Shown piece by piece: positions 1 through 64,000 of a stretch of DNA of 64,000 bases. The notes below the pieces were generated by a model, which saw only the letters and a program-made list of their open reading frames with translations, had not been told where the DNA came from and searched no databases. The first letter of the stretch is position 1, and each line of letters begins with the position of its first letter. The DNA is taken from contig NZ_CP132543.1 in the NCBI RefSeq assembly GCF_030845195.1, positions 3,179,501 to 3,243,500 of the forward strand, read 5' to 3'. This DNA is from Sanyastnella coralliicola (GTDB lineage Bacteria; Bacteroidota; Bacteroidia; Flavobacteriales_D; Sanyastnellaceae). The position numbers and the translations under genes are program-made.

Positions 1-588
1 GAGCTTCGTGAGCAAATGGGTCAAGCTGCAATCCGCGCAGCGGAAGCAGTGAAGTACGAAGGAGTAGGTACCGTTGAGTTCTTGGTTGACAAGAACCGCA
101 ACTTCTACTTCATGGAGATGAATACACGTATCCAGGTAGAGCACACGATTACTGAAGAGGTCGTGAACTACGATTTGATCAAAGAACAGATCAAACTCGC
201 AGCCGGACACCCAATCAGTGGACGTAACTACTACCCGAAGATGCACTCTATCCAGTGCCGTATCAATGCGGAAGACCCAACGAAAGGATTTATCCCTTCA
301 CCTGGTGGAATCACAGACTACCACGCTCCTAGCGGACACGGAGTTCGTGTTGATTCACACGCATACGCCGGATACCGTGTACCTCCATTCTACGATTCAA
401 TGATCTCGAAATTGATCACTGTAGCGCAAACGCGTGAAGAAGCGATCAAGAAAATGCAACGCGCACTCGACGAGTACATCATTGAAGGAATCAAAACAAC
501 GATTCCATTCCATCAGAAATTGATGAAAGACGAACAGTTCCGCGCCGGAAACTTCACCACGAAGTTCATGGACGATTTTGAGATCTGA
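1..588 (+). CDS. accC: Biotin carboxylase subunit of acetyl-CoA carboxylase, C-terminal part (5' truncated)
   Basis: The reading frame is open from the first base, so the gene begins upstream of the window; the C-terminal 195 residues are present. Biotin carboxylase carries out the ATP-dependent carboxylation of biotin on the carrier protein, the first step of fatty-acid synthesis or of a related acyl-CoA carboxylase. The conserved catalytic stretch [11 protein letters not shown] is visible near residue 37 of the fragment, preceded by the FLVDKN strand of the ATP-grasp fold. It is followed by the Biotin_carb_C region ([10 protein letters not shown], then [10 protein letters not shown]). An intrinsic terminator follows 18 bp after the stop. 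The family is certain. Whether it is AccC proper or the subunit of a propionyl- or pyruvate-type carboxylase cannot be settled from this fragment. Confidence 0.93.
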
Positions 589-605
589 TCTTTCTTAGGA
601 TATGT

Positions 606-632
606 AAAAAGGGGCGTTTGCCCCTTTTTTTT
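606..632 (+). terminator. Intrinsic terminator of accC
   Basis: AAAAAGGGG and CCCCTTTTT form a 9-bp stem around the 6-nt loop CGTTTG, ending in a run of eight T. It lies 18 bp after the accC stop codon. Confidence 0.9.
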
Positions 633-644
633 GTTTAGAGACAA

Positions 645-783
645 GGGTCTAGGGTCTAGAGACAAACGGTTCTTTTATCAGGGGAATTTCCAGAAACCTA
701 AGTGACACCCGCGGTCCACAGTCCCCCGTCAACCGTCCACCGTCCACCGTCCACCGTCCACCATCAACCATCAACCATCAACC
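645..783. repeat. Intergenic 7-bp tandem repeat mosaic (GGGTCTA, then CCGTCCA/CCATCAA units)
   Basis: Two GGGTCTA units lie at 645-658. From about 711 the sequence is a run of 7-mers of type CCGTCCA that drifts to CCATCAA in the last three units. It fills the gap between the accC terminator and the next gene, and a second array of the CCGTCCA family follows that gene at 1446. No coding potential or promoter is evident inside it. Function unknown. Confidence 0.85.
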
Positions 784-804
784 CAAAACACCTAACTTCC
801 CTTC

Positions 805-1428
805 ATGAACCCAGCTGTTGACCAATACCTCCTTCAGGGATGCGGAAGATGCGATTTGTACGGCACTCCGGAATGCAAGGTTCACTTGTGGACGAATGAG
901 CTCATTCGGCTTCGTGCAGTGGTACTAGACACACAACTCGTAGAGGAACATAAGTGGGGTGTTGCTTGCTACACGTATCAAGGAAAAAACGTTGCGATCA
1001 TGAGCGCCTTGAAAGGCTATGTAGCATTGAGTTTTTTTAAGGGCAGTCTTCTTGACGATAAATTAGCGCTTCTTTCAGCACCTGGTCCAAATTCTCAAGC
1101 TGCACGAATGTTCAAGTTCACGACCTCTTCGCAAATTGCTGAACATGAGACTTCCATTCGAAGCTATGTCAAGGAAGCGATCGAATTAGAAAAAAATGGA
1201 GTCAGCGTTCCCTTTAAAAAAGTAACCGAAGACGACTTCCCTTCCGAACTCTATGATTATTTCCTAGAAGACCCCACCTACGAAAGTGCCTTCCGCTCGC
1301 TCACTCCCGGACGTCAACGTGGATGGCTACTTCACTTTAATGGTGCGAAACAAACTGCAACCATCATTCGACGAATTGAGAAAAGTGCCGAGAAAGTTCT
1401 GAATGGAAAAGGCTGGAACGAACGCTAA
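805..1428 (+). CDS. DUF1801/YdeI (OmpD-associated) family protein
   Basis: A 207-residue soluble protein without a signal peptide. The central part (about residues 25-130, including VACYTYQGKNVAIMSALKGY) matches the DUF1801 fold. The C-terminal 40 residues (SLTPGRQRGWLLHFNGAKQ, then TATIIRRIEK) carry the signature of the YdeI/OmpD-associated family (OmdA), which is loosely linked in the literature to stress or bacteriocin protection but has no established biochemical activity. The gene stands alone, flanked on both sides by CCGTCCA-type tandem repeats. No -7 element is obvious directly before the ATG. The family assignment is fairly sure; the cellular role is unknown. Confidence 0.8.
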   Translation: MNPAVDQYLLQGCGRCDLYGTPECKVHLWTNELIRLRAVVLDTQLVEEHKWGVACYTYQGKNVAIMSALKGYVALSFFKGSLLDDKLALLSAPGPNSQAARMFKFTTSSQIAEHETSIRSYVKEAIELEKNGVSVPFKKVTEDDFPSELYDYFLEDPTYESAFRSLTPGRQRGWLLHFNGAKQTATIIRRIEKSAEKVLNGKGWNER

Positions 1429-1445
1429 GTTCAGCACCAAAGAAA

Positions 1446-1521
1446 CACCGTCCACCGTCTACAGTCCACGGTCAACCGTCCACCGTCCACCGTCCACCGT
1501 CTACCGTCTACCGTCTACCGT
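1446..1521. repeat. Intergenic 7-bp tandem repeat array (CACCGTC / CTACCGT units)
   Basis: About ten 7-bp units, first CACCGTC-like and then CTACCGT-like, fill the space between two convergent genes. The last units run into the 3' end of the rfaE2 gene, whose stop codon (CTA on the plus strand, 1515-1517) is the first three bases of a CTACCGT unit. It is the same family as the array at 711-783. Confidence 0.88.
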
Positions 1522-2003
1522 GAAGCCCTCATCTTCGAAACAATCCCCGTAGTAGAAAACCCTTCAACGAGAGGTATGGAAGCCACCGTTCCGCCTTTGG
1601 CGCGAACGATATCAGAACCTACCATATAACGCTTATCAGACGCGTCAGTACAGTCTGGATCATAATCCCCGCCTTTGACTAAGACATCGGGTTGGATGAG
1701 CTGTATGAGCTCGTAAGGAGTGTCTTCACCGAAAATAACCGCGTGATCTACACTCTTAAGTGAAGCAATGACTTTGGCGCGTGCATCTTCGGGGTTGATC
1801 GGACGTTCTGGTCCTTTATTCAAACGACGAACACTGTCATCGTCATTGACGCCAACGATGAGCACATCCCCATGCTCTGCAGCTTTTTCGAGGTAGGTCA
1901 CGTGGCCTACGTGAAGAATATCAAAGACACCGTTGGTGAAGACAATCTTCTTTCCGCTTTCGCGGCAAGAATCAAGAAAGCTTTCGAGACTATTCTGCGG
2001 CAT
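1515..2003 (-). CDS. rfaE2: D-glycero-beta-D-manno-heptose 1-phosphate adenylyltransferase
   Basis: A 162-residue cytidylyltransferase-like enzyme. It shows the nucleotide-binding HxGH motif (FTNGVFDILHVGHVTYLEKA, residues about 22-41) and the C-terminal EGFSTT loop typical of the stand-alone adenylyltransferase domain of HldE/RfaE. It makes ADP-heptose for lipopolysaccharide core or S-layer/glycan synthesis in the cytoplasm. The kinase half (HldE N-terminal domain) is not fused, as is usual in Bacteroidota. The start overlaps the end of the upstream UPF0104 gene by 14 bp, so the two are probably co-transcribed with panD. The stop codon lies inside a tandem repeat unit, so the extreme C-terminus may vary between strains. 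Confidence 0.93.
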   Translation of the reverse strand: MPQNSLESFLDSCRESGKKIVFTNGVFDILHVGHVTYLEKAAEHGDVLIVGVNDDDSVRRLNKGPERPINPEDARAKVIASLKSVDHAVIFGEDTPYELIQLIQPDVLVKGGDYDPDCTDASDKRYMVGSDIVRAKGGTVASIPLVEGFSTTGIVSKMRASR

Positions 2004-3297
2004 TGGCTTGACGTTCTTTGCGGATGTTACCCCACATCAAAAGAAGGTAACCTATCCCTCCGGTCACAACGATCATAACCGTTTGTGTTAGCCACATGAC
2101 ATTGGCCACGGCGAACCCAAGCGCTCCGCTCATGCCCAAGGCGATGAAGCCGAGTTTCACAGTCCAGTGGTAAGATCCGATTCCTCCAGGAGCAGGTAGA
2201 ATCATTCCGAATCCTCCCGCAACCATGACGAAGAGTGATTGCGTCACGGTCATGTGGCTGGTCGCATCAATACTCATGTAGATGACATAAGCCATCCCGA
2301 AGTACATGCCCCAGATAAAGAAGGTATGGAAGATGAAGGCCCCTCGGCGCTTCATTTTCAGTACGCTTTTGAGTCCGTCACCAACACCACCAAGGAAGCC
2401 TTTGACTTTCCCATAGAGCTTGCTTGCCATAATTGAGCGACGGAACATGAACCCTAGTGCCACCACAACTCCCATTGCAACTAGGCCAATTGTTACTAGT
2501 AAATTCGAGTCTTCTTCATTTACTTCTTCACCACCTCCAATTGAAAGATCAAGCAAGGTTTGAAAGGCATCAAGGTTCGAAATCAATGCTACGGACATAA
2601 AAATCACGAGCATCACCATGTCAACTACACGCTCAGAAATCACGGTTCCGAAGAGTTTGTCGACAGGAATATCGTCTGACTGATTTAAGGCGGCGCAACG
2701 GGCCAACTCACCGCTTCGTGGGACGAAGGTATTGGCGAAGTAGGCGAAGGCCACTGAGTTGACTGCATTGATCGTCTTAGGCTTGTAGCCCAATGGTTCC
2801 AAGAGGTACTGCCAGCGAATACCACGACTGACAATCGCGAGGTACCCAAAGAGGAAGGAGAGTGCGATTCCAGGGATGGAAGCACGCTTCATATCATTGA
2901 TCAATTGGTCTGTTAAGTCTACTCCTTGGATAGCGAAACTATACTCTCCTTCGGGCGGTTCTGGAAGAACGAAGTTGTAATGTCCTGGTGACAAACACTC
3001 AGAGACATACTCCTTCTCATCCATCGCTTCATTGACGAAAGCTCCTGAGAGAATCACGTTTCCTAAGGTATCAGTGACTTGGTAAGGAGTGCCTCGAAGC
3101 GCTTTATCAGCAGCCGAAACACGCAATCCGGAAAGTCCATTATCACAATCACTGTGGCCTGACCCCATTTCAAACCTCACAGAAGGAGACTCGACAAGTT
3201 GCGGTCCTCTGATGACACCTAGCATTGCTAAGTAGAACAAGAAAACCCCAATTCCGAGGAACAGGATATACTTAAAAATATTGACCAATCGCTTCAA
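1990..3297 (-). CDS. UPF0104 / lysylphosphatidylglycerol-synthase-TM family membrane protein with a large extracytoplasmic insertion
   Basis: A 435-residue polytopic membrane protein. TM1 lies at about residues 8-28. A hydrophilic region of roughly 110 residues follows (including CDNGLSGLRVSAADKALRGT). From residue 140 comes the multi-TM core with the family motif FVPRSGELARCAALNQ and the glycine-rich AGGFGMILPAPGGIGSYHW. The family covers AglD-like and MprF flippase-domain proteins; the Bacteroidota members have no proven substrate. It sits between panD (9 bp upstream) and rfaE2 (14-bp overlap), so it belongs to one minus-strand transcription unit. The insertion between TM1 and TM2 seems longer than in the members I know. 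Confidence 0.85.
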   Translation of the reverse strand: MKRLVNIFKYILFLGIGVFLFYLAMLGVIRGPQLVESPSVRFEMGSGHSDCDNGLSGLRVSAADKALRGTPYQVTDTLGNVILSGAFVNEAMDEKEYVSECLSPGHYNFVLPEPPEGEYSFAIQGVDLTDQLINDMKRASIPGIALSFLFGYLAIVSRGIRWQYLLEPLGYKPKTINAVNSVAFAYFANTFVPRSGELARCAALNQSDDIPVDKLFGTVISERVVDMVMLVIFMSVALISNLDAFQTLLDLSIGGGEEVNEEDSNLLVTIGLVAMGVVVALGFMFRRSIMASKLYGKVKGFLGGVGDGLKSVLKMKRRGAFIFHTFFIWGMYFGMAYVIYMSIDATSHMTVTQSLFVMVAGGFGMILPAPGGIGSYHWTVKLGFIALGMSGALGFAVANVMWLTQTVMIVVTGGIGYLLLMWGNIRKERQANAAE

Positions 3298-3306
3298 AGG
3301 CGGTAC

Positions 3307-3657
3307 TTAGACGAGTTTATTGGTTTCCGTATCAGGGAATACCAAGGTAGGCTTGTAGTCTTTTGCCTCTTCTGGAGTCATGTATCCGTATGAGATCACA
3401 ATCACCACGTCACCCACTGCCACTTTACGTGCTGCTGGTCCGTTCAAGCAGATCATTCCTGATCCGCGTTCTCCCTTGATCACATACGTCTCCAGACGTT
3501 CTCCGTTCATCAGGTTTACAATCTGTACACGTTCTCCCTCGAGCAGATTACCTGCATCCATAAGGTCTTCGTCGATCGTAATACTTCCGATGTAGTTCAA
3601 GTCTGCCTGCGTGACTGTCACGCGGTGCAACTTGGATTTCATTACCTGTAGTAACAT
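3307..3657 (-). CDS. panD: Aspartate 1-decarboxylase (pyruvoyl enzyme)
   Basis: 116 residues, the normal PanD length. The enzyme decarboxylates L-aspartate to beta-alanine for pantothenate and CoA synthesis. The self-cleavage site Gly-Ser is present in YIGSITID (about residues 22-29), where Ser becomes the pyruvoyl cofactor. The family motifs LNGPAARK and ISYGYM follow. The ATG at 3657 lies 4 nt after a perfect TATCTTTG promoter element, which supports this start and suggests a leaderless mRNA. It heads the panD - UPF0104 - rfaE2 unit. panC is not adjacent here. Confidence 0.95.
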
Positions 3658-3661
3658 GCGG

Positions 3662-3669
3662 CAAAGATA
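3662..3669 (-). promoter_or_regulatory. -7 promoter element of panD
   Basis: TATCTTTG on the minus strand, a perfect match to TAnnTTTG, ends 4 nt before the panD ATG. A -33 TTG is not obvious at the usual distance. Confidence 0.6.
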
Positions 3670-3705
3670 GCTTTCTTTCTCAGAGCGATGGGTTAAAAAA
3701 ATCCA

Positions 3706-5619
3706 TCAACGAATGATGATCCGTATCTCTGTTCTTCGGTTCAAGGCGTGCTCATCCTCTGAACATTCTACCCCGTCGTCGCATCCGTTCAACAACACCG
3801 TTTCGCCATATCCTTTTGCGGTCATTCGGGCAATCGCGATGCCTTTTGTTTTCATATGCGCTAGCGCGGAAGCGGCTCTCCGTTCTGATAACTCTAGGTT
3901 GTAATCATCCTCTCCCCTGCAATCAGTGTGCGATCCGAGCTCGATTCGAATTTCAGGATTCTTGATCATGATCTCAGCCAACTGATCTAGTTGGTATTTC
4001 GCTACCACATTCAACTCAGCACTATTCAGCTCGTAGTAGATGTTTTGAATAACGAAGAGGTCGTCTTGACGAATCACAATCTCGTCTCCATTCTCGTTCT
4101 TCAGTTGGATTTGCTCGCCTTCTTGTACTCGTTCATACACCGCTTCATCATCAGTCACCGGAATGACAATCTCTTGTCCTTTGTCGTAGATGATCATGTT
4201 GAGCGCAGAGCTTTCTTCATCCAATTTGAAGGTATAGCTCGCATCCGGACTCAACTCATCAAACCTAAACTTCCCTTTGTCGGTGGTGTAAGCCAGGGCC
4301 ATAAGCTCACCATTCTCATCCATGATATAGATGGGTTCGCCTTTACCAATATCTCCAGGTTCATTCTCGTAGACTTGTCCTTCAACAGCCACATTCAACA
4401 AGGTGCTTTCATCAATATTCTCTACTGCTTGAAGCCCTTCTCCGTCTTCAAATGGCAGTAATTCGAAATAGAAACTACCGTCTCCTCCCGGAGTGAATAC
4501 CATAATGCGGTTTCCAACGGCATCAATGATATAGAGGTAACTCGCGCGAAGCACTTCAGGTGCCACATCTTCAAATACCGCTCGGTACTTTTGGTTCAGC
4601 TCTAGCTTATCAATAGGAAACTTCCCTTCTTCCCCTGTCGTGCCATTGATGACGGTTTCACCTAGGGAGTTTTGAATCCGCACCTTGGCACCTTGCACGG
4701 GCGTTCCGGCACATTCCAGTAGCGCCGTCAGTTTGTTCATTGGAGCTTGCGTAGGCACGGGTGCAAGGCGGTAAACGGCATCTTCTCCCTCACGATCGCT
4801 ATTAAACAAAGCCACCTCATCGCTTAACCATAAGAGCAAAAAATCATCTCCTAGGCTATTGATGGGTTCTTCGAAACGCTCCATTTCCTTCCACTGGCTA
4901 CTGCGATCGCTGTAGTACAAATCAAAGCCGCCAAGACCGGCATGAGTATCACTTGAAAAACACAACCGGCTTCCATTCCAGCTTGGGAACACTTCGTTTC
5001 CTGAGGTATTAATCACCGGACCTAACGAAATAGGATCACTCCAATTTCCGCCGCCCAGGCGATTGACATAATAAAGGTCAAAACCACCTAAACCTCCAGG
5101 CATGTCGCTCGCAAAAACAATTTGTGACCCATCAGGTGAAATGCTTGGGTGAATTGCTCTAAACCCTGCTGGTGGCACAAAGACGGGCATCAAATTATCA
5201 ACTGAACTACGCATCATGCGCGCAGTAACCACAGTTCCTTCGTCCCACATGACTTTGAAATCCATCAACGACATGACTACCAGTGTATCGCTGAAATAAC
5301 ACACCGTTCCGAGGTCTGAGGTGCCGCTGAAACCAAAGCCAAAATCTTCTAGGTCAGCAGGGAAACTGGTCCATGTATCACCTCTGCGTGCGAATTGTGT
5401 TTGCGCTCGGTAGTCAACATCGCCTTGGTCTGTGATCAACCCAAGGTCAGTAGCATTCACTTCCATGAAGATTCCCTGCGGGTGAATTCCTGTCATGAAA
5501 CCATCCACTTTATCCAAGTCGTGAATGCGTTCTATGGTCACATTTGATTGGGCGTAGCTTTTATTCGCTAGCGCGGAAACGCAACTCAACAAAGCGAGTA
5601 TGTACAACACCTTTCTCAT
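3706..5619 (-). CDS. PD40 beta-propeller / OmpA-domain outer-membrane protein (PorE-like)
   Basis: 637 residues with a signal peptide (MRKVLYILALLSCVSALA). PD40/WD40-like repeats include SISPDGSQIVFASDMPGGLG and SWNGSRLCFSSD (about residues 155-235). Middle beta-sandwich segments resemble carboxypeptidase-regulatory domains, and the C-terminal OmpA peptidoglycan-binding domain (residues about 520-637) carries SHTDCRG, LSERRA and GYGE motifs. The architecture is that of PorE and related proteins anchoring type IX secretion modules to peptidoglycan. Its start overlaps the PorP/SprF stop by 4 bp (ATGA). Two copies of the dispersed CGCTAGCGCGGAA word fall in this gene, one in the OmpA domain and one in the signal peptide. 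A role as periplasmic partner of the adjacent PorP and type-B cargo is inferred from this coupling. Confidence 0.85.
   Translation of the reverse strand: MRKVLYILALLSCVSALANKSYAQSNVTIERIHDLDKVDGFMTGIHPQGIFMEVNATDLGLITDQGDVDYRAQTQFARRGDTWTSFPADLEDFGFGFSGTSDLGTVCYFSDTLVVMSLMDFKVMWDEGTVVTARMMRSSVDNLMPVFVPPAGFRAIHPSISPDGSQIVFASDMPGGLGGFDLYYVNRLGGGNWSDPISLGPVINTSGNEVFPSWNGSRLCFSSDTHAGLGGFDLYYSDRSSQWKEMERFEEPINSLGDDFLLLWLSDEVALFNSDREGEDAVYRLAPVPTQAPMNKLTALLECAGTPVQGAKVRIQNSLGETVINGTTGEEGKFPIDKLELNQKYRAVFEDVAPEVLRASYLYIIDAVGNRIMVFTPGGDGSFYFELLPFEDGEGLQAVENIDESTLLNVAVEGQVYENEPGDIGKGEPIYIMDENGELMALAYTTDKGKFRFDELSPDASYTFKLDEESSALNMIIYDKGQEIVIPVTDDEAVYERVQEGEQIQLKNENGDEIVIRQDDLFVIQNIYYELNSAELNVVAKYQLDQLAEIMIKNPEIRIELGSHTDCRGEDDYNLELSERRAASALAHMKTKGIAIARMTAKGYGETVLLNGCDDGVECSEDEHALNRRTEIRIIIR
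3859..3871 (+). repeat. Dispersed word CGCTAGCGCGGAA
   Basis: Exact copy inside the OmpA-domain gene, read there as ASALA. Member of the 16-copy family described in the findings. Confidence 0.9.
5566..5578 (+). repeat. Dispersed word CGCTAGCGCGGAA
   Basis: Exact copy inside the signal-peptide region of the PD40-OmpA gene, read there as VSALAN. Confidence 0.9.
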
Positions 5620-6506
5620 TGAAAGTATCTAATGCTTTGTACACTGCGTTGCTTCTTTCCGAAGAGGAATCCGATCATAACTTCATGATGTCCGTTAGAG
5701 ACACTACCCACGCCTTCAGTAGGAACTCCGAAGCCATAAGCCAGGCGCAATTTTCTTTTGATTCGATACTCTACAAACCCATAAGCCTCTGATGACAGTC
5801 GGTAGCCTGCACCTACCCATAGAGTTTGTTTCCACCACAGCCCGACTTGTGCTTCTGGTAACAAGGCTCCGTCTACATCATAGCGTGCTGCAATCATCGG
5901 ACGCAGTGACAACATAGAATTCAGGCGATGCTGCGTTCCAATCATAGCAAGTGACTCCATGCGTGTGTCGCTACCTGAAGCTCTGCGTTCCTGCGTTAGC
6001 AAATGACCCACTTCAATACCCGCAAAGAACCGTTCAGAACGATACAGCATGGCACCTTCTAGAAGTGGTTTGGTAATGGCTTCTGAATTGATCAGCACAT
6101 CAACGTCTGTTGTAGAAACGGTAATCTCACTAACGTCTAATTGCTCATTTCGAATTCCACCTCCTAAGGCAAATGAAAGTTGCCCCGATCCAACATCGAG
6201 TTGGTAAGCAAGGTGAAGCGCTACCATCGTTCGATCAAAAGCTCCAATGCTTTCTCTTTTCAAACGCAGGCCGCCATTCAGTGATCCAAAAGATGTATTA
6301 GCCGAAAGAAATGCTGTGGTTGGCGCTCCGCTGAACCCGCTAAACTGCTGACGGTAACGCAGATTGATGGATGCATGTTCGTACATCCCTGCTGCCGCAG
6401 CATTGCCATCATAAAGATTGAGTGCCTGCATGGAGTACACCCATTCTTGCTGTGCTTGAGAAGATAGGCCAAAGAGCAATGCGCATATGATCAACACCCC
6501 TCTCAT
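5616..6506 (-). CDS. PorP/SprF family type IX secretion system membrane protein
   Basis: 296 residues with a signal peptide (MRGVLIICALLFGLSSQA) and the family N-terminus QEWVYSMQALNLYDGNAAAA, followed by alternating beta-strands of an outer-membrane barrel (RYRQQFSGFSGAPTTAF). PorP/SprF proteins work with the T9SS core and, when encoded beside a type-B CTD protein, are needed to display that particular cargo (known for SprF/SprB of Flavobacterium). Here the gene overlaps both neighbours by 4 bp, between a type-B CTD cargo and the OmpA-domain protein. The family call is firm; the cargo specificity is inferred from context. Confidence 0.9.
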   Translation of the reverse strand: MRGVLIICALLFGLSSQAQQEWVYSMQALNLYDGNAAAAGMYEHASINLRYRQQFSGFSGAPTTAFLSANTSFGSLNGGLRLKRESIGAFDRTMVALHLAYQLDVGSGQLSFALGGGIRNEQLDVSEITVSTTDVDVLINSEAITKPLLEGAMLYRSERFFAGIEVGHLLTQERRASGSDTRMESLAMIGTQHRLNSMLSLRPMIAARYDVDGALLPEAQVGLWWKQTLWVGAGYRLSSEAYGFVEYRIKRKLRLAYGFGVPTEGVGSVSNGHHEVMIGFLFGKKQRSVQSIRYFQ

Positions 6507-7231
6507 CGCAGCAGATTAATGTGACCGTTTATATTACCCGTTCCGTAATCCAGGTTGTAATAATAGACGCCTTCAGGAAGCTCTTCTCCGTCTGAATTCG
6601 TTCCATTAAACACCACATTGATGTTATCGTAATTGCTTCCTTTCCAGACTTCAACTCCCCAGCGATTAACGATCGTCACCGTATTGGTAGCGTATTCTTC
6701 GTAGGCCAACCAAAAGATGTTCCAGTCGTCATTCACCCCATCTCCATTGGGCGTAATGGTATTTGGCGCGACCAAGGAACACGGACCTAAACCAGGCAAG
6801 GCGATTTCAAATTCTTCTTCAAAGGTGCATCCACCACCTGCGGTAATGTTCAAGGTGTGCAATCCGATTCCCAAGGAGCCCTGACTTTGCTCGATTCCGT
6901 TTTGGGTAATGGAGATGTCATAATTCCCTCCACATCCGCTAAGCGTAGTGAAGATCAAGGTAGCGTTGCTTCCGTTCCAACATTCAGCATAGGATATCAC
7001 ATACTCCACTATTAATGGCGTGAGATCAGATGGCTGTTCAAACCCCTCTGTCAACGACACGGTAGATCCAGAAGGAGAACCCACGCGGGCCTCACCAGTG
7101 TTGGAGTTCACGGAAATGGTCGAAGTACTTCCATTCACCGCCGCTGAGCCGATGACTTGTCGGCCCAACACGATCTGCGCCCCTCCTGTGGAAACGAGGA
7201 ATAACGAAAATAGGGTCAGGAGGAGGCGCAT
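6503..7231 (-). CDS. Small secreted protein with T9SS type-B sorting domain (gliding motility-associated C-terminal domain)
   Basis: 242 residues: a signal peptide (LFSLFLVSTGGAQ), an N-terminal region of the kind often seen in Bacteroidota surface proteins (VNSNTGEARVGSPSG, LTEGFEQP), a short beta-sandwich, and a C-terminal CHU_C/type-B domain of about 85 residues. That domain begins ITPNGDGVNDDWNIFW and continues with VTIVNRWGVEVWKG and the LPEGVYYYNL strand. Type-B domains direct export through the T9SS and surface attachment. The stop overlaps the start of PorP/SprF by 4 bp. This is the minimal cargo of the cassette; most type-B cargos are far larger. Confidence 0.9.
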   Translation of the reverse strand: MRLLLTLFSLFLVSTGGAQIVLGRQVIGSAAVNGSTSTISVNSNTGEARVGSPSGSTVSLTEGFEQPSDLTPLIVEYVISYAECWNGSNATLIFTTLSGCGGNYDISITQNGIEQSQGSLGIGLHTLNITAGGGCTFEEEFEIALPGLGPCSLVAPNTITPNGDGVNDDWNIFWLAYEEYATNTVTIVNRWGVEVWKGSNYDNINVVFNGTNSDGEELPEGVYYYNLDYGTGNINGHINLLR

Positions 7232-8268
7232 TAATTGATCGTTTCATTACTGAGTACCCACCAGTTGCTACCGTCAGAGATGAGCTTGACTACTTGTCCG
7301 TCAAACCCATCCATCAACCACTCTGTTTCAGTGTCGATCTCAGCTCCGTTAACCGGAACGATGGTTACAATGGAACTCAGGGGTGGATTCCCAAAACGTT
7401 TGAAAGTATAAATCCTTCCGGTGCAAGTAGATGCATCTGGAAGGGTAAAGGTGAGGTCACCATTGGTTACGTTAGCAAGAATAATATTGTGTGTGTCGTC
7501 AAGGGTCGCATTCACTGGTCCTTGAAACTGAACAACGGCCATCCCGATAGAACCTTGCACTTCGAAATCAGAACTCGGCGTAGCCGTTCCAATTCCCACC
7601 GGACGATCATTCTGATAGACCGCTGTTTCGCTTTGCGACCAGTCTTCATCGTCTTGAAGAGAGCTCATATCAATGACGAAGGCGTCATCGCCTTCCACAA
7701 TATTCAAATCGGTATCAACCAGCTGGACAAGGTTGATGCTTTCACCAGCCAGCGCCTCATCGAGGATAGGGCCAATGTCCAACCACCAGTCTTCTCCGCC
7801 TTCAGTAATCAGAAGGGAATCATTCTCAAAGGAGAAGTCAGTGATCAGGGCATCGTCTACGTTGCCTGCTTCCTCGGCATAAAGAGCGTACGGAACGCTC
7901 ACCAATTGGGAGGTGCCGAGGGTTTCATATCCATTTCCACCATCTACTTCAACTTTGAGGAAGTAAATCGTTGCTCCCCAGTTAATCAGAGCAAACGTGG
8001 GTGATAGTCCGTTTCCGGTCGAAGCGCCTTCTCCAATATTCAGTGCAAACAGACCGAATCCATCGGTCGTCACCACATGTTCTTCTTCCCACATTAAGTT
8101 CCCTCCAATAGAGGTCGCTTCAATTCCAATACGGACAAGGAGTTCTTCTTCAATAAGCGGTGCACCGTCGGTAGTGCGCGCCACCGCTTGATAGTTAATC
8201 GCTGCTGGAGCTTGGCCGAAAACAGCCAAATTCAAAAGCAACAGCGTTAGTAAGATCAGGTTCTTCAT
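7231..8268 (-). CDS. Exported Bacteroidota repeat-type surface protein, function unknown
   Basis: 345 residues with a signal peptide (LLTLLLLNLAVFGQA) and a conserved N-terminal domain starting INYQAVARTTDGAPL and ending SQLVSVPYALYAEEAG. I recognise this as a frequent opening domain of large secreted Bacteroidota proteins that often end in tail-fibre-like or T9SS domains. Here the C-terminal half (ending NWWVLSNETIN) has no CTD that I can recognise. The stop codon overlaps the ATG of the type-B cargo by 1 bp (TAATG), so it is the first gene of the four-gene cassette. It may be a surface fibre or adhesin secreted together with that cargo; this is inference. Confidence 0.7.
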   Translation of the reverse strand: MKNLILLTLLLLNLAVFGQAPAAINYQAVARTTDGAPLIEEELLVRIGIEATSIGGNLMWEEEHVVTTDGFGLFALNIGEGASTGNGLSPTFALINWGATIYFLKVEVDGGNGYETLGTSQLVSVPYALYAEEAGNVDDALITDFSFENDSLLITEGGEDWWLDIGPILDEALAGESINLVQLVDTDLNIVEGDDAFVIDMSSLQDDEDWSQSETAVYQNDRPVGIGTATPSSDFEVQGSIGMAVVQFQGPVNATLDDTHNIILANVTNGDLTFTLPDASTCTGRIYTFKRFGNPPLSSIVTIVPVNGAEIDTETEWLMDGFDGQVVKLISDGSNWWVLSNETIN

Positions 8269-8363
8269 GACTTAACGTCTTGAGGTTGAAATTACCAAGA
8301 CCCCAGCCTCCTAAGTGTTGAGCTTTAGGATTGTATCAACAAGGATTGTTTGATTAGTGTGAC

Positions 8364-8443
8364 TAGGCTTTAGGCTATAGGCGTTAGGCTTTAGTGTTTA
8401 TGGACGCCCTTCTAACGCCTAACGCCTATAGCCTAACGCCTAA
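8364..8443. repeat. TAGGCNN 7-bp tandem repeats in opposed orientation forming a 19-bp perfect inverted repeat
   Basis: Units TAGGCTT, TAGGCTA, TAGGCGT, TAGGCTT run at 8364-8391, and the same family runs on the opposite strand at about 8413-8443. Bases 8371-8389 and 8417-8435 are perfect reverse complements over 19 bp around a 27-bp loop. The structure lies just upstream of the DUF3109 promoter element. Confidence 0.9.
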
Positions 8444-8447
8444 CCAC

Positions 8448-8455
8448 TATCTTTG
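8448..8455 (+). promoter_or_regulatory. -7 promoter element of the DUF3109 gene
   Basis: TATCTTTG, a perfect TAnnTTTG match, ends 4 nt before the ATG at 8460. The region where a -33 box would sit is occupied by the repeat array. Confidence 0.6.
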
Positions 8456-8459
8456 CCCC

Positions 8460-9038
8460 ATGATCCAAATCGGAAAAACCATCATCTCGACTGAGCTCTT
8501 TGACGAGCATTTCACTTGTGACTTGAGCGCATGTAAGGGAGCCTGTTGTGTAGAAGGAAGCAGCGGTGCGCCACTAGAGGAAAGTGAACTGGATTTGCTT
8601 GAACAGGTGTATCCTCAAGTGAAGCCGTACATGACGGAAGAAGGGATCAAAAGCATTGAAGAAAATGGCTTCTTCGTGGTGGATCAAGATGGTGATTACA
8701 CCACCCCACTCGTGAACGACGCAGAATGTGCTTACACCATCTTCGATGCCGATGGCACAGCTAAATGCGGCATCGAAGCGGCATACCTTGATAAGAAGAT
8801 CGACTGGCACAAACCAATCAGCTGTCACCTTTACCCTATCCGGATCAAAGCCCTCAAAGACTTCGACGCGGTCAACTACCACAAATGGCACATCTGCAAA
8901 CCCGCCTGCGACTGTGGAGCGAAACTCCAAATGCCTGTATTCCGATTCTGTAAGTCGTCAATCATCCGCAAATACGGGGAGAAGTATTACGAGGAGTTGG
9001 AGGCGGCGTATCGGTTGTGGAAAGCGGAGTCTTACTAG
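8460..9038 (+). CDS. DUF3109 family cysteine-rich protein
   Basis: 192 residues from the ATG at 8460. The frame is open 22 codons further upstream, but that part only translates the tandem repeat, and a TATCTTTG element lies 4 nt before this ATG. Conserved features are MIQIGKTIISTELFDEHFTC at the N-terminus, a cysteine cluster (CDLSACKGACC, CAYTIF, CGIEAAY, CHLYPIR, CKPACDCG, FCKSS) and the HLYPIRI core. The pattern suggests a metal- or Fe-S-binding protein related to the YkgJ-like cysteine cluster. No function is established. The TAG stop (9036-9038) is the first three bases of a TAGGCGT repeat unit, so repeats border the gene at both ends. Confidence 0.88.
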   Translation: MIQIGKTIISTELFDEHFTCDLSACKGACCVEGSSGAPLEESELDLLEQVYPQVKPYMTEEGIKSIEENGFFVVDQDGDYTTPLVNDAECAYTIFDADGTAKCGIEAAYLDKKIDWHKPISCHLYPIRIKALKDFDAVNYHKWHICKPACDCGAKLQMPVFRFCKSSIIRKYGEKYYEELEAAYRLWKAESY

Positions 9039-9066
9039 GCGTTAGGCTATAGGCTTTAGGCGTTAG
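9036..9066. repeat. TAGGCNN 7-bp tandem repeat beginning at a stop codon
   Basis: Four units (TAGGCGT, TAGGCTA, TAGGCTT, TAGGCGT) plus TAG; the first TAG is the stop codon of the DUF3109 gene. Same family as 8364-8443. Confidence 0.9.
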
Positions 9067-9177
9067 TGCTAAGGGCTAAATGGCTAAAGTTGGTGGTACA
9101 AGAATAATTAACCTAAACATTTCGCTCGTTCGCCATTTCGCCCTAGAACAAACGGACGCCGGATGCCGGACGCCGGA
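9067..9177. repeat. Composite repeat block: GGCTAAAG octamers, 24-bp core, TTTCGCC-type units, CGGACGC units
   Basis: In order: three GGCTAAAG-type octamers (to 9089), a 24-bp non-repetitive core at 9090-9113 starting TTGGTGGTACAAG, TTTCGCC-like units (9119-9143), and CGGACGC/CGGATGC/CGGACGC 7-mers at 9153-9177. The core and block order recur at 12783-12995. Confidence 0.88.
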
Positions 9178-9194
9178 GAAAACACTCCCTTCAC

Positions 9195-11648
9195 TTAAGA
9201 AGACACAAACCCAATACTCAACTTAAAGGTCACATTGTCTACAAACTCTCCTTCGTTGTATGAACCGTGGCGGTAGAAAGCACCGATACCGAAGGATGAG
9301 AAGCCTGAAACAACGAGGTGTTTGAGTTCTATACCTGACTCGAAATAGCCTTGAGAGATATCACCTGCGGCGAGCGGTGTTAGGTGGTCACGATCACCGC
9401 GGTTTCCGATAGCCATGCTGTGTACTAGGACGACATGTGGCTTCCACTTTGGTCTACTGAATAACAAATCGCGGAAGCTGTGACGGATATGTAAGGCCGC
9501 GTATTCATCGGTGAAAACACTCCCTGGGGCAATGGTTTCGAAGGCGCGGGGAGTGGCTACCGAGAAGTCATTTTGGGTTCCGCGGATGGAGAATTGACGT
9601 AAGGCTGGGGCGTCTCCGTAGATTCTTCCCGCGTGAGCGAAGAAAGACAAGTCACCTAAAATTGGCATTCGGAAGGTGTGGTCTAGTGAGACCTGAAGGC
9701 GCAAGTATTCATTCGTCTCATCTCCTGCTTCATATTCACCCGCAATAAGCTGAGCACCAACCAGTGGCCATTTCCGCGCTAGCGAAACACGACGATTCAC
9801 CGTCTGAATCTGTTTCTCGCGGAAGCTCCATCTAACATTCAACTCCGCTTCATTGATGGGTGCACGATCATGGAATAAAGTGACCTCATCGTTCGGAGTA
9901 GAAATGAGTTGCTGATTCAAATTATTAATCAGGGTACCTGTGCGCACTTTGGCGGTTACCTTGAGATAGCCTGGCAAGTTTGAAGTAATACCGGCTTCTG
10001 CCACCTCTAGGCGATCCATTTGATTGATGAAGAGCTGGTAATAGCCCGCGTCAGATAACCATGAGTTATCTCCTGGGAATTGACTTCCGCCTCGTTCAAA
10101 GACTTCTGAGTAATAGGCTACGGAAAGAGAGGTATTCGACATTCGACGAATCTTCCAAGTGATATCTCCTCCTCCTTTGAGCTCGCGATCTTTGAAGCCA
10201 TAACCCACGAAACCACCGAAGTAGAGGTTTCGAATGAAATCATCGTTGGTGGCCAATCCACCTCCTAGTCTGAAACCTTCGTAATCGTTGAAACGCATGA
10301 GTCGGCTCAAATCGAAATCGACCTTGCCCATCTTCAGCTTGCCTGACATAAAGGCCTGGAACCAACGGTACTTCTGATCGAACTTGAATTCATTCGAAAG
10401 GCTGTCCATCCACTCATAGGTCTGAAGCTCACGTGAATCAAGGGAGTCGTTTCGGTACTGATTCCAGAATTCTTCTGGCTGACGCACCGTCGCCGCTTCC
10501 ATTCGGTAGGCAATCTCGCCGACGTCTCTTCTCTTCAACTCTGGATCCAATTGAATGTTGGAGTGATAAGATCTACCAATGCCAACAACCTCCATGAAAT
10601 CCACTTCAATGTTATTGAAAGTGAGGTCCGTGTTCAATTGCACAGGAAACCATTGCTGCCCATCGATAAACTCATATCGTTGGCGAATGCGAATTCCAAA
10701 AGTCTCTGTAGCTGTAGCAGGTTCTGCAATCACACTTTGTGCAGCATATCCATTGCTGTTCAGGTGAAGTACGCCTTTCAATCCGTTGATCTTCTTCCCT
10801 GTACGAGGTCTGAATGACAAGACAAACACTGTATCCTGATCCTGATAAGTTGTGTCTTCGATGATGAAGAGGTACTTACTAATTGCACTCGAATGGAAAG
10901 GAGACAAATAGCGTAGGTCCATTAAACTGAACTCATCTCGATAGATCGAGAACGATTGCAACTGCGTGCTCAACAAGGCAAAATCTGGGGCTTGAAGTCC
11001 TGAAACTTTGCTGGCCTTTACGATCTCCGTATCCTTTCCCTTACTCAGGAATCTGCGTTCACTGATCGACTCCATCAAAAAGAGATGCTGTTCATCAAAG
11101 AACTTCAAGGCCTCTTGATCTGAAGTATCAAGCTCTGCTACTTTTTGTGGATTGTCAATGTAAACACTGTCAGGAAGCGCAGTAAAAACCAGCTTGTTGT
11201 AGGCATCATAGACGAAACTCCTCGACTCTTCCGGGTTGTTGACCTTTTTGTTCTTGATGGCCTTCCGCATCAATGCTTCTGCTGGATTCTCTCCAGGAAG
11301 CACCACAGCTTCTGCTAACTCAACACGTTCAGGACGCAATTCAACCAAGAGCTGTGACTGCATTGATTTGACCTCAACCCGTGTGCTTTTGTAGCCGACA
11401 AAACTGAAAACCAAGGTGGCCCCCTGCGCTACTTGCGGAATATCAAACTTCCCATCAATGTCGGTATAGGAACCTGCTTGTTGTCCTTCTACCACCACCG
11501 TCACAAAGGCCATCGGCACCTTCGTTTGTGCGTCAATGACACGTCCAGACACCTGGGCTTGAAGGCCCATGATAGACAGTAGAAAGACGACAAGAAGAAC
11601 GGTACGACGACAAAGCATCATGAACGCAAGTTGTATTTGGTCTAGCAT
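9195..11648 (-). CDS. DUF5686 outer-membrane protein with N-terminal carboxypeptidase-regulatory-like domain
   Basis: 817 residues. A hydrophobic signal segment lies around residues 11-31 (LCRRTVLLVVFLLSIMGLQA); the true start may be the ATG at 11621 or 11618. A CarboxypepD_reg-like beta-sandwich follows (VSGRVIDAQTKVPMAFVTVV ... FVGYKSTRVEV, residues 32-105). The rest is DUF5686, with the conserved opening PAEALMRKAIKNK and a C-terminal half of amphipathic strands ending FGIGAFYRHGSYNEG and a terminal aromatic-poor strand. The architecture resembles a 16-22-strand barrel with a plug-like N-terminus but lacks a TonB-dependent receptor signature. The gene is monocistronic, flanked by a repeat block downstream. 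The function is unknown. Confidence 0.82.
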   Translation of the reverse strand: MLDQIQLAFMMLCRRTVLLVVFLLSIMGLQAQVSGRVIDAQTKVPMAFVTVVVEGQQAGSYTDIDGKFDIPQVAQGATLVFSFVGYKSTRVEVKSMQSQLLVELRPERVELAEAVVLPGENPAEALMRKAIKNKKVNNPEESRSFVYDAYNKLVFTALPDSVYIDNPQKVAELDTSDQEALKFFDEQHLFLMESISERRFLSKGKDTEIVKASKVSGLQAPDFALLSTQLQSFSIYRDEFSLMDLRYLSPFHSSAISKYLFIIEDTTYQDQDTVFVLSFRPRTGKKINGLKGVLHLNSNGYAAQSVIAEPATATETFGIRIRQRYEFIDGQQWFPVQLNTDLTFNNIEVDFMEVVGIGRSYHSNIQLDPELKRRDVGEIAYRMEAATVRQPEEFWNQYRNDSLDSRELQTYEWMDSLSNEFKFDQKYRWFQAFMSGKLKMGKVDFDLSRLMRFNDYEGFRLGGGLATNDDFIRNLYFGGFVGYGFKDRELKGGGDITWKIRRMSNTSLSVAYYSEVFERGGSQFPGDNSWLSDAGYYQLFINQMDRLEVAEAGITSNLPGYLKVTAKVRTGTLINNLNQQLISTPNDEVTLFHDRAPINEAELNVRWSFREKQIQTVNRRVSLARKWPLVGAQLIAGEYEAGDETNEYLRLQVSLDHTFRMPILGDLSFFAHAGRIYGDAPALRQFSIRGTQNDFSVATPRAFETIAPGSVFTDEYAALHIRHSFRDLLFSRPKWKPHVVLVHSMAIGNRGDRDHLTPLAAGDISQGYFESGIELKHLVVSGFSSFGIGAFYRHGSYNEGEFVDNVTFKLSIGFVSS
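9772..9784 (-). repeat. Dispersed word CGCTAGCGCGGAA
   Basis: Exact copy within the DUF5686 gene, read there as SLARKW. Confidence 0.9.
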
Positions 11649-11677
11649 TGCAACAAGGATACTACGAGTTTTAGTAT

Positions 11678-11690
11678 CGCTAGCGCGGAA
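11678..11690 (+). repeat. Dispersed word CGCTAGCGCGGAA (intergenic copy)
   Basis: The only copy of the 16 outside a coding sequence; it lies between the divergent DUF5686 and radical SAM genes. Confidence 0.9.
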
Positions 11691-11742
11691 AAATGACGAA
11701 TGGCAACTACAGTTTGTTACACTTTGGCAAGGTCCGATGCCC

Positions 11743-11750
11743 TAACTTTG
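11743..11750 (+). promoter_or_regulatory. -7 promoter element of the radical SAM gene
   Basis: TAACTTTG, perfect TAnnTTTG, ends 4 nt before the GTG at 11755. Confidence 0.55.
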
Positions 11751-11754
11751 TTTC

Positions 11755-12783
11755 GTGCAGCGCATTTGGCAAGACCGACGAGAACAGTGGAAAGCCCTTT
11801 CAATTCGGAAGGTGGCTAACTTCTTTGGACTTTGGCTGAGTTACCATCTTTCAAGACTCACCCGAAGACCCCTGCACTGGGGTGGTCCGTTTTCGCTATC
11901 GATCGAACCTACGACTGCCTGTAACTTGGGTTGTCCTGAATGTCCTTCTGGTCTTAAACAGTTCACCCGCGCTACCGGTAAGCTGAGCAAAGAAACCCTC
12001 AACAAGTTACTCGACCAAACACAACGCACCCTCGGAAATATCATCTTCTATTTTCAAGGCGAACCCTATTTGCATCCAGAATTCACGGATCTGGTTAAAA
12101 CAGCCAGTGACCGAGGCATCTACACCACGACTTCCACCAATGCCCACTTCTTGGATGAGAAGCAGGCACGAAAAACAGTGGAAAGTGGGCTCTCTCGTCT
12201 CATCATTTCTATTGATGGCACCACGCAAGAAACCTACGAGCAATACCGAGTCCACGGTTCCCTCGAAAAGGTACTAGCCGGAACACGTAACATCTTGAAG
12301 GCACGCGAGGAAATGGGTTCAACCACTCCCCACGTCATTTTCCAGTTCTTGGTGGTCAAGCCCAACGAGCATCAGATCGACGACGTGCACAAACTAGCCG
12401 CAGAACTTGGCGTGGATGAAGTCAGACTCAAAACAGCTCAGGTTTACGATTACGAAAACGGCAATCCACTTATCCCAGACGATACCAAATACTCTCGCTA
12501 CCGTCAGCAAAAAGACGGAACCTGGACCATCAAAAACAAGCTCCTCAACCAGTGCTGGCGCATGTGGCAAGGATGTGTCATCACCTGGGATGGGAAAGTG
12601 GTTCCTTGTTGCTTCGATAAAGACGCCACACATCAACTCGGCGATACCGCAGAAGATGGTTTCCACTCCATTTGGAATGGCCCAGCTTACCATGATTTTC
12701 GTCAATCTATTCTTCAGTCCCGTGACCAAATCGATATTTGTACTAATTGTACAGAAGGAACGAAGGTGTGGGCAGAGGAATAG
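11755..12783 (+). CDS. Radical SAM/SPASM domain protein
   Basis: 342 residues, GTG start chosen because a TAACTTTG element ends 4 nt upstream and the frame matches. The CxxxCxxC cluster that binds the SAM-cleaving [4Fe-4S] is seen as CNLGCPEC (about residue 57), followed by the radical SAM barrel (IIFYFQGEPYLHPEF, LIISIDGTTQETYEQYR). The C-terminal SPASM region has further cysteines (CWRMWQGCVITWDGKVVPCC, then CTNCTEG) for auxiliary clusters. Such proteins modify peptides or act in cofactor and glycan chemistry. No substrate peptide is encoded nearby, so the reaction cannot be named. The TAG stop shares its last base with the first unit of an 18-copy octamer array. Confidence 0.85.
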   Translation: MQRIWQDRREQWKALSIRKVANFFGLWLSYHLSRLTRRPLHWGGPFSLSIEPTTACNLGCPECPSGLKQFTRATGKLSKETLNKLLDQTQRTLGNIIFYFQGEPYLHPEFTDLVKTASDRGIYTTTSTNAHFLDEKQARKTVESGLSRLIISIDGTTQETYEQYRVHGSLEKVLAGTRNILKAREEMGSTTPHVIFQFLVVKPNEHQIDDVHKLAAELGVDEVRLKTAQVYDYENGNPLIPDDTKYSRYRQQKDGTWTIKNKLLNQCWRMWQGCVITWDGKVVPCCFDKDATHQLGDTAEDGFHSIWNGPAYHDFRQSILQSRDQIDICTNCTEGTKVWAEE

Positions 12784-12926
12784 GCTAAAGGGCTAAAGGG
12801 CTGAAGGGCTAAAGGGCTAAAGGGCTAAATGGCTAAAGGGCTAAAGGGCTAAAGGGCTGAAGGGCTAAAGGGCTAAAGGGCTAAAGGGCTAAATGGCTAA
12901 ATGGCTAAATGGCTAAATGGCTAAGG
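12783..12926. repeat. 18-copy GGCTAAAG octamer tandem array
   Basis: Eighteen contiguous 8-bp units, mostly GGCTAAAG with GGCTGAAG and GGCTAAAT variants and GGCTAAGG as the last. It starts on the last base of the radical SAM stop codon. The unit length is not a multiple of three and there is no reading frame through it. Confidence 0.95.
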
Positions 12927-12995
12927 TTGGTGGTACAAGAATAATTAACCCAAAAACATTTCGCCTTTTCGCCTTTTTGCCCGTTCGCCCTTTTA
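12927..12995. repeat. 24-bp core and TTTCGCC-type units, second copy of the composite block
   Basis: Bases 12927-12950 are identical to 9090-9113 (starting TTGGTGGTACAAG), again preceded by GGCTAAA octamers and followed by CATTTCGC/CTTTTCGC/CTTTTTGC-like octamers. It ends just before the start of the UPF0104 gene. Confidence 0.92.
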
Positions 12996-13010
12996 CTAAC
13001 TTGAGCCACG

Positions 13011-14231
13011 TTGGCAGAGAATGAAGAAGACATAAAAAAACGCCTCTCCTGGCGGCGGATTATGATCCCGGTGTTGATCGGCTTGATTGCTGCTGGAGGA
13101 TTGTTATGGTGGAACTTAACCAAGCCTACTTACATTCCCGTAACCGATGGTCAAGTGGGAACGCATGCATGGGTTGATGCCAATGAAAACGGAGCTCCTG
13201 ACACCTCTGACCCTGAGGAGTTCGTGTTGCAAGAAGGCGGCGGCTACATCGAATCCTACGCCGGGGAACTACTTTCCAACTATTCCTGGGAAGAAGATGC
13301 ATGGATCGCCATTGCGCTGGCCTTGTTGATGGTCGTGTTACGCGATGCCGGGTACATCTATCGCATTCGATTGTTGACCAATAAGTTCTTGACATGGCGA
13401 CAAAGCTTTGATGTCATCATGCTCTGGGAGTTTGCCAGTGCGCTTACACCTAGTGTCGTGGGGGGATCTGGGGTTGCCATTTTCGTTGTGAACCGAGAAG
13501 GAATCAACCTCGGAAAATCGACGGCAACGATCTTCATTACAGCGATGATGGATGAAATCTTCTACATTGTGATGGTGCCGCTGCTGTTTGTGATCATTGG
13601 AGGAGATCGCCTATTCCCTTCAGAAGGACTATTCGATATCGTGACACCTGAGTTGCTTCGCACACTGTTCTATGCGGGCTATGGATTCATCGTCTTGCTC
13701 ACGACTACCATACTTACGGGAGTCTTCTTCTTCCCGCACCAAACGAAACTATTCCTGGTCAAGCTATTCTCTTTCGGCTTCCTTCGTCGCTGGCAACACC
13801 ATATGGTGAAGTTGGGTGATGAAATTGTCATCAGTAGTGAAGAGTTCAAAGGAAAGAGCATCGGATTTTGGGCCAAAGCCATGGCTTCTACAGCCGTGAG
13901 CTGGACTGCCCGTTTCCTCACCTTGAATTTTATCTTCCTTGCCTTTACTGCTGGGTTCGATCATTTCGAAGTTTATGGTCGACAGCTAGTAATGTGGGTG
14001 ATCCTCTTGATCTCTTTCACCCCTGGTTCAAGTGGTATTGCTGAACTGCTGCTCCCAGCATTCTTCAACTACCTTCCATGGGAGAATGCGGCACTTGCAC
14101 CTGTATTGTTGGTTCTTGTGGCCGTCATCTGGCGATTATTGACCTACTTCCCTTACCTCTTTGTTGGTGCTGCAATCTTACCGGGATGGCTTCGTAGAAC
14201 AGCCAAACGAAAGGTTGAGCAGGCGGGATAG
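13011..14231 (+). CDS. UPF0104 / lysylphosphatidylglycerol-synthase-TM family membrane protein with EF-hand-like insertion
   Basis: 406 residues from a TTG at 13011, 6-7 nt after a TAACTTG element; the next in-frame ATG is at residue 18, inside TM1, so the TTG start is preferred. TM1 (MIPVLIGLIAAGGLLWW) is followed by about 55 extracytoplasmic residues containing VDANENGAPDTSDPEEF, a loop with the D-x-N-x-N-G-x-x-D spacing of calcium loops. The multi-TM core has ASALTPSVVGGSGVAIFVVN and the C-terminal FTPGSSGIAELLL typical of the family. Substrate unknown; flippase-like transport is the family guess. It is separated by 38 bp from the trans-sulfuration gene and may be co-transcribed with it. 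Confidence 0.8.
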   Translation: MAENEEDIKKRLSWRRIMIPVLIGLIAAGGLLWWNLTKPTYIPVTDGQVGTHAWVDANENGAPDTSDPEEFVLQEGGGYIESYAGELLSNYSWEEDAWIAIALALLMVVLRDAGYIYRIRLLTNKFLTWRQSFDVIMLWEFASALTPSVVGGSGVAIFVVNREGINLGKSTATIFITAMMDEIFYIVMVPLLFVIIGGDRLFPSEGLFDIVTPELLRTLFYAGYGFIVLLTTTILTGVFFFPHQTKLFLVKLFSFGFLRRWQHHMVKLGDEIVISSEEFKGKSIGFWAKAMASTAVSWTARFLTLNFIFLAFTAGFDHFEVYGRQLVMWVILLISFTPGSSGIAELLLPAFFNYLPWENAALAPVLLVLVAVIWRLLTYFPYLFVGAAILPGWLRRTAKRKVEQAG

Positions 14232-14269
14232 ATTTGATACATTGCACGACCAATTTACAGAAGCAACAG

Positions 14270-15424
14270 ATGGAGACTAAGGATATGAAGTTCGGCACGA
14301 AGGCGGTTCACGCCGGGGTGGAGCCGGATCCAAGCACAGGTGCGATCATGACACCGATCTTTCAAACGTCAACTTACGTTCAAGAAGGAATCGGTAACCA
14401 TAAAGGATACGAATACTCACGTACGCACAACCCAACGCGTGATGCATTGCAAAAAAGCCTGGCGGCACTTGAAAACGGAAAGCACGGTTTGTCTTTCTCA
14501 AGTGGTTTGGCGGCCATTGATGCGGTTATCAAACTCTTGAACCCGGGCGATGAAGTGATTTCGGTGAATGACCTCTACGGTGGTACTTACCGCATCTTCC
14601 GCACGGTGTTTGAGAAGTACGGAATCAAATTCACCTTCGTTGATCTTCGCGATGCCAACAACGTAGAGCAGTACATGACTGAGAATACGCGTTTGGTATG
14701 GGTTGAAACTCCAACGAACCCTGTTCTTCAGGTGGTTGATATTGCCGCTATCGCGGAACGCTGCGCTTCACGGAACGTCCTGTTGGGAGTAGACAACACC
14801 TTCGCCTCACCGGCGCTTCAAAATCCGATTGACCACGGAGCAGATATCGTGATGCACTCAGTAACGAAGTACATCGGTGGTCACTCAGACGTAGTGATGG
14901 GTGCGCTTGTAGTGAAAGATGATGCACTCGCTGAGCAACTCTATACTTTGCAGAATAGCTGTGGTGCCGTGAGTGGACCAATGGACTGTTTCCTCGTTCT
15001 TCGTGGAATCAAGACCCTGCATATCCGCATGAAGCAACACACAGCCAACGGAAAGAAAATTGCGGCATACCTGAATTCGCATCCAAAAGTTGACAAAGTC
15101 TACTACCCTGGATTGGAAGATCACCCAAATCACGATGTGGCAGCACGTCAGATGCATGACTTCGGTGGAATGATGTCGTTCACATTGAAGCAAGACGACC
15201 TGGAGACTGCGAAAGCGACCGTAGCTCGCTTCAAACTCTTCACTCTTGCTGAGTCACTCGGAGGGGTTGAATCACTTTGTGGTCACCCTGCAACCATGAC
15301 TCACGCTTCTATTCCAAAAGAAGAACGCGAGAAGTCAGGGGTTGTTGACTCTCTGATCAGACTAAGTGTAGGTATCGAAGATGCCGACGACCTTATTAAA
15401 GATATTGAACAAGCCCTAGGATGA
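14270..15424 (+). CDS. PLP-dependent trans-sulfuration enzyme (cystathionine gamma-synthase / gamma-lyase)
   Basis: 384 residues from the ATG at 14270; an ATG at 14285 (MKFGTKAVHAG) is equally plausible, and the frame extends to 14234. Family hallmarks are PIFQTSTYVQEG, the phosphate-binding YSRTHNPTRDALQKSLAALE, LSFSSGLAAID, and the PLP lysine in MHSVTKYIGGHSDVVMG. The C-terminus has LAESLGGVESLCGHPATMTH. The enzyme either forms cystathionine from an activated homoserine and cysteine or cleaves it; sequence reading alone does not separate MetB from MccB. Its TGA overlaps the ATG of the kynurenine monooxygenase gene by 4 bp. Confidence 0.9.
   Translation: METKDMKFGTKAVHAGVEPDPSTGAIMTPIFQTSTYVQEGIGNHKGYEYSRTHNPTRDALQKSLAALENGKHGLSFSSGLAAIDAVIKLLNPGDEVISVNDLYGGTYRIFRTVFEKYGIKFTFVDLRDANNVEQYMTENTRLVWVETPTNPVLQVVDIAAIAERCASRNVLLGVDNTFASPALQNPIDHGADIVMHSVTKYIGGHSDVVMGALVVKDDALAEQLYTLQNSCGAVSGPMDCFLVLRGIKTLHIRMKQHTANGKKIAAYLNSHPKVDKVYYPGLEDHPNHDVAARQMHDFGGMMSFTLKQDDLETAKATVARFKLFTLAESLGGVESLCGHPATMTHASIPKEEREKSGVVDSLIRLSVGIEDADDLIKDIEQALG
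14746..14758 (+). repeat. Dispersed word CGCTATCGCGGAA
   Basis: T variant of the 13-bp word inside the trans-sulfuration gene, read as AIAE. Confidence 0.85.
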
Positions 15425-16770
15425 ACACAAACGAACGCATCGCAGTAGCCGGTGGAGGCCTCGTAGGAAGCCTCCTTGCGCTCTTTCTAGCCCGCAGAGG
15501 TTTCAAGGTAGACATCTACGAACGTCGACGTGACCCACGTAAGGCCGATTACATCGGCGGACGATCGATTAACCTCGCCTTGTCTGACCGTGGTTGGAAA
15601 GCGCTAGAAATGGCAGGAGTTGCTGATGCCGTTCGTGATGCAGCCATCCCAATGTACCGTCGTGTGATGCACGATCAAGCAGGAAACCTCAGTTTCCAGC
15701 AATACGGGAAAGATCAACAAGCGATCTACTCCGTATCTCGTGGTGGACTGAATAAACTTCTCCTTGAAAAGGCAGATGAGTACGATGAAGTAACGGTAGC
15801 CTTCGACACGAAGGTGAACGACATCAACATGAAGGAGAACATCCTTCATCTGGAGAACACGGTAACTGGCGAGATCAAAGAAGTCAAGTACGACCGCATC
15901 TTCGGAACCGACGGTGCGTTCTCTGCTGTCCGCTCGCGTTTGATGAAGGTGGATCGTTTCAACTTCGAGCAAGCATACCTAGATCACGGCTACAAAGAGT
16001 TGACCATCCCGCCAACTGCCGATGGTAAACATAGAATCGAGACCAACGCACTGCACATTTGGCCGCGTGGTGAGTACATGCTGATTGCCCTTCCTAATCA
16101 AGATGGAAGTTTCACATGTACGCTCTTCTTCCCCTTTGAAGGGAAAGACTCCTTCGAATCACTGAACACCACAGAAGAGATTCGCGAGTTCTTCGAACGC
16201 GAGTTCAAGGATGCGGTTGACCTCATGCCGACATACATCCAAGATTACCACGAAAACCCTACGTCTTCATTGGTTATGATTCGTTGCAATCCGTGGCATT
16301 TTGAAGATAAGATTTGCTTGATGGGCGACGCTTCCCATGCCATTGTTCCGTTCTACGGACAAGGAATGAACAGCGGTTTCGAAGATTGCTCTGTGTTTGA
16401 AGAAGTCTTTGAGGCGAACAATGGTGATTGGGAAAAGACCTTTGAGCAGTTCTCGAAGAAACGCAAGCCTGAGGCTGATGCCATTCTAGAATTGGCACTT
16501 CGCAATTACATCGAGATGCGCGATAAAACGGCAGATCCTCAATTCCTTCTTCAGAAGAAAATTGAAAAGCGATTCAACGAACGCCATCCAGACAAATGGA
16601 TTCCATTGTACTCACAGGTGACATTCACACATATCCCGTACGACGAGGCGTTGCGCAACGGTGATGTGCAGGATGAAATCATGAAACGCGTGATGGATCG
16701 TCCAGACATTGAAGAGGTGTGGGATAGCGAAGAGATTGAGCAGGCCATCCTCGCTGAAATCAATTCTTGA
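15421..16770 (+). CDS. kmo: Kynurenine 3-monooxygenase
   Basis: 449 residues, the usual length for bacterial KMO. It hydroxylates L-kynurenine to 3-hydroxykynurenine with FAD and NADPH, in tryptophan breakdown or de novo quinolinate/NAD synthesis. The FAD Rossmann motif is GGGLVGSLLALFLARRG at residues about 11-27. The KMO-specific GGRSINLALSDRGWKAL follows, and the second FAD motif is GDASHAIVPFYGQGMNSGFE. The start overlaps the upstream PLP enzyme by 4 bp, implying translational coupling. No other kynurenine-pathway gene (kynureninase, haoA) is in the window. Confidence 0.93.
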   Translation: MNTNERIAVAGGGLVGSLLALFLARRGFKVDIYERRRDPRKADYIGGRSINLALSDRGWKALEMAGVADAVRDAAIPMYRRVMHDQAGNLSFQQYGKDQQAIYSVSRGGLNKLLLEKADEYDEVTVAFDTKVNDINMKENILHLENTVTGEIKEVKYDRIFGTDGAFSAVRSRLMKVDRFNFEQAYLDHGYKELTIPPTADGKHRIETNALHIWPRGEYMLIALPNQDGSFTCTLFFPFEGKDSFESLNTTEEIREFFEREFKDAVDLMPTYIQDYHENPTSSLVMIRCNPWHFEDKICLMGDASHAIVPFYGQGMNSGFEDCSVFEEVFEANNGDWEKTFEQFSKKRKPEADAILELALRNYIEMRDKTADPQFLLQKKIEKRFNERHPDKWIPLYSQVTFTHIPYDEALRNGDVQDEIMKRVMDRPDIEEVWDSEEIEQAILAEINS

Positions 16771-16793
16771 AACGAAACTGATTGATTCTGCGT

Positions 16794-16801
16794 TACTTTA
16801 G
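16794..16801 (+). promoter_or_regulatory. Possible -7 element of the exported barrel protein
   Basis: TACTTTAG (one mismatch to TAnnTTTG) ends 4 nt before the ATG at 16806, matching the spacing seen at several other genes. Confidence 0.35.
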
Positions 16802-16805
16802 TAGT

Positions 16806-17663
16806 ATGACACGCTTCCTGATCGTTATTTCACTTGTTCTTTTTGGCCTAACGGCCGAAGCACAAAGCGGTAGACAACACCGACCTCTCTACCAAATTGG
16901 TGGAAAGTACAGTCCGAACGGATGGCACTTTGGCCCGGGGCTGACCTACATGATCCCGAATGCGAGCCAGCGTACTGACACACGTCTACTAAACACAGAG
17001 TCAGGCGTCGACACATTGTACTCAGGCACTTTTGACGCTGCAGGCAAACTTGGCCTTTACCTCGAAGTAGGAAGACAGCACTTCGTCAAAGACCCTGTCT
17101 TCGTTCACTACTTTGATTTCGGATTGCATTGGAAACAATTCCGCGCTAGCGAAAACTTTAACGGAAGAGTCAATACCGGCGACAGTCTGCTGGTTTCAGT
17201 CAATAATCAAGGAAGCTTTTCACACGGTTACCTTGGGATTTACGGAAATGCAAATCACATTACCCAGCTTAATGATTGGAGTTTTCTTCAATTCAGCCTT
17301 GGTGCCAATGTAGATTACCGCTTGATTGATCGTCGTACCTATGAAGGTCCAGAACTCCTGAACACGGTAGAAGAAGCAGGACCATTGCAGGCACAGCTTC
17401 ATGCGAAGTTGGGCTATGGTATTCGTCTCGAATCAGGCGTTTTCATCATTCCAACCATTGAGACCCCGATTCTCAATATTTACCCATTCTACGACGGGAA
17501 ATCGACCTTACCTATGTTCAACACAAGGTATCGTCCGATCATCCTTAGCGTTCGAATCTTGCTATTCAGCTACCAGAAAGTAGGTGATTGTGTAGGAAAA
17601 GGAACTGAGAAGCGTGGTGATCAGCTTTGGGGCAAGAAGATGCGTAAGAAGTACGGACGTTAA
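16806..17663 (+). CDS. Predicted outer-membrane beta-barrel protein, function unknown
   Basis: 285 residues from the ATG at 16806, which gives a clean signal peptide (FLIVISLVLFGLTAEAQ); upstream codons in frame add only a non-signal extension. The mature protein alternates short amphipathic strands and turns (GWHFGPGLTYMIPN, LGLYLEVGRQHF, HYFDFGLHWKQFRASENF, WSFLQFSLGANVDYR), as expected of an outer-membrane barrel. Its C-terminus has a basic tail (WGKKMRKKYGR) unusual for a barrel. I do not recognise a named family. It lies 35 bp after kmo and 3 bp from the convergent epimerase gene. A copy of the dispersed 13-bp word encodes FRASE here. Confidence 0.6.
   Translation: MTRFLIVISLVLFGLTAEAQSGRQHRPLYQIGGKYSPNGWHFGPGLTYMIPNASQRTDTRLLNTESGVDTLYSGTFDAAGKLGLYLEVGRQHFVKDPVFVHYFDFGLHWKQFRASENFNGRVNTGDSLLVSVNNQGSFSHGYLGIYGNANHITQLNDWSFLQFSLGANVDYRLIDRRTYEGPELLNTVEEAGPLQAQLHAKLGYGIRLESGVFIIPTIETPILNIYPFYDGKSTLPMFNTRYRPIILSVRILLFSYQKVGDCVGKGTEKRGDQLWGKKMRKKYGR
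17139..17151 (-). repeat. Dispersed word CGCTAGCGCGGAA
   Basis: Exact copy on the minus strand within the barrel gene, read as FRAS on the coding strand. Confidence 0.9.
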
Positions 17664-17666
17664 TCC

Positions 17667-18068
17667 CTACTTATCAGCGCACAACTCAACCAACACACGG
17701 TTTGAACCTTTAGGGTGAAGGAAGGCAATCATCTTTCCATCCGCTCCCTCTTTCGGCTTTTCGTGGATCATTCGGTAACCCAAGTTCATCAAACGATCAA
17801 TCTCTGCCTGGATGTCATCCACAGCAAAGGCAACATGGTGAATTCCTTCACCCTTCGCAGCGATGAACTTCGCTATCGCACTATCCTCAGAAGTCGCCTG
17901 GAGTAGTTCAATCTTATTCTCACCCACCTTGAAGAAAGACGTAATCACGTTTTCGCTTTCAACCTCTTCACGCTTATAAGGTGCCGCTCCAAGTACGTCA
18001 GTAAAGATCTTTTCAGAAGCCTCAAGATCACTCACCGCAATCCCTAGATGTTCAATTTTGTTGGGCAT
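17667..18068 (-). CDS. mce: Methylmalonyl-CoA epimerase
   Basis: 133 residues, the normal size for this glyoxalase-fold (VOC) enzyme, which interconverts (2R)- and (2S)-methylmalonyl-CoA in propionate/succinate metabolism. Metal-ligand motifs are visible: KIEHLGIAVSDLEAS (first His), KIELLQAT (Glu), GEGIHHVAFAVDDI (second His) and RVLVELC (terminal Glu). A TATCTTCG element (18084-18091, minus strand) lies 15 nt upstream of the ATG. It is a single gene convergent with the barrel gene. The presence of a B12-dependent mutase is expected elsewhere, which fits the cobalamin adenosyltransferase at 39.9 kb. Confidence 0.93.
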   Translation of the reverse strand: MPNKIEHLGIAVSDLEASEKIFTDVLGAAPYKREEVESENVITSFFKVGENKIELLQATSEDSAIAKFIAAKGEGIHHVAFAVDDIQAEIDRLMNLGYRMIHEKPKEGADGKMIAFLHPKGSNRVLVELCADK

Positions 18069-18100
18069 GGAATGTGTTTTGGGCGAAGATAATACTTCAG

Positions 18101-18212
18101 GGGGCTTAGGGCGTATGGCTTAAGGCGTATGTAAGGGCCTTCTTCCAAAAGCTCTTTTCTGAAAGATGCACCAGGGTCATTTAGCCTTTTCGCCATTTTG
18201 CCATTTCGCCCA
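18101..18212. repeat. Intergenic short-repeat mosaic (GGCTTAGGGCGTAT-type and TTTTCGCC-type units)
   Basis: Degenerate 7-8-bp units related to the TAGGCGT family lie at 18104-18133. After about 45 bp of unique sequence, TTTTCGCC-type units follow at 18182-18212, then a GGACGCTGG remnant. The order is reminiscent of the blocks at 9.1 and 12.9 kb, but the 24-bp core is absent. Confidence 0.65.
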
Positions 18213-18230
18213 TAAAGCTGGACGCTGGAG

Positions 18231-19010
18231 CTACTTCTTCATTACCACCGCCCCAAACGTCTTCCCATAATTGACGAAGTACTGGCCTTTGCCCCAAGAA
18301 GAGGCATCAATGGTTGGGCCATTGCCTTTGGTAACGAGTACGCCGTATTCATCGAATACTTCGTAGGCGCATGCGGCGCTGAATTCTACTTTATCGTAGA
18401 TTTTGTTGCTGACCATAGAAACGGCTGCAGTAGATGAATCAACGTCTACTTTATCTGAAGTCTTGGTACCTGCTGCATCACGCTGCTTGACACGGAAAGT
18501 ATTCACCCCTTCGTGGAAACGAATATCCACTTCGTATTGGTGTCCGCCATCGCCTTTGCCGTTGATGGTGGCTACCTCTACCCATTTGTTCCACTTGAAT
18601 TGTTCTACTGTGAACGGTAGTGGACCGCCTTCGTTTGAGGTGACAAAGCTGAGCTTGTTCTCTCCTGAAACGCTGATATTCTCAACCTCGAAAGTAGCGC
18701 GTGGAGAAATATCTTCTGGATTAATGACACGTGGTTCACAGTCATCTTTGGTGCGAATAACTACTTCAACGGGGTCTCCGATATTCAGTTCGAACATGGC
18801 TAGATCGATAGCGAAGGCACTAGAGTTCACTTCGTCTGTAGTGAGTTCTCCGTTTACTTTCACTTCGAATACGCAGAATCCAACTCCGTCTGCAGAGAAA
18901 GGGTTCTTTACGTATAGATCTCGGCCTTGGTAAACCCCAGAGTAAACATAAACTCCAGCGTTAGCAGCCAGCGATGCCATCGCGAAAAGTGCAATAAGAA
19001 GTAGTCGCAT
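18231..19010 (-). CDS. Exported protein with a probable T9SS type-A sorting domain
   Basis: 259 residues with a signal peptide (MRLLLIALFAMASLAANA). The N-terminal part (VYVYSGVYQGRDLYVKNPFS) and the following beta-sandwich (FEVENISVSGENKLSF, FTVEQFKWNKWVEVATINGK) look like a small surface module. The last 45 residues (YEVFDEYGVLVTKG, IDASSWGKGQYFVNYG, FGAVVMKK) follow the pattern of a short type-A CTD: a turn strand, G-x-Y strand and terminal lysines. A TAATTTTG element (19029-19036, minus strand) lies 18 nt before the ATG. No specific activity can be assigned. Confidence 0.7.
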   Translation of the reverse strand: MRLLLIALFAMASLAANAGVYVYSGVYQGRDLYVKNPFSADGVGFCVFEVKVNGELTTDEVNSSAFAIDLAMFELNIGDPVEVVIRTKDDCEPRVINPEDISPRATFEVENISVSGENKLSFVTSNEGGPLPFTVEQFKWNKWVEVATINGKGDGGHQYEVDIRFHEGVNTFRVKQRDAAGTKTSDKVDVDSSTAAVSMVSNKIYDKVEFSAACAYEVFDEYGVLVTKGNGPTIDASSWGKGQYFVNYGKTFGAVVMKK

Positions 19011-19073
19011 GATTAGTTGTTTGTACTACAAAATTACAATTGATGCGAGAAAAACCAGCTGATTGCTAGGGAT

Positions 19074-19595
19074 TTATTGTATCACTAACAGTGAATTAAC
19101 ACATTCAGCCAACTGACGGGCTTCATGAATTGTCAATTCGATATTCTCATCTGAGTAGACATGGTATCCTTGTCCGTTCACGTCAATGACACGAACAATC
19201 TGTACTCCTACCGATTCGCCGGTAGGCAATTTTTGCTCAAACATGAGCAGGTCAGACCCTTCTTCTAGAATGGCCACATCGAATACTGCTCCATCTTGAA
19301 TCTCGAGCTTCGCTTCACTCAAAGAGCGACTGTCTGGGACAAGCTTTGCAATCAATTCAGGGGAATAAGTAATCGAGACAATACCCGAGTTAGAGTCCTT
19401 GGTGACTACCGGAAAACTCCCTTCAGGCATCCATGAGGGTACTTTACCTTCGAGGGCAACGCCGACGCTGCTTAGATCGAAGGTAACGGAGGTAGTTGCG
19501 GTCTCTTCTACCTGTGCATTCTCTTCTTCTGCTGGAGGAGCTTCTCCACAAGCGATGAATAGCACAAAACAGAGTATGTATCCTAGATTTTTCAT
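19074..19595 (-). CDS. Small lipoprotein, function unknown
   Basis: 173 residues. The N-terminus (MKNLGYILCFVLFIACGEAP) is a lipoprotein signal with cysteine at about residue 16, followed by an acidic linker (AEEENAQVEETATT). The folded part (VALEGKVPSWMPEGSFPVVT to the C-terminus HEARQLAECVNSLL) shows no motif that I know. It may be an envelope stress or antitoxin-like lipoprotein, but there is no evidence for either. It is divergent from the SDR gene, 80 bp away. Confidence 0.65.
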   Translation of the reverse strand: MKNLGYILCFVLFIACGEAPPAEEENAQVEETATTSVTFDLSSVGVALEGKVPSWMPEGSFPVVTKDSNSGIVSITYSPELIAKLVPDSRSLSEAKLEIQDGAVFDVAILEEGSDLLMFEQKLPTGESVGVQIVRVIDVNGQGYHVYSDENIELTIHEARQLAECVNSLLVIQ

Positions 19596-19663
19596 GACGT
19601 CTCCATGTATACGAAGCTTGACGCTTCTTGTTTCGTTTCAAGGTACGAACACATTCGAAAGCG

Positions 19664-19670
19664 TATCTTG
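19664..19670 (+). promoter_or_regulatory. -7-like element of the SDR gene
   Basis: TATCTTG (one T shorter than consensus) ends 5 nt before the ATG at 19676, the same arrangement as at cvpA. Confidence 0.45.
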
Positions 19671-19675
19671 CGCCC

Positions 19676-20464
19676 ATGATGCAATTAGATCTTTCACCCT
19701 ATACCGCAATGGTGTGCGGTAGTACACAAGGAATTGGATTCGCTACAGCCAAAGAATTAGCGAGCATGGGAGCCCGCATTGTTTTGGTGGCTCGTAACGA
19801 GGCTTCACTGCAAAAAGCAGTGGCTGAGATCAACGAAATCAACGGCAAGGAAAACATGACCTTGACTGCAGATTTCCAACATCCTGATAGCTTGGAAAAG
19901 GCACTCGACGGATTCCTTGTAGAAAACGAAGCACAGATCTTGATCAACAACACCGGAGGCCCACCACCCGGACAAGCCATCGACGCGGAAGTTGAAGGAT
20001 TTCGAATTGCATTCAATCAACACCTCATTTGTAACCACATCTTGGCTACCAAGCTGGTTCCTGGAATGAAGAAGGCGGGCTACGGACGCATCATCAATGT
20101 GATTAGTACCTCCGTAAAACAGCCATTGCCAAACCTTGGAGTGTCAAATACAATCCGCGGCGCCGTGGCCAATTGGTCAAAAACTCTTGCAAATGAGCTC
20201 GGTGCATTTGGTATTACTGTCAACAATGTATTACCTGGAGCCACTGATACAGCTCGTCTCACGGGAATCATCGAACGCAAGTCTGAAAAGACAGGAAAAA
20301 GCCTTGACGATGTACGCGCCGGAATGGAATCTCAAGTACCAATGAAGCGTGTGGGTAGACCTGAAGAAGTCGCATGGGCGATTTCTTTCCTAGCATCACC
20401 TTCAGCTGCTTACATCAACGGAATCAACGTGCCGGTTGACGGAGGACGAACAGCATCGCTATAA
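19676..20464 (+). CDS. Short-chain dehydrogenase/reductase with a non-canonical active site
   Basis: 262 residues from the ATG at 19676 (the second ATG at 19679 is possible). The NAD(P)-binding motif is CGSTQGIGFATAKELASMGA, followed by LINNTGGPPPG (the NNxG element). The C-terminus LASPSAAYINGINVPVDGG is classical for the family. At the catalytic position the usual Tyr-x-x-x-Lys is not present: the aligned stretch is PNLGVSNTIRGAVANWSKTL, with Ser in place of Tyr and Arg in place of Lys. Ser of ISTS before it is kept. Related SDRs with this substitution are known to me, but their reaction is not. It may act as a reductase by another mechanism or have a non-enzymatic role. Confidence 0.85.
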   Translation: MMQLDLSPYTAMVCGSTQGIGFATAKELASMGARIVLVARNEASLQKAVAEINEINGKENMTLTADFQHPDSLEKALDGFLVENEAQILINNTGGPPPGQAIDAEVEGFRIAFNQHLICNHILATKLVPGMKKAGYGRIINVISTSVKQPLPNLGVSNTIRGAVANWSKTLANELGAFGITVNNVLPGATDTARLTGIIERKSEKTGKSLDDVRAGMESQVPMKRVGRPEEVAWAISFLASPSAAYINGINVPVDGGRTASL

Positions 20465-20557
20465 GTGTATTTTTGACACTTTCTATTTTTCCTCTAAGTC
20501 TTGTATAGTGGGCGTTTCGTGTTACAATTTTGTATGATTTATACGCGAAAATTCATC

Positions 20558-20565
20558 TAACTTTG
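20558..20565 (+). promoter_or_regulatory. -7 promoter element of gdhA
   Basis: TAACTTTG, perfect TAnnTTTG, 21 nt upstream of the gdhA ATG. A TTG at 20530-20532 is a possible but distant -33. Confidence 0.55.
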
Positions 20566-20586
20566 CGGCCGTTCAAAATAACCTGA

Positions 20587-21945
<1,359 letters not shown>

Positions 21946-21964
21946 TCCCTTCATCATAAAATTG

Positions 21965-21993
21965 AAAAGGTCACCTTCGGGTGGCCTTTTTTT
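21965..21993 (+). terminator. Intrinsic terminator of gdhA
   Basis: AAAAGGTCACC and GGGTGGCCTTTT form a stem with a short TTC loop, followed by T8. Confidence 0.9.
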
Positions 21994-22039
21994 TCCCACT
22001 CATCTGGCGTAACTTATAGCATCTGAAATCCTTAACTAG

Positions 22040-22921
22040 ATGCGAATTCTTGGCCTAATGACCTGTCTCTTGTTCGGCGCTAGCCTGCAAGCTCAAACCC
22101 TTTTCTCAGAAGACTTTGGAATCGGATGCAATCAAGGCACCCTGGTTACCTCCTATGTTTCACCCAATGGCAATTGGACGGTTACTGAAACCGGACTGAA
22201 TGAAGCCTCATCCAATGTTTGGTACGTAAGTGCCATGGAAAACAATACGGGAGAAGGCGGTTGCGGCGCCACCTGCGGATCAAACCCAACCTTGCACGTC
22301 GGTAATCAAACAGTCCTCGGTATTCCAGCTGACCAAGGTGCAGCATACTATGAAGGCCTCGCCGGGTTTTGCGGACTCTTACCTTGTGGGACGACCAATA
22401 GACGCGTCGAATCACCTATAATCGATTGTACCGGTCATGAGAACATCGTACTCAACTTCCTCTACCTCGAAGGCGGGAATGTACAAGACAATGCTACCGT
22501 CTGGTACTATGACGGAAACATTTGGGCTCAATTAGACGAAACACCCAAAACCTTCTCCGGAATCTGTTCACCGCAAGGACAGTGGACTGCTCGAACAGTC
22601 ATTTTACCGGCATCTGCCAACGAAAACCCCAACGTTCAAATTGGCTTTTTGTGGACCAGCAACGATGATGGAGTAGCGACCGACCCTTCTTTCGCTGTTG
22701 ATGACATTCTAGTTTCAGGAGATGAAATTGAAGTGGTGGTAGGTACTTGTCCGGGAGATTTCAATGGCGACGGCACCATCAATTCTGCAGACCTTCTCCT
22801 CTTCTTGAGTGACTTTGGCTGTTCCGAAGACTGTCTTTACGAAATGGTAATCGATGGATTGAATAATGTAGCTGACCTACTGGCCTTTCTTGAAGTGTTT
22901 GGAACCGACTGCCCAGAGTAG
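22040..22921 (+). CDS. Secreted protein with C-terminal dockerin-like EF-hand repeats
   Basis: 293 residues with a signal peptide (LGLMTCLLFGASLQAQ). The central 180 residues look like a jelly-roll/MAM-like domain (TLFSEDFGIG, NRRVESPIIDCTGHENIVLN, FLWTSNDDG) with several cysteines. The C-terminus carries two dockerin-like segments: CPGDFNGDGTINSADLLLFL, with intact calcium ligands, and YEMVIDGLNNVADLLAFLEV, where most ligands are lost. I see no type-A or type-B CTD, though dockerin-like ends of this kind are common in Bacteroidota surface proteins. It is convergent with the imelysin operon; the stop codons are one base apart. Confidence 0.75.
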   Translation: MRILGLMTCLLFGASLQAQTLFSEDFGIGCNQGTLVTSYVSPNGNWTVTETGLNEASSNVWYVSAMENNTGEGGCGATCGSNPTLHVGNQTVLGIPADQGAAYYEGLAGFCGLLPCGTTNRRVESPIIDCTGHENIVLNFLYLEGGNVQDNATVWYYDGNIWAQLDETPKTFSGICSPQGQWTARTVILPASANENPNVQIGFLWTSNDDGVATDPSFAVDDILVSGDEIEVVVGTCPGDFNGDGTINSADLLLFLSDFGCSEDCLYEMVIDGLNNVADLLAFLEVFGTDCPE

Positions 22922-22922
22922 A

Positions 22923-24011
22923 TCAGGAATCGCCGTCGTTATCACCCATGGTTACTTGAACACCAAGAGCTGAAGCCAAGTCTACGCTCAGAATGACGTA
23001 TAGCTCAGCCACTTTATCGTGCAAAGTAAGTACGTCATCTTGGTCATGGAATAACGCTGCTTCCAAAGAACCGTCGACTTCCTTTACCGCTGATTCTGCC
23101 GCTGCGATGGCACTCTGCACCTTTTGATGCGTTTGTTCATCAGCAGGGGTCAGTGAAGCCGGATCGAGAAGGAGTTCATCAAGCGAGTACTCGTTGTCAT
23201 TTCCGAAGTACCAGTGCTTAATCGTTGCAACAGTTTGTTGAATGCTTTGCAACGATGCACCACTGCGGAACGCTTGCGCAGCAGTTGGATCGGGTCCGTC
23301 ACCTTTGGTCAAACCAAGAGGTCGTTGCAGTTGTTGAATTTTGAGATTTTCCGTTGCACGAATCAGCATGTTTACCAGTTGATTCAAACTACCACTCACC
23401 CCTGTGCGCGGGTTATCGATGAAAGCCTGCGCCTCTTCCTTCCATCGCGCTTCTAGTTGCGCTGAGCGTTCTTGTACATTCTGAGCAAGGCTGAACGCCA
23501 TTGACGCTCGTTTCGGATCATCCATCAACGCCTGCACGTGCTCTTCAGCTGGAGTGGTTCCATCACCAAACAACAAGTACTCAATGGCTCCAAGTCCTTT
23601 CGAATTTGACCCTATGCCTTCGGCAAAATCTTCTCCGAAGGTCTCGTTTGCTGCAAGGTTCTTTTTAATGAACTGCTCATTCGCTGGCCAGGTATATAGC
23701 TTGTTATGGATGAATGTATCTGCAATGTCTCCCACTTGCGTGAATGAACAGGCAGACCACGCGGCATGCGCCTCCATCCATGCTTGCTGCGCTGATAACA
23801 AGTTTGAAGTCGATATCGAATCGTTGAGTGTTTCTACTGATCTCGCTAGCGCGGAAGCGGTCAGAGCGAATTCGGCATTTGCCGGAAGGATCATTCCATG
23901 AACCAAATCTTTCTTAACCTGATTGCGGTCAATTGGAGTTCTTTCCGGTGCCGGTTCATTGCACCCAGCAACGAATAACAAGCCGCCTAGGAAGAGGATA
24001 AATCGCGTCAT
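22923..24011 (-). CDS. Imelysin-family lipoprotein (IrpA/M75-like)
   Basis: 362 residues. Lipoprotein signal with lipobox LLFVAGC (Cys at about 16). The imelysin fold is indicated by the N-terminal AWMEAHAAWSACSF helix and the family motif GLGAIEYLLFG (GxHxxE-type site with Ala in place of His). A long helical C-terminus follows. Imelysins are envelope proteins linked to iron acquisition, and no protease activity has been demonstrated for most members. Its start overlaps the stop of the di-heme protein by 4 bp. The loss of the His in GxHxxE contrasts with the second imelysin at 25.5-26.7 kb, which keeps it. Confidence 0.88.
   Translation of the reverse strand: MTRFILFLGGLLFVAGCNEPAPERTPIDRNQVKKDLVHGMILPANAEFALTASALARSVETLNDSISTSNLLSAQQAWMEAHAAWSACSFTQVGDIADTFIHNKLYTWPANEQFIKKNLAANETFGEDFAEGIGSNSKGLGAIEYLLFGDGTTPAEEHVQALMDDPKRASMAFSLAQNVQERSAQLEARWKEEAQAFIDNPRTGVSGSLNQLVNMLIRATENLKIQQLQRPLGLTKGDGPDPTAAQAFRSGASLQSIQQTVATIKHWYFGNDNEYSLDELLLDPASLTPADEQTHQKVQSAIAAAESAVKEVDGSLEAALFHDQDDVLTLHDKVAELYVILSVDLASALGVQVTMGDNDGDS
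23844..23856 (+). repeat. Dispersed word CGCTAGCGCGGAA
   Basis: Exact copy inside the first imelysin gene, read as SALAR. Confidence 0.9.
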
Positions 24012-25396
24012 AGTGATCTTAAGAATGCCAGTATTTTTTCTCGGTCTTCAGCGCCAAGCCGCTTAAATGCTTGAGCTGACCCTTCAGCCTCGCCTCCATG
24101 CCAAAGAATAGCTTCCTCAATGGAGCGAGCCCGACCGTCATGTAATAACCGCGTATGACCGTTAACTGTTTCAATCAATCCCAATCCCCACAACGGCTGT
24201 GTTCTCCACTCTTGTCCGTTCGCTTCAAAATCAGGACGATTATCTGCAAGTTCAGGTCCCATATCATGGAGGAGCAAATCAGTGTATGGCCAAATAGTTT
24301 GGTTGGAAAGATGTGAGAATTCAGCATTCTCCCCGGTGGTATGCGAAGGCACGTGGCACCCTGCACAACCAATTTCATTGAAAATCGCCTTGCCCTCCAT
24401 AACGACTGGATCTTGCGCATTGCGAGGTGCCGGAACAGCAAGATTCGATGAATAGAGCACTACCTTATCAAAGTCATCCTGAGAGATCTCAGGTTCGCCA
24501 CCCGTTTCCGCGTTAGCGCAATCAAGCTGATCACCCGGACAATGTTCGTCAGGAAATATAGGAGTCGTGATACCCATATCTCCACCGAAAGCGCCTGCCA
24601 CTTGCTGAGCCACCGTCGGTTGATTGGCCTTCCACCCAAAACGGCCTACGGTGTACTGCTCCTCTAAGGCATTCCAGACCATGTTTTTTCGTCCTGAAAT
24701 ACCGTCGCCATTCGCATCATCTGGATCACTTAACTCATCCAAACGAGATTCTGGAATGGTCTCCAGCAAACCGAGTCCGATCATCTGTTGCGCCACCCTT
24801 GGGGAAATAGCCAAGTCAGCAGGAAAATCACCAAAAGCCCCATTCTGAAGGCGGTAAGTAGGTACTTCCAATTCGAAGGTAGAGCCGTCTTCGTAACGGT
24901 CTTTGTACCGCTTATGATCAATCACAAACTCGGCTTCAACCTCTACACCTTGAATGGCCTGATCTTGAAGTTGCATTCCATAATGCGCCAAGGCCTCATC
25001 TCCATTTGCGCCTTTACTGAATCGAAGCAAGAGCCCCGTGCCCTTCTCACCTTCAAAGGCAGGCGGACGACCGCGACCATCTTTGAAGTGGCAACCAGAA
25101 CAAGAGTGTGCATTGAAGGTAGGACCTAGTCCATCACGAGCGGTAGTGCTTGCCGGAGCTGACACCCAATTCTGATTGAAGAAACTGTTGCCGACGAAAA
25201 ATTTGAGCTCTTGCTCTCCCTCTAGCGCTGGAGAAGCCAGTCCAAAGGCATTAACAGACTTATCGGTTACAGTATTCAATGCTCCTCCTGGGAGTAACTC
25301 TCGCTGGTCAAATACTTGGGTCGTCGAATTCGAACATCGAACAACCAAGGTAACCAACGCAGCAATCGCAGATATGACGAAGATTTTCTGTTTCAT
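24008..25396 (-). CDS. Di-heme c-type cytochrome / thiol oxidoreductase-like lipoprotein (DUF1111, DHOR)
   Basis: 462 residues. The signal sequence ends TLVVRC with a probable lipidated Cys near residue 21. Two CxxCH heme c sites are seen: HSCSGCHFKDGRG (about residue 98) and GCAGCHVPSHTTG (about residue 345). Conserved stretches of the di-heme oxidoreductase family include GDMGITTPIFPDEHCPGDQ and RTQPLWGLGLIETVNGHTRL, and the end DGRARSIEEAILWHGGEA. It overlaps the imelysin gene downstream by 4 bp and is 70 bp from the second imelysin upstream. The gene trio is a known association implicated in iron or other metal handling, but the electron donor and acceptor are unknown. Confidence 0.9.
   Translation of the reverse strand: MKQKIFVISAIAALVTLVVRCSNSTTQVFDQRELLPGGALNTVTDKSVNAFGLASPALEGEQELKFFVGNSFFNQNWVSAPASTTARDGLGPTFNAHSCSGCHFKDGRGRPPAFEGEKGTGLLLRFSKGANGDEALAHYGMQLQDQAIQGVEVEAEFVIDHKRYKDRYEDGSTFELEVPTYRLQNGAFGDFPADLAISPRVAQQMIGLGLLETIPESRLDELSDPDDANGDGISGRKNMVWNALEEQYTVGRFGWKANQPTVAQQVAGAFGGDMGITTPIFPDEHCPGDQLDCANAETGGEPEISQDDFDKVVLYSSNLAVPAPRNAQDPVVMEGKAIFNEIGCAGCHVPSHTTGENAEFSHLSNQTIWPYTDLLLHDMGPELADNRPDFEANGQEWRTQPLWGLGLIETVNGHTRLLHDGRARSIEEAILWHGGEAEGSAQAFKRLGAEDREKILAFLRSL
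24506..24518 (-). repeat. Dispersed word CGCTAACGCGGAA
   Basis: A variant of the 13-bp word in the di-heme oxidoreductase gene, read as ANAE. Confidence 0.85.
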
Positions 25397-25466
25397 TCGC
25401 AGTGAGACTCAGCGCGCAAATATACACCGCTCCGAGCCCATAGTCTGCTTATAAACTTGACTTTGC

Positions 25467-26720
25467 TCAGGAAGTTCCCAAAAGCTGCTCAAGGCGGAGT
25501 GCATTGCGCACTTCGATGAATAAGTCGCCTTGTTTCTGTAATGAAAGAATCGCTTTCATAATGGGTCCGTCACCACCTGTAGTTTCCAAGGTCAATGAAT
25601 GATCAAACGGCACCGGAATTTGCTGCGAGTTTTGAAGTGCCGCCGCAGTAATTTCATGTGCTTCGACTGTCAACGAACTATCAACTTTAGCCAAGAGGTC
25701 AATGAAGCCTACTCCTTCAATGCGATCACCATTCGGACGAGTGTAGCTCCCTTGGAATACATTGGCAATTCCTTGGGCATTCAGATAAATATCGCGGTGC
25801 GTGTTATCACTGAAACATGAGTGCTCATCTTCTTGATTCTGATTATCTAATGCTACAAAAATGCGTTCACCTGCCAATTCTGATTTACTCAAGGTCGCAA
25901 TCCCCGTGATGATTTGTTGGAGCGCAAGGTTGACATCCATAGCCATGAATTCTTGGTAGTACTCACCTCCTTCGGGATTCCATGTGTCTACCATATCTCC
26001 CAAGTGCTCAACCAACAAGTCAGCACATAACACGAGGTATTCAGCGCGACGCTCTGCATTTGGTGCGCTGACATAGTCAGTGTGCGGACGATCACCTGCC
26101 TTCAATGTGCTGGTTTCAGGATCGTCTTGTCCCCACAACAAGAACTCAATCGCGTGGTAGCCGATGGCTACATTTTCTTCTCCTCCTTGCTCATTCAATT
26201 GCTGAAGCAAGCTTTTCTCCAGAGATGGATAAATCTCTAGGTCATGAATAATTCCTGAGTTCGGGGCACCTTCAACGTAATCGATGTATCCTTCATCAAG
26301 TGGCCATGCATTCAGGTAACCTTCAGGACCTTCTTCATTATCGATAGGTCCGTTTGAAAAACGATATGCTTCTGTTTGTCCGTAGGGTTCACGAGCTGCG
26401 AGCCACGCTTGTTTACACGCCTCAAACTTATCTTCATCCGGGGCAGCTACAAAGTCGTTAATTGATGCTTGAAGGGCTTTCGCAGCTTCTTGTGCATCTT
26501 GGTAGGAAGCAAAGACGATTTCAGCGTAGGTATCACGAATGGCTTGCTTGTCAACAGAAAAGGGTCCGTCTGCATCGTATTTACACGATCCATCGTCAAC
26601 TGTAGCTTCTGCGTTGTAGTTCACTGCGAATTGATCGGTGCAGCCGCCTCCTTGGTCTCCATCTCCACAACCCACAACCAGCGCGAGTCCTAAGAATCCT
26701 GTCAATCGAAAAACATTCAT
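25467..26720 (-). CDS. Imelysin-family lipoprotein with GCTD-type N-terminal linker
   Basis: 417 residues. The lipobox is LALVVGC (Cys at about 18). Next comes a short cysteine-bearing linker, GCTDQFAVNYNAEATVDDG, a motif common at the start of Bacteroidota surface domains. The imelysin domain includes AWLAAREPYGQTEAYRFSNG, PLDEGYIDYVEG and the intact metal-type motif GYHAIEFLLWG (GxHxxE). It is the first gene of the imelysin / di-heme / imelysin unit; expression upstream is expected from the 26.72-26.86 kb intergenic region, where I saw no clear Fur box. Iron acquisition is the likely role by family association. Confidence 0.9.
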   Translation of the reverse strand: MNVFRLTGFLGLALVVGCGDGDQGGGCTDQFAVNYNAEATVDDGSCKYDADGPFSVDKQAIRDTYAEIVFASYQDAQEAAKALQASINDFVAAPDEDKFEACKQAWLAAREPYGQTEAYRFSNGPIDNEEGPEGYLNAWPLDEGYIDYVEGAPNSGIIHDLEIYPSLEKSLLQQLNEQGGEENVAIGYHAIEFLLWGQDDPETSTLKAGDRPHTDYVSAPNAERRAEYLVLCADLLVEHLGDMVDTWNPEGGEYYQEFMAMDVNLALQQIITGIATLSKSELAGERIFVALDNQNQEDEHSCFSDNTHRDIYLNAQGIANVFQGSYTRPNGDRIEGVGFIDLLAKVDSSLTVEAHEITAAALQNSQQIPVPFDHSLTLETTGGDGPIMKAILSLQKQGDLFIEVRNALRLEQLLGTS

Positions 26721-26846
26721 GCGTCAAAGGTCATAATTATCCGTGTGCAAAATTCCGAGTGAACAATTAGAGATGCAATGCCCTTTTTAAGGTAATTTGA
26801 ATCAATGATTTAAGGGAGTTCTAGCAATCGATCCGAACACCCTGCT

Positions 26847-26854
26847 TATCTTTG
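26847..26854 (+). promoter_or_regulatory. -7 promoter element before the membrane protein/cytochrome c pair
   Basis: TATCTTTG, perfect TAnnTTTG, ends 6 nt before the ATG at 26861. Confidence 0.6.
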
Positions 26855-26860
26855 CGCCCA

Positions 26861-27310
26861 ATGGAAACAGGACTTCAACACATGCACAGTGCCCTCAGAT
26901 GGGTTATTCTCGTGCTTCTCGTACTCTCAATTGTTCGTGCTTACGCAGCTAGCAGCAGTGGCAAGCCTTTCGCAAGCATCAAGAAACTCGCCATGTTCAC
27001 AATGATCGGGTTGCACATTCAGTTGCTCATTGGTTTGGCTTTGTACTTCCTCAAAGGATGGGCTGGTCAATGGGGAACGGAAGGAATGATGTCGAATACC
27101 CTTCTGCGTTTCTTCACTATGGAGCACTTGCTTTTGATGATCTTGGCTATTGCTGTGGCAACGATGGGTTACTCAGGAGCAAAGCGCAAAACAGACGATA
27201 AGAAAGCGAACAAACGCGTATTTGTCTTTTACCTCATCGCGTTGATTCTGATTTTGGCTGGTATTCCTTGGCCTTTCAGAAGCGGATTTGAAGCTTACGG
27301 ATGGTTCTAA
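26861..27310 (+). CDS. Four-TM membrane protein, cytochrome b-like
   Basis: 149 residues, ATG at 26861 preferred over a TTG at 26852 that lies inside the promoter element. Four predicted TM segments (WVILVLLVLSIVRAY, AMFTMIGLHIQLLIGLALYF, LLLMILAIAVATMGY, VFYLIALILILAGIPW) and histidines at the helix ends (LQHMHSALRW, MIGLHIQ, TMEHLLL) could bind heme. Similar Bacteroidota proteins are annotated as cytochrome B. The last 10 bp overlap the start of the cytochrome c lipoprotein, suggesting that they form an electron-transfer pair. The heme content is not proven by sequence. Confidence 0.65.
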   Translation: METGLQHMHSALRWVILVLLVLSIVRAYAASSSGKPFASIKKLAMFTMIGLHIQLLIGLALYFLKGWAGQWGTEGMMSNTLLRFFTMEHLLLMILAIAVATMGYSGAKRKTDDKKANKRVFVFYLIALILILAGIPWPFRSGFEAYGWF

Positions 27311-27630
27311 GAAAACTCTTTCTTTGTCTGCCTGTGGCTCTACTTTTCGCCTGCGGCGGAAATGATAAGCCAACAGCTGCAGACTTTGAGTCGACTGTCT
27401 CAGAAGCCGACGCTCAGAAGATCTACACCATGAAGTGTGCCCTCTGCCACGGAGCAGACGGTAAGCTCATGATTAGCGGTGCTCCTGACCTTACGAAGAG
27501 CACCAAGACTTTCGAAGAGCGTGTCGCACTCATTACCTACGGAAAAGGCACGATGCCTCCGCAAAAAGAAGTCTTGTCTACTGCTGAAATCAAAGCCGTA
27601 GCAAAGTATATCGAAGCTTTTACTGAATAA
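27301..27630 (+). CDS. Small cytochrome c lipoprotein
   Basis: 109 residues. Lipobox LLFACGG gives a lipid-anchored Cys at about 18. A single heme c site, KCALCHGADGKLM, lies at about residue 45, and the distal methionine is in YGKGTMPPQ, followed by the typical C-terminal helix IKAVAKYIEAF. It is a class I cytochrome c that probably shuttles electrons in the periplasm. It overlaps the upstream membrane protein by 10 bp and sits 6 bp before hflX, so hflX may be read through from the same promoter. Confidence 0.88.
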   Translation: MVLRKLFLCLPVALLFACGGNDKPTAADFESTVSEADAQKIYTMKCALCHGADGKLMISGAPDLTKSTKTFEERVALITYGKGTMPPQKEVLSTAEIKAVAKYIEAFTE

Positions 27631-27636
27631 GCCGCA

Positions 27637-28842
27637 ATGGCACAGATGATCGAAACGAAAAAGGACCAAGAGACCTGTGTGCTCGTTGGTTTGGTAACGA
27701 AATCCCAACGCAAGGAGCATTTGGAAGAATACCTTGACGAGCTGGAATTCCTTGCTAAAACGGCTGATGCTCATTGCCTTGCACGCTTTACTCAATCACT
27801 CGAACACCCTGACAACAAAACTTTTGTTGGAAAAGGGAAACTAGAAGAAATCAGAGAGTTCTGCCATGATCGTAAAATCGACATGGTTATCTTCGACGAT
27901 GAGTTGAGCCCTACGCAGCTTCGAAACATTGAACGTGAGATCAAGGATGTAAAGGTTCTTGATCGTAGCAACCTTATCCTTGACATCTTCGCTTCCCGTG
28001 CGCGTACCGCCCATGCGAAGACTCAGGTGGAATTGGCACAATATCAATACCTCTTGCCGCGTCTGACGAACATGTGGACCCACCTTCAGAAGCAGAAAGG
28101 GGGTATCGGAATGAAAGGACCTGGGGAAAAGGAGATCGAGACTGACCGTCGTATCATTCGCGATAAGATTTCAGCGTTGAAGAAAGACCTCGCTCAAATC
28201 GATAAGCAAAAGGCGACGCAACGCGGAAATCGCGGAGCCATGGTACGCGTAGCCCTCGTTGGATACACGAACGTAGGGAAGTCTACGCTCATGAACATTC
28301 TGGCGAAGAGCAAGGTGATGGCTGAGAACAAACTCTTCGCGACCCTCGATACGACGGTGCGAAAGGTGGTGCTTCAGAACCTACCTTTCCTTCTTTCAGA
28401 TACGGTAGGTTTCATTCGTAAACTACCTCACCAATTGATTGAGTCGTTCAAGTCAACCTTGGATGAAACGCGTGAGTCGGACATTCTGGTTCACGTAGTA
28501 GACGTGTCACACCCGAACTTTGAAGATCAAATGGCAACGGTGAGTGACACGTTGAACGACATTGGTTCTGGAACAAAGCCAACAATCGTGGTCTTCAATA
28601 AGATCGATGCCCTTGAATTTCCGAACCCTGATGATGTAGAGCCGAACTTCGACGAAGACAATCCAACCATCTTCAACTTGGAGGATTTGAAGCGCACCTG
28701 GATGGCAAAACACAGTGATCTAGAGGTGGTTTTCATCTCAGCACAAGAGCGTACGAACCTTGAAGAACTGAGAGACGTACTCTATGAAAAAGTGAAAGTG
28801 ATTCATCAGGAACGCTATCCTTACAACAACTTCCTTTATTAA
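27637..28842 (+). CDS. hflX: GTPase HflX
   Basis: 401 residues. HflX is a ribosome-associated GTPase that splits stalled 70S ribosomes under stress. It has the N-terminal HflX domain (VLVGLVTKSQ ... IDMVIFDDELSPTQLRNIE), the glycine-rich GMKGPGEKEIETDRR linker, and the G domain with G1 VGYTNVGKSTLMN, G2/G3 TLDTTVRKV and DTVGFIRKLP, and G4 FNKIDALE. The start is the ATG at 27637; MIETKK at 27646 is an alternative. No hfq neighbour, as is normal in Bacteroidota. Confidence 0.96.
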   Translation: MAQMIETKKDQETCVLVGLVTKSQRKEHLEEYLDELEFLAKTADAHCLARFTQSLEHPDNKTFVGKGKLEEIREFCHDRKIDMVIFDDELSPTQLRNIEREIKDVKVLDRSNLILDIFASRARTAHAKTQVELAQYQYLLPRLTNMWTHLQKQKGGIGMKGPGEKEIETDRRIIRDKISALKKDLAQIDKQKATQRGNRGAMVRVALVGYTNVGKSTLMNILAKSKVMAENKLFATLDTTVRKVVLQNLPFLLSDTVGFIRKLPHQLIESFKSTLDETRESDILVHVVDVSHPNFEDQMATVSDTLNDIGSGTKPTIVVFNKIDALEFPNPDDVEPNFDEDNPTIFNLEDLKRTWMAKHSDLEVVFISAQERTNLEELRDVLYEKVKVIHQERYPYNNFLY

Positions 28843-28871
28843 TTGCTTGGAGCTTAAAGCTCTATCGTCTA

Positions 28872-28879
28872 TATCTTTG
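28872..28879 (+). promoter_or_regulatory. -7 promoter element of rbfA
   Basis: TATCTTTG, perfect TAnnTTTG, ends 4 nt before the ATG at 28884; a TTG at 28847-28849 is spaced 22 bp upstream. Confidence 0.65.
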
Positions 28880-28883
28880 CATA

Positions 28884-29222
28884 ATGGCAGGAATCCGTCA
28901 GGAAAAAATCGCAAGCCTTTTGAAGCGAGAACTCGCTCAATTCTTCCAACGTGAGTCATCATTCATGTTTGGAGGAAGGTTCATTACTGTGACCATCGTT
29001 CGTATGTCACCAGACCTTGGCGTGGCCAAAGTCTACCTCAGCTTCATGGCTTCCAAAGATCCTAAAGGCGACCTAGAAGCAGTTTCAGGTCAAGCTTGGC
29101 TCATCAGAAAAAAGCTCGCTGAAACGGTTGGTAAGCAATTACGTAGAATGCCAGAGCTGCAGTTCTATGTAGATGATAGTCTTGATTACTACGACGACAT
29201 CGACCGACTGCTCAACTCGTAA
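28884..29222 (+). CDS. rbfA: Ribosome-binding factor A
   Basis: 112 residues with the KH-like RbfA fold. It is needed for maturation of the 30S subunit and 16S rRNA processing. Recognisable stretches are ASLLKRELAQFFQRE, VRMSPDLGVAKVYLSF and LRRMPELQFYVDDSLDYYDD. It heads a plus-strand unit with the methyltransferase (3 bp later) and the FtsX-type permease, an order also seen in other Bacteroidota as far as I recall. Confidence 0.93.
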   Translation: MAGIRQEKIASLLKRELAQFFQRESSFMFGGRFITVTIVRMSPDLGVAKVYLSFMASKDPKGDLEAVSGQAWLIRKKLAETVGKQLRRMPELQFYVDDSLDYYDDIDRLLNS

Positions 29223-29225
29223 GCA

Positions 29226-30011
29226 ATGCACACCGAAGAGATCCGAACATCAGTATCCCAGATTTGTGGGCGCTCACCTATTCTAAGGAGAGGGCTTTTT
29301 CACATCATGGACTGGTTGACGGTGAAAAGCTGGCACGTTCGCCGCGAACTTCGGAAGTGGATGCGTAATGCTCCAGACAAAGCACACATCCTCGATGCCG
29401 GAACAGGTTTCGGGCACAATGCTTATTGGCTTAGTTGCCAGCGCGACAAGTACAGCGTGCTTGCCATCGATCAAAAGCAAAGCCATGTGTGTTCTGGGAA
29501 TGCCTTTGTAAGAGACACAAAACGCAAGAACCTACTTTTCCGCACCATGTCTATTGAAGAGTTGGAGGCTGACGAAGCATTCGATCTCATCTTGTGCACT
29601 GAAACTTTGGAGAAGGTCGAAAACGACGAATCAGCCGTAGAGCACATGCATGGAGCTCTGAAAGATGGTGGACTCATGATCACAACGGTCAACCGCAAGT
29701 TCAAAGCGAAGTGCGAAAAGGGTGATGATTTTAGTCGTCCGGGTTACCAAATCGAGGAGATTAAAAAGATGCTGAAGGAGTCAGGCTTTCATCATGTCAA
29801 AGCTCACTTCACGGGCGGTAAAGCTGGCCAATGGGCGCAACGACTTGGGGTAACCCTTCCACTGCGTTTGTTGCGTATGTCGCGTCTATTTTTGCTGATC
29901 CTTCCTTTCTATTTCATTTTGGCGATTCCAACGGCCATTATTTTGAACTGGCTTGATAGCCATACTGCCCATCTTTCCGGAGAAGGCATCATCCTCCTCG
30001 CAAGAAAGTAG
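29226..30011 (+). CDS. Class I SAM-dependent methyltransferase with a C-terminal membrane segment
   Basis: 261 residues. The SAM-binding motif I is HILDAGTGFGHNAYWLS (about residues 56-72), motif II surrounds YSVLAIDQKQ, and the later FDLILCTETLEKVENDESAV and LKDGGLMITTVN fit a Methyltransf_11/25 fold. A hydrophobic stretch of about 25 residues (LFLLILPFYFILAIPTAIIL) near residues 220-240 could anchor it to the membrane, pointing to a lipid or quinone-like substrate. It starts 3 bp after rbfA and is followed after 33 bp by the permease gene. The substrate is unknown. Confidence 0.82.
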   Translation: MHTEEIRTSVSQICGRSPILRRGLFHIMDWLTVKSWHVRRELRKWMRNAPDKAHILDAGTGFGHNAYWLSCQRDKYSVLAIDQKQSHVCSGNAFVRDTKRKNLLFRTMSIEELEADEAFDLILCTETLEKVENDESAVEHMHGALKDGGLMITTVNRKFKAKCEKGDDFSRPGYQIEEIKKMLKESGFHHVKAHFTGGKAGQWAQRLGVTLPLRLLRMSRLFLLILPFYFILAIPTAIILNWLDSHTAHLSGEGIILLARK

Positions 30012-30032
30012 GCGGATTCCACTACAAGGTCT

Positions 30033-30040
30033 TACCTTCG
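30033..30040 (+). promoter_or_regulatory. Possible -7 element before the FtsX-type permease
   Basis: TACCTTCG (one mismatch to TAnnTTTG) ends 4 nt before the GTG start at 30045. Confidence 0.4.
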
Positions 30041-30044
30041 GCTC

Positions 30045-31256
30045 GTGAACGTACCATTCTTTATTTCCAGGAGATATCTGTTCTCAAAGAAGTCAAGAAA
30101 CATCATCAATGTCATTTCCGGCATTTCGATGCTGGTAGTTGCTGCTGTGACCACAGCCATGATCACCATCCTTTCTGCCTTTAACGGAATTGAGAGTTTG
30201 GTGGCTGACCTATTCACCTCATTCGACGCTGAAATCACCGTTACTCCCGCAGAGGGTAAGGTCTTCGCAGCAAACGATTCACTGATCAACTACTTGCAAG
30301 TACTTCCGGAAGTAGACTACATCAGTCGAACCTTAGAAGACGATGTCATCATCCGCTACGACGGCCAACCAAGTGTGGCTACTTTGCTGGGGGTTGATAC
30401 CGTATTCAAGGAGGTAACAGACATTGAAGAAGTACTGGCCTACGGTGATTACAACCTAGATCGTGATGGCCTACCCTGCGCTATTACCGGCTATGGAATT
30501 CAGAGTGAGCTAGGCATCCCCTTCCATCCCGAAGATTACTCGATGATCACGCTTTCTGCACCTATTCGGGGCAAGAAATTGAGTCGTTATAAAGAGAAGG
30601 CGCTGAATACCATGCCTATTCTTATCAGTGCTGTTTTCAGTGTGAATGCAGAGTTAGACGTGAAGTATATCATTGCCCCTCTTGACTATGCCAAGGAGCT
30701 ATTTGATTACGATACTGAAGTGAGTCAGCTTTCTATCGCTATCGCGGAAGGGGTCCACCCTGAAGATGCAAAGGAGGTTGTCATGAATGCGCTAGGCGAA
30801 GGTTACCTCGTACAAACCCGCTACGACAAAAACGCACTGGTCCATCAGACGAACCGCTCTGAAAAGTGGGCCACCTTTTTGATCCTAGCTTTCATCATGA
30901 TCATTGCGGCCTTCAATATCATGGCTTCCTTGACCATGCTGATCATTGAGAAGCGTAAAGACATTTTCATCCTTCAGAGCTTTGGATTGACTGCTACAGA
31001 TATCCGCAGAATCTTCAGTAATCAGGGAATTCTCATCAACGTGATTGGAGCAGGAATTGGTCTCTTCCTCGGACTATCACTTTGCCTGTTGCAGCAATAC
31101 GTGGGCATCCTGAGATTGCAGGGGTCGATTGTTGAGTTCTACCCGGTCGAAATTCGATTCTTAGATGTGATTGGGGTGATGGCCACTGTCTTGATCATCG
31201 GCTCGGTCTTCTCGAGCTTTATGGTTCGCTACCTGATCAAGCGCTTTGCGCAGTAA
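30045..31256 (+). CDS. FtsX/LolC-E family ABC transporter permease
   Basis: 403 residues from a GTG. N-terminal FISRRYLFSKKSRNIINVIS is the characteristic opening of LolC/LolE-type permeases. TM1 follows (SMLVVAAVTTAMITILSAFN), then a large periplasmic domain (residues about 45-265). Three C-terminal TM helices come last (FLILAFIMIIAAFNIMAS, GILINVIGAGIGLFLGLSL, IGVMATVLIIGSVFSSF). Such permeases extract outer-membrane lipoproteins, with LolD as the ATPase, which is not encoded nearby. The last 20 bp overlap the 3' end of dusB in convergent orientation. Confidence 0.85.
   Translation: MNVPFFISRRYLFSKKSRNIINVISGISMLVVAAVTTAMITILSAFNGIESLVADLFTSFDAEITVTPAEGKVFAANDSLINYLQVLPEVDYISRTLEDDVIIRYDGQPSVATLLGVDTVFKEVTDIEEVLAYGDYNLDRDGLPCAITGYGIQSELGIPFHPEDYSMITLSAPIRGKKLSRYKEKALNTMPILISAVFSVNAELDVKYIIAPLDYAKELFDYDTEVSQLSIAIAEGVHPEDAKEVVMNALGEGYLVQTRYDKNALVHQTNRSEKWATFLILAFIMIIAAFNIMASLTMLIIEKRKDIFILQSFGLTATDIRRIFSNQGILINVIGAGIGLFLGLSLCLLQQYVGILRLQGSIVEFYPVEIRFLDVIGVMATVLIIGSVFSSFMVRYLIKRFAQ
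30737..30749 (+). repeat. Dispersed word CGCTATCGCGGAA
   Basis: T variant inside the permease gene, read as AIAE. Confidence 0.85.
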
Positions 31257-32241
31257 AATCAAAATCTTTGAAGAGCTCTCGAATCTCTTCCAACTTCCCT
31301 AGAATATCAGGAACTGTATCCAAGGTGACGAGAGCTAATCGGTGATCTTTAAAATGTGGAATGCCTTTGAAGTAATTCGCGTAATGACGACGCATCTCCA
31401 CGATTCCAAGGCGTTCACCTTTCCATTCCACACCCATCTCGAAGTGCTGGCGGGCAGCATCTACACGATCTGAAATGGATGGAGGAGCCAAGTGCTCCCC
31501 GGTCTTCATGAAGTGCTTAATCTGATTGAACACCCACGGATTACCAATGCTGGCACGTCCGATCATGATGCCATCTACTCCCCAACGGTCACGGTATTCA
31601 ACGGCGCGTTCTGGTGAATCAACGTCTCCATTTCCGAACACAGGAATCTGCATGCGGGGGTTGTTCTTCACCTCAGAGATCAAGGTCCAATCAGCGTCAC
31701 CCTTGTACATCTGCTTTCGCGTACGTCCGTGAATGGAGATGGCTTTGATGCCCACATCTTGCAGACGTTCAGCTACTTCAACAATGTACTTGGTGTCTTC
31801 GTCCCATCCGAGACGGGTCTTCACTGTGACCGGAAGTTTTGTCGACTTGACAATCTCACTCGTCATCGACACCATCTTCGGAATATCTTGGAGGATACCA
31901 GCTCCTGCACCTTTACAGGCTACCTTCTTCACCGGACAACCATAATTGATATCGATGATGTCTGGATTGGCTGACTCCGTGATCTCCGTAGCACGCTTCA
32001 TTGACTCAATGTCGCTCCCGAAGATTTGGATCCCTACGGGACGTTCGTATTCGAAGATATCGAGCTTCTGAACACTTTTGGCTGCATCGCGGATCAATCC
32101 CTCCGAAGAAATAAACTCCGTGTACATCACGTCTGCTCCGTGCTTCTTACAAAGCGCGCGGAACGGCGGATCACTCACGTCTTCCATCGGAGCGAGTAGC
32201 AGAGGAAATTCCCCGATCTCTATGTCTGCGATTTTCACCAT
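31237..32241 (-). CDS. dusB: tRNA-dihydrouridine synthase B
   Basis: 334 residues. Flavoenzyme reducing uridines in the tRNA D-loop with FMN and NADPH. The Dus family motifs are LLLAPMEDVSDPPFRALCKK, DIINYGCPVKKVACKGAGAG (catalytic Cys in the GCP motif), TVKTRLGWD, ISIHGRTRKQMYKG and VFGNGDVDSPERA, and the helical C-terminal domain follows. The VKKV and GAG pattern fits DusB. The start is the ATG at 32241, with a perfect TAAATTTG at 32267-32274 on the minus strand, 25 nt upstream. The 3' end overlaps the permease gene by 20 bp tail to tail. Confidence 0.94.
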   Translation of the reverse strand: MVKIADIEIGEFPLLLAPMEDVSDPPFRALCKKHGADVMYTEFISSEGLIRDAAKSVQKLDIFEYERPVGIQIFGSDIESMKRATEITESANPDIIDINYGCPVKKVACKGAGAGILQDIPKMVSMTSEIVKSTKLPVTVKTRLGWDEDTKYIVEVAERLQDVGIKAISIHGRTRKQMYKGDADWTLISEVKNNPRMQIPVFGNGDVDSPERAVEYRDRWGVDGIMIGRASIGNPWVFNQIKHFMKTGEHLAPPSISDRVDAARQHFEMGVEWKGERLGIVEMRRHYANYFKGIPHFKDHRLALVTLDTVPDILGKLEEIRELFKDFDFTAQSA

Positions 32242-32266
32242 CCAAGTAAATTGGCCAAATTCGAAG

Positions 32267-32274
32267 CAAATTTA
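32267..32274 (-). promoter_or_regulatory. -7 promoter element of dusB
   Basis: TAAATTTG on the minus strand, perfect TAnnTTTG, 25 nt before the dusB ATG. Confidence 0.6.
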
Positions 32275-32317
32275 CGAAATACCTTCCCTCGAAGTGATAC
32301 GAACGGTCTTTAGAACG

Positions 32318-33268
32318 ATGAATCCAGTCATGAAGATCATGATGCTGTTCTGCATTGTGCTCATGATGATCTCTGTGTCAGTGGCTGTTGGGGGCGTTAT
32401 CGCCACCTCCACCTGCGGCATGAGCATGGACGATCTCACGAAGATTATGGAAGGTGTGAATGAAGATTGGGGGCCATGCAGCCTGCGCGTAATGAACGCA
32501 GCCAATCAACTGGTTGGGTTCTTCGGAGCGGCTATCCTATTCGGGATTCTTTTTGGGTGGAAGTCGATCAACCGTTTTATGACGGGTCGTCCGGCGTTGA
32601 CGATTCTATTGGTTCCCATCCTTGCCTTTTTCTCGTTCCCATTGATTGATGCGGCTTATCAAATCAACCTGGCCCTCATCCCAGAAGGCGGTTGGATCGA
32701 AGAGCTTTTCAAACCAATGGAAGAGTCGGCGGCACAAGCCACCGAGGCACTCTTAGCGGGTACATCGACCACAGACCTACTCTTGAATTTATTTGTGATC
32801 GCCTTCCTACCGGGGCTCTGTGAAGAGTTCTTATTCCGAGGAACCTTGATGCCGTTGATTGCAAAGTCAAGCAAGAACATCCACATTGGAATCTGGGTAA
32901 GCGCAGCCATCTTCAGCGCTGTACATATGCAGTTCTACGGCTTCTTACCACGCTTATTATTAGGTGTGTACTTCGGTTATTTGGTGATGGCTACTGGAAG
33001 TATTTGGACAGCCGTCTTTGCGCATTTCATCCACAATGGCTCCGCCGCAGTTGCCCATTTCTATGCTGCCAAAAACAACTTGGATGTGGCACAGATGGAA
33101 GCTGAATCATATACATGGTTGAACGTGTTGGTTGCAGCGATCATCTTCTCATTGTTATTCTTTGCGATACTTCAACGTTCGAAATGGCCGAAGTTCAAAG
33201 AGGCGTATCTCGCCTATGAGACCATTGAGGATCACCTTCCTCCTCCCAAGCCTGCTGAAGAGGCTTAG
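32318..33268 (+). CDS. CPBP family intramembrane metalloprotease
   Basis: 316 residues from the ATG at 32318; a GTG at 32294 is also possible, and the long frame upstream is antisense to dusB and was not used. The CPBP (CAAX protease/Abi) motifs are LPGLCEEFLFRGTLMPLI (EExxxR), AAIFSAVHMQFYGFLPRLLL (FxxxH) and TAVFAHFIHNGSAAVAHF (HxxxN). About six to eight TM segments are visible. The family includes Rce1-like prenyl proteases and immunity or maturation proteases; the substrate here is unknown. It ends in a 4-bp tail-to-tail overlap with ispD. Confidence 0.88.
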   Translation: MNPVMKIMMLFCIVLMMISVSVAVGGVIATSTCGMSMDDLTKIMEGVNEDWGPCSLRVMNAANQLVGFFGAAILFGILFGWKSINRFMTGRPALTILLVPILAFFSFPLIDAAYQINLALIPEGGWIEELFKPMEESAAQATEALLAGTSTTDLLLNLFVIAFLPGLCEEFLFRGTLMPLIAKSSKNIHIGIWVSAAIFSAVHMQFYGFLPRLLLGVYFGYLVMATGSIWTAVFAHFIHNGSAAVAHFYAAKNNLDVAQMEAESYTWLNVLVAAIIFSLLFFAILQRSKWPKFKEAYLAYETIEDHLPPPKPAEEA

Positions 33269-33921
33269 ATCAATCCTTCCAGCAATACTAGATCCATCGG
33301 AGAGGTCACTTTGATGTTCTCTACGTTCCCCTCGACCATGGTTACCGCTTTCCCAAGTGATTCGTATACACTCGCATCATCAGTAAAATGGGATTGGAAT
33401 CCGGCATCATAACCTCGGATCAATTCATCGTAACGGAAACACTGCGGTGTCTGAACCACTCGATAGTCTGCACGATCCACGTGGCTGTTTTGGTCTCCTT
33501 TAACCTGACGCAGGCTTTCATTCACCGCGATTACCGGCACCGCACCACCCTCCGATTCCGCGCTAGCGAAACAACGAGCAATGGTGTCAACGGAAACGAG
33601 CGGACGAACCGCATCATGAATAGCGACGAGACTGCCAGGAGCACAAGCTTTGAGGCCTTCGAGTACTGAATGAAAACGCTCCTTGCCGCCGTCAACCACG
33701 CGATGGGCAGGCAGATTGAACTGCTCGCACTCATTCTTCCAGTAATCTTGCCAATCGCTTGGCAATACGACGATCAATTCCATTTCCGGATCAAACGAAT
33801 GGAACACATTCAAGGTGTGACCAAGGATAGGAAGTCCTTTGACCACAATGAACTGCTTGGGTAAATCAGAGCCCATGCGCTTACCAATTCCTCCGGCGAC
33901 GATGATCGTGTGTCGTTTCAT
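33265..33921 (-). CDS. ispD: 2-C-methyl-D-erythritol 4-phosphate cytidylyltransferase
   Basis: 218 residues starting at the ATG 33921 (MKRHTIIVAGGIGKRMG); the frame continues 16 codons upstream into the sod terminator and was trimmed. The CTP-binding loop is VAGGIGKRMGSDLPKQF, and later motifs are DGGKERFHSVLEGL, VAIHDAVRPLVS, VQTPQCFRYDEL and FTDDASVYESLG. It catalyses the third step of the MEP isoprenoid pathway. A near-consensus TATTTTG lies 7 nt before the ATG, just downstream of the sod terminator. A copy of the 13-bp dispersed word sits in the middle, read as ASAE. Confidence 0.95.
   Translation of the reverse strand: MKRHTIIVAGGIGKRMGSDLPKQFIVVKGLPILGHTLNVFHSFDPEMELIVVLPSDWQDYWKNECEQFNLPAHRVVDGGKERFHSVLEGLKACAPGSLVAIHDAVRPLVSVDTIARCFASAESEGGAVPVIAVNESLRQVKGDQNSHVDRADYRVVQTPQCFRYDELIRGYDAGFQSHFTDDASVYESLGKAVTMVEGNVENIKVTSPMDLVLLEGLI
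33556..33568 (-). repeat. Dispersed word CGCTAGCGCGGAA
   Basis: Exact copy on the minus strand in ispD, read as ASAE. Confidence 0.9.
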
Positions 33922-33936
33922 ATGCTGCAAAATACA

Positions 33937-33963
33937 AAGAGGCCACCCAGTGGATGGCCTCTT
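33937..33963 (-). terminator. Terminator hairpin between sod and ispD
   Basis: AAGAGGCCA and TGGCCTCTT form a 9-bp stem with an extra CC/GG pair inside. On the minus strand it is followed by TGTATTTT, a weak U tract, after the sod stop. Confidence 0.65.
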
Positions 33964-33984
33964 CTGCAATTTTATATCAAAGGA

Positions 33985-34587
33985 TTACTTCGCAGCAGCG
34001 TAACGGCTTGCTACTTCGTCCCAGTTGATCACATTGAAGAACGCGCTGATGTAGTCAGGGCGACGGTTCTGGTAGTTCAGGTAGTAAGCGTGCTCCCAAA
34101 CGTCAAGACCTAGGATAGGTGTTCCACCACATCCAACTCCTGGCATCAGTGGGTTATCTTGATTCGCTGAAGAACATACTTCTAGCTCACCATTCTTTAC
34201 ACAAAGCCAAGCCCATCCTGAACCGAAGCGTGTAGCTGCAGCCTTTGAGAACTCTTCTTTGAATGCATCGAATGAACCGAACTTCGCATCAATCGCTGCA
34301 CCAAGGTCACCTGAAGGATTTCCTCCTCCGTTTGGAGACATTACTGACCAGAATAGGTTGTGGTTGTAGTAACCTCCACCGTTGTTACGAACACCTGTGT
34401 TATCACCAACATTCGCGCAGATATCTTCGATAGACATGTTTGCCATGTCAGTTCCTTCGATTGCTGCGTTCAATTTGCTTGTGTAGCCTGCATGGTGCTT
34501 CGAGTGGTGGATTTCCATGGTACGCGCATCCATGTGCGGTTCCAAAGCGTCATATGCGTAAGGCAGTTGTGGTAATTCAAAAGCCAT
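33985..34587 (-). CDS. sodA: Superoxide dismutase, Fe/Mn family (Mn-type signature)
   Basis: 200 residues. Dismutates superoxide to peroxide and oxygen. Metal ligands are visible: His in [12 protein letters not shown], His in [11 protein letters not shown], and Asp and His in [16 protein letters not shown]. The glutamine that hydrogen-bonds the metal-bound water is in [10 protein letters not shown], the position used by Mn-type enzymes, and the Fe-type Gln after NNAA is absent (NNGGGYYNH instead). I therefore favour Mn or a cambialistic enzyme. It has its own terminator and is 48 bp from the S41 gene upstream, so it could be read through. No export signal, so it is cytoplasmic. Confidence 0.93.
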
Positions 34588-34635
34588 ATTTTCTGGATTT
34601 ATAAGGTTGATATTAGGGTTTAAGTGTCAAAAGTA

Positions 34636-36345
34636 TCAATTCGTTGTCATCGCTTCCTCCACTTCCGTGGCCGAAAGTAAGGTCAATTCGCCATCTACGA
34701 TAGCGTAGTCCTTGTAATTTCTTGCTACTTCCAGCGCCGCATCATACACATTGTCATCCTCGAGCAAGGCGCGGTAGTATGCTTCATCTCCAAAAAGGTT
34801 CTTAGCCATATGGGCTTTCAGGCGGATCTTCATCACTTCACCACTCTCTGCAATGGCGCGTTCATCGCGCTCATACCCATCTTCTTCTCCTGCTTTGAAG
34901 AGGCCTTCCATCATCACGTTCGTGACCTTGAATCCTTTCAGGAATGATTCAACATCTGAGTAGCTTGATAGTTCATCTCGGTGGCTATCTGAATAGTCAA
35001 ATCCGTATCTACGAATGGTTCCAGCGTAGCTTAAATCAGAAAAATACCAGCTCGCTCCAATCGTATCAATCGGAACAAAGACATCCGGAGTAATTCCTCC
35101 TCCCCCATAGACAATGCGTCCTTTAGGGGTGGTGAACTTCAAACTGTCATTGAGTTCGATCTTCTCTTCCGAGTATAGCTCACCACTATCGTAACGATCA
35201 TTGTAATCGTTGTCGTAATCAATTTCTTCACCGTACGGACGCTGAATCGAACGGCCCGTAGGTGTGTAGTAACGTGCCACTGTCAAACGTAAAGCTGACT
35301 CGTCTGGCAATGGAATCTCGTCTTGAACGAGTCCTTTTCCGAAGGAGCGACGACCGACGGTAATGGAGCGATCGTGATCTTGCAAGGCACCTGCCATGAT
35401 CTCACTTGCACTTGCAGAACCTGAGTTAATCAGGATCACTACGTCTTTGTCTGCATATCGTCCACGACGTTGAGATCGGTATTCACTTCGCGGAGAATTC
35501 ACCCCTTCTGTGTATACGATCAGCTTATCGTCTTCCAAGAATTCTTCTACCATAGGGATGGCTACATGAAGGTATCCACCGCCGTTTCCACGTAGGTCGA
35601 AGATGATGCTTTCAGCGCCAGCTTCATCGAGCTTCGCCATACCCATCATGAACTCTTCGTAAGAGTTCTTCGCAAAGCGTGTGAGTTTGATGTAGCCTAC
35701 TCCTGGCTCAACCATGGTTGACGCTACTACGCTATAGATTGGAATACGATCACGCGTAATATTAAAGTCAAGGATATCATCCGTTCCGCGGCGTTGGATC
35801 TTGAGATCTACCTTTGTTCCTTTCTCGCCTTTCAGAACTTCCATGACCTTCGAGTTGGTCAATCCAATTCCTGCAATGTGTTCACCGTCGACTTCAACAA
35901 TGCGGTCACCTGCGCGAATCCCGGCCGTTTCAGACGGACCTCCTTGAATAGGCGACACCACTACGAGGGTATCTTTTTGGATCATGAACTCTACTCCAAT
36001 TCCTTCGAAGTTTCCTTGGAGCGGCTCTTGAACCGACGCCAGTTCTTCTGATGAAATGTAGTAAGAGTGTGGATCGAGGTCTTCCAACATGGCGTTGATC
36101 GCCTTTTCGATCAGTGCCTTCTTCTCTACGGAATCCACGTACATCTCATCGATCTTGTTGATGATGTTCACCAACTTGTTTGGATTCTCCGATGCCGCTG
36201 GACGGTGGGTGAAAGTGCTATTCCCGGAGAAGTTACTCCCGATATACACTCCTAAGACAACAAGGATAGCATAGATCAGTGGCTGAAAAGCCGAACGACC
36301 ACGCTTTGGTTCCTCGTTCATAATATCATTGATACGTTCACTCAT
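34636..36345 (-). CDS. S41 family carboxyl-terminal processing peptidase
   Basis: 569 residues. One TM anchor (FQPLIYAILVVLGVYIGSNF), then a PDZ domain (residues about 95-185: NFEGIGVEFMIQKDTL, GIRAGDRIVEVDGEHI) and the S41 catalytic core. The Ser is in INSGSASASEIMAGALQD and the Lys in RRSFGKGLVQDE. The C-terminal extension after the core (about 170 residues) is typical of Bacteroidota Ctp proteins. It presumably processes or degrades periplasmic and outer-membrane proteins. It lies 10 bp downstream of the dCMP deaminase gene, so the two form an operon. Confidence 0.93.
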   Translation of the reverse strand: MSERINDIMNEEPKRGRSAFQPLIYAILVVLGVYIGSNFSGNSTFTHRPAASENPNKLVNIINKIDEMYVDSVEKKALIEKAINAMLEDLDPHSYYISSEELASVQEPLQGNFEGIGVEFMIQKDTLVVVSPIQGGPSETAGIRAGDRIVEVDGEHIAGIGLTNSKVMEVLKGEKGTKVDLKIQRRGTDDILDFNITRDRIPIYSVVASTMVEPGVGYIKLTRFAKNSYEEFMMGMAKLDEAGAESIIFDLRGNGGGYLHVAIPMVEEFLEDDKLIVYTEGVNSPRSEYRSQRRGRYADKDVVILINSGSASASEIMAGALQDHDRSITVGRRSFGKGLVQDEIPLPDESALRLTVARYYTPTGRSIQRPYGEEIDYDNDYNDRYDSGELYSEEKIELNDSLKFTTPKGRIVYGGGGITPDVFVPIDTIGASWYFSDLSYAGTIRRYGFDYSDSHRDELSSYSDVESFLKGFKVTNVMMEGLFKAGEEDGYERDERAIAESGEVMKIRLKAHMAKNLFGDEAYYRALLEDDNVYDAALEVARNYKDYAIVDGELTLLSATEVEEAMTTN

Positions 36346-36355
36346 TCATTTCAAA

Positions 36356-36805
36356 TTATGGTTCCTCAATCTGAACCAATTCGATGCCGGCTTGCCTTAA
36401 GAATTGCAACCCGCTGTCATCTTTGTACTCAATCATGTACACCACTCGTTTGATTCCAACTTGAAGAATCAACTTCGAGCAATCTTTACAAGGTGATAAC
36501 GTGATATACAGTGTGGCATTTTCCGCACTGTTGTTCGAACGCGCCACTTTTGTAATCGCATTCGCTTCAGCATGTAACACATACCACTTCGTATCACCAT
36601 CGCAGTCTTCGCAGTCATTTTCGAAACCAGAAGGTGTACCATTGTACCCATCCGCGATGATCATCCCATTTTTTACAATCAACGCTCCAACTTGTTTACG
36701 TTGACAATGAGACAATTTCGCCCACTCGCGCGCCATCTTTAAATATGCGCGGTCATAACGCTCTTGTTTCGCCGAATCAGTATACTTGATCAGATCTCCC
36801 GTCAT
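36356..36805 (-). CDS. Deoxycytidylate (dCMP) deaminase
   Basis: 149 residues from the ATG at 36805 (MTGDLIKYTDSAKQERYDRA); the longer open frame runs into the divergent cyclase gene and was rejected. The zinc site is His-Ala-Glu in YVLHAEANAITKVA and the two Cys in TLSPCKDCSKLIL. GYNGTPSGFENDCEDCDGD carries a Cys pair and the conserved dCMP-deaminase loop. It supplies dUMP for thymidylate synthesis. It is divergent from the adenylate cyclase gene, 74 bp apart, and upstream of the S41 protease (10-bp gap). Confidence 0.92.
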   Translation of the reverse strand: MTGDLIKYTDSAKQERYDRAYLKMAREWAKLSHCQRKQVGALIVKNGMIIADGYNGTPSGFENDCEDCDGDTKWYVLHAEANAITKVARSNNSAENATLYITLSPCKDCSKLILQVGIKRVVYMIEYKDDSGLQFLRQAGIELVQIEEP

Positions 36806-36879
36806 AATTGAAGGTAAATTTAGCTGAATCCACTGTGAAGACACATCACAGGAGTGTAATTTGGCAAATCTTAAGGGCA

Positions 36880-39879
36880 ATGCAGCACTTCGCCACATAT
36901 CTCTTGGGGCTTTTTAGCCTTCTCTTCACCTTCGGTGGAACCGCTCAGGTCTTCGAGTTCAACCAATTCGGACCTGGTTCTGGTTTTCCATCTGATGGTG
37001 CATACGCTATCGCGGAAGACGAATTGGGAAGGCTTTACGTAGGTTCAGAAGGCGGCGGACTGGTCAGATTTGACGGCTTCGACTTCGAAATCTGGGATCA
37101 CACCACAGAATTAACTTCCGATACCGTTCGCAGTCTCTTCTTTGACTCTTCGAACCAACTATTCATTGGAACAGATCACCGCGGGCTCTGGAAAATGCAG
37201 CACGATCAATTCGAACGTGTCGATACGGCCTATGATGTAAGTGGCGCTCAAATCAGAGCTTTTGCTGAATTCGACGAGCAGCTTTGGGTGGGAACGAAAG
37301 GCGAAGGCCTGTTCCGCGTTAGCGAAGACAGCGGACTTGTACATATCAATGAACTCGACGAATCAAACGTTCGATGTCTACTCGTTGATGGCCAACAACA
37401 GTTCTGGATAGGCACGGATCACGGGCTATACAACCAAAGTAATGGCAACTACATTCTGCGCTCTGAAGAAGAATTACAAGACCGAATATTAGCGCTCTTT
37501 GAAGACAATCAAGGTCGAGTGTGGGTAGGTCATCAGAACGGGCTGTCGGTTATTGAAAATGGGGCGATCGTTCAAGTGGTGCCCGAAGTAATCAGCCACT
37601 CTCGTATTCGCGCCATCGAGCAAGATGAGCAAGGACATTTTTGGATTGGCACCCGTATTGGAGCCTTCGAATTCCATGAAGAAAGTGGCGAAGTCACGGT
37701 CTTTGGAACTCAAAATGGACTCAGCAACGATCGAATTCGCGACATCCACCGAGATCGGAGTGGAAGTCTTTGGTTCGCCACTTATTTCGGAGGGATTTGT
37801 CAATTGACCGGACAAAGTGCAGCTCATTACACCCTGGCACATGGCTTCCCTGAAACCTCCGTCGTTTCCCTTGTTAGCTTCGGCGATAGCCTATTGTTCT
37901 TCAACAGTATTGACGGCGATTTGTATCAATGGAAAAGAGGAGATCAGGTTCAGAAAATGCTCCCTCCGATTGCTGATGAAGGTGTGCAAGCCACATTAGC
38001 TAAAATTGAAGCTAATCAGCCCTCATTCGCCACGCTGAAAGACAATCAAGAGGTGCTCATTCATGAAGCTTGGCAAGACATCTACCGCTTCAACACCTTC
38101 ACAAAAGACGCCACAGTTTTGAACTATGTGGGCAACGAAAAAACCACTGCTTTCGTGACTGAAGACTTCTTTGAAATCAACGGAGATCGTCTGACTGACA
38201 TCGATTTGGCCTGTGGTGAGCTCACAGATATCGCCATCAATGATAGCCTGTGTTTCGTAGGTAGTTCTTGTGGTCTTTTTGCTTTCGCTATCGCGGAATC
38301 GGGCAATGTTATCATCCCTAAAAGAGCGGGCATCCTGCCGATTGAAGGAAGTGAAGAACTAAAGATTATTGACATTGAAATCGACTCCAATGACAATGTC
38401 TGGATGGCGACGGAACGCCAAGGAATCTTCCGTTATGGTGGGAAGGTGAAGCATTACAGCGACCGTTACTTGAGTGATCTGCGCGTCTCATCTCTTCATC
38501 TTGACCCTTTAGAAAACCTATGGGTAGTGACGCGTGCTGGGATTGACTTCATTGAGCTTGACCCAACTCAGGAATTCGTATTGAATCATGAGAGCTATGG
38601 CAATGAAGAAGGCATCGATGGTCAAATCAACGATGTAATCTTTGACTTTCTGGAGCCCAATACCGTCTGGTTGGCGACCACTCAAGGATTGATTCGATTT
38701 GACCCTGAAGGAGCATTCATTAATGAAGAAGCTCCAGGCATTGTCTTAGATGGCATACGCTTGAACTACGAATCAGTGGATTGGAGTGTTTATGACCTCT
38801 CGATGAATAAGGTTGGACTACCCGTAGACCTGACCTTGCCTTATGACGCCAATCATCTCTCTTTTGACTTCGATGGTTTCGATCTTTCGCAGCCTGAGGA
38901 TCTAATATTCCAATGTCGACTGGAAGGATTAGAAGAAGAATGGGTAGACCTTCAAGAGGTTCGATCACATACTTATCCGCAGATTCCACCAGGCGATTAC
39001 ACTTTCCAATTACGCGCAAGAAACAGCGATGGATTCTGGAATGAAGAACCACTATCATACGCTGTCAAGATTAAGCAGCCATTCTGGATGAATCCATTGT
39101 TCATTGCGGTGATGGCGATTGGTTTGTTCTTGGCCGTATATGGCTTTGTGCAGTACCGCCTTCGTCGATTACGACGTGCAAACGAACGATTAGAAAGAAC
39201 GGTACTTGAACGCACCGAGGAGGTTCGTCAAGAGAAGGAGAAATCAGAAGCACTCTTGCTTAACATTCTTCCTAAAGACACTGCTGAGGAGCTAAAGGAA
39301 AAGGGATATGCCGAAACAAAAGACTACGACGGGGCTTCCGTGCTATTCTCTGACTTGAAAGGATTCACTTCTTTGAGCGAAAAGATCACTGCCGATGAGT
39401 TGGTTGGTCTGCTGGACGAAGCTTTCAAGAGTTTTGATCGTTTGTGTGATGAGTTTGGAGTAGAGAAAATCAAGACCATTGGTGATGCCTACATGTGTGC
39501 CACGGGTATCCCGAGAGAAGACCCATTGCACGCTGAGAACCTCGTTCGTTTTGCCTTTGGCATGTTGGAAAGCATGAAGAAGCTCAACCAACGAAACCGA
39601 GAGAAAGGACTTCCTGAATGTGATATTCGCATAGGAATCCACAGCGGGCCTCTGATTGCGGGAGTGGTAGGGGAACGCAAATTCGCCTATGATATCTGGG
39701 GCGACACTGTGAATACCGCGGCTCGGATGGAGTCAAGTGGTGAGCCTGCTCGCATTAATATCAGCGCGAGCACCTTCGAATTGGTCAAGGAGCATTTCAA
39801 TTGTGAATCAAGAGGAAAGATTCAGGCAAAGAACAAAGGGGAACTTGAGATGTACTTTGTAGTAGACGAAAAGAAATGA
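36880..39879 (+). CDS. Beta-propeller sensor adenylate cyclase (class III)
   Basis: 999 residues. The ATG at 36880 gives a signal peptide (TYLLGLFSLLFTFGGTAQ); an in-frame ATG at 36808 would add 24 residues. A two-component-regulator-type propeller spans roughly residues 25-640 (repeats such as GRLYVGSEGGGLVRFDG, QLWVGTKGEGLFRVS, FWIGTRIGAFEF). A Y_Y_Y domain (about 660-735), one TM helix (FIAVMAIGLFLAVYGFV), a coiled coil (RLERTVLERTEEVRQEKEKS) and a CHD cyclase domain follow. Metal Asp are in LFSDLKGFTS and KTIGDAYM. The Lys (IKTIGD) and Asp (AYDIWGDT) positions match ATP-specific cyclases, and NTAARMES supplies the transition-state Asn/Arg. It probably senses an extracellular or periplasmic ligand and makes cAMP. 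It overlaps the next gene by 4 bp. Confidence 0.88.
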   Translation: MQHFATYLLGLFSLLFTFGGTAQVFEFNQFGPGSGFPSDGAYAIAEDELGRLYVGSEGGGLVRFDGFDFEIWDHTTELTSDTVRSLFFDSSNQLFIGTDHRGLWKMQHDQFERVDTAYDVSGAQIRAFAEFDEQLWVGTKGEGLFRVSEDSGLVHINELDESNVRCLLVDGQQQFWIGTDHGLYNQSNGNYILRSEEELQDRILALFEDNQGRVWVGHQNGLSVIENGAIVQVVPEVISHSRIRAIEQDEQGHFWIGTRIGAFEFHEESGEVTVFGTQNGLSNDRIRDIHRDRSGSLWFATYFGGICQLTGQSAAHYTLAHGFPETSVVSLVSFGDSLLFFNSIDGDLYQWKRGDQVQKMLPPIADEGVQATLAKIEANQPSFATLKDNQEVLIHEAWQDIYRFNTFTKDATVLNYVGNEKTTAFVTEDFFEINGDRLTDIDLACGELTDIAINDSLCFVGSSCGLFAFAIAESGNVIIPKRAGILPIEGSEELKIIDIEIDSNDNVWMATERQGIFRYGGKVKHYSDRYLSDLRVSSLHLDPLENLWVVTRAGIDFIELDPTQEFVLNHESYGNEEGIDGQINDVIFDFLEPNTVWLATTQGLIRFDPEGAFINEEAPGIVLDGIRLNYESVDWSVYDLSMNKVGLPVDLTLPYDANHLSFDFDGFDLSQPEDLIFQCRLEGLEEEWVDLQEVRSHTYPQIPPGDYTFQLRARNSDGFWNEEPLSYAVKIKQPFWMNPLFIAVMAIGLFLAVYGFVQYRLRRLRRANERLERTVLERTEEVRQEKEKSEALLLNILPKDTAEELKEKGYAETKDYDGASVLFSDLKGFTSLSEKITADELVGLLDEAFKSFDRLCDEFGVEKIKTIGDAYMCATGIPREDPLHAENLVRFAFGMLESMKKLNQRNREKGLPECDIRIGIHSGPLIAGVVGERKFAYDIWGDTVNTAARMESSGEPARINISASTFELVKEHFNCESRGKIQAKNKGELEMYFVVDEKK
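37005..37017 (+). repeat. Dispersed word CGCTATCGCGGAA
   Basis: T variant in the propeller part of the cyclase gene, read as AIAED. Confidence 0.85.
37312..37324 (-). repeat. Dispersed word CGCTAACGCGGAA
   Basis: A variant on the minus strand in the cyclase gene, read as FRVSE. Confidence 0.85.
38286..38298 (+). repeat. Dispersed word CGCTATCGCGGAA
   Basis: Third copy within the cyclase gene, T variant, read as AIAES. Confidence 0.85.
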
Positions 39880-40418
39880 AAGTATACACGAAAACCGGAG
39901 ACAAGGGAACCACAGGTATCCTTGGAGGAACGCGACTAGCGAAAGACCACGACCGCATTGAGGCTTACGGCACACTCGACGAACTGAATGCCAACGTTGG
40001 TTTGTTGCGAGATCAAGAAGGAACAGATGCCTTTCAAGCAGAGCTGATTCAAATCCAAGAAGACCTGTTTACGATCGGAAGTCACCTGGCGAGTGATCCA
40101 GAGAAGAATAAAATGACCTTACCTGCATTTAAGGTCGAACGCATTGAGGCTCTGGAAGCTGCGATGGATGCAATGGACAGCACACTTCCCCCGTTAAAGA
40201 ACTTTGTTTTACCTGGCGGACATGTAACTATTTCGCATTGTCACGTCGTAAGATGTGTATGTAGACGTGCTGAACGGGCAACCATTACCCTTGCTCGAAC
40301 GTCCTACGTGCAAAGCGACATGATTCGCTTTTTGAATCGCTTGTCAGACTACTTTTTCGTCCTTTCGAGGAAGTTGGCACACGACTTGCGAGTGGAAGAG
40401 ACGCCATGGACGCCATAA
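39876..40418 (+). CDS. Cob(I)alamin adenosyltransferase, PduO type
   Basis: 180 residues. Transfers the adenosyl group of ATP to cobalamin to make coenzyme B12. The ATP-binding N-terminus is VYTKTGDKGTTGILGG, followed by RLAKDHDRIEAYGTLDELNA. The C-terminal helices HCHVVRCVCRRAER and RFLNRLSDYFFVLSRKLA carry the conserved Arg and Asn/Asp residues. The start overlaps the cyclase gene by 4 bp (ATGA), so translation is coupled. The product could serve a B12-dependent methylmalonyl-CoA mutase, consistent with the epimerase gene at 17.7 kb. The pairing with a cAMP cyclase is unexplained. Confidence 0.93.
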   Translation: MKVYTKTGDKGTTGILGGTRLAKDHDRIEAYGTLDELNANVGLLRDQEGTDAFQAELIQIQEDLFTIGSHLASDPEKNKMTLPAFKVERIEALEAAMDAMDSTLPPLKNFVLPGGHVTISHCHVVRCVCRRAERATITLARTSYVQSDMIRFLNRLSDYFFVLSRKLAHDLRVEETPWTP

Positions 40419-40483
40419 ATCACGTTCGTAACGAACTGATTTTGTGTTGATTGAGAGCTTATTTGAAGTTCATTCGATTTTCC

Positions 40484-40513
40484 TTGGCTCGAAAGTTTAA
40501 AAATATATTTTTG
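40484..40513 (+). promoter_or_regulatory. Promoter of the DUF2795 gene
   Basis: TTG at 40484-40486 and TATTTTTG at 40506-40513 are spaced 19 bp apart, a good Bacteroidota -33/-7 pair, 37 nt before the ATG. Confidence 0.65.
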
Positions 40514-40550
40514 CGTACTGAATTACAGTACCCCTTAAAACATTGGTGCT

Positions 40551-40772
40551 ATGTATTGGACCTTGGAATTAGCTTCCTATTTGGAAGATGCGCCATGGCC
40601 GGCTACCAAGGATGAGCTGATTGATTTTGCCATGCGCACCGGAGCTCCGCTCGAAGTAGTGGAGAACCTGCAACAAATTGAGGATGAAGGAGAATCTTAC
40701 GAGAGTATCGAAGAGATTTGGCCTGACTATCCGACCAAAGAAGACTTCTTCTTTAACGAAGACGAGTATTAA
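40551..40772 (+). CDS. DUF2795 domain mini-protein
   Basis: 73 residues. The opening WTLELASYLEDAPWPATKDE and the RTGAPLEVVENLQQIEDEGE stretch match the DUF2795 family that is strongly conserved in Bacteroidota. The C-terminal end is acidic (FFFNEDEY). It is cytoplasmic and of unknown function. It stands alone, with a good promoter 37 nt upstream and a terminator 28 bp after the stop, consistent with strong independent expression. Confidence 0.9.
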   Translation: MYWTLELASYLEDAPWPATKDELIDFAMRTGAPLEVVENLQQIEDEGESYESIEEIWPDYPTKEDFFFNEDEY

Positions 40773-40799
40773 CTCCTGCGCTTTAGTCAGGACTCAAAC

Positions 40800-40827
40800 A
40801 GCCTCCTTTTGGGGGCTTTTTTTGTAC
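40800..40827 (+). terminator. Intrinsic terminator of the DUF2795 gene
   Basis: AGCCTCC and GGGGGCT form a stem (one G-U pair) around TTTT, followed by T7. Confidence 0.85.
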
Positions 40828-40833
40828 CTCTTA

Positions 40834-40918
40834 CCGGCATCCGGCGTCCGGCGTCCGTTCTTCTTTCTTTTAGTTATCCATCTAATAACCAAGGACTAAA
40901 GACCAAAGACTAACCACC
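40834..40918. repeat. Intergenic short-repeat mosaic (CCGGCGT and AAGACTA units)
   Basis: CCGGCAT, CCGGCGT, CCGGCGT plus CCG at 40834-40857 is the reverse complement of the CGGACGC family. After about 35 bp, 7-bp AAGACTA/AAGACCA units follow at 40892-40913. It is part of a 340-bp gap between the DUF2795 gene and lysC, which also contains two terminators and a doubtful small ORF. Confidence 0.82.
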
Positions 40919-40943
40919 AATCGCGAAAGTTTAGGTAAAAAGA

Positions 40944-40969
40944 AATGGGGACTGCGTTCAGTCCCCATT
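40944..40969 (-). terminator. Intrinsic terminator of the GNAT-lysC unit
   Basis: AATGGGGACTG and CAGTCCCCATT form a perfect 11-bp stem with a 4-nt loop. On the minus strand it is followed by TCTTTTTAC, a U tract, so it ends the transcript coming from lysC. Confidence 0.85.
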
Positions 40970-41018
40970 CCACTTAACATTAAACTAAAACTACCATTAC
41001 AATAAGTACATTGTAACT

Positions 41019-41189
41019 ATGAAAATTTGCCTTCTTTGCGGAATCGAACGTTCCGCAGATCATATTCAAAATTACACATTTCTTTCTAAACGCAAGTCCT
41101 TTTCACACTTTTTTAGCCGTTTTGGCGCAAAACCATGCGTAAAGTGTGTCGGCTCTTTTGCTGAAGTAAGACTTCTTTTCCGTCGGTAA
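41019..41189 (+). CDS. Doubtful small ORF, 56 residues, two CxxC motifs
   Basis: ATG at 41019 opens a 56-codon frame (MKICLLCGIERSADHIQNYT ... AKPCVKCVGSFAEV) ending at 41189. CLLC and CVKC are spaced as in a small zinc ribbon. Against it: the last 77 bp are antisense to the end of lysC, so the second CxxC lies opposite conserved coding sequence, and there is no promoter or -7 element. It also contains a 7-bp inverted repeat (TGCGGAA/TTCCGCA, 41037-41057). Reported so that it can be tested, not as a confident gene. Confidence 0.2.
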   Translation: MKICLLCGIERSADHIQNYTFLSKRKSFSHFFSRFGAKPCVKCVGSFAEVRLLFRR

Positions 41190-42378
41190 GTTGGTCAACG
41201 GTTTTTTCGTCGTAATGTCTGATGGTGAGCAACTCAACCGATTCGTTGTATCTGATTTGGTAGTTCATCTGCATTAATTCTCTGAATCGCTCAAACTTTT
41301 GCTCATCTCGATCGACACAGACCGAAAAGCTGATGGCAGAGTTCTGCATAAGATTCACGGAGATTCCAGAAGATGTGAGTGCCTCGAAGATATCTCTGAG
41401 GTTCGCTTCTACGATGAAGGAGAAATCGCGTGGCGAAATACTGATCAAGACTTGGTCTGGCTTGAAGATGTACATTGGCACGTAGTGCTTCACCTCCGTT
41501 CCAGCAGCAATGGTAGTTCCTGGGTGATCAGTATTGACAAAAGACTTCACGTAAAGTGGAATCTCTTTGTTCTGCAATGGCTTGATTGTCTTTGGGTGAA
41601 TCACCGAAGCGCCGTAGTAGCTCAATTCAATGGCCTCACGGAATGATAGGGCCTTCACCTCCACGGTATTATTGAACCACTTGGGATCAGCGTTCAACAT
41701 TCCTGGAACGTCTTTCCAAATAGTGAGCGATCGAGCATTCGTTAAGAACGCGAGGATAGCTCCAGTGTAGTCTGAACCTTCTCTCCCGAGTGTGCTCGTA
41801 TTCCCTACGTTACTCTTGCCGATGAAGCCTTGGGTGAGCACGAATTTGCGCACGCCTTCTTCGTAGTGGGCAGCAACAACATCAGCGTTCTGCTTGCTGC
41901 GTTCCCAATCTACATTCGCTGATCGGTGAGAAGAATCTGTGACGATTACGTTTCGCACGTCGAGCCATTCGATGGGAAGCTCTTGATGTTCGAGGTAAGC
42001 GGCTACCAAACGCGTTCCAACGAGCTCTCCGAAAGGAACGACACGATCATAACTAAGTGCCGTGTTTTGACCCGGGTCACCTTGAAGTGTCTCTCCTAAT
42101 TCATTGATCAATTCGTCAACCGGTATCAAGAGTTCAGCTGGAATCCCAAGCGATTCCGCGATAGCGTGATGAAACGAACGGAACTCATTAAGCAAGTCAT
42201 CGGTCGGTTCACCAACAATCCATGCTCGCCAAATCTCCTCGAGGTGATTGGTCATCTTACCCATCGCTGATTGCACCAATAGCACATGTTCATCCTGCGC
42301 TTCTCCGAGGATTTTTGCAACGTTCTTCACGGCATCAGCATCTTTCACTGATGCACCACCAAATTTGTATACGATCAT
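41113..42378 (-). CDS. lysC: Aspartate kinase (monofunctional)
   Basis: 421 residues from the ATG at 42378 (MIVYKFGGASVKDADAV); six further codons upstream in frame overlap the GNAT gene and were not used. It phosphorylates L-aspartate, the entry to lysine, threonine and methionine. Motifs: KFGGASV (ATP/Asp site), LTQGFIGKSNVGNTSTLGRE (substrate loop), and a C-terminal ACT-like regulatory region (ISISPRDFSFIVEANLRDIF ... SSGISVNLMQNSAISF). The ATG follows the GNAT stop by one base (TAATATG), so the two are co-translated. The terminator is at 40944-40969. Confidence 0.93.
   Translation of the reverse strand: MIVYKFGGASVKDADAVKNVAKILGEAQDEHVLLVQSAMGKMTNHLEEIWRAWIVGEPTDDLLNEFRSFHHAIAESLGIPAELLIPVDELINELGETLQGDPGQNTALSYDRVVPFGELVGTRLVAAYLEHQELPIEWLDVRNVIVTDSSHRSANVDWERSKQNADVVAAHYEEGVRKFVLTQGFIGKSNVGNTSTLGREGSDYTGAILAFLTNARSLTIWKDVPGMLNADPKWFNNTVEVKALSFREAIELSYYGASVIHPKTIKPLQNKEIPLYVKSFVNTDHPGTTIAAGTEVKHYVPMYIFKPDQVLISISPRDFSFIVEANLRDIFEALTSSGISVNLMQNSAISFSVCVDRDEQKFERFRELMQMNYQIRYNESVELLTIRHYDEKTVDQLTDGKEVLLQQKSRHTLRMVLRQNG
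42154..42166 (-). repeat. Dispersed word CGCTATCGCGGAA
   Basis: T variant on the minus strand in lysC, read as AIAES. Confidence 0.85.
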
Positions 42379-42379
42379 A

Positions 42380-42865
42380 TTACTTCTCTTGCGCAAAGCG
42401 CTGAATTTCTTCTCTTACAATCTTGCAATTCAGCCATTCTTCTTCAAAAACCACTTTGTACTTTTTGTAGAATTCAATGGCTGGTTCATTCCAATCCAAA
42501 ACTTGCCATTCTAAACGATGAACCCCTTTCTCTTCTGCTATCAGCAGTAGTTTTTCTAACAACTGCGCACCAATTCCGCGTCGACGAAAAGGCTCTCGAA
42601 CGATCAAATCTTCCAGGTAAAGTGTAGGCCCTTTCCAAGTTGAATAGCGCGGATAGTACAGAGCCATTCCGATAACCTCACCACCGGCCTGCGCCACCAG
42701 GGCTTGGAAGTAAGAGGTATCACCAAAGCCGTCATTTCTAAGGCGTTCAGCCGTCAACTCCACCTGATCTAAGGCTTTCTCATACTCAGCCAACTCACAA
42801 ATCATCGCGTGCATGGCTTCTGCATCGCCACTATTAGCTTGTCTTATCTGAATGGCATCACTCAT
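42380..42865 (-). CDS. GNAT N-acetyltransferase, diamine/thialysine acetyltransferase-like
   Basis: 161 residues. Acetyl-CoA-binding motif A is visible as REPFRRRGIGAQLLEKLLLI; upstream YYPRYSTWKGPTLYLEDLIV and the following LEWQVLDWNEPAIEFYKKY closely resemble the SAT1/SAT2 (spermidine/spermine, thialysine) branch of GNAT enzymes. A small amine is the likely acetyl acceptor. It is the upstream partner of lysC with a TAATATG junction, which might hint at lysine-related amines; that is speculation. It is divergent from cvpA. Confidence 0.87.
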   Translation of the reverse strand: MSDAIQIRQANSGDAEAMHAMICELAEYEKALDQVELTAERLRNDGFGDTSYFQALVAQAGGEVIGMALYYPRYSTWKGPTLYLEDLIVREPFRRRGIGAQLLEKLLLIAEEKGVHRLEWQVLDWNEPAIEFYKKYKVVFEEEWLNCKIVREEIQRFAQEK

Positions 42866-42913
42866 AATGCGCTAAACTAAAGGCTTTGCTCGTTGGTAAA
42901 TCATGGGCTTAAC

Positions 42914-42920
42914 TATCTTG
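42914..42920 (+). promoter_or_regulatory. -7-like element of cvpA
   Basis: TATCTTG ends 5 nt before the ATG at 42926, the same form and spacing as at the SDR gene. Confidence 0.45.
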
Positions 42921-42925
42921 TGCGC

Positions 42926-43492
42926 ATGAATTATGTGGATATCGTCATCGGGATCATCCTTCTCTCCGCCGCATGGACCGGCTACAAGAAGGGATTCATC
43001 ATTGAGGTTCTCTCGCTCGCCGGATTAGTCCTCGCGATTTACGGCGTGATGCACTTGTCTGATGAGTTGGCATTTATCCTCGAAGACACTACTGAACTCA
43101 ACGAGCAATACATCCCCATCATCGCTATAGCTGCGGTTTTCATTGTGATCGTTGTGCTGGTAAACATGGTCGCCAAATCGATCTCTAAACTACTTGACAT
43201 GGTTGCCCTCGGCTTCCTCAACAAGATTGCCGGCGCCATTTTCGGACTCGCTAAAGCTGCACTCATTTTAAGTGTCTTCCTCATGCTCGCTCGTCCCTTC
43301 ACTGACCGACTCAGCATCATCCCCAAAGACATCAAGGATGAATCAATGCTGTATGAACCCCTAGTCCAACTCGCTCCCTCTGTACTCCCCTTCGTCAAAG
43401 ACAGCGAGGTCTGGAAATTTTTAGAGGAAGAATTAGGGTTAGAAGAAGAAGGAGAGGGAGAATTAGAAGGAGAAGCAGAAATAGAGATCTAA
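42926..43492 (+). CDS. CvpA family membrane protein
   Basis: 188 residues from the ATG at 42926 (MNYVDIVIGIILLSAAWTGY); an upstream in-frame TTG start is less likely because the TATCTTG element lies between. Four TM segments and the family stretch AWTGYKKGFIIEVLSLAG are clear. CvpA proteins were first linked to colicin V production and purF regulation; their molecular role is unclear. The C-terminal tail (EELGLEEEGEGELEGEAEIE) is low-complexity acidic and its end runs directly into the CGGACGC repeat: the TAA stop is immediately followed by the first unit. Confidence 0.88.
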   Translation: MNYVDIVIGIILLSAAWTGYKKGFIIEVLSLAGLVLAIYGVMHLSDELAFILEDTTELNEQYIPIIAIAAVFIVIVVLVNMVAKSISKLLDMVALGFLNKIAGAIFGLAKAALILSVFLMLARPFTDRLSIIPKDIKDESMLYEPLVQLAPSVLPFVKDSEVWKFLEEELGLEEEGEGELEGEAEIEI

Positions 43493-43554
43493 CGGACGCC
43501 GGAAGCCGGACGCCGGAGCAAATAAGCCTTAGGCCCTAGGCCATAAGCCCTCTA
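43493..43554. repeat. Two 7-bp repeat arrays between convergent stop codons (CGGACGC and AAGCCTT/AGGCCCT units)
   Basis: CGGACGC, CGGAAGC, CGGACGC plus CGGA at 43493-43517 starts right after the cvpA TAA. Four 7-mers AAGCCTT, AGGCCCT, AGGCCAT, AAGCCCT at 43524-43551 abut the complement of the histidine kinase stop (CTA, 43552-43554). The whole 59-bp gap is repeat. Confidence 0.9.
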
Positions 43555-45426
43555 AAGGTATTCCTGAAGCTTCGCCGCCAGCTCCTCGGGAGAGTATGGC
43601 TTCAACAAAATATCGGTCATTCCTGCTTGTTGGCTGCGGTCTTGAACTTCACTTCGCATAGATGCGGTAACGGCTAGGATTGGCACATTTGAGTAGCTAC
43701 CTCCTAGTTGTCGGATATTCCGAGTGGCAACGTAGCCATCCATTCCTGGCATTTGGATATCCATCAAGACAATGTCGAACTCGTTTTCTTGAGCAATCAT
43801 CAAAGCTTCAATGCCGTTCGATGCCAACTCAACGTCAGCACCCCACTCGCCTATAAATCGCTTCAATAGGAGCTGATTTACCTCATTGTCTTCCACGGCA
43901 AGTATTCGCTTTCCGTCGAAGCTTACACTTGAAATCTTTTTCTCTGGCATCTTCACATCTACAAGTGGTTCACGCTGAATGCTTCGTCCGAAGTTCGCAT
44001 CAAAGTAGAACTTGGAGCCTTTTCCGGCCTCGCTTTCTACTTTCAATTCTCCACCAAAGAGCTCAACGAGGTTCCGAGTAATGGCGAGGCCGAGGCCTGT
44101 ACCACCAAACTTTCGCGTTGTGCTGCTACTTGCTTGCGTGAAGACTTCAAAGACTGAGTCTATTTTATTCTGAGGGATGCCAATACCGGTATCCTCCACA
44201 CTGATACGAACCCTTACGTCGTCACGATTGTTCTCGACCAGTCCGAAGCTCAGCTTCACTTCTCCATGGAATGTGAATTTCAGTGCGTTGCTAATCAGGT
44301 TGTTCAACACCTGTTGCAGCCTGAGTTTATCGGAGAATAACTTTTGCGGAATACGTTCATCGAGTTCCACTTTCAAATCGATTCCCTTCTGTTCTGCTTG
44401 CGGACGGAAAGATTCAATGATGCGTTCAGCCTCGCTTGCGAGGACAAGCTTTTCTTTGGTCAACTGCACATGTCCAGCTTCAATCTTCGAGAAGTCAAGT
44501 ACATCATTGATCAATCCCAAGAGGCTGTTCGCGCTGTAGAGTAGCGCTTTCATGCTCTCCAGCTGATCTTCACGAGGATTTTCATCAATCAACAAGTGGG
44601 TCAATCCGATCACCGCATTTAAGGGAGTGCGGAGTTCATGACTGATGGTACTCAAGAACTGCTGTTTTGCCAAGGTAGCAGCCTCGGCATTTTGCATTTC
44701 AATTTTCAGCTGACGTTCGATTTCCTTGATCTTGGTGATGTCACGCAAGGCACCGTCGAGATGAATTTCACCGTTCTCGTCTTCGTTTTGCGACACACTC
44801 AATAGTCCCCAGAAAATGCTTCCATCCTTCTTCTTGAAAAGCACCTCTCGGTTCGTGATTCGTCCGGCTTCCGTCAGCTCGAGTACCAGCTCTTGGCGGG
44901 CTGCTGGGTCCACGTACATCACCGAGGCATGAATATCCTTCATCTCCTCCGGGGCGGTGAACCCAAACATATCAGCGAAGGCCTGATTCACATAGCGGAT
45001 ATTTCCGTCGGCAGTGCTTCGGTAAAAACCTTCTTGAAGTGATTCATTAATGGAGTGAAGTACGTCGTTGGCTTCTTCACTAAGGCGGATCTTCTCGCTT
45101 CTCAAACTCCATATCACCATGGCCAAGGCCTCATGATTCTCTCGAAATGGAAATACTTGAACGCGGTACCACTTCCCTTCGGTGATGGAGCCTGCACGCA
45201 TTTCAAATTCAAAGGAATCACCAGCATGCACGCGATCTTCAAAATAGAGCTGGAGTTTGTTGTCTGATTGGCTTGAGTAAGACCAGATACTGTTGAGATC
45301 AGCATTAGCGTTGGCTACCGATTGTAAGGCCTTGAATGCATCATTGGTTTCTACAATACTGCCCCCTGGCCGCACTACGCAAGTAGGCAGGTGAGCGGAG
45401 AGCTTCTGTCCAATGTCGAAAGCCAT
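43552..45426 (-). CDS. Hybrid sensor histidine kinase (PAS-PAS-HisKA-HATPase-REC)
   Basis: 624 residues without TM segments, so cytoplasmic. An N-terminal PAS-like domain (residues about 10-110) and a second PAS with PAC (about 125-240, ending DGALRDITKIKEIERQL) are followed by the H box TISHELRTPLNAVIGLTH near residue 262. The ATPase domain has LISNALKFTF (N box), VEDTGIGIPQNKI and GTGLGLAITRNLVELFGG. The C-terminal receiver has the phospho-Asp in IVLMDIQMPGMDGYV and Lys in LLKPYSPEE. It begins one base after the pgm stop, so it is co-transcribed with rmlD and the mutase. No output regulator is adjacent. Confidence 0.94.
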   Translation of the reverse strand: MAFDIGQKLSAHLPTCVVRPGGSIVETNDAFKALQSVANANADLNSIWSYSSQSDNKLQLYFEDRVHAGDSFEFEMRAGSITEGKWYRVQVFPFRENHEALAMVIWSLRSEKIRLSEEANDVLHSINESLQEGFYRSTADGNIRYVNQAFADMFGFTAPEEMKDIHASVMYVDPAARQELVLELTEAGRITNREVLFKKKDGSIFWGLLSVSQNEDENGEIHLDGALRDITKIKEIERQLKIEMQNAEAATLAKQQFLSTISHELRTPLNAVIGLTHLLIDENPREDQLESMKALLYSANSLLGLINDVLDFSKIEAGHVQLTKEKLVLASEAERIIESFRPQAEQKGIDLKVELDERIPQKLFSDKLRLQQVLNNLISNALKFTFHGEVKLSFGLVENNRDDVRVRISVEDTGIGIPQNKIDSVFEVFTQASSSTTRKFGGTGLGLAITRNLVELFGGELKVESEAGKGSKFYFDANFGRSIQREPLVDVKMPEKKISSVSFDGKRILAVEDNEVNQLLLKRFIGEWGADVELASNGIEALMIAQENEFDIVLMDIQMPGMDGYVATRNIRQLGGSYSNVPILAVTASMRSEVQDRSQQAGMTDILLKPYSPEELAAKLQEYL

Positions 45427-45427
45427 A

Positions 45428-47170
45428 TTAGCTTGCCAAAAAAGCCTCTTTCAACTGTTTGATCTTCTGCTCAAGGGATGAACGGTGAGCGTCATAGTCC
45501 CCTGCGAATGCCTCGTTCACAGAGAAATAGAACTTGATCTTTGGTTCAGTTCCTGAAGGTCTTGCCGTAACGATTGAATCGTCTTCAAGAACAAACTGAA
45601 CCACATTCGATGAAGGCTGGTTAACGGTATCTGTTGTATTGGTGTTGAGGTCTTTAGCCTCAGAACTAAGATAATCAATTACGGTGGAAACCGCTATACC
45701 TGCCATTTTGGTTGGCGATTCATTGCGGAATCGCTGCATCATTTGCTGAATTTCTTCAGCCCCTGAAATACCTTCTTTCTTCAGTGAAACCAAAGCTTCG
45801 CGATATACACCGAGCTCTTTATGAACTGAAGCCAAGGCTTGTGGAATAGACATGCCCTGCGACTTAAACCAAGCCGTCATTTCGCAAATCATCGCAGCTG
45901 CCGAGACACCATCTTTGTCTCGGACGAAGTCACCAATCATGTATCCGTAGCTCTCTTCTCCTCCAGTAATGAATTTCTCTTCCGGCTCTTTCTCTCTGAT
46001 CTTATCCGCGATCCACTTGAATCCGGTCAGGGTCTCGTAACAAGGAATCCCGAAGTAATCAGCAATCTTCTCAATAAGAGGGGTGGTTACAATCGTTTTC
46101 GCCACAAAAGCATTCGAGGGCAACTCCCCTTTGGCTTTCAATCTGCTCAATTGATACCAGGTGAGAAGCACTCCTGTATCGTTACCATTCAGTAGATCAT
46201 ATTTTCCTTGATCGTTGCGGCAGGCGATACCTACACGATCTGTATCAGGGTCTGTTCCAAGAACAATCTCTGCTCCGATCTCTTCTGCCAGCGCCACTCC
46301 CATTGACAATGCCTCTGCTTCTTCTGGATTGGGAGACTCAACGGTTGGGAATTCCCCACTCACAACAGCTTGCTCTTTAACAAGCTGAACGTTGTTAAAT
46401 CCAATACGCTTCAAGGCATCAGGAATCAAGGTAATTCCCGTTCCGTGCAGTCCAGTATATACGATTGGAAGGTCTGCTTGACTGGCAATGACTTCCTTTT
46501 CGATGGCATTATTTTCAACTTCTTGAAGGAAACGATCATCCATATCATCTCCGATGATTTGGACGCGGTCTCCAGCATCTCCTCGCTTCACTTCTGATTG
46601 ATCTGCAATGGCACGAACGCGCGCAATAATCGCCTTGTCGTGTGGTGTTACGATTTGTCCGCCATCTTCCCAATACACCTTGTAGCCATTGTATGCCGGT
46701 GGATTGTGACTTGCAGTGATTACAATTCCTCCCTTACACCCTAACGAACGCACAGCGTAGCTCAATTGAGGTGTTGGTCGCAGTTCCTTGAACAAGTGCA
46801 CTCGGAATCCATTTGACGCCAAGATATCTGCCGTTTCTTCAGCGAATTCACGGCTGTTGTTTCGGCAATCGTGTGCAATGGCAACGCCGTGTTCTCCTTC
46901 ACCGAATGACTCACGGAGGTAATTGGCGAAGCCTTGTGTGGCTGCACCTACCGTGTAACGATTCATTCGATTAGAACCAGCACCCATGATACCACGGAGT
47001 CCTCCGGTTCCAAATTCAAGGTCTTTATAAAATGACTCCTTCAGAGCTTGTGGATCATTCTGCATCATATGCAGCACTTCCTGACGAGTTGTTTCATCGT
47101 AAGGAGCTTTTGTCCATGACTCGGCCTTTTCAACGAGGGCCTGATCGAGAGAGGTCAGATCTTCATTCAT
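45428..47170 (-). CDS. Phospho-sugar mutase (phosphoglucomutase/phosphomannomutase)
   Basis: 580 residues. Interconverts hexose 1- and 6-phosphates. The phosphoserine loop is ITASHNPPAYNGYKVYWEDG, metal-binding Asp are in LGTDPDTDRVGIAC, the sugar-specificity loop is FITGGEESYGYMIGDFVRDK and the phosphate-binding end is VTARPSGTEPKIKFY. The length of about 580 and the ASHNP serine suggest the PgcA-like, alpha-D-phosphohexomutase class with both glucose and mannose activity. It overlaps rmlD by 8 bp and the kinase gene follows after one base, so it is part of one unit for sugar-nucleotide synthesis. Confidence 0.93.
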   Translation of the reverse strand: MNEDLTSLDQALVEKAESWTKAPYDETTRQEVLHMMQNDPQALKESFYKDLEFGTGGLRGIMGAGSNRMNRYTVGAATQGFANYLRESFGEGEHGVAIAHDCRNNSREFAEETADILASNGFRVHLFKELRPTPQLSYAVRSLGCKGGIVITASHNPPAYNGYKVYWEDGGQIVTPHDKAIIARVRAIADQSEVKRGDAGDRVQIIGDDMDDRFLQEVENNAIEKEVIASQADLPIVYTGLHGTGITLIPDALKRIGFNNVQLVKEQAVVSGEFPTVESPNPEEAEALSMGVALAEEIGAEIVLGTDPDTDRVGIACRNDQGKYDLLNGNDTGVLLTWYQLSRLKAKGELPSNAFVAKTIVTTPLIEKIADYFGIPCYETLTGFKWIADKIREKEPEEKFITGGEESYGYMIGDFVRDKDGVSAAAMICEMTAWFKSQGMSIPQALASVHKELGVYREALVSLKKEGISGAEEIQQMMQRFRNESPTKMAGIAVSTVIDYLSSEAKDLNTNTTDTVNQPSSNVVQFVLEDDSIVTARPSGTEPKIKFYFSVNEAFAGDYDAHRSSLEQKIKQLKEAFLAS

Positions 47171-48014
47171 AGTTAAGACAGCTTTCTAAAGACTCGCGCC
47201 AATGCGGAATCTGAGGAGCGAAGATAGTTTCGATTTTTCTGTTGTCCAGTTTGGAGTAGGCCGGACGCTCTGCCTTGGTCGGAAAGTATTCAGAATCAAC
47301 GGGGTGTACCTGCGCTCTTTTTCCAGTGAGCTCATTCACCGCTGTAGCCAGGTCAAACCAGCTAGCTTCCCCATGCTCGCTGTAGTGATAAAGTCCAGGC
47401 TCACCTCCCTCAAGGGCGCACTCCAATAAGAAGCGACCAAAGGTCAAGGCCGAAGAAGGTGATGCGATTTGATCATTCACCACATTCACCTCATCGCGGG
47501 TTCCGAAAAGGTGATTCATGGTTTTTACAAAATTCTTCCCGAACGGACTGTAAAGCCAAGAAACCCTGAAGATCAGCGCATCACTTTTTAAATCAAGAAT
47601 CCCCTGTTCCCCAGCCAATTTTGAAGCGCCGTAGACATTTAAGGGTGCGGTTCCGTCCTGCTCAGTGTACGGTCTGCTTGCTTTTCCATCGAACACATAA
47701 TCAGTGCTGATGTGTATGAAGCGCTTGTCGCGTTCCGCCGTTAGGCGAGAAGCTAAAACAGCTGCAGAATCATTAATGGAAAAAGCCGCTTCGCGATGGT
47801 CTTCAGCGCCCTCAACATCGGTATAGGCGGCGCAATTGATGACCACATCAGGGTCAATATCATCTAGCTTCTCTCGCCATTCATCAGCATTCGAAATATC
47901 AAGCGACTGACGATCAAGGAGAAAAAGTTCGTGTGACAACGACTTATTGACCACAGCAAGGCTCTGAGCTAATTGGCCATTACTACCGGTGACTAGGATT
48001 CTCTTGCTTTCCAT
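47163..48014 (-). CDS. rmlD: dTDP-4-dehydrorhamnose reductase
   Basis: 283 residues from the ATG at 48014 (MESKRILVTGSNGQLAQSLA); an ATG at 48032 is possible. Extended SDR of the RmlD subgroup, the last step of dTDP-L-rhamnose synthesis with NADPH. The Rossmann motif is VTGSNGQLAQSL. NCAAYTDVEGAEDHREAAF, FIHISTDYVFDGKASRPYTE and the YxxxK site in LNVYGASKLAGEQ follow. It overlaps the mutase by 8 bp. The other rml genes are not in the window, and rmlD alone with a hexomutase suggests they lie elsewhere. Confidence 0.92.
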   Translation of the reverse strand: MESKRILVTGSNGQLAQSLAVVNKSLSHELFLLDRQSLDISNADEWREKLDDIDPDVVINCAAYTDVEGAEDHREAAFSINDSAAVLASRLTAERDKRFIHISTDYVFDGKASRPYTEQDGTAPLNVYGASKLAGEQGILDLKSDALIFRVSWLYSPFGKNFVKTMNHLFGTRDEVNVVNDQIASPSSALTFGRFLLECALEGGEPGLYHYSEHGEASWFDLATAVNELTGKRAQVHPVDSEYFPTKAERPAYSKLDNRKIETIFAPQIPHWRESLESCLNYE

Positions 48015-48131
48015 CCGTTTCGAAAGGTACATAAAGGAAATACCATGGGGATGATCAACTGACAGAGATGTGCGGAGAATTCTTACAAAATACTCGCCCA
48101 ATTGCTCACGTGTCTAGGCATCCTACCCACG

Positions 48132-48139
48132 TAGTTTTG
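48132..48139 (+). promoter_or_regulatory. Promoter element upstream of the candidate small RNA
   Basis: TAGTTTTG, perfect TAnnTTTG, about 160 bp before the next gene. Transcription would begin near 48144. Confidence 0.5.
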
Positions 48140-48143
48140 TATG

Positions 48144-48248
48144 AGTAGAATGTTGCATTGGCAGCATTCATTCATGAGAGGTTGATTATTCGTGAGGTTG
48201 AATAATTTAAGTTAGGAAAAGGGGCGGGTTCGCCTGTCCCTTTATTCT
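48144..48248 (+). ncRNA. Candidate small RNA, about 100 nt
   Basis: Between a TAGTTTTG element and a second TACCTTG element (48261-48267) lies a stretch with three structural parts. A 9-bp hairpin GAATGTTGC/GCAGCATTC with one G-U pair lies at 48148-48169. Two near-direct repeats GAGGTTGAtTATT/GAGGTTGAATAATT follow. An 11-bp stem at 48218-48243 is closed by UUCG and ends in a U-rich tail (TTTATTCT). No open frame of useful length fits. It could be a free sRNA or a leader/attenuator of the Hpt-kinase operon. This is inference from sequence only. Confidence 0.4.
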
Positions 48249-48260
48249 AAGATTAAGTAT

Positions 48261-48267
48261 TACCTTG
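48261..48267 (+). promoter_or_regulatory. Possible promoter of the hpt-kinase operon
   Basis: TACCTTG, 34 nt before the Hpt ATG and downstream of the terminator-like hairpin at 48218-48243. Confidence 0.35.
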
Positions 48268-48301
48268 CTAGAGCTCTCTCTATCATTTAAGTAGGACGAA
48301 T

Positions 48302-48655
48302 ATGCAGAACGAATTCACGGAATTCAGTTTTGAAAAAATAGAGGAACTGACGGGCAATGACCCGCAGGCCGTGAAGCATTTTAGTGAGCTATTTATTTCA
48401 CACACCATCGGTAAAGATTTACCTAAACTGGTGGCAGCCGTTGAAGGCAATGAAATGAAAGAAGCTGGCGAAATTGCTCACCGAATGAAAGCAAGCATTG
48501 ACTTGTTTTCCATCACCGAAGGTGGCGAAAGGATCAGAACGATCGAAGGAGCCTGCCAGTACCCTGATGGCAAAGCAAGAGCAACAAACGAGATCATACA
48601 ACTACAAGAAATCCTCGACCGCGTGAAAACCAGCATCGAGGGTAGCATACTGTAA
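48302..48655 (+). CDS. Histidine phosphotransfer (Hpt) protein
   Basis: 117 residues, all-helical. The phospho-accepting histidine is in EIAHRMKASIDLFSI (canonical AHxLKGS; here AHRMKAS, a Gly to Ala change). The N-terminal ELTGNDPQAVKHFSELFI helix and the C-terminal IIQLQEILDRVKTS helix fit the four-helix Hpt fold. It sits 29 bp upstream of a hybrid kinase with a C-terminal receiver, so it is likely to relay phosphate to or from that receiver. No DNA-binding or cyclase-type output domain is encoded nearby. Confidence 0.85.
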   Translation: MQNEFTEFSFEKIEELTGNDPQAVKHFSELFISHTIGKDLPKLVAAVEGNEMKEAGEIAHRMKASIDLFSITEGGERIRTIEGACQYPDGKARATNEIIQLQEILDRVKTSIEGSIL

Positions 48656-48684
48656 ACGTTCAAGTGGTGACCATACGATAAGTT

Positions 48685-51063
48685 ATGGCACATCAATTGA
48701 AGAAACAGCAGTCGGACAGTTCAGAGAACTGGATCAACTTCACATTCCTAATTGGATTTGTGGTAGTCATGGCGTCAGTCATTGCCTTCCGTAATCCACT
48801 TATGTCGCTAATTCCTGTTGGAGTCGGCCTCGTAGGTACCGCTCTTTGGTACTTCAAATGGCAGTACGACGAAGAGCTCCCGTTGCCAGTCTATCTGGTT
48901 TCGATTGTGATGATCAATGTCTTTGGCATCTTCTTTTACAAGGAATCGGGTCTGATATACCTCTATCCACTCGCGGCGGTGCACGTGCTATTGGTAGCGC
49001 GAAACACACTTAATGTAGTGGTTTGTATGGGTGCTGGATACATCTCCATGGTCGCCTATCTCTTCATTTCACCAGCGAGTTTAGCCACGACTTATCCTGG
49101 AAAAATTGTCACCTTCCTTGCTGGGTTCGTAGCCCTCGGAGGTTTGATCACGATGATTGCGTTACGCATGACTCAGCTTCAAAAAGAGAGTAAACACCAC
49201 AAACACAATTACGATCAACTTAACACCTTCGTAGAATTCGTAAAAGAGTCTTCACTCTTGCTCCTTCGAGTGAATTCATCGGGTGAAATTTTGCTAATGA
49301 ATAATGTGGCCCGCGCTGCGCTTGGAAACGAAGACAACGACAATATCAGCTGGCCTCCTGGATGTTCAGAAACGATCATGCAGGCATTCCGCCTCGGTAT
49401 TCCTCAAGAGCTAACAACGTATCAAAATGGTAAGCACTACCAATTCAAGTTTGAGCCAAATCAAGAAGCCGACTACATCAGTGTTTACGGTGAAGACATA
49501 ACAGAAATTCAAAAAACACGCGACCGTGTTGACGAGCTGAACAACGCGATTGAATTCGCTGCAGATGGTGTGGCCATCATTAACAAAAGTGGTGAGTTTA
49601 CCTACCTCAACAACTCCTTTGCTTCTTTACTAGGGCATGTTGAGAAACCATCCCTTGATAGCCAAAGTTGGTTTGACTTGTGGGATGAAGATCAGTCTAA
49701 AGCATTCAAGGAAGAAGTATTCCCAGAAATTCTCCGTTCGTATGTATGGCGTGGTGAAAGTATTTGCCAGCGTATCGATGGAAGAACGGTTGAAGTTCTA
49801 TTAACAATCACTCGAATCCCTGGGGGTTCTATGATCTGTTATATGCGTGACAACACCGCAGTGAAAGCATTTGAGCGTGATTTGATTGACGCGAAAGATG
49901 CAGCAGAAGCGGCTACGAAGGCGAAGAGTGCTTTCTTGGCAACAATGAGTCACGAGATCCGAACACCTATGAATGGTGTATTGGGTATGGCTTCACTTCT
50001 TTCTGCTACTGAGTTGAATGCAGATCAGCGAGAATTCGTAGAGACCCTTCAAGTCAGTGGAGAGAACCTACTATCGATCATTAATGAGATTCTTGATTTC
50101 TCGAAGATTGAAGCAGGAAAGATGGTCATCAGCGCCGAGCCTGTACCGGTTAACAAGCTGATTAAAAACGCCATGACCTTGAGCTCACACCGAGCTTCCA
50201 CTCGAAATAACACCATTGTTTCGCACATTTCACACCGAGTTCCTGAAGTCATCATTAGTGATGCAGGTCGACTGTCGCAGATTCTGAACAACCTCGTTTC
50301 GAACGCCATCAAGTTCACGGAGGGAGGAAAGATCGAGCTCAATGTAGACGCGAAGGAACTTGAACACGATCAGTTCGAGGTAAGTATCGATGTGAAGGAT
50401 ACTGGAATCGGAATTCCTGAAGACAAATTAGCCACCCTTTTCGATTCATTCACGCAGGTTGATTCTTCGCTAGCGCGGAAATTCGAAGGGACTGGTTTAG
50501 GACTCGCCATTTGTAAAAAGCTCGCTGAGTTGATGGATGGAGATATTAAAGTAGAAAGCACCCTTGGTGAAGGATCTACCTTTACTTTCCGATTCATCAC
50601 AACAGCTAAAAAAGGTGCCAATCCAGACACCCAGAAAGAGGTGATGGAACCAACATTGGACGGAACCCTTGCGAAAGACTACCCTCTCTCCATATTGGTA
50701 GCTGAAGACAACCTGATTAATCAACGACTAGCCATGTTTGTCTTAGAAAAGATGGGGTATAGTGTGGATCTTGCTTGCAACGGTAGGGAAGCCGTGGAAA
50801 TGGCTCGCATCAATGCCTACGACATCATTTTCATGGACATTCACATGCCTGAAATGGACGGAATTGAGGCCTCAGGAATTATCACAACCGACGAGAGCAT
50901 CGACACTCCATACATTGCCGCACTTACCGCAAACATTGCGAGTGAAAGCAAGAACGAGTGTTTCGAAGCAGGAATGTCTGAGTTCATTCTTAAGCCGTTC
51001 AAAAGCGGTCAACTCGAACTTGTGATTCGTAAAGTAGCCATGATGAAAGAGTCGATTGAGTAG
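48685..51063 (+). CDS. Membrane hybrid histidine kinase (6 TM-PAS-PAS-HisKA-HATPase-REC)
   Basis: 792 residues. Six TM segments lie in the first 170 residues (WINFTFLIGFVVVMASVIAF, VYLVSIVMINVFGIFFY, IVTFLAGFVALGGLITMIAL and others), then a PAS pair (about 190-390). The H box is ATMSHEIRTPMNGVLGMASL near residue 415. The ATPase domain has NNLVSNAIKFTEGGK, VKDTGIGIPEDKLATLFDSF and FEGTGLGLAICKK. The receiver has Asp in IIFMDIHMPEMDGIEASG and Lys in FILKPFKSGQ. The stretch before the G box reads SSLARKFEG because it overlaps a copy of the dispersed 13-bp word. It is presumably paired with the adjacent Hpt protein. Confidence 0.93.
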   Translation: MAHQLKKQQSDSSENWINFTFLIGFVVVMASVIAFRNPLMSLIPVGVGLVGTALWYFKWQYDEELPLPVYLVSIVMINVFGIFFYKESGLIYLYPLAAVHVLLVARNTLNVVVCMGAGYISMVAYLFISPASLATTYPGKIVTFLAGFVALGGLITMIALRMTQLQKESKHHKHNYDQLNTFVEFVKESSLLLLRVNSSGEILLMNNVARAALGNEDNDNISWPPGCSETIMQAFRLGIPQELTTYQNGKHYQFKFEPNQEADYISVYGEDITEIQKTRDRVDELNNAIEFAADGVAIINKSGEFTYLNNSFASLLGHVEKPSLDSQSWFDLWDEDQSKAFKEEVFPEILRSYVWRGESICQRIDGRTVEVLLTITRIPGGSMICYMRDNTAVKAFERDLIDAKDAAEAATKAKSAFLATMSHEIRTPMNGVLGMASLLSATELNADQREFVETLQVSGENLLSIINEILDFSKIEAGKMVISAEPVPVNKLIKNAMTLSSHRASTRNNTIVSHISHRVPEVIISDAGRLSQILNNLVSNAIKFTEGGKIELNVDAKELEHDQFEVSIDVKDTGIGIPEDKLATLFDSFTQVDSSLARKFEGTGLGLAICKKLAELMDGDIKVESTLGEGSTFTFRFITTAKKGANPDTQKEVMEPTLDGTLAKDYPLSILVAEDNLINQRLAMFVLEKMGYSVDLACNGREAVEMARINAYDIIFMDIHMPEMDGIEASGIITTDESIDTPYIAALTANIASESKNECFEAGMSEFILKPFKSGQLELVIRKVAMMKESIE
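50468..50480 (+). repeat. Dispersed word CGCTAGCGCGGAA
   Basis: Exact copy in the ATPase domain of the membrane hybrid kinase, read as SLARKF. Confidence 0.9.
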
Positions 51064-51097
51064 AACCTAATCGCTTCATTGAGTGTTAGTAAACTCC

Positions 51098-51105
51098 TAC
51101 CTTTG
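51098..51105 (+). promoter_or_regulatory. -7 promoter element of the barrel protein gene
   Basis: TACCTTTG, perfect TAnnTTTG, 38 nt before the ATG at 51144. Confidence 0.6.
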
Positions 51106-51143
51106 GCACACTTGTTGCTTTTAGAGAAGGAAACACTAGCGCC

Positions 51144-51887
51144 ATGATACGACTCTCTTATTTCATAGCCTTTCTGTTACTCGCCAGCACTTCATTTGGT
51201 CAGTTCAACAATGGTAACCAACGCAATAACCAGCGTAACCAGCGTAATAACGTACGTCTGCGCACGCCATCTCTCAGCTTTGGGGTTATTGTAGGTCAAC
51301 CAGAAGGCCAATTCGCAGCAAATTTTGATGGTACTCCAGCCGGTATCGGCGGACAATTCCTCGCTAACATGGGTCGCTCCCCTTTTGAGGTTGGAGCAGG
51401 ATTCAACTGGATGAGCCGTGGATCTTCAAACGAAGATGTATGGATCGAAGTAGGCGAAGATGTCGAAGGGGACATGATCTTCCAAGAAGCCGAAATGGAG
51501 ATCAATAGCAACATGTATACCTACTATGGTATTGGACGTTTCAAGCCTTTCGCAGGACGAATCCAGCCTTATGGTGATGTGATTGGCGGACTCCGCAATT
51601 TCTCTACAGTTACTGTAATCCAACCTGATGATGAGCAAAGCGAAGAAATTCGCGATCGCTACCACAATGACATCACTGTGGTTTACGGATGGGCTGCCGG
51701 ATTGAAAATCCGTCTCACACAAAATATGCTCGTGGAAGGACGTTTCAGCAAACTCCAAGGAGGAAGTGTTGAATTCGTAGACCGCGAAACCATTGAAGTC
51801 AACGACGACGGCGACATTAGTTTCGACCGTATTTCAAGTCGTACGGATATGATGAATTTCCAGCTAGGAGTGAGCTTCGAGTTCTAA
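51144..51887 (+). CDS. Predicted small outer-membrane beta-barrel protein
   Basis: 247 residues with a signal peptide (LSYFIAFLLLASTSFGQ). The mature N-terminus is an Asn/Gln/Arg-rich low-complexity stretch (FNNGNQRNNQRNQRNNVRLR) encoded by short AACCAGCGTAA-like DNA repeats. The rest consists of amphipathic strands (SFGVIVGQPEGQFAANF, EVGAGFNWMSRGS, YTYYGIGRFKPFAGRIQPYG) ending MMNFQLGVSFEF with a terminal aromatic, as in outer-membrane barrels of the OmpW/Opacity type. I do not know a specific family. Its function is unknown; it lies between the kinase operon and the large surface protein. Confidence 0.72.
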   Translation: MIRLSYFIAFLLLASTSFGQFNNGNQRNNQRNQRNNVRLRTPSLSFGVIVGQPEGQFAANFDGTPAGIGGQFLANMGRSPFEVGAGFNWMSRGSSNEDVWIEVGEDVEGDMIFQEAEMEINSNMYTYYGIGRFKPFAGRIQPYGDVIGGLRNFSTVTVIQPDDEQSEEIRDRYHNDITVVYGWAAGLKIRLTQNMLVEGRFSKLQGGSVEFVDRETIEVNDDGDISFDRISSRTDMMNFQLGVSFEF

Positions 51888-51913
51888 ACTCGGAGCCCTC
51901 CTTCTGCTCTACC

Positions 51914-52051
51914 CTACAGACGCAATTCCCAAGTGCTGTAGGACATTTCTTAAACGGGGTTTTCACCCCAACTTCAGCACACTACAGACGTAACGAAAGT
52001 TGATAGCTAACATTTCGGATGCTCTCATGCTCCGAATTCAACGTCTGTATG
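51914..52051 (+). promoter_or_regulatory. Structured leader before the large surface protein
   Basis: TACAGACG occurs at 51915-51922 and 51983-51990, and ACGTCTGTA at 52041-52049 is the reverse complement of 51983-51991 (9 bp), ending two bases before the chosen ATG at 52052. A GGGG-TTTTCA-CCCC hairpin at about 51956-51969 lies between. The pairing could hide the start region. Confidence 0.35.
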
Positions 52052-55000
52052 ATGAAAACACTTCAATTAAACGCGAGAATCGCCCATCTCGCAATGTCGA
52101 TCTTAACCTTGGCGTTTGCCCTAGTTTCGACTGTCACCTTCGCTCAAAGCAGTGCTTTGGAAGGTACAGAGAGCAATGATCCAGAATTGATCTACCCTGG
52201 TCCGGAAGTAAGACAAGGGAAAGAAGCTGGAACGCTCGACATGACATATGTGACTGTTCAGAATAAATCGGCGGTGCCTGATATTACTGACATCCTTGAA
52301 GATGCGGGAAACCGTAGTTCAGATTGTTGGATCGATTTCGATCCGAACACCTGGACTGAGTTCCCAGAAAACGATGATGGTTCTCTTGGACCTATCTCTC
52401 TTCCATTTACCTTTGATTTGTATGGTGATCAATACACCTCGGTGTACTTGAACAACAACGGTAACCTGACTTTCGATAACGGTTACTGGTGGTACTCACC
52501 ATCAGGTTTCCCAATCACCACTCCTATGATTGCTCCTTTCTGGGGTGACGTGGATACGCGTGATGCCAGTGGAGAGGTTTGGTACTATGTGACTGACCAC
52601 GCGTTCTATGTGACGTGGGTTGAAGTAGGTCCATACTACTCATACGGCTCGTATAGTGATGGCCTTTTCAATTCCTTCCAAGTGGTACTCACTGATGGTA
52701 CAGATGATGTGCTTGAACCAGGGAACAACGTTGGTTTCTTCTATGGTGACATGGGTTGGACGACCGGATCAGCATCTTCGGGTGTGGACGGATTTGGAGG
52801 ATACCCTGCAACGGTAGGAGTAAATGCTGGAAATGGCACAGACTATATCCAGATCGGGCTATTCTCGCAAAACAATGATGACTATGACGGGCCTGACGGA
52901 AACGAAGATGGTGTTGATTGGTTGGATGATCAGTGCATCGAGCTCGATGTATCGAGTGCCTCGAACTTCCCTCCTGTAGCACAAAGCTTTCCAGACGGAA
53001 ATGCCATTTCATACACGGAAGGTGGCTCAACCACGATTGAAGTTGGCTTCATCGGACCTGAATCAAACGAAACAGTCTCTATTGCTGTAGATGATCTCGG
53101 CAATGGCGGTAGCACAATCAACACGAATACTTCTGGAAATCCAGCGACGTTAAACATGACGTTTTCGGGACTTGCAGCCGGAACTTACACATACGAAATC
53201 ACTGGTACAGACAACAATGTATCACCAGAATCAACCACCGTTACATTAACAGTTACGGTTGAAGAACCTGATTTCAATTGTGGAGATGACATCACCGTTG
53301 CTGATGCAGATGACAACTGTGAAGAAGATGTTACCATCACGGCACCTACCGCTGGAAGTCTTGTATATGGAACAGAATTCACTGCCAACTACCTAAACAT
53401 GGACGGATCGAACGATTACGTGGCTATCCAAGACATGTTCTACCAAGGTTCTTATGCCGAGTGTACGGTTGAGGCTTGGATCCGAACGAATGAAGACGGA
53501 AACCAAGTTATCGCATCGTTTGACCGAAGCGACTATTGGCGACTTGAAGTCAACGGAGCCAGCGGAGGTACCGGAGAAATTGGCTGGGGTGTCAAAACCA
53601 ATAGTGGTACTGGATCACTTTCGAGTACAACTCGTGTTGATGATGGGTTATGGCACCACGTGGTAGGTATCTATGACAATGGTTCGATGAAACTTTACAT
53701 CGACGGAACATTAGAATCAAGCACAACCAAAGGAACCACTATGGGGTCTGGTAACACACGTTACGGATTCATTGGAGTAGGTTCAGAAGCAACATATTTC
53801 AACGGTTCACGTGGTCCTTCACAATACTTCGAAGGAGACATTGCAGGATTCAGAATCTGGAACCGTGCTTTGACAGAAGCAGAATTCGAGACGGCAATGT
53901 GTCCGGATGGATCAGACATTGACCTTCTTGTTGACTACAACTTCGTTGAAGGTACTGGAACGGCAATCAACGATGGCTCATCGTACGACTACGACGGAAC
54001 CATGTATAACATGGATTCTGCCACTGATTGGTTATCCGGAAATCGTCCGGGGTGTTTTGATATCATCAACGACTTCAACAATACTGCTGATGCCTCTGAT
54101 ACTTATCCAGCAGGTGAAACAACAGTAACATGGACACTTTCAGACCCAACTGGAACAGTCTCTACATGTTCTCAGACCATCACGGTGAATTTGAGCGATC
54201 CAGAAATGATTTGTGAAAACGAATACAACGACTACATCTGGAAAGGAACAATTTCTGACGACTGGAATACCGCTGGCAACTGGTTTGATGGTGAGGTTCC
54301 TCCAACAGATGCGAACGTGACCATTGACACTGATACTTATGACCCTGTCATCGGTTCTACGGTGACACTCACCAACCTCTTGATCAAAGAAGGTTGTACC
54401 ATCGACTTCAGCAGTAGTTTCGGAAACCTTCGATTGAAGGGAGACCTTGCTCATAACGGTGACCTTGAAATGGACGAAGGAAAGTTCACTTTCATGGGAT
54501 CTGAATTGCAGCTGATCAAAGGAAACGAAATCCCAACATTCCACGACTTGCGTATTGATTCGGAAGATTCGCTTCGCTTGATGATTGACATCAAGTTGAC
54601 AGGTGCGATGATGCCAGATGACGGTGTCTTTGATTGGGATGGACATGCGGTAACGCTCCTTTCTGACGATACGAATACAGGTAGTATTGGAGAGATCAAA
54701 TCTCAAGCGGAAATCTTGGGAGATGAGATTACCTACAATCGTTACTTCCCTGCGGCGAGCGGTAGCTGGCGAATGATCTGTTCACCAATCACTAACGCCA
54801 CCTTTGAGCAGTGGAACGATGATATCCCAACCACAGGATTCTCTGGATCGGATTACCCGAACTACCCAAGTGCGGAAGATCCGTGGAGTAATGTGCGTGT
54901 ATATGACGAGACAGTGGTTGAAGGAGACCTTCACAACGGGTTCGAATCAGTGAATGCCATTACAGATGTAATTGGAAATTCACGCGGATACTTTGTGTAC

Positions 55001-56890
55001 TTCATCCCTTCTCCAACACTGATTGATCTCATGGGTACATTCCATAAGGGAGATCTCACGTACACACTCACACAGACAGTATCGAATACTGGTGATTACA
55101 ATGACGGATGGAACCTGATTGCCAATCCATACCCTTCGGCTATTGATTGGGATGACGAACTGGGGTGGTCAAAAACAGACCTTGACGATGCGATTTACGC
55201 ATTCGACCCTATCAACGATCAGTACGGTTCGTACATCAACGGAATCAGTGTAGGTACACTTGACAACCAAGTAGCTTCATTCCAGGCATTCTGGGTGAAA
55301 GCAAGCGGACCAAACCCTGCACTTACAATCAACGAAAAAGCAAAAGTCAATACTGGTGGTGTCTTCATGCGCTCACAAGACATGAATACGCAGAGTATTG
55401 TACGAGTTAAAGTTCTTACCAACGATGAGAACAAGTATGATGAGACAGTTATCGGTTTCCACTATGGAGCAGATATCGGTTTCGATCCACACCTGGATGC
55501 ATACAAGTTCTTCTCTGGTGATCCTGCCTTACCTAACCTGGCCACCGTGCCAGACACGGCGGTCCACCACCCTATGAGCATCACTATGGTTCCGGTTCCT
55601 GAAGAGGACATGGTCATTGACCTTCTTCTCAGACCGGGCCAGAATGATGTCCTTACGCTCAAGAACATCTTGGTCGATAGCTACGAAGGCAACTTGTGTT
55701 TCGTACTAGAAGACCGCGAGTTAAATACATTCCATCCATTCAATTTGGATGACACCTATGAATTCGAAGTAACAGAAGACATGGCAGAAGATCGTTTCGC
55801 GATTCACGTAAGCGCTCCTCTCGATGTCACACCGCTTGCTGAATCATGTTACGAAGCAGAAGACGGTACTATCGTTGCCCAAGGATTTGGTGATGCACCA
55901 TGGACATTCACATGGTACGATGAAATGGGTACGGTTATTCGTGAAGTAGAGGATATGACCACAGCAGATACTGCTGAGGACCTACCTCCTGGTTTCTACG
56001 AAGTCATCGTAACCAACCAGAGCGAACAGTGTAACACTGCCTCACGCATTGTACAAGTAGAAGCAGCTCCACAAGAAACGATTGAAGCGACATCAAGCGT
56101 TGACAACTGTAATACTTCAGAAGACGGTACGATTACCTTCTTCGCCAGCGAAGATTACACATGGGACATCTCATTGACGAACTCTGAGGATGGCGAAACG
56201 ATCAACCTAGAAGCCATCACAGGTGACTCTACATTGACGGATCTTCCATTCGGAGTATACACAGTAGACGTTGTAAGTAACTGTGGTAATGCACACGACA
56301 TCGAGAATTTCGATCTACGTGATAACAACGCAGTATTCGCCGAGTTTGGAGCTAATTCAACCAACGTATCCCTGAACGATGGAGGTTCGATCTACTTCTT
56401 TAATAGTAGCTCAGACAATACTTCAAACGTGATGTGGGACTTCGGTGATGGTTCACTTGACTCATTGAATTTCGATCCACAGCACACCTTCACTGAAGCT
56501 GGTATTTACACTGTGAAACTGACTGCCATTAATGGCGATTGTGAAGACACGGCTGAAATGATGGTGACCATTACAGGAATTGCTCCTGGAACCGGCAACG
56601 GACAAATTGAAGACATGCTTGGCTTGACAGCGGAAGAAGTAGTTCAAACTGAATTCGAAGTCATCGTTACTGCTGAAAACATCAAGGTGACTCCTGAAGT
56701 AGCCGTAGATGAAGCAGTGGTTGTCACCGTATTCTCATTGAATGGTCAAGTCGTAATTGACGAACAATTCGGTAACCTACCTGAAGGTGGTATCGACGTG
56801 AACATTGGTTCTCTCCTCCCTGGGTTGTACACGATGAGTGTCACAACCGAGGCCGAAGTACTCCATAGCGAAGAATTTGCTAAACAGTAA
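52052..56890 (+). CDS. Large secreted multidomain surface protein (NIDO, LamG, PKD, T9SS type-A CTD)
   Basis: 1,612 residues from the ATG at 52052; the frame opens at 52019 but this ATG gives the best signal peptide (AHLAMSILTLAFALVSTVTFA). Domains in order: a NIDO (nidogen-like) domain (about 80-290: DLYGDQYTSVYLNNNGNLTF, TPMIAPFWGDVDTRDASGEV); an immunoglobulin-like segment; a LamG/concanavalin-type domain (about 440-640: CTVEAWIRTNEDG, YFEGDIAGFRIWNRALTEAE); a domain starting YIWKGTISDDWNTAGNWFDG; an SprB-like repeat (CYEAEDGTIVAQGF); a PKD domain (MWDFGDGSLDSLNFDPQHTF); and a C-terminal type-A CTD (VFSLNGQVVIDE, LLPGLYTMSVTTEAE). It is probably an adhesin exported by the T9SS. Confidence 0.88.
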   Translation: MKTLQLNARIAHLAMSILTLAFALVSTVTFAQSSALEGTESNDPELIYPGPEVRQGKEAGTLDMTYVTVQNKSAVPDITDILEDAGNRSSDCWIDFDPNTWTEFPENDDGSLGPISLPFTFDLYGDQYTSVYLNNNGNLTFDNGYWWYSPSGFPITTPMIAPFWGDVDTRDASGEVWYYVTDHAFYVTWVEVGPYYSYGSYSDGLFNSFQVVLTDGTDDVLEPGNNVGFFYGDMGWTTGSASSGVDGFGGYPATVGVNAGNGTDYIQIGLFSQNNDDYDGPDGNEDGVDWLDDQCIELDVSSASNFPPVAQSFPDGNAISYTEGGSTTIEVGFIGPESNETVSIAVDDLGNGGSTINTNTSGNPATLNMTFSGLAAGTYTYEITGTDNNVSPESTTVTLTVTVEEPDFNCGDDITVADADDNCEEDVTITAPTAGSLVYGTEFTANYLNMDGSNDYVAIQDMFYQGSYAECTVEAWIRTNEDGNQVIASFDRSDYWRLEVNGASGGTGEIGWGVKTNSGTGSLSSTTRVDDGLWHHVVGIYDNGSMKLYIDGTLESSTTKGTTMGSGNTRYGFIGVGSEATYFNGSRGPSQYFEGDIAGFRIWNRALTEAEFETAMCPDGSDIDLLVDYNFVEGTGTAINDGSSYDYDGTMYNMDSATDWLSGNRPGCFDIINDFNNTADASDTYPAGETTVTWTLSDPTGTVSTCSQTITVNLSDPEMICENEYNDYIWKGTISDDWNTAGNWFDGEVPPTDANVTIDTDTYDPVIGSTVTLTNLLIKEGCTIDFSSSFGNLRLKGDLAHNGDLEMDEGKFTFMGSELQLIKGNEIPTFHDLRIDSEDSLRLMIDIKLTGAMMPDDGVFDWDGHAVTLLSDDTNTGSIGEIKSQAEILGDEITYNRYFPAASGSWRMICSPITNATFEQWNDDIPTTGFSGSDYPNYPSAEDPWSNVRVYDETVVEGDLHNGFESVNAITDVIGNSRGYFVYFIPSPTLIDLMGTFHKGDLTYTLTQTVSNTGDYNDGWNLIANPYPSAIDWDDELGWSKTDLDDAIYAFDPINDQYGSYINGISVGTLDNQVASFQAFWVKASGPNPALTINEKAKVNTGGVFMRSQDMNTQSIVRVKVLTNDENKYDETVIGFHYGADIGFDPHLDAYKFFSGDPALPNLATVPDTAVHHPMSITMVPVPEEDMVIDLLLRPGQNDVLTLKNILVDSYEGNLCFVLEDRELNTFHPFNLDDTYEFEVTEDMAEDRFAIHVSAPLDVTPLAESCYEAEDGTIVAQGFGDAPWTFTWYDEMGTVIREVEDMTTADTAEDLPPGFYEVIVTNQSEQCNTASRIVQVEAAPQETIEATSSVDNCNTSEDGTITFFASEDYTWDISLTNSEDGETINLEAITGDSTLTDLPFGVYTVDVVSNCGNAHDIENFDLRDNNAVFAEFGANSTNVSLNDGGSIYFFNSSSDNTSNVMWDFGDGSLDSLNFDPQHTFTEAGIYTVKLTAINGDCEDTAEMMVTITGIAPGTGNGQIEDMLGLTAEEVVQTEFEVIVTAENIKVTPEVAVDEAVVVTVFSLNGQVVIDEQFGNLPEGGIDVNIGSLLPGLYTMSVTTEAEVLHSEEFAKQ

Positions 56891-56913
56891 CTTAACCAAA
56901 GTTCTATATACAG

Positions 56914-56949
56914 AGAGACCGATGCCTGAGAGGGTGTCGGTTTCTTTTT
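56914..56949 (+). terminator. Intrinsic terminator of the surface protein gene
   Basis: GAGACCGATGCC and GGGTGTCGGTTTC form a stem with a GAGA-type loop and are followed by TTTTT. It overlaps the last bases of the convergent permease gene. Confidence 0.75.
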
Positions 56950-58192
56950 ACCCCCTCATTGCCTCTACAGGATCCATGCGTGCGGCTTTTACGGCGGGAG
57001 CAATTCCAGCGATTAGCCCAGATACTACAGCGATCACCATGGCAATGAAAAAGCGATTGAAGTGCATGCCCAAGGTGAATCCGATGTCGGCAAGGTTTAC
57101 AATGAGTATTACAATCCATATCAGTCCGAGCGCCATCAACGCACCAAATACACAGAGGGCAATTGACTCGAACAGGAACTGACCTAGAATGAAGGCATTC
57201 TTTGAACCTAAGGCCTTCTGAATACCAATAATCCGGGTGCGTTCGCGAACAGAAACAAACATGATATTGGCAATTGAGAAACACCCTACGAGGATGGCAA
57301 AACCACCAATGAACCAACCTCCGATTTCCAAGCTGGCAAAAATTGAATCAAGAAAGGCAGTCAGGGAATCCATCTGATTAACTGCGAAGTCATTGTCTTC
57401 CTTCGGACGAACTTTTCGTACGGAACGGAAATTCTGAATCACCTCATCTTTCAGCATATCCATCGACACACCCTCTCCTGCTTTCACGAGGATAGAAGCA
57501 TCTGCGTTTCTCACATTGATAATGCGATTCGAAAACTTCGCAGGCAGCATCACAATTTGATCAAAACCATCTGAGAACAGGGAAACCCCTTCGCGCTTGA
57601 AAGTACCCACTACCGTAACCTTCAGGCCTTTTACTTTCATGTCGTTCCCAATCGCATTTCCATTCGGGAACAGCATGTCTGCAACATCAGCTCCAATCAC
57701 GGCTACGGGTCGACCGCCCTGAAACTCAATATCTGTAATGTATCGACCCTGGTCGATATTGATCGTAATGCACTTCTCGTAATCTTTGGAGACTCCGGCA
57801 ATTTGCGCTGACTCCATGGTATTGCTCCCTCGCTCAGCTCGACCCATGGTTCCCGTTTGGAAAGCCACTGCCGCTGCGTTCACCATACGCTCTTCCAGCG
57901 CATCTTTATCTCTGATGGTTGGTTGGAGGCGTTGGAAGTACTCCCACCATTTATATTCACCATCAGCTTCTGGCCCCCAAGGCATGATTTGTACAAAGAG
58001 TACGTCATCGTTAATGATACTAAATGTACTCTTGAGGTTATCCTCCATGGAGTCTACCAAGGTGAACACACAGGTAATCACGAAGATTCCAACCATCACA
58101 CCTAAAAGCGAGAGAAAGGTGCGCAGTTTGTTCGTGACAATCGCCTGCCAGGCGAATAAAAAGCTCTCTTTAAGAAGCCTGAGATAAAGCAT
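56948..58192 (-). CDS. MacB-like ABC transporter permease
   Basis: 414 residues from the ATG at 58192 (MLYLRLLKESFLFAWQAIVT), chosen over a longer frame because a TACCTTG element ends 4 nt upstream. TM1 is FLSLLGVMVGIFVITCVFTL; then comes a MacB_PCD periplasmic domain (about 45-270, with the MPWGPEADGEYKWWEYFQRL segment found in Bacteroidota paralogues) and three C-terminal TM helices of the FtsX domain (GGFAILVGCFSIANIMFVSV onwards). The motif ERTRIIGIQKALGSKN is the cytoplasmic loop that contacts the ATPase. No ATPase or membrane-fusion gene is adjacent, so it either works with partners elsewhere or is one subunit of a split system. Confidence 0.88.
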   Translation of the reverse strand: MLYLRLLKESFLFAWQAIVTNKLRTFLSLLGVMVGIFVITCVFTLVDSMEDNLKSTFSIINDDVLFVQIMPWGPEADGEYKWWEYFQRLQPTIRDKDALEERMVNAAAVAFQTGTMGRAERGSNTMESAQIAGVSKDYEKCITINIDQGRYITDIEFQGGRPVAVIGADVADMLFPNGNAIGNDMKVKGLKVTVVGTFKREGVSLFSDGFDQIVMLPAKFSNRIINVRNADASILVKAGEGVSMDMLKDEVIQNFRSVRKVRPKEDNDFAVNQMDSLTAFLDSIFASLEIGGWFIGGFAILVGCFSIANIMFVSVRERTRIIGIQKALGSKNAFILGQFLFESIALCVFGALMALGLIWIVILIVNLADIGFTLGMHFNRFFIAMVIAVVSGLIAGIAPAVKAARMDPVEAMRG

Positions 58193-58196
58193 ATCG

Positions 58197-58203
58197 CAAG
58201 GTA
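58197..58203 (-). promoter_or_regulatory. -7-like element of the MacB-like permease
   Basis: TACCTTG on the minus strand ends 4 nt before the ATG at 58192. Confidence 0.45.
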
Positions 58204-58294
58204 CACACAAAGCAGAGTGACCTCGGTTCGTTCGCCACATTATCTATCCGCTCAGCATTTTTCAACACGGCTTTCATAAAGCACACGTAACCAC

Positions 58295-58302
58295 TACTTT
58301 TG
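58295..58302 (+). promoter_or_regulatory. -7 promoter element of purH
   Basis: TACTTTTG, perfect TAnnTTTG, 32 nt before the purH ATG. Confidence 0.6.
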
Positions 58303-58334
58303 CGCCTTCAAGAACCCTCATCTACTTTAAACAA

Positions 58335-59864
58335 ATGGAAGGTCAAAAGCGTATCTCATCAGCGCTCATTTCGGTATTTCACAAGGATGGACTCGAACCG
58401 ATCGTAAAAGAACTACAACGTCTAGGCGTAACTATCTACAGCACAGGCGGAACACAGAAGGCCATTGAGGCTATGGGAGCAGAGGTTGTTCCTGTAGAAG
58501 ATGTGACTTCATACCCTTCAATTCTTGGAGGTCGCGTGAAAACCCTTCATCCAAAAGTATTTGGAGGAATCTTAGGTCGTCGCGAGCTAAGTGACGACAC
58601 TGCTCAAATGGAGGAATACGAAATCCCAGCAATTGACTTGGTGATCGTTGACCTTTACCCATTCGAGGATACTGTAGCGAGTGGAGCTCCGCATCAAGAT
58701 ATCATTGAGAAAATTGACATCGGTGGAATCTCTTTGATTCGCGCAGCGGCGAAGAATTACAAAGACGTCGTAATCGTTCCTTCACAAGACAAGTACGCTC
58801 GTTTGCTCAACATCTTGGTTGATCAAAACGGTGAAACTTCAATGAATGATCGCAAAGAATTGGCGGCATCTGCCTTCAATATTTCTTCGCACTACGACAC
58901 GATGATCTTCCGCTACTTCAACACTTCTGATGAGCCGGTATTGAAAGAAAGTCATGTGAACGGCACAGCGCTTCGTTACGGAGAGAACCCGCACCAGCGA
59001 GGTTACTTCTTCGGAGACCTCGAAGGGATGTTCGATCAGCTTCACGGAAAGGCCCTTTCATACAACAACTTGCTTGATATCGATGCTGCAGTATTGTTGA
59101 TGAGCGAGTTCAAAGATGATGACCCGACCTTCGGAATTCTTAAGCACAACAACGCCTGTGGTTTGGCCACACGTAGCAACTTGAAAGATGCTTACGAGGC
59201 AGCCTTAGCCGGAGATCCTGTTTCTGCTTTTGGTGGAATTCTGATTTCAAATAAGCCGATTGATGTCGCTACCGCGGAAAAGATCAATGAACTCTTCTGT
59301 GAGGTAGTGATTGCTCCTTCTTACGAAGGGAACGCACTGGAAGTGCTTCAAGCGAAGAAGAACCGAATCATTCTTGTTCAAAAGCACTGGGATCTTCCTG
59401 AAACACAAATCCGAACTACCCTCAACGGATACTTGCTTCAAGATCGCGACACGCATACAGACGTTGCTGCTGGATTCAAGCAGGTAACAAAAGAAGGTGC
59501 CGTAGATCGCGAAATCGAAGACTTAGTCTTTGCAAATAAGTTGGTGAAGCACACAAAGTCAAATACAATTGTGTTTGCTAAAAACAAGCAACTTCTTGCG
59601 AGCGGAACTGGTCAAACCTCACGCGTAGACGCGCTGAAACAAGCGGCTGTCAAGGCAAAGTCATTCGGATTCGACCTCAGAGGAGCCGTAATGGCAAGCG
59701 ATGCTTTCTTCCCATTCCCAGACTGTGTTGAACTTGCAGGTAACGAAGGAGTCAAAGCTGTCGTACAACCAGGAGGATCAGTGAAAGATCAGCTCAGCAT
59801 TGACTACTGTGATGAGCATAAAATGGCGATGTTCTTTACCGGATACCGTCATTTTAAACACTAA
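58335..59864 (+). CDS. purH: Bifunctional AICAR transformylase / IMP cyclohydrolase
   Basis: 509 residues, the normal length. It completes purine synthesis by formylating AICAR and closing the ring to IMP. The N-terminal MGS-like cyclohydrolase domain has VTIYSTGGTQKAIEAMGAEV and GGRVKTLHPKVFGGILGRR. The transformylase part has ALRYGENPHQRGYFFG, HNNACGLATR (catalytic Lys-His region) and the C-terminal VVQPGGSVKDQLSIDYCDEH. purH next to mreB is an order I recall from Bacteroidota. It has its own promoter, so co-transcription with mreB is optional. Confidence 0.96.
   Translation: MEGQKRISSALISVFHKDGLEPIVKELQRLGVTIYSTGGTQKAIEAMGAEVVPVEDVTSYPSILGGRVKTLHPKVFGGILGRRELSDDTAQMEEYEIPAIDLVIVDLYPFEDTVASGAPHQDIIEKIDIGGISLIRAAAKNYKDVVIVPSQDKYARLLNILVDQNGETSMNDRKELAASAFNISSHYDTMIFRYFNTSDEPVLKESHVNGTALRYGENPHQRGYFFGDLEGMFDQLHGKALSYNNLLDIDAAVLLMSEFKDDDPTFGILKHNNACGLATRSNLKDAYEAALAGDPVSAFGGILISNKPIDVATAEKINELFCEVVIAPSYEGNALEVLQAKKNRIILVQKHWDLPETQIRTTLNGYLLQDRDTHTDVAAGFKQVTKEGAVDREIEDLVFANKLVKHTKSNTIVFAKNKQLLASGTGQTSRVDALKQAAVKAKSFGFDLRGAVMASDAFFPFPDCVELAGNEGVKAVVQPGGSVKDQLSIDYCDEHKMAMFFTGYRHFKH
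59267..59279 (+). repeat. Dispersed word CGCTACCGCGGAA
   Basis: The single C variant of the 13-bp word, inside purH, read as ATAE. Confidence 0.7.
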
Positions 59865-59919
59865 CACTGGAAAGTTAGCTACGAATTCAAGGGTGCGGTC
59901 GAGGGCATGCTTCAATGCA

Positions 59920-59927
59920 TATATTTG
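59920..59927 (+). promoter_or_regulatory. -7 promoter element of the mre operon
   Basis: TATATTTG, perfect TAnnTTTG, 40 nt before the mreB ATG. Confidence 0.55.
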
Positions 59928-59967
59928 CTACGAATCCGCATACTGAGCTTTATACAAGGGGAGAACC

Positions 59968-60993
59968 ATGGGCCTGTTCAATTTTTTCATGCAAGAGATC
60001 GCCATCGATCTCGGAACGGCAAATACGATCATCTACTACAACGATAAAGTTGTTGTTGATGAGCCATCGATCGTTGCGAAAGACCGCGCTACAAGTAAAA
60101 CCGTAGCCATTGGTCGCCAAGCGCAACAAATGCATGGAAAGACCCACGAAAACATCAAGACCATTCGTCCGCTGAAAGACGGTGTAATTGCCGACTTCCA
60201 ATCTGCGGAAGACATGATCAAGGGGATGATCAAAATGATCAATAAAGGTCGTTCTTGGTTTGCACCTTCCCTTCGAATGGTGATTTGTATTCCTTCCGGA
60301 ATTACAGAAGTAGAAAAGCGAGCGGTAAAAGACAGCGCTGAACACGCTGGTGCAAAAGAAGTTTACCTCATCCACGAACCTATGGCAGCAGCCATCGGTA
60401 TTGGTATCGATGTGGAAGAGCCGATGGGTAACATGATTATCGATATCGGTGGTGGAACTTCTGAAATTGCAGTCATTGCCCTCGGTGGAATCGTAACTGA
60501 TAAGAATATCCGTGTTGCGGGTGATGAATTCACCCATGACATTGAAGAATACATGCGTCGTCAACACAACATCTTGATCGGTGAACGTACTGCTGAGCAA
60601 ATCAAGATTGAAGTTGGAGCTGCGCTTCCTGAGTTGGATGAACCACCAGCAGACTACGCCGTTCGCGGACGTGACTTGATGACGGGTATTCCAAAAGAGA
60701 TTCACGTGTCATACTCTGAGATTGCGCACGCTCTTGACAAGAGTATCTCGAAAATAGAAGAGGCCATCTTGAGCTGTTTGGAGAACACTCCACCAGAACT
60801 TTCAGCTGACATCTACCGCACTGGTATTTACCTCGCAGGAGGTGGAGCATTGCTACGCGGTCTCGATAAGCGTATCTCTCAGAAAACACGCCTCCCGGTT
60901 CACGTTGCTGATGAACCACTTCGCGCGGTAGCGAAAGGAACAGCCATCGCACTGAAGAACATCGACAAATTCCAGTTCCTGATGCGCGAATAA
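59968..60993 (+). CDS. mreB: Rod shape-determining protein MreB
   Basis: 341 residues. Actin-like filament protein that positions the elongasome under the inner membrane. Nucleotide-binding motifs are visible: phosphate 1 AIDLGTANTIIYYNDKVV, connect 1 and phosphate 2 MIIDIGGGTSEIAVIALGGI, and the adenosine loop GIYLAGGGALLRGLDKRISQ. The N-terminus (MGLFNFFMQEIA) has the short amphipathic type used for membrane binding. It is followed 18 bp later by mreC and begins the mreBCD-mrdA operon. Confidence 0.97.
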   Translation: MGLFNFFMQEIAIDLGTANTIIYYNDKVVVDEPSIVAKDRATSKTVAIGRQAQQMHGKTHENIKTIRPLKDGVIADFQSAEDMIKGMIKMINKGRSWFAPSLRMVICIPSGITEVEKRAVKDSAEHAGAKEVYLIHEPMAAAIGIGIDVEEPMGNMIIDIGGGTSEIAVIALGGIVTDKNIRVAGDEFTHDIEEYMRRQHNILIGERTAEQIKIEVGAALPELDEPPADYAVRGRDLMTGIPKEIHVSYSEIAHALDKSISKIEEAILSCLENTPPELSADIYRTGIYLAGGGALLRGLDKRISQKTRLPVHVADEPLRAVAKGTAIALKNIDKFQFLMRE

Positions 60994-61011
60994 TTTGACT
61001 GAAGTCCATCA

Positions 61012-61851
61012 ATGAGGATCTTTTGGCAGCTGATTTACAGATATCATGTATTCCTGATCTTCATTGGGCTGGAAGTGCTCGCCTTCGCGTTACTTGTCCG
61101 AAACAATAATTATCAGCGCGCAGTCGCACTACATTCTGCGAACCGCATCACCGGAGAGCTGTACGCACGTCGTACCGCCATTTCTGAATACCTACGTCTT
61201 CAGTCAATCAACGAAGAACTCGCCAAAGAGAATGCCGATCTCCGCAATCAAAGTGGAGACGCCTTCCAGAAATTAGGAGATCAGATCTACATCTTCGAAG
61301 ACACGCTCTACTTGCGACGTTACTCATTCATGCCTGCCAGGGTAGTGAATAACAGTATCAATCGCGTCAACAATTACATCACCATCGACAAAGGAAGTGC
61401 TTCAGGTATCCGAAAGGAAATGGGCGTGATCTCCGGAGAATCTGCGGTGGGAATTGTGAAAGATGTGAGCGAGCATTTCGCCTCGATCATGCCGTTGATC
61501 AACAACAACTTTGCACTTGGGATCAAACTCAAAAGAAGTGGTGCCTTTGGACGAGTTATCTGGACCGGAGAAGACCCAACCTTGGCACGAGTAATTGAGG
61601 TTCCCCGATACGCCAACCCTTCTAGGGGTGACACCGTTGTAACAAGCGGATACTCATCTTACTTTCCGGAAGGGATGAACGTTGGAGTGATTGAGAATTA
61701 CAAGATTCCAGAAGGAGAAGACTTTTACGAAATCGACATTCGCTTGACCACCGCTTTCCATGAGCTGAGCTATGTGCAAGTGATTCAAGATTTCTTGAAT
61801 GAAGAACAGCGCGAACTTGAATTGCGCAGTCAACAAGACCAAGAAGAATGA
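61012..61851 (+). CDS. mreC: Rod shape-determining protein MreC
   Basis: 279 residues. Bitopic elongasome scaffold: a TM helix (YHVFLIFIGLEVLAFALLV, residues about 9-28), a periplasmic coiled coil (residues about 60-90, RLQSINEELAKENADLRNQS) and the two-barrel MreC domain, with ITIDKGSASGIRKEMGVISG and GDTVVTSGYSSYFPEGMNVG. The last 4 bp overlap the mreD start (ATGA). Confidence 0.94.
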   Translation: MRIFWQLIYRYHVFLIFIGLEVLAFALLVRNNNYQRAVALHSANRITGELYARRTAISEYLRLQSINEELAKENADLRNQSGDAFQKLGDQIYIFEDTLYLRRYSFMPARVVNNSINRVNNYITIDKGSASGIRKEMGVISGESAVGIVKDVSEHFASIMPLINNNFALGIKLKRSGAFGRVIWTGEDPTLARVIEVPRYANPSRGDTVVTSGYSSYFPEGMNVGVIENYKIPEGEDFYEIDIRLTTAFHELSYVQVIQDFLNEEQRELELRSQQDQEE

Positions 61852-62375
61852 TCGCATTGATCGTTAGAAATACCTTGAGGATCCTTTTCCTCGTCTTGGT
61901 TCAAGGATTGGTGGTGAACCGCATCGACCTTTGGAATGGCACCGTGCTGCCCTTCATTTACATCTTCGGAATCTTGATGTTGCCTATCAACACGCCGCGT
62001 TCACTCCTATTGGTGATTGCTTTCGCCACGGGCGCCTTGGTTGATATGTTCACGAATACATTGGGCCTACATATTTCAGCGAGTTTGGTACTCGCATTTA
62101 TGCAGCCATTAGTGCAGCGTGCCTTGTCACCGCGCGAAGGGTATGAAGCCGGACAACGACCTACCATTCAAGACATGGGATTGGCGTGGTATGTTACCTA
62201 TGCGGGTATTCTGACCTTGATCCACCACTTGTGGCTCTTCTTCATTGAGCTCTTCCGCTTTACGCCGTTCTTTAGCACCCTTGGAAAAGTACTACTGAGC
62301 ACCTTGGCGACGTTGCTCTTATTGACCATAGGTCAGTACCTCATTTACTCTCCTACAGACAGACGAAATCAATGA
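61848..62375 (+). CDS. mreD: Rod shape-determining protein MreD
   Basis: 175 residues, a small membrane protein of the elongasome. Five TM segments are visible (ILFLVLVQGLVVNRIDLW, LPFIYIFGILMLPI, LLLVIAFATGALVDMFTN, AGILTLIHHLWLFFIEL, LLSTLATLLLLTIGQYL). Start and stop overlap mreC and the PBP2 gene by 4 bp each, which implies translational coupling across the operon. Confidence 0.9.
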   Translation: MIALIVRNTLRILFLVLVQGLVVNRIDLWNGTVLPFIYIFGILMLPINTPRSLLLVIAFATGALVDMFTNTLGLHISASLVLAFMQPLVQRALSPREGYEAGQRPTIQDMGLAWYVTYAGILTLIHHLWLFFIELFRFTPFFSTLGKVLLSTLATLLLLTIGQYLIYSPTDRRNQ

Positions 62376-64000
62376 ATCTAGGGAATCGACGCTATATCAT
62401 CACAGGGATTTTTCTCCTGTTCGGTGTGATCTTTATTGCACGTCTATTTTCACTTCAGGTAGCCACTGACGACTGGAGAGCCAAAGCCGCTGAGCTCACT
62501 GAAGAGAAGGTAAAGATCTACCCAAGTCGTGGATTGATCTATGACCGGAATGGTGAACTCCTCGTAGCCAATCGCGCGATTTATGACCTCATGGCCACAC
62601 CGCGTAAAGTGGCTCCATTTGACACGGTTGCATTCTGCGACTTGATCAAAATGGATGTAGAAGATTTCGAAGAAGCATTCAACAAAGCCAAGCGCTATTC
62701 TCGATACAAGGCATCGGTGATTAAGAAGCAGATTGACCCCGAAGATTTCGCCCGTATCGCAGAGCAGCTGCATAAGTACCCCGGCTTCTACGGACAAACA
62801 CGTACCGTTCGAAATTACACTCGTGGTATTGGTGCCCACGTGCTTGGTGATTTTGCCGAAGCCGGACCTAAAGACATTGAACAAGATTCCTACTACATCC
62901 CTGGCGACTACATTGGAAAAGGAGGAATTGAGCGCACTTACGAAGAGGAACTTCGCGGACGAAAAGGCGCGAAATACGTGCTGGTAGATGTACGGAATAA
63001 TGTTCAAGAAAGCTTTGATGGCGGACGACTCGACACCGCTGCGGTTCAAGGACAAGACTTGACCATCACCCTTGATGCAGACCTCCAAGCCTACGCTGAA
63101 AAACTCATGCAGAACAAGCTGGGCAGTGTGGTAGCCATTGAACCAAAAACAGGTGAAATTTTGGCTTTGGTGAGTGCCCCTGGATGGGACCCTAACTTGC
63201 TAGTTGGAAGTCAGCGAGGCACCAACTACGCCCAACTTCAAAGCGACAGTTTAAAGCCGCTCTACAACCGTGCTATTCAAGGCCAATACCGTCCAGGTTC
63301 AATCTTTAAAATGGTTCAAAGTCTCATCGCTCTTCAAGACGGGAAGATTACACCAGCCACTCGCATCACTTGTAACCGAGGCATCATCGGTTGTCACGGC
63401 GCACACAGTTATGACGACTTGGAAGGAGCTATCATGCACTCGTGTAATCCTTATTTCCACCAGGTGATGAAGCGCATGGTAGAGCAAGGAGAAGAAGAAA
63501 GTCGTTTCAAGGATGCGCAAATTGGATTGAATGCCTGGAAAGAGAAGATTCACCGGTTTGGATTCGGAACCGATTTGGACTCTGACATCCCTCGCATCCT
63601 CAAAGGAAATGTTCCAGGATCATCATACTACGACAACATCTATGGTGAACTTTCGTGGGCCTACAGTACGATTTACTCCATCAGTATTGGTGAGGGCGAG
63701 TTGCTGATCAACCCGCTACAGATGGCGAACCTGTCTGCGATTATCGCTAACCGCGGATACTACTATCCTCCTCACGTGATCAAAAGTGTTGGTACGGATG
63801 GCAAGCCAGAACAGTTCCTTGAACCTATTTCAACAGGGGTTGATGAGAAACACTTCGAGACGGTAGTGAACGCCATGCAAAAGGTGGTTGACACCCCAGG
63901 AGGTACAGCTCGACGAGCTCGCATTGAAGGCATTGAAGTTTGTGGTAAGACAGGAACAGTTCAGAATGATCCATTGCCTGACCACTCGGTTTTCATCGCC
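62372..64000 (+). CDS. mrdA: Penicillin-binding protein 2 (elongasome transpeptidase), 3' truncated
   Basis: 543 residues are present and the frame is still open at the window end. The TM anchor is IITGIFLLFGVIFIARLFSL. The dimerisation domain includes YPSRGLIYDRNGELLVANRA and GDYIGKGGIERTYEEEL. The transpeptidase active site has the nucleophile in YRPGSIFKMVQ (SxxK), the second motif HSCNPYF (SxN) and the third CGKTGTVQN (KTG). It crosslinks peptidoglycan during rod elongation. It overlaps mreD by 4 bp. A rodA-type gene would be expected next but is outside the window. Confidence 0.95.
   Translation, partial: MNLGNRRYIITGIFLLFGVIFIARLFSLQVATDDWRAKAAELTEEKVKIYPSRGLIYDRNGELLVANRAIYDLMATPRKVAPFDTVAFCDLIKMDVEDFEEAFNKAKRYSRYKASVIKKQIDPEDFARIAEQLHKYPGFYGQTRTVRNYTRGIGAHVLGDFAEAGPKDIEQDSYYIPGDYIGKGGIERTYEEELRGRKGAKYVLVDVRNNVQESFDGGRLDTAAVQGQDLTITLDADLQAYAEKLMQNKLGSVVAIEPKTGEILALVSAPGWDPNLLVGSQRGTNYAQLQSDSLKPLYNRAIQGQYRPGSIFKMVQSLIALQDGKITPATRITCNRGIIGCHGAHSYDDLEGAIMHSCNPYFHQVMKRMVEQGEEESRFKDAQIGLNAWKEKIHRFGFGTDLDSDIPRILKGNVPGSSYYDNIYGELSWAYSTIYSISIGEGELLINPLQMANLSAIIANRGYYYPPHVIKSVGTDGKPEQFLEPISTGVDEKHFETVVNAMQKVVDTPGGTARRARIEGIEVCGKTGTVQNDPLPDHSVFIA

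Follow-up and report, generated by a model that had tools for sequence, protein, structure and literature searches.

Bacterial intergenic DNA is commonly regarded as compact. In the chromosome of Sanyastnella coralliicola, two intergenic blocks, A and B, share a 24-bp core flanked by short tandem repeats, and the question raised by this locus is whether such a core is an element in its own right, mobile or functional, or is carried along by the repeats around it. We analyzed a stretch of 64,000 nucleotides (contig NZ_CP132543.1, positions 3,179,501 to 3,243,500, here termed the window) along with samples of the rest of the genome (G000), of a sister species (G002) and of a further genome of the genus (G001). 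The core appears to be a passenger of array copying, not a separate mobile element.

Results and Discussion

Two blocks with inverted octamer arms

The features of the window on which the analysis is based are the following.

714..792, plus strand, CCGTCCA heptamer array, left of the DUF1801/OmdA gene (805-1428)
1445..1528, plus strand, CCGTCCA heptamer array, right of the DUF1801/OmdA gene
8362..8451, no strand assigned, inverted pair of heptamer arrays predicted to form a long hairpin (fold z -8.90)
9034..9070, plus strand, GGCGTTA/GGCTATA/GGCTTTA heptamer array directly adjoining the DUF3109 stop codon, forming the left edge of block A and including the ordered 28-mer GGCGTTAGGCTATAGGCTTTAGGCGTTA
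9067..9089, plus strand, left octamers of block A, GGCTAAAK, present as two full units plus one degenerate unit, with a match elsewhere in the genome
9090..9113, plus strand, 24-bp core, copy A, exact match to copy B
9114..9144, plus strand, right arm of block A, inverted octamers AAACATTTCGC, TTCGCC, ATTTCGCC
9150..9180, plus strand, CGGACGC/CGGATGC heptamer array right of copy A
12783..12924, plus strand, left arm of block B, octamers GGCTAAAG/T, 17.8 copies (Tandem Repeats Finder), beginning at the stop codon of a radical SAM gene
12927..12950, plus strand, 24-bp core, copy B, exact match to copy A
12951..12995, plus strand, right arm of block B, inverted octamers CATTTCGCC, TTTTCGCC, TTTTTGCC, CGTTCGCC

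As the initial annotation had described, octamers precede the core in both blocks, AAACATTTCGC and TTTCGCC-like units follow it, and the core itself (TTGGTGGTACAAGAATAATTAACC) is identical at the two positions, on one strand and separated by 3.8 kb. In 100 shuffled versions of the window it did not occur once, even when 3 mismatches were allowed. The octamer numbers given in that annotation were 3 against 18; block B has 17.8, and in block A the third unit is degenerate. The description of a unique core between two different repeat families, on the other hand, has to be modified. Similarity between A and B spills past the 24 bp on both sides, taking in the last octamers on the left and the first units on the right, and by inspection the right-hand units are the reverse complement of the left octamer family (GGCGAAAT versus GGCTAAAT), and the arms are therefore inverted copies of one family instead of belonging to a second one. 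Elsewhere, GGCGAAAT and GGCTAAAT units are mixed within single arrays. The pair at 8362..8451 has an architecture like that of the core blocks, built from a different family, and the CGGACGC/CGGATGC family also lies to the right of a third copy of the core (site C).

Copies of the core

The genome search for the core revealed this third copy, with 4 mismatches, on the minus strand at G000:C1:719390-719434, 2.47 Mb away along the contig; a 3-mismatch pattern search of the genome had missed it. Three copies were thus found in 4.1 Mb. The core model was built from five copies, so that all five fit by construction, and it was used to score 150 candidates per genome (out of 639 in G000, 585 in G002 and 418 in G001), a sample from which a weak further copy could escape; the core count leaves out three matches, one from G000 and two from G002, whose E values were 0.21-0.52. 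As to a viral origin of the core, no exact match was obtained in viral_contigs, a search in which diverged copies would go undetected. Early stretches of G002 compared by BLAST with the G000 loci showed no overlap.

Aligned DNA of G000 and G002 is about 93% identical, and both orthologous gaps of G002 (A' and B') contain diverged cores. While the A and B cores of G000 are identical, A differs from A' at 5 positions, B from B' at 2, A from B' at 2, and A' from B' at 6. The A core of G000 is hence nearer to B and to B' than to its own orthologue. A paralogue closer than the orthologue is what gene conversion would leave, a weak indication here because only 24 positions are compared and A' and B' differ at 6 of them within G002.

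A dispersed population of short arrays

Arrays of this type are abundant in the sampled DNA, mostly intergenic, and composed of many unit types with recurrent ordered units. In 464 kb we counted 88 arrays of period 7 or 8, of which 80 were intergenic according to a crude ORF caller. Period 7 accounted for 76 arrays in 398 kb of G000 (77 if one masked run of N is included), whereas each other period in the range 5 to 12 had between 0 and 6, and one mononucleotide shuffle contained no period-7 array. Octamers were a minority in the G000 samples (3 versus 76 heptamers) and the majority in G001 (20 versus 7). With their 8-bp units, the arms of blocks A and B fall outside the heptamer satellites, which are defined by a 7-bp unit; in the array population as a whole, properties of LSSR-type repeats are present, with an over-represented 7-bp period and mostly intergenic arrays of variable length between relatives. 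The 88 arrays formed 20 unit clusters, of which 12 contained two or more arrays; clusters related to each other (for example two of octamers) were counted separately. The ordered four-unit 28-mer had 30 matches with at most 2 mismatches in G000 (6 of them exact) and 6 in G002, and its reversed control had none; ordered units recur on both strands.

Several arrays adjoin stop codons. Leaving aside 10 of the 88 arrays, which fell in no scored gap, divergent genes had 5 arrays between them where 22.5 were expected, whereas convergent genes had 32 against an expectation of 19.4, and in 8 of 36 neighbouring pairs the two arrays were inverted relatives, compared with 7.1% of random pairs.

Differences between sister species

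In the sampled DNA, arrays differ in length between the two sister species and flank segments that are not the same in both. The 17.8 octamers of block B correspond to about 3 degenerate ones in G002, a CGGTTGA array spans 113 bp in one species and 72 bp in the other, and the regions compared held 8 arrays in G002 versus 24 in G000, and 10 versus 18, numbers that may be understated for G002, whose assembly consists of 80 contigs. Several orthologous gaps hold different array families in the two species. When site C was aligned, the left octamers and the right composite, from CGGACGCC to GTCCAC, were kept, while the core and right arm were replaced by GTCTAGAG-like sequence in the other species. 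The DUF1801/OmdA gene has no close orthologue in G002; its locus has direct CCGTCCA arrays on both sides in G000 and only one short CCGTCCA stretch in G002.

Over the 355 kb in which breaks between G000 and G002 were compared, an array lay near 18 of the 45 intergenic ends of synteny differences (5.4 expected; 18 was reached in 0 of 2000 simulations), a count that uses all 41 events, some of them changes in array length. When the comparison was restricted to the 22 events in which the lengths differ by 400 bp or more, which we term gene-size differences, an array lay near 8 of 25 intergenic ends, against an expectation of 2.96 (p 0.006), and 14 of these 22 lacked arrays at both ends. For both tests, arrays had been scored only in G000, an event's two ends are non-independent, and the ORF caller was a crude one.

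Alternative explanations

The inverted arms could form a hairpin with the core in its loop, ending transcription or protecting the upstream mRNA, a functional 3'-end role that would also fit the depletion of arrays from divergent gaps. Their excess in convergent gaps, the arrays at stop codons and the frequency of inverted neighbours are consistent with it, as are the folds of copy C (z -4.13) and of the nearby heptamer pair (z -8.90), the retention of 3 of 19 predicted pairs through changes on both sides in a five-sequence alignment, and a minus-strand terminator-like match (9174-9155) within the CGGACGCC array that neighbours block A. However, folding is weak in the remaining four blocks (z -0.34 to -1.98), covariation in the same alignment scores unfavourably (+0.68), and the placement of arrays is equally explained by tolerance of inserts behind genes. 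Terminator-like matches between 8800 and 13300 numbered 5, including the one just mentioned, against 4.8 in shuffles; that scan, for the GC-rich stem and following T tract of an intrinsic terminator, gave no match at either core, and Rfam gave no match at gathering scores in 8000-13500. An intrinsic terminator or structured RNA is therefore unsupported by folds, covariation, Rfam or the terminator scan, and we consider a 3'-end function unlikely. A regulator or nucleoid protein recognising the repeats, as proposed for the TAACTGA repeats of Beggiatoaceae in the passages of that report cited here (PMC4679880), might use the arrays as binding sites, which the repetition of ordered units on both strands would suit. 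Yet 12 recurring unit clusters and differing families at several orthologous gaps would call for many regulators, and the gaps between divergent genes, in which promoters are located, seldom contain arrays, making this role improbable.

REP and REPIN sequences, associated with RAYT (Y1) transposases, are short, dispersed, intergenic and partly palindromic; unlike the arrays described here, they are not tandem 7-8-mers. A core constituting the body of a small mobile element of this kind or a MITE, moved by a transposase, could explain why the same composite order is found at three loci, one of them 2.47 Mb off, and Y1 transposase matches were present in 3 of 3 genomes of the genus, that of G000 (G000:C1:260062) being marginal (22.5 bits, 26.4 with its neighbours, for a cut-off of 23). 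Nevertheless, in both G000 and G002 the Y1 gene adjoins other palindromes (in G000, tandem palindromes GGGCACGCATGCGTGCCC and no octamers in the roughly 1.5 kb inspected), and a REP/RAYT system is rejected for these genes since their flanking repeats differ from the octamers. Since neither species has an empty site at A or B, an empty-site comparison is possible at site C alone, and there the clean empty site and target-site duplication of a MITE or transposon were not seen: the segment had been replaced between arrays common to both species. Low copy number and this replacement lead us to reject a discrete mobile element, and we regard this possibility, raised in the initial annotation, as highly improbable; the view of that annotation that the blocks match no known type of terminator or REP is borne out by the Rfam, terminator and Y1 results. 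It had also named, as grounds for refuting its reading, an occurrence of the core in two places only, through one recent segmental duplication. Two exact copies in the same orientation and separated by 3.8 kb would be expected if one block were a local duplication of the other and nothing more, but the distant copy at site C and the A' and B' cores, with both blocks already in G002, contradict it, and so little room is left for this explanation that we give it almost no credence.

A proposed model of array growth and copying

With moderate confidence, we propose that the locus reflects dispersed 7-8-bp satellite arrays that grow by slippage and whose intervening segments are swapped by ectopic copying. 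Replication slippage would lengthen and shorten arrays, and those of the same family at separate loci would offer short homology for ectopic recombination, short-tract gene conversion or template switching, so that the stretch between two arrays, be it a linker such as the 24-bp core or sometimes a gene, could be copied or exchanged together with the arrays. The core would then have been kept as a linker between octamer arms at A and B since before the split of G000 and G002, with the A and B copies probably re-homogenised in G000 and the site C copy reflecting either a gain in G000 or a loss in G002; the core would require no function of its own. Conversion is suggested by the 24 bp of the core, whose identity between A and B could also be due to chance. 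The term templated, used in the initial annotation, would apply loosely, as short-tract copying between array loci.

A broader version, which we find quite unlikely, is that the arrays, as a self-renewing set of 7-8-bp satellites between genes, form a chromosome-wide grid of short homology anchors through which linkers and whole genes would be exchanged by recombination, amounting, for the genus, to a shuffling of small cassettes without an integrase. If so, the DUF1801/OmdA gene between its direct CCGTCCA arrays would be an example.

Comparison with known repeat systems

These data expose one genome with many coexisting types of 7-8-bp satellites, which differ between genomes about 93% identical, and, over the 355 kb compared, arrays located at more breakpoints than intergenic placement predicts. 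The dominance of heptamers among bacterial satellites, and their role, is an old puzzle that can now be tested by strain comparison within the genus.

The GGGAATC repeats of Xanthomonas are described, in the passages cited here, as heptamers mostly in arrays of four, 89-93% intergenic, often with two arrays close and inverted (70 and 75 cases), more frequent in convergent (16%) than in divergent gaps (7-8%), and strongly variable in length among related species (PMC4692102). All these traits, i.e. intergenic heptamers, inverted pairs, convergent preference and length variation, have a counterpart here; the Xanthomonas repeats, as presented in that source, are nevertheless one G-rich, quadruplex-capable family, whereas we found 12 recurring clusters, octamers too, and shared unique linkers. 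By inspection, no 7-bp cluster with a GGG run, as in the G-tract unit GGGANTN, was among the 20 clusters from the 464-kb sample. TAACTGA direct repeats have been reported in Beggiatoaceae, Cyanobacteria and five Bacteroidetes, with two cases in Elizabethkingia of near-identical composite regions and with a suggested role of the repeats in rearrangement, and they resemble our arrays in being intergenic heptamers with composite regions (PMC4679880). According to the same passages, the Beggiatoaceae genome carries one unit, mostly right before start codons, while here there are many units, rare in divergent gaps. TAACTGA was the consensus of none of the 20 clusters in the 464-kb sample, a single-array cluster (AACTAAT) being one base off.

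Cyanobacterial short tandemly repeated repetitive (STRR) heptamers also comprise several families per genome, as found here, a likeness drawn by description alone; heptanucleotides of Calothrix are mentioned in PMC4692102. A survey of prokaryote satellites includes abundant bacterial heptamer-derived families and transposition of non-coding satellites in one species, and the part cited here names a single-heptamer case, Chloroflexus (PMC6749651), in contrast to the linkers common to different arrays described above. The systems named here were the only precedents in our literature search, and others may be in print. The closest known kind of repeat is the intergenic heptamer array, as represented by GGGAATC in Xanthomonas and TAACTGA in Beggiatoaceae, and what sets the present case apart is the coexistence of many families, the linkers they share and the turnover of families between related species.

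Blocks A and B and the common core

The initial annotation had reported an identical 24-bp core in two intergenic blocks flanked by different genes, and both observations stand: the core is exact at both positions, it was found in none of 100 shuffles with up to three mismatches allowed, and each block has its own neighbors. The blocks and the additional copy described below are:

Block A: core 9090-9113 of the window; between convergent genes, DUF3109 and DUF5686
Block B: core 12927-12950 of the window; between codirectional genes, radical SAM/SPASM and LPG_synthase_TM protein
Copy C: G000:C1:719390-719434 (-), in the same genome; between ORFs presumed from their translations to be pyrD on one side and modA on the other

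The left-arm unit is the octamer GGCTAAAG/T, present in 17.8 copies in block B. By inspection, the right-arm unit GGCGAAAT is the reverse complement of the left octamer family with G replacing one T, so that the sequence of each block runs from octamers through the core to inverted octamers and is imperfectly inverted. Elsewhere, left-form and right-form units are mixed inside single arrays. At G000:C1:2703980-2704151 (stretch L092), GTGTTGA-like linkers interrupt mixed GGCTAAAT/GGCGAAAT octamers.

The genome search proposed in the initial annotation was done by pattern search of the 4.10-Mb single contig, in which the window spans G000:C1:3179501-3243500, and no further copy was found within three mismatches. 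BLAST with block B gave an additional match at 719 kb, copy C, which consists of octamers, a core with four mismatches and a right arm. The sister species (G002) is around 93% identical to the own genome (G000) in aligned DNA, and diverged cores (A' and B') are present in it at both orthologous gaps; judging from these sequences, the two-block arrangement is thus older than the split between the two species. The initial annotation had considered that the core might occur in two places only, through one recent segmental duplication, which is at odds with the 719-kb copy and the G002 cores. A sequence model based on the five copies already known (three in G000, two in G002) recovered them, as expected, at E below 1e-11, and otherwise gave three weak matches (E 0.21-0.52), with 150 of the 418 to 639 candidates scored in each genome. 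In the third genome of the genus (G001) there was no match among the 150 scored, and the gap behind the radical SAM gene holds different octamers, GGGAAACT and GGTCTGAT.

Other readings of the core were also considered. A structured RNA is not supported: folding is strong in copy C (z -4.13) but weak in the other four of the five blocks, the covariation term is unfavorable, with 3 of 19 pairs changed on both sides, and Rfam gave no match in window 8000-13500. The earlier view that the element is no recognized terminator or REP type agrees with the lack of a terminator-like match at either core of the window and with the palindromes beside Y1 transposase genes. A single Y1 match was found per genome in all three genomes of the genus (marginal in G000), and a REP link was rejected for the G000 and G002 genes, since these adjoin other palindromes. 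Beside the sole own-genome match (L107, 1000-1300) lie tandem units of about 50-60 bp, by eye, with palindrome GGGCACGCATGCGTGCCC; the G002 gene has different adjoining repeats, ATGCCGTAGGCAT. No exact core match was found in viral contigs.

Proposed exchange and dispersal of arrays

Core mismatches were 0 between A and B, 5 between A and A', 2 between B and B', 2 between A and B', 6 between A' and B', and 4 between C and A. These distances, over few positions (24), suggest that a B-like core was copied to A in G000. Segments between arrays would be swapped through a mechanism that we infer. At site C, both species have the left octamers and a right CGGACGCC-to-GTCCAC composite, and G002 has GTCTAGAG-like sequence where G000 has core and right arm. 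Block A resembles this site in having octamers and a CGGACGCC array as its flanks. The composite in G000:C1:719256-719358 (L151) combines CGGACGCC heptamers with a TAGCATGRTTAG-like stretch, GTCCAC heptamers and the palindrome CCGCCT..AGGCGG, and is met again at many other places; a query with it, octamers and gene ends matched 87 times in G000 and 58 times in G002, often in the composite part.

An evenly spaced 398-kb sample of G000 contained 76 period-7 and three period-8 arrays, with 0-6 at the remaining periods in the 5-12 range; one mononucleotide shuffle gave no period-7 array. The 88 arrays of sample and window formed 20 unit clusters, related ones being tallied separately, 12 of them with at least two members, and 80 arrays were intergenic according to a crude ORF caller. 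Among the 78 assigned to gaps, 32 lay in convergent gaps against 19.4 expected from length, 41 in codirectional gaps against 36.1, and 5 in divergent gaps against 22.5. Neighboring pairs were inverted relatives in 8 of 36 cases and direct ones in 3, with 7.1% and 7.5% for random pairs. In window 8355-8450, inverted heptamer arrays have partly mirrored variant units (hairpin z -8.90, far beyond shuffles). With up to two mismatches, a 28-mer in which four unit variants follow each other in fixed order had 30 matches in G000, on both strands, and 6 in G002, and its reversed control none; this recurring order suggests that ready-made arrays have been dispersed, besides independent amplification.

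Differences between relatives

The DUF1801/OmdA gene (window 805-1428) lies between direct CCGTCCA arrays (whole 714-1528). At that place G002 has just a single run of CCGTCCA heptamers, about 28 bp long and below array-scan length, and the best G002 protein match is 25% identical (no close orthologue); G001 has a 47% match, elsewhere. The 355 kb compared between G000 and G002 showed 41 differences; arrays in the compared regions numbered 24 and 18 for G000 versus 8 and 10 for G002. Intergenic ends of differences lay near an array in 18 of 45 cases versus 5.4 expected, array-length changes included; for the 22 gene-size differences the figure was 8 of 25 versus 2.96 (p 0.006), and in 14 of the 22 both ends were free of arrays. 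At window 22808-22884 the two species differ by 76 bp without any heptamer array, in a possibly coding stretch that seems to contain internal repeats. Several of 11 compared gaps had different families in G000 and G002, or none in one of them.

The octamer pair (up to one mismatch) had 68 matches in G000, 14 in G002 and none in G001. It was matched in 9 of 40 genomes searched, the seven beyond G000 and G002 with one match each, which does not exceed the reversed control in such genomes. G001 has families of its own (TTTCCCAG, GTCCATAG), mostly of period 8, and the junction CCCGAAATTGTCCAT between two arrays recurs there. The core has a parallel in G001, where one short linker, GAAATTGTCCAT, joins two different octamer arrays at several places:

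L072 538-768
L073 4965-5056
L073 5372-5551
L073 10369-10485

In a thin sample (one stretch of up to 20 kb each), 9 of 11 family members had no period-7/8 array, G013 had four and G010 one; none was found in four same-order genomes, also thinly sampled.

Comparison with published repeats

Heptamer-derived families are named in a survey of prokaryote satellites (PMC6749651), and TAACTGA repeats are the subject of PMC4679880. The proposal that polymerase slippage favors 7-bp units is relayed in the latter paper and in PMC4692102. In the consulted portions of these three papers, the coexistence of many families, shared linkers and the inter-array swaps that we infer are undescribed. With the Xanthomonas GGGAATC heptamers (PMC4692102) the arrays share the size of the unit, a location in intergenic DNA, the occurrence of inverted pairs and scarcity between divergent genes.
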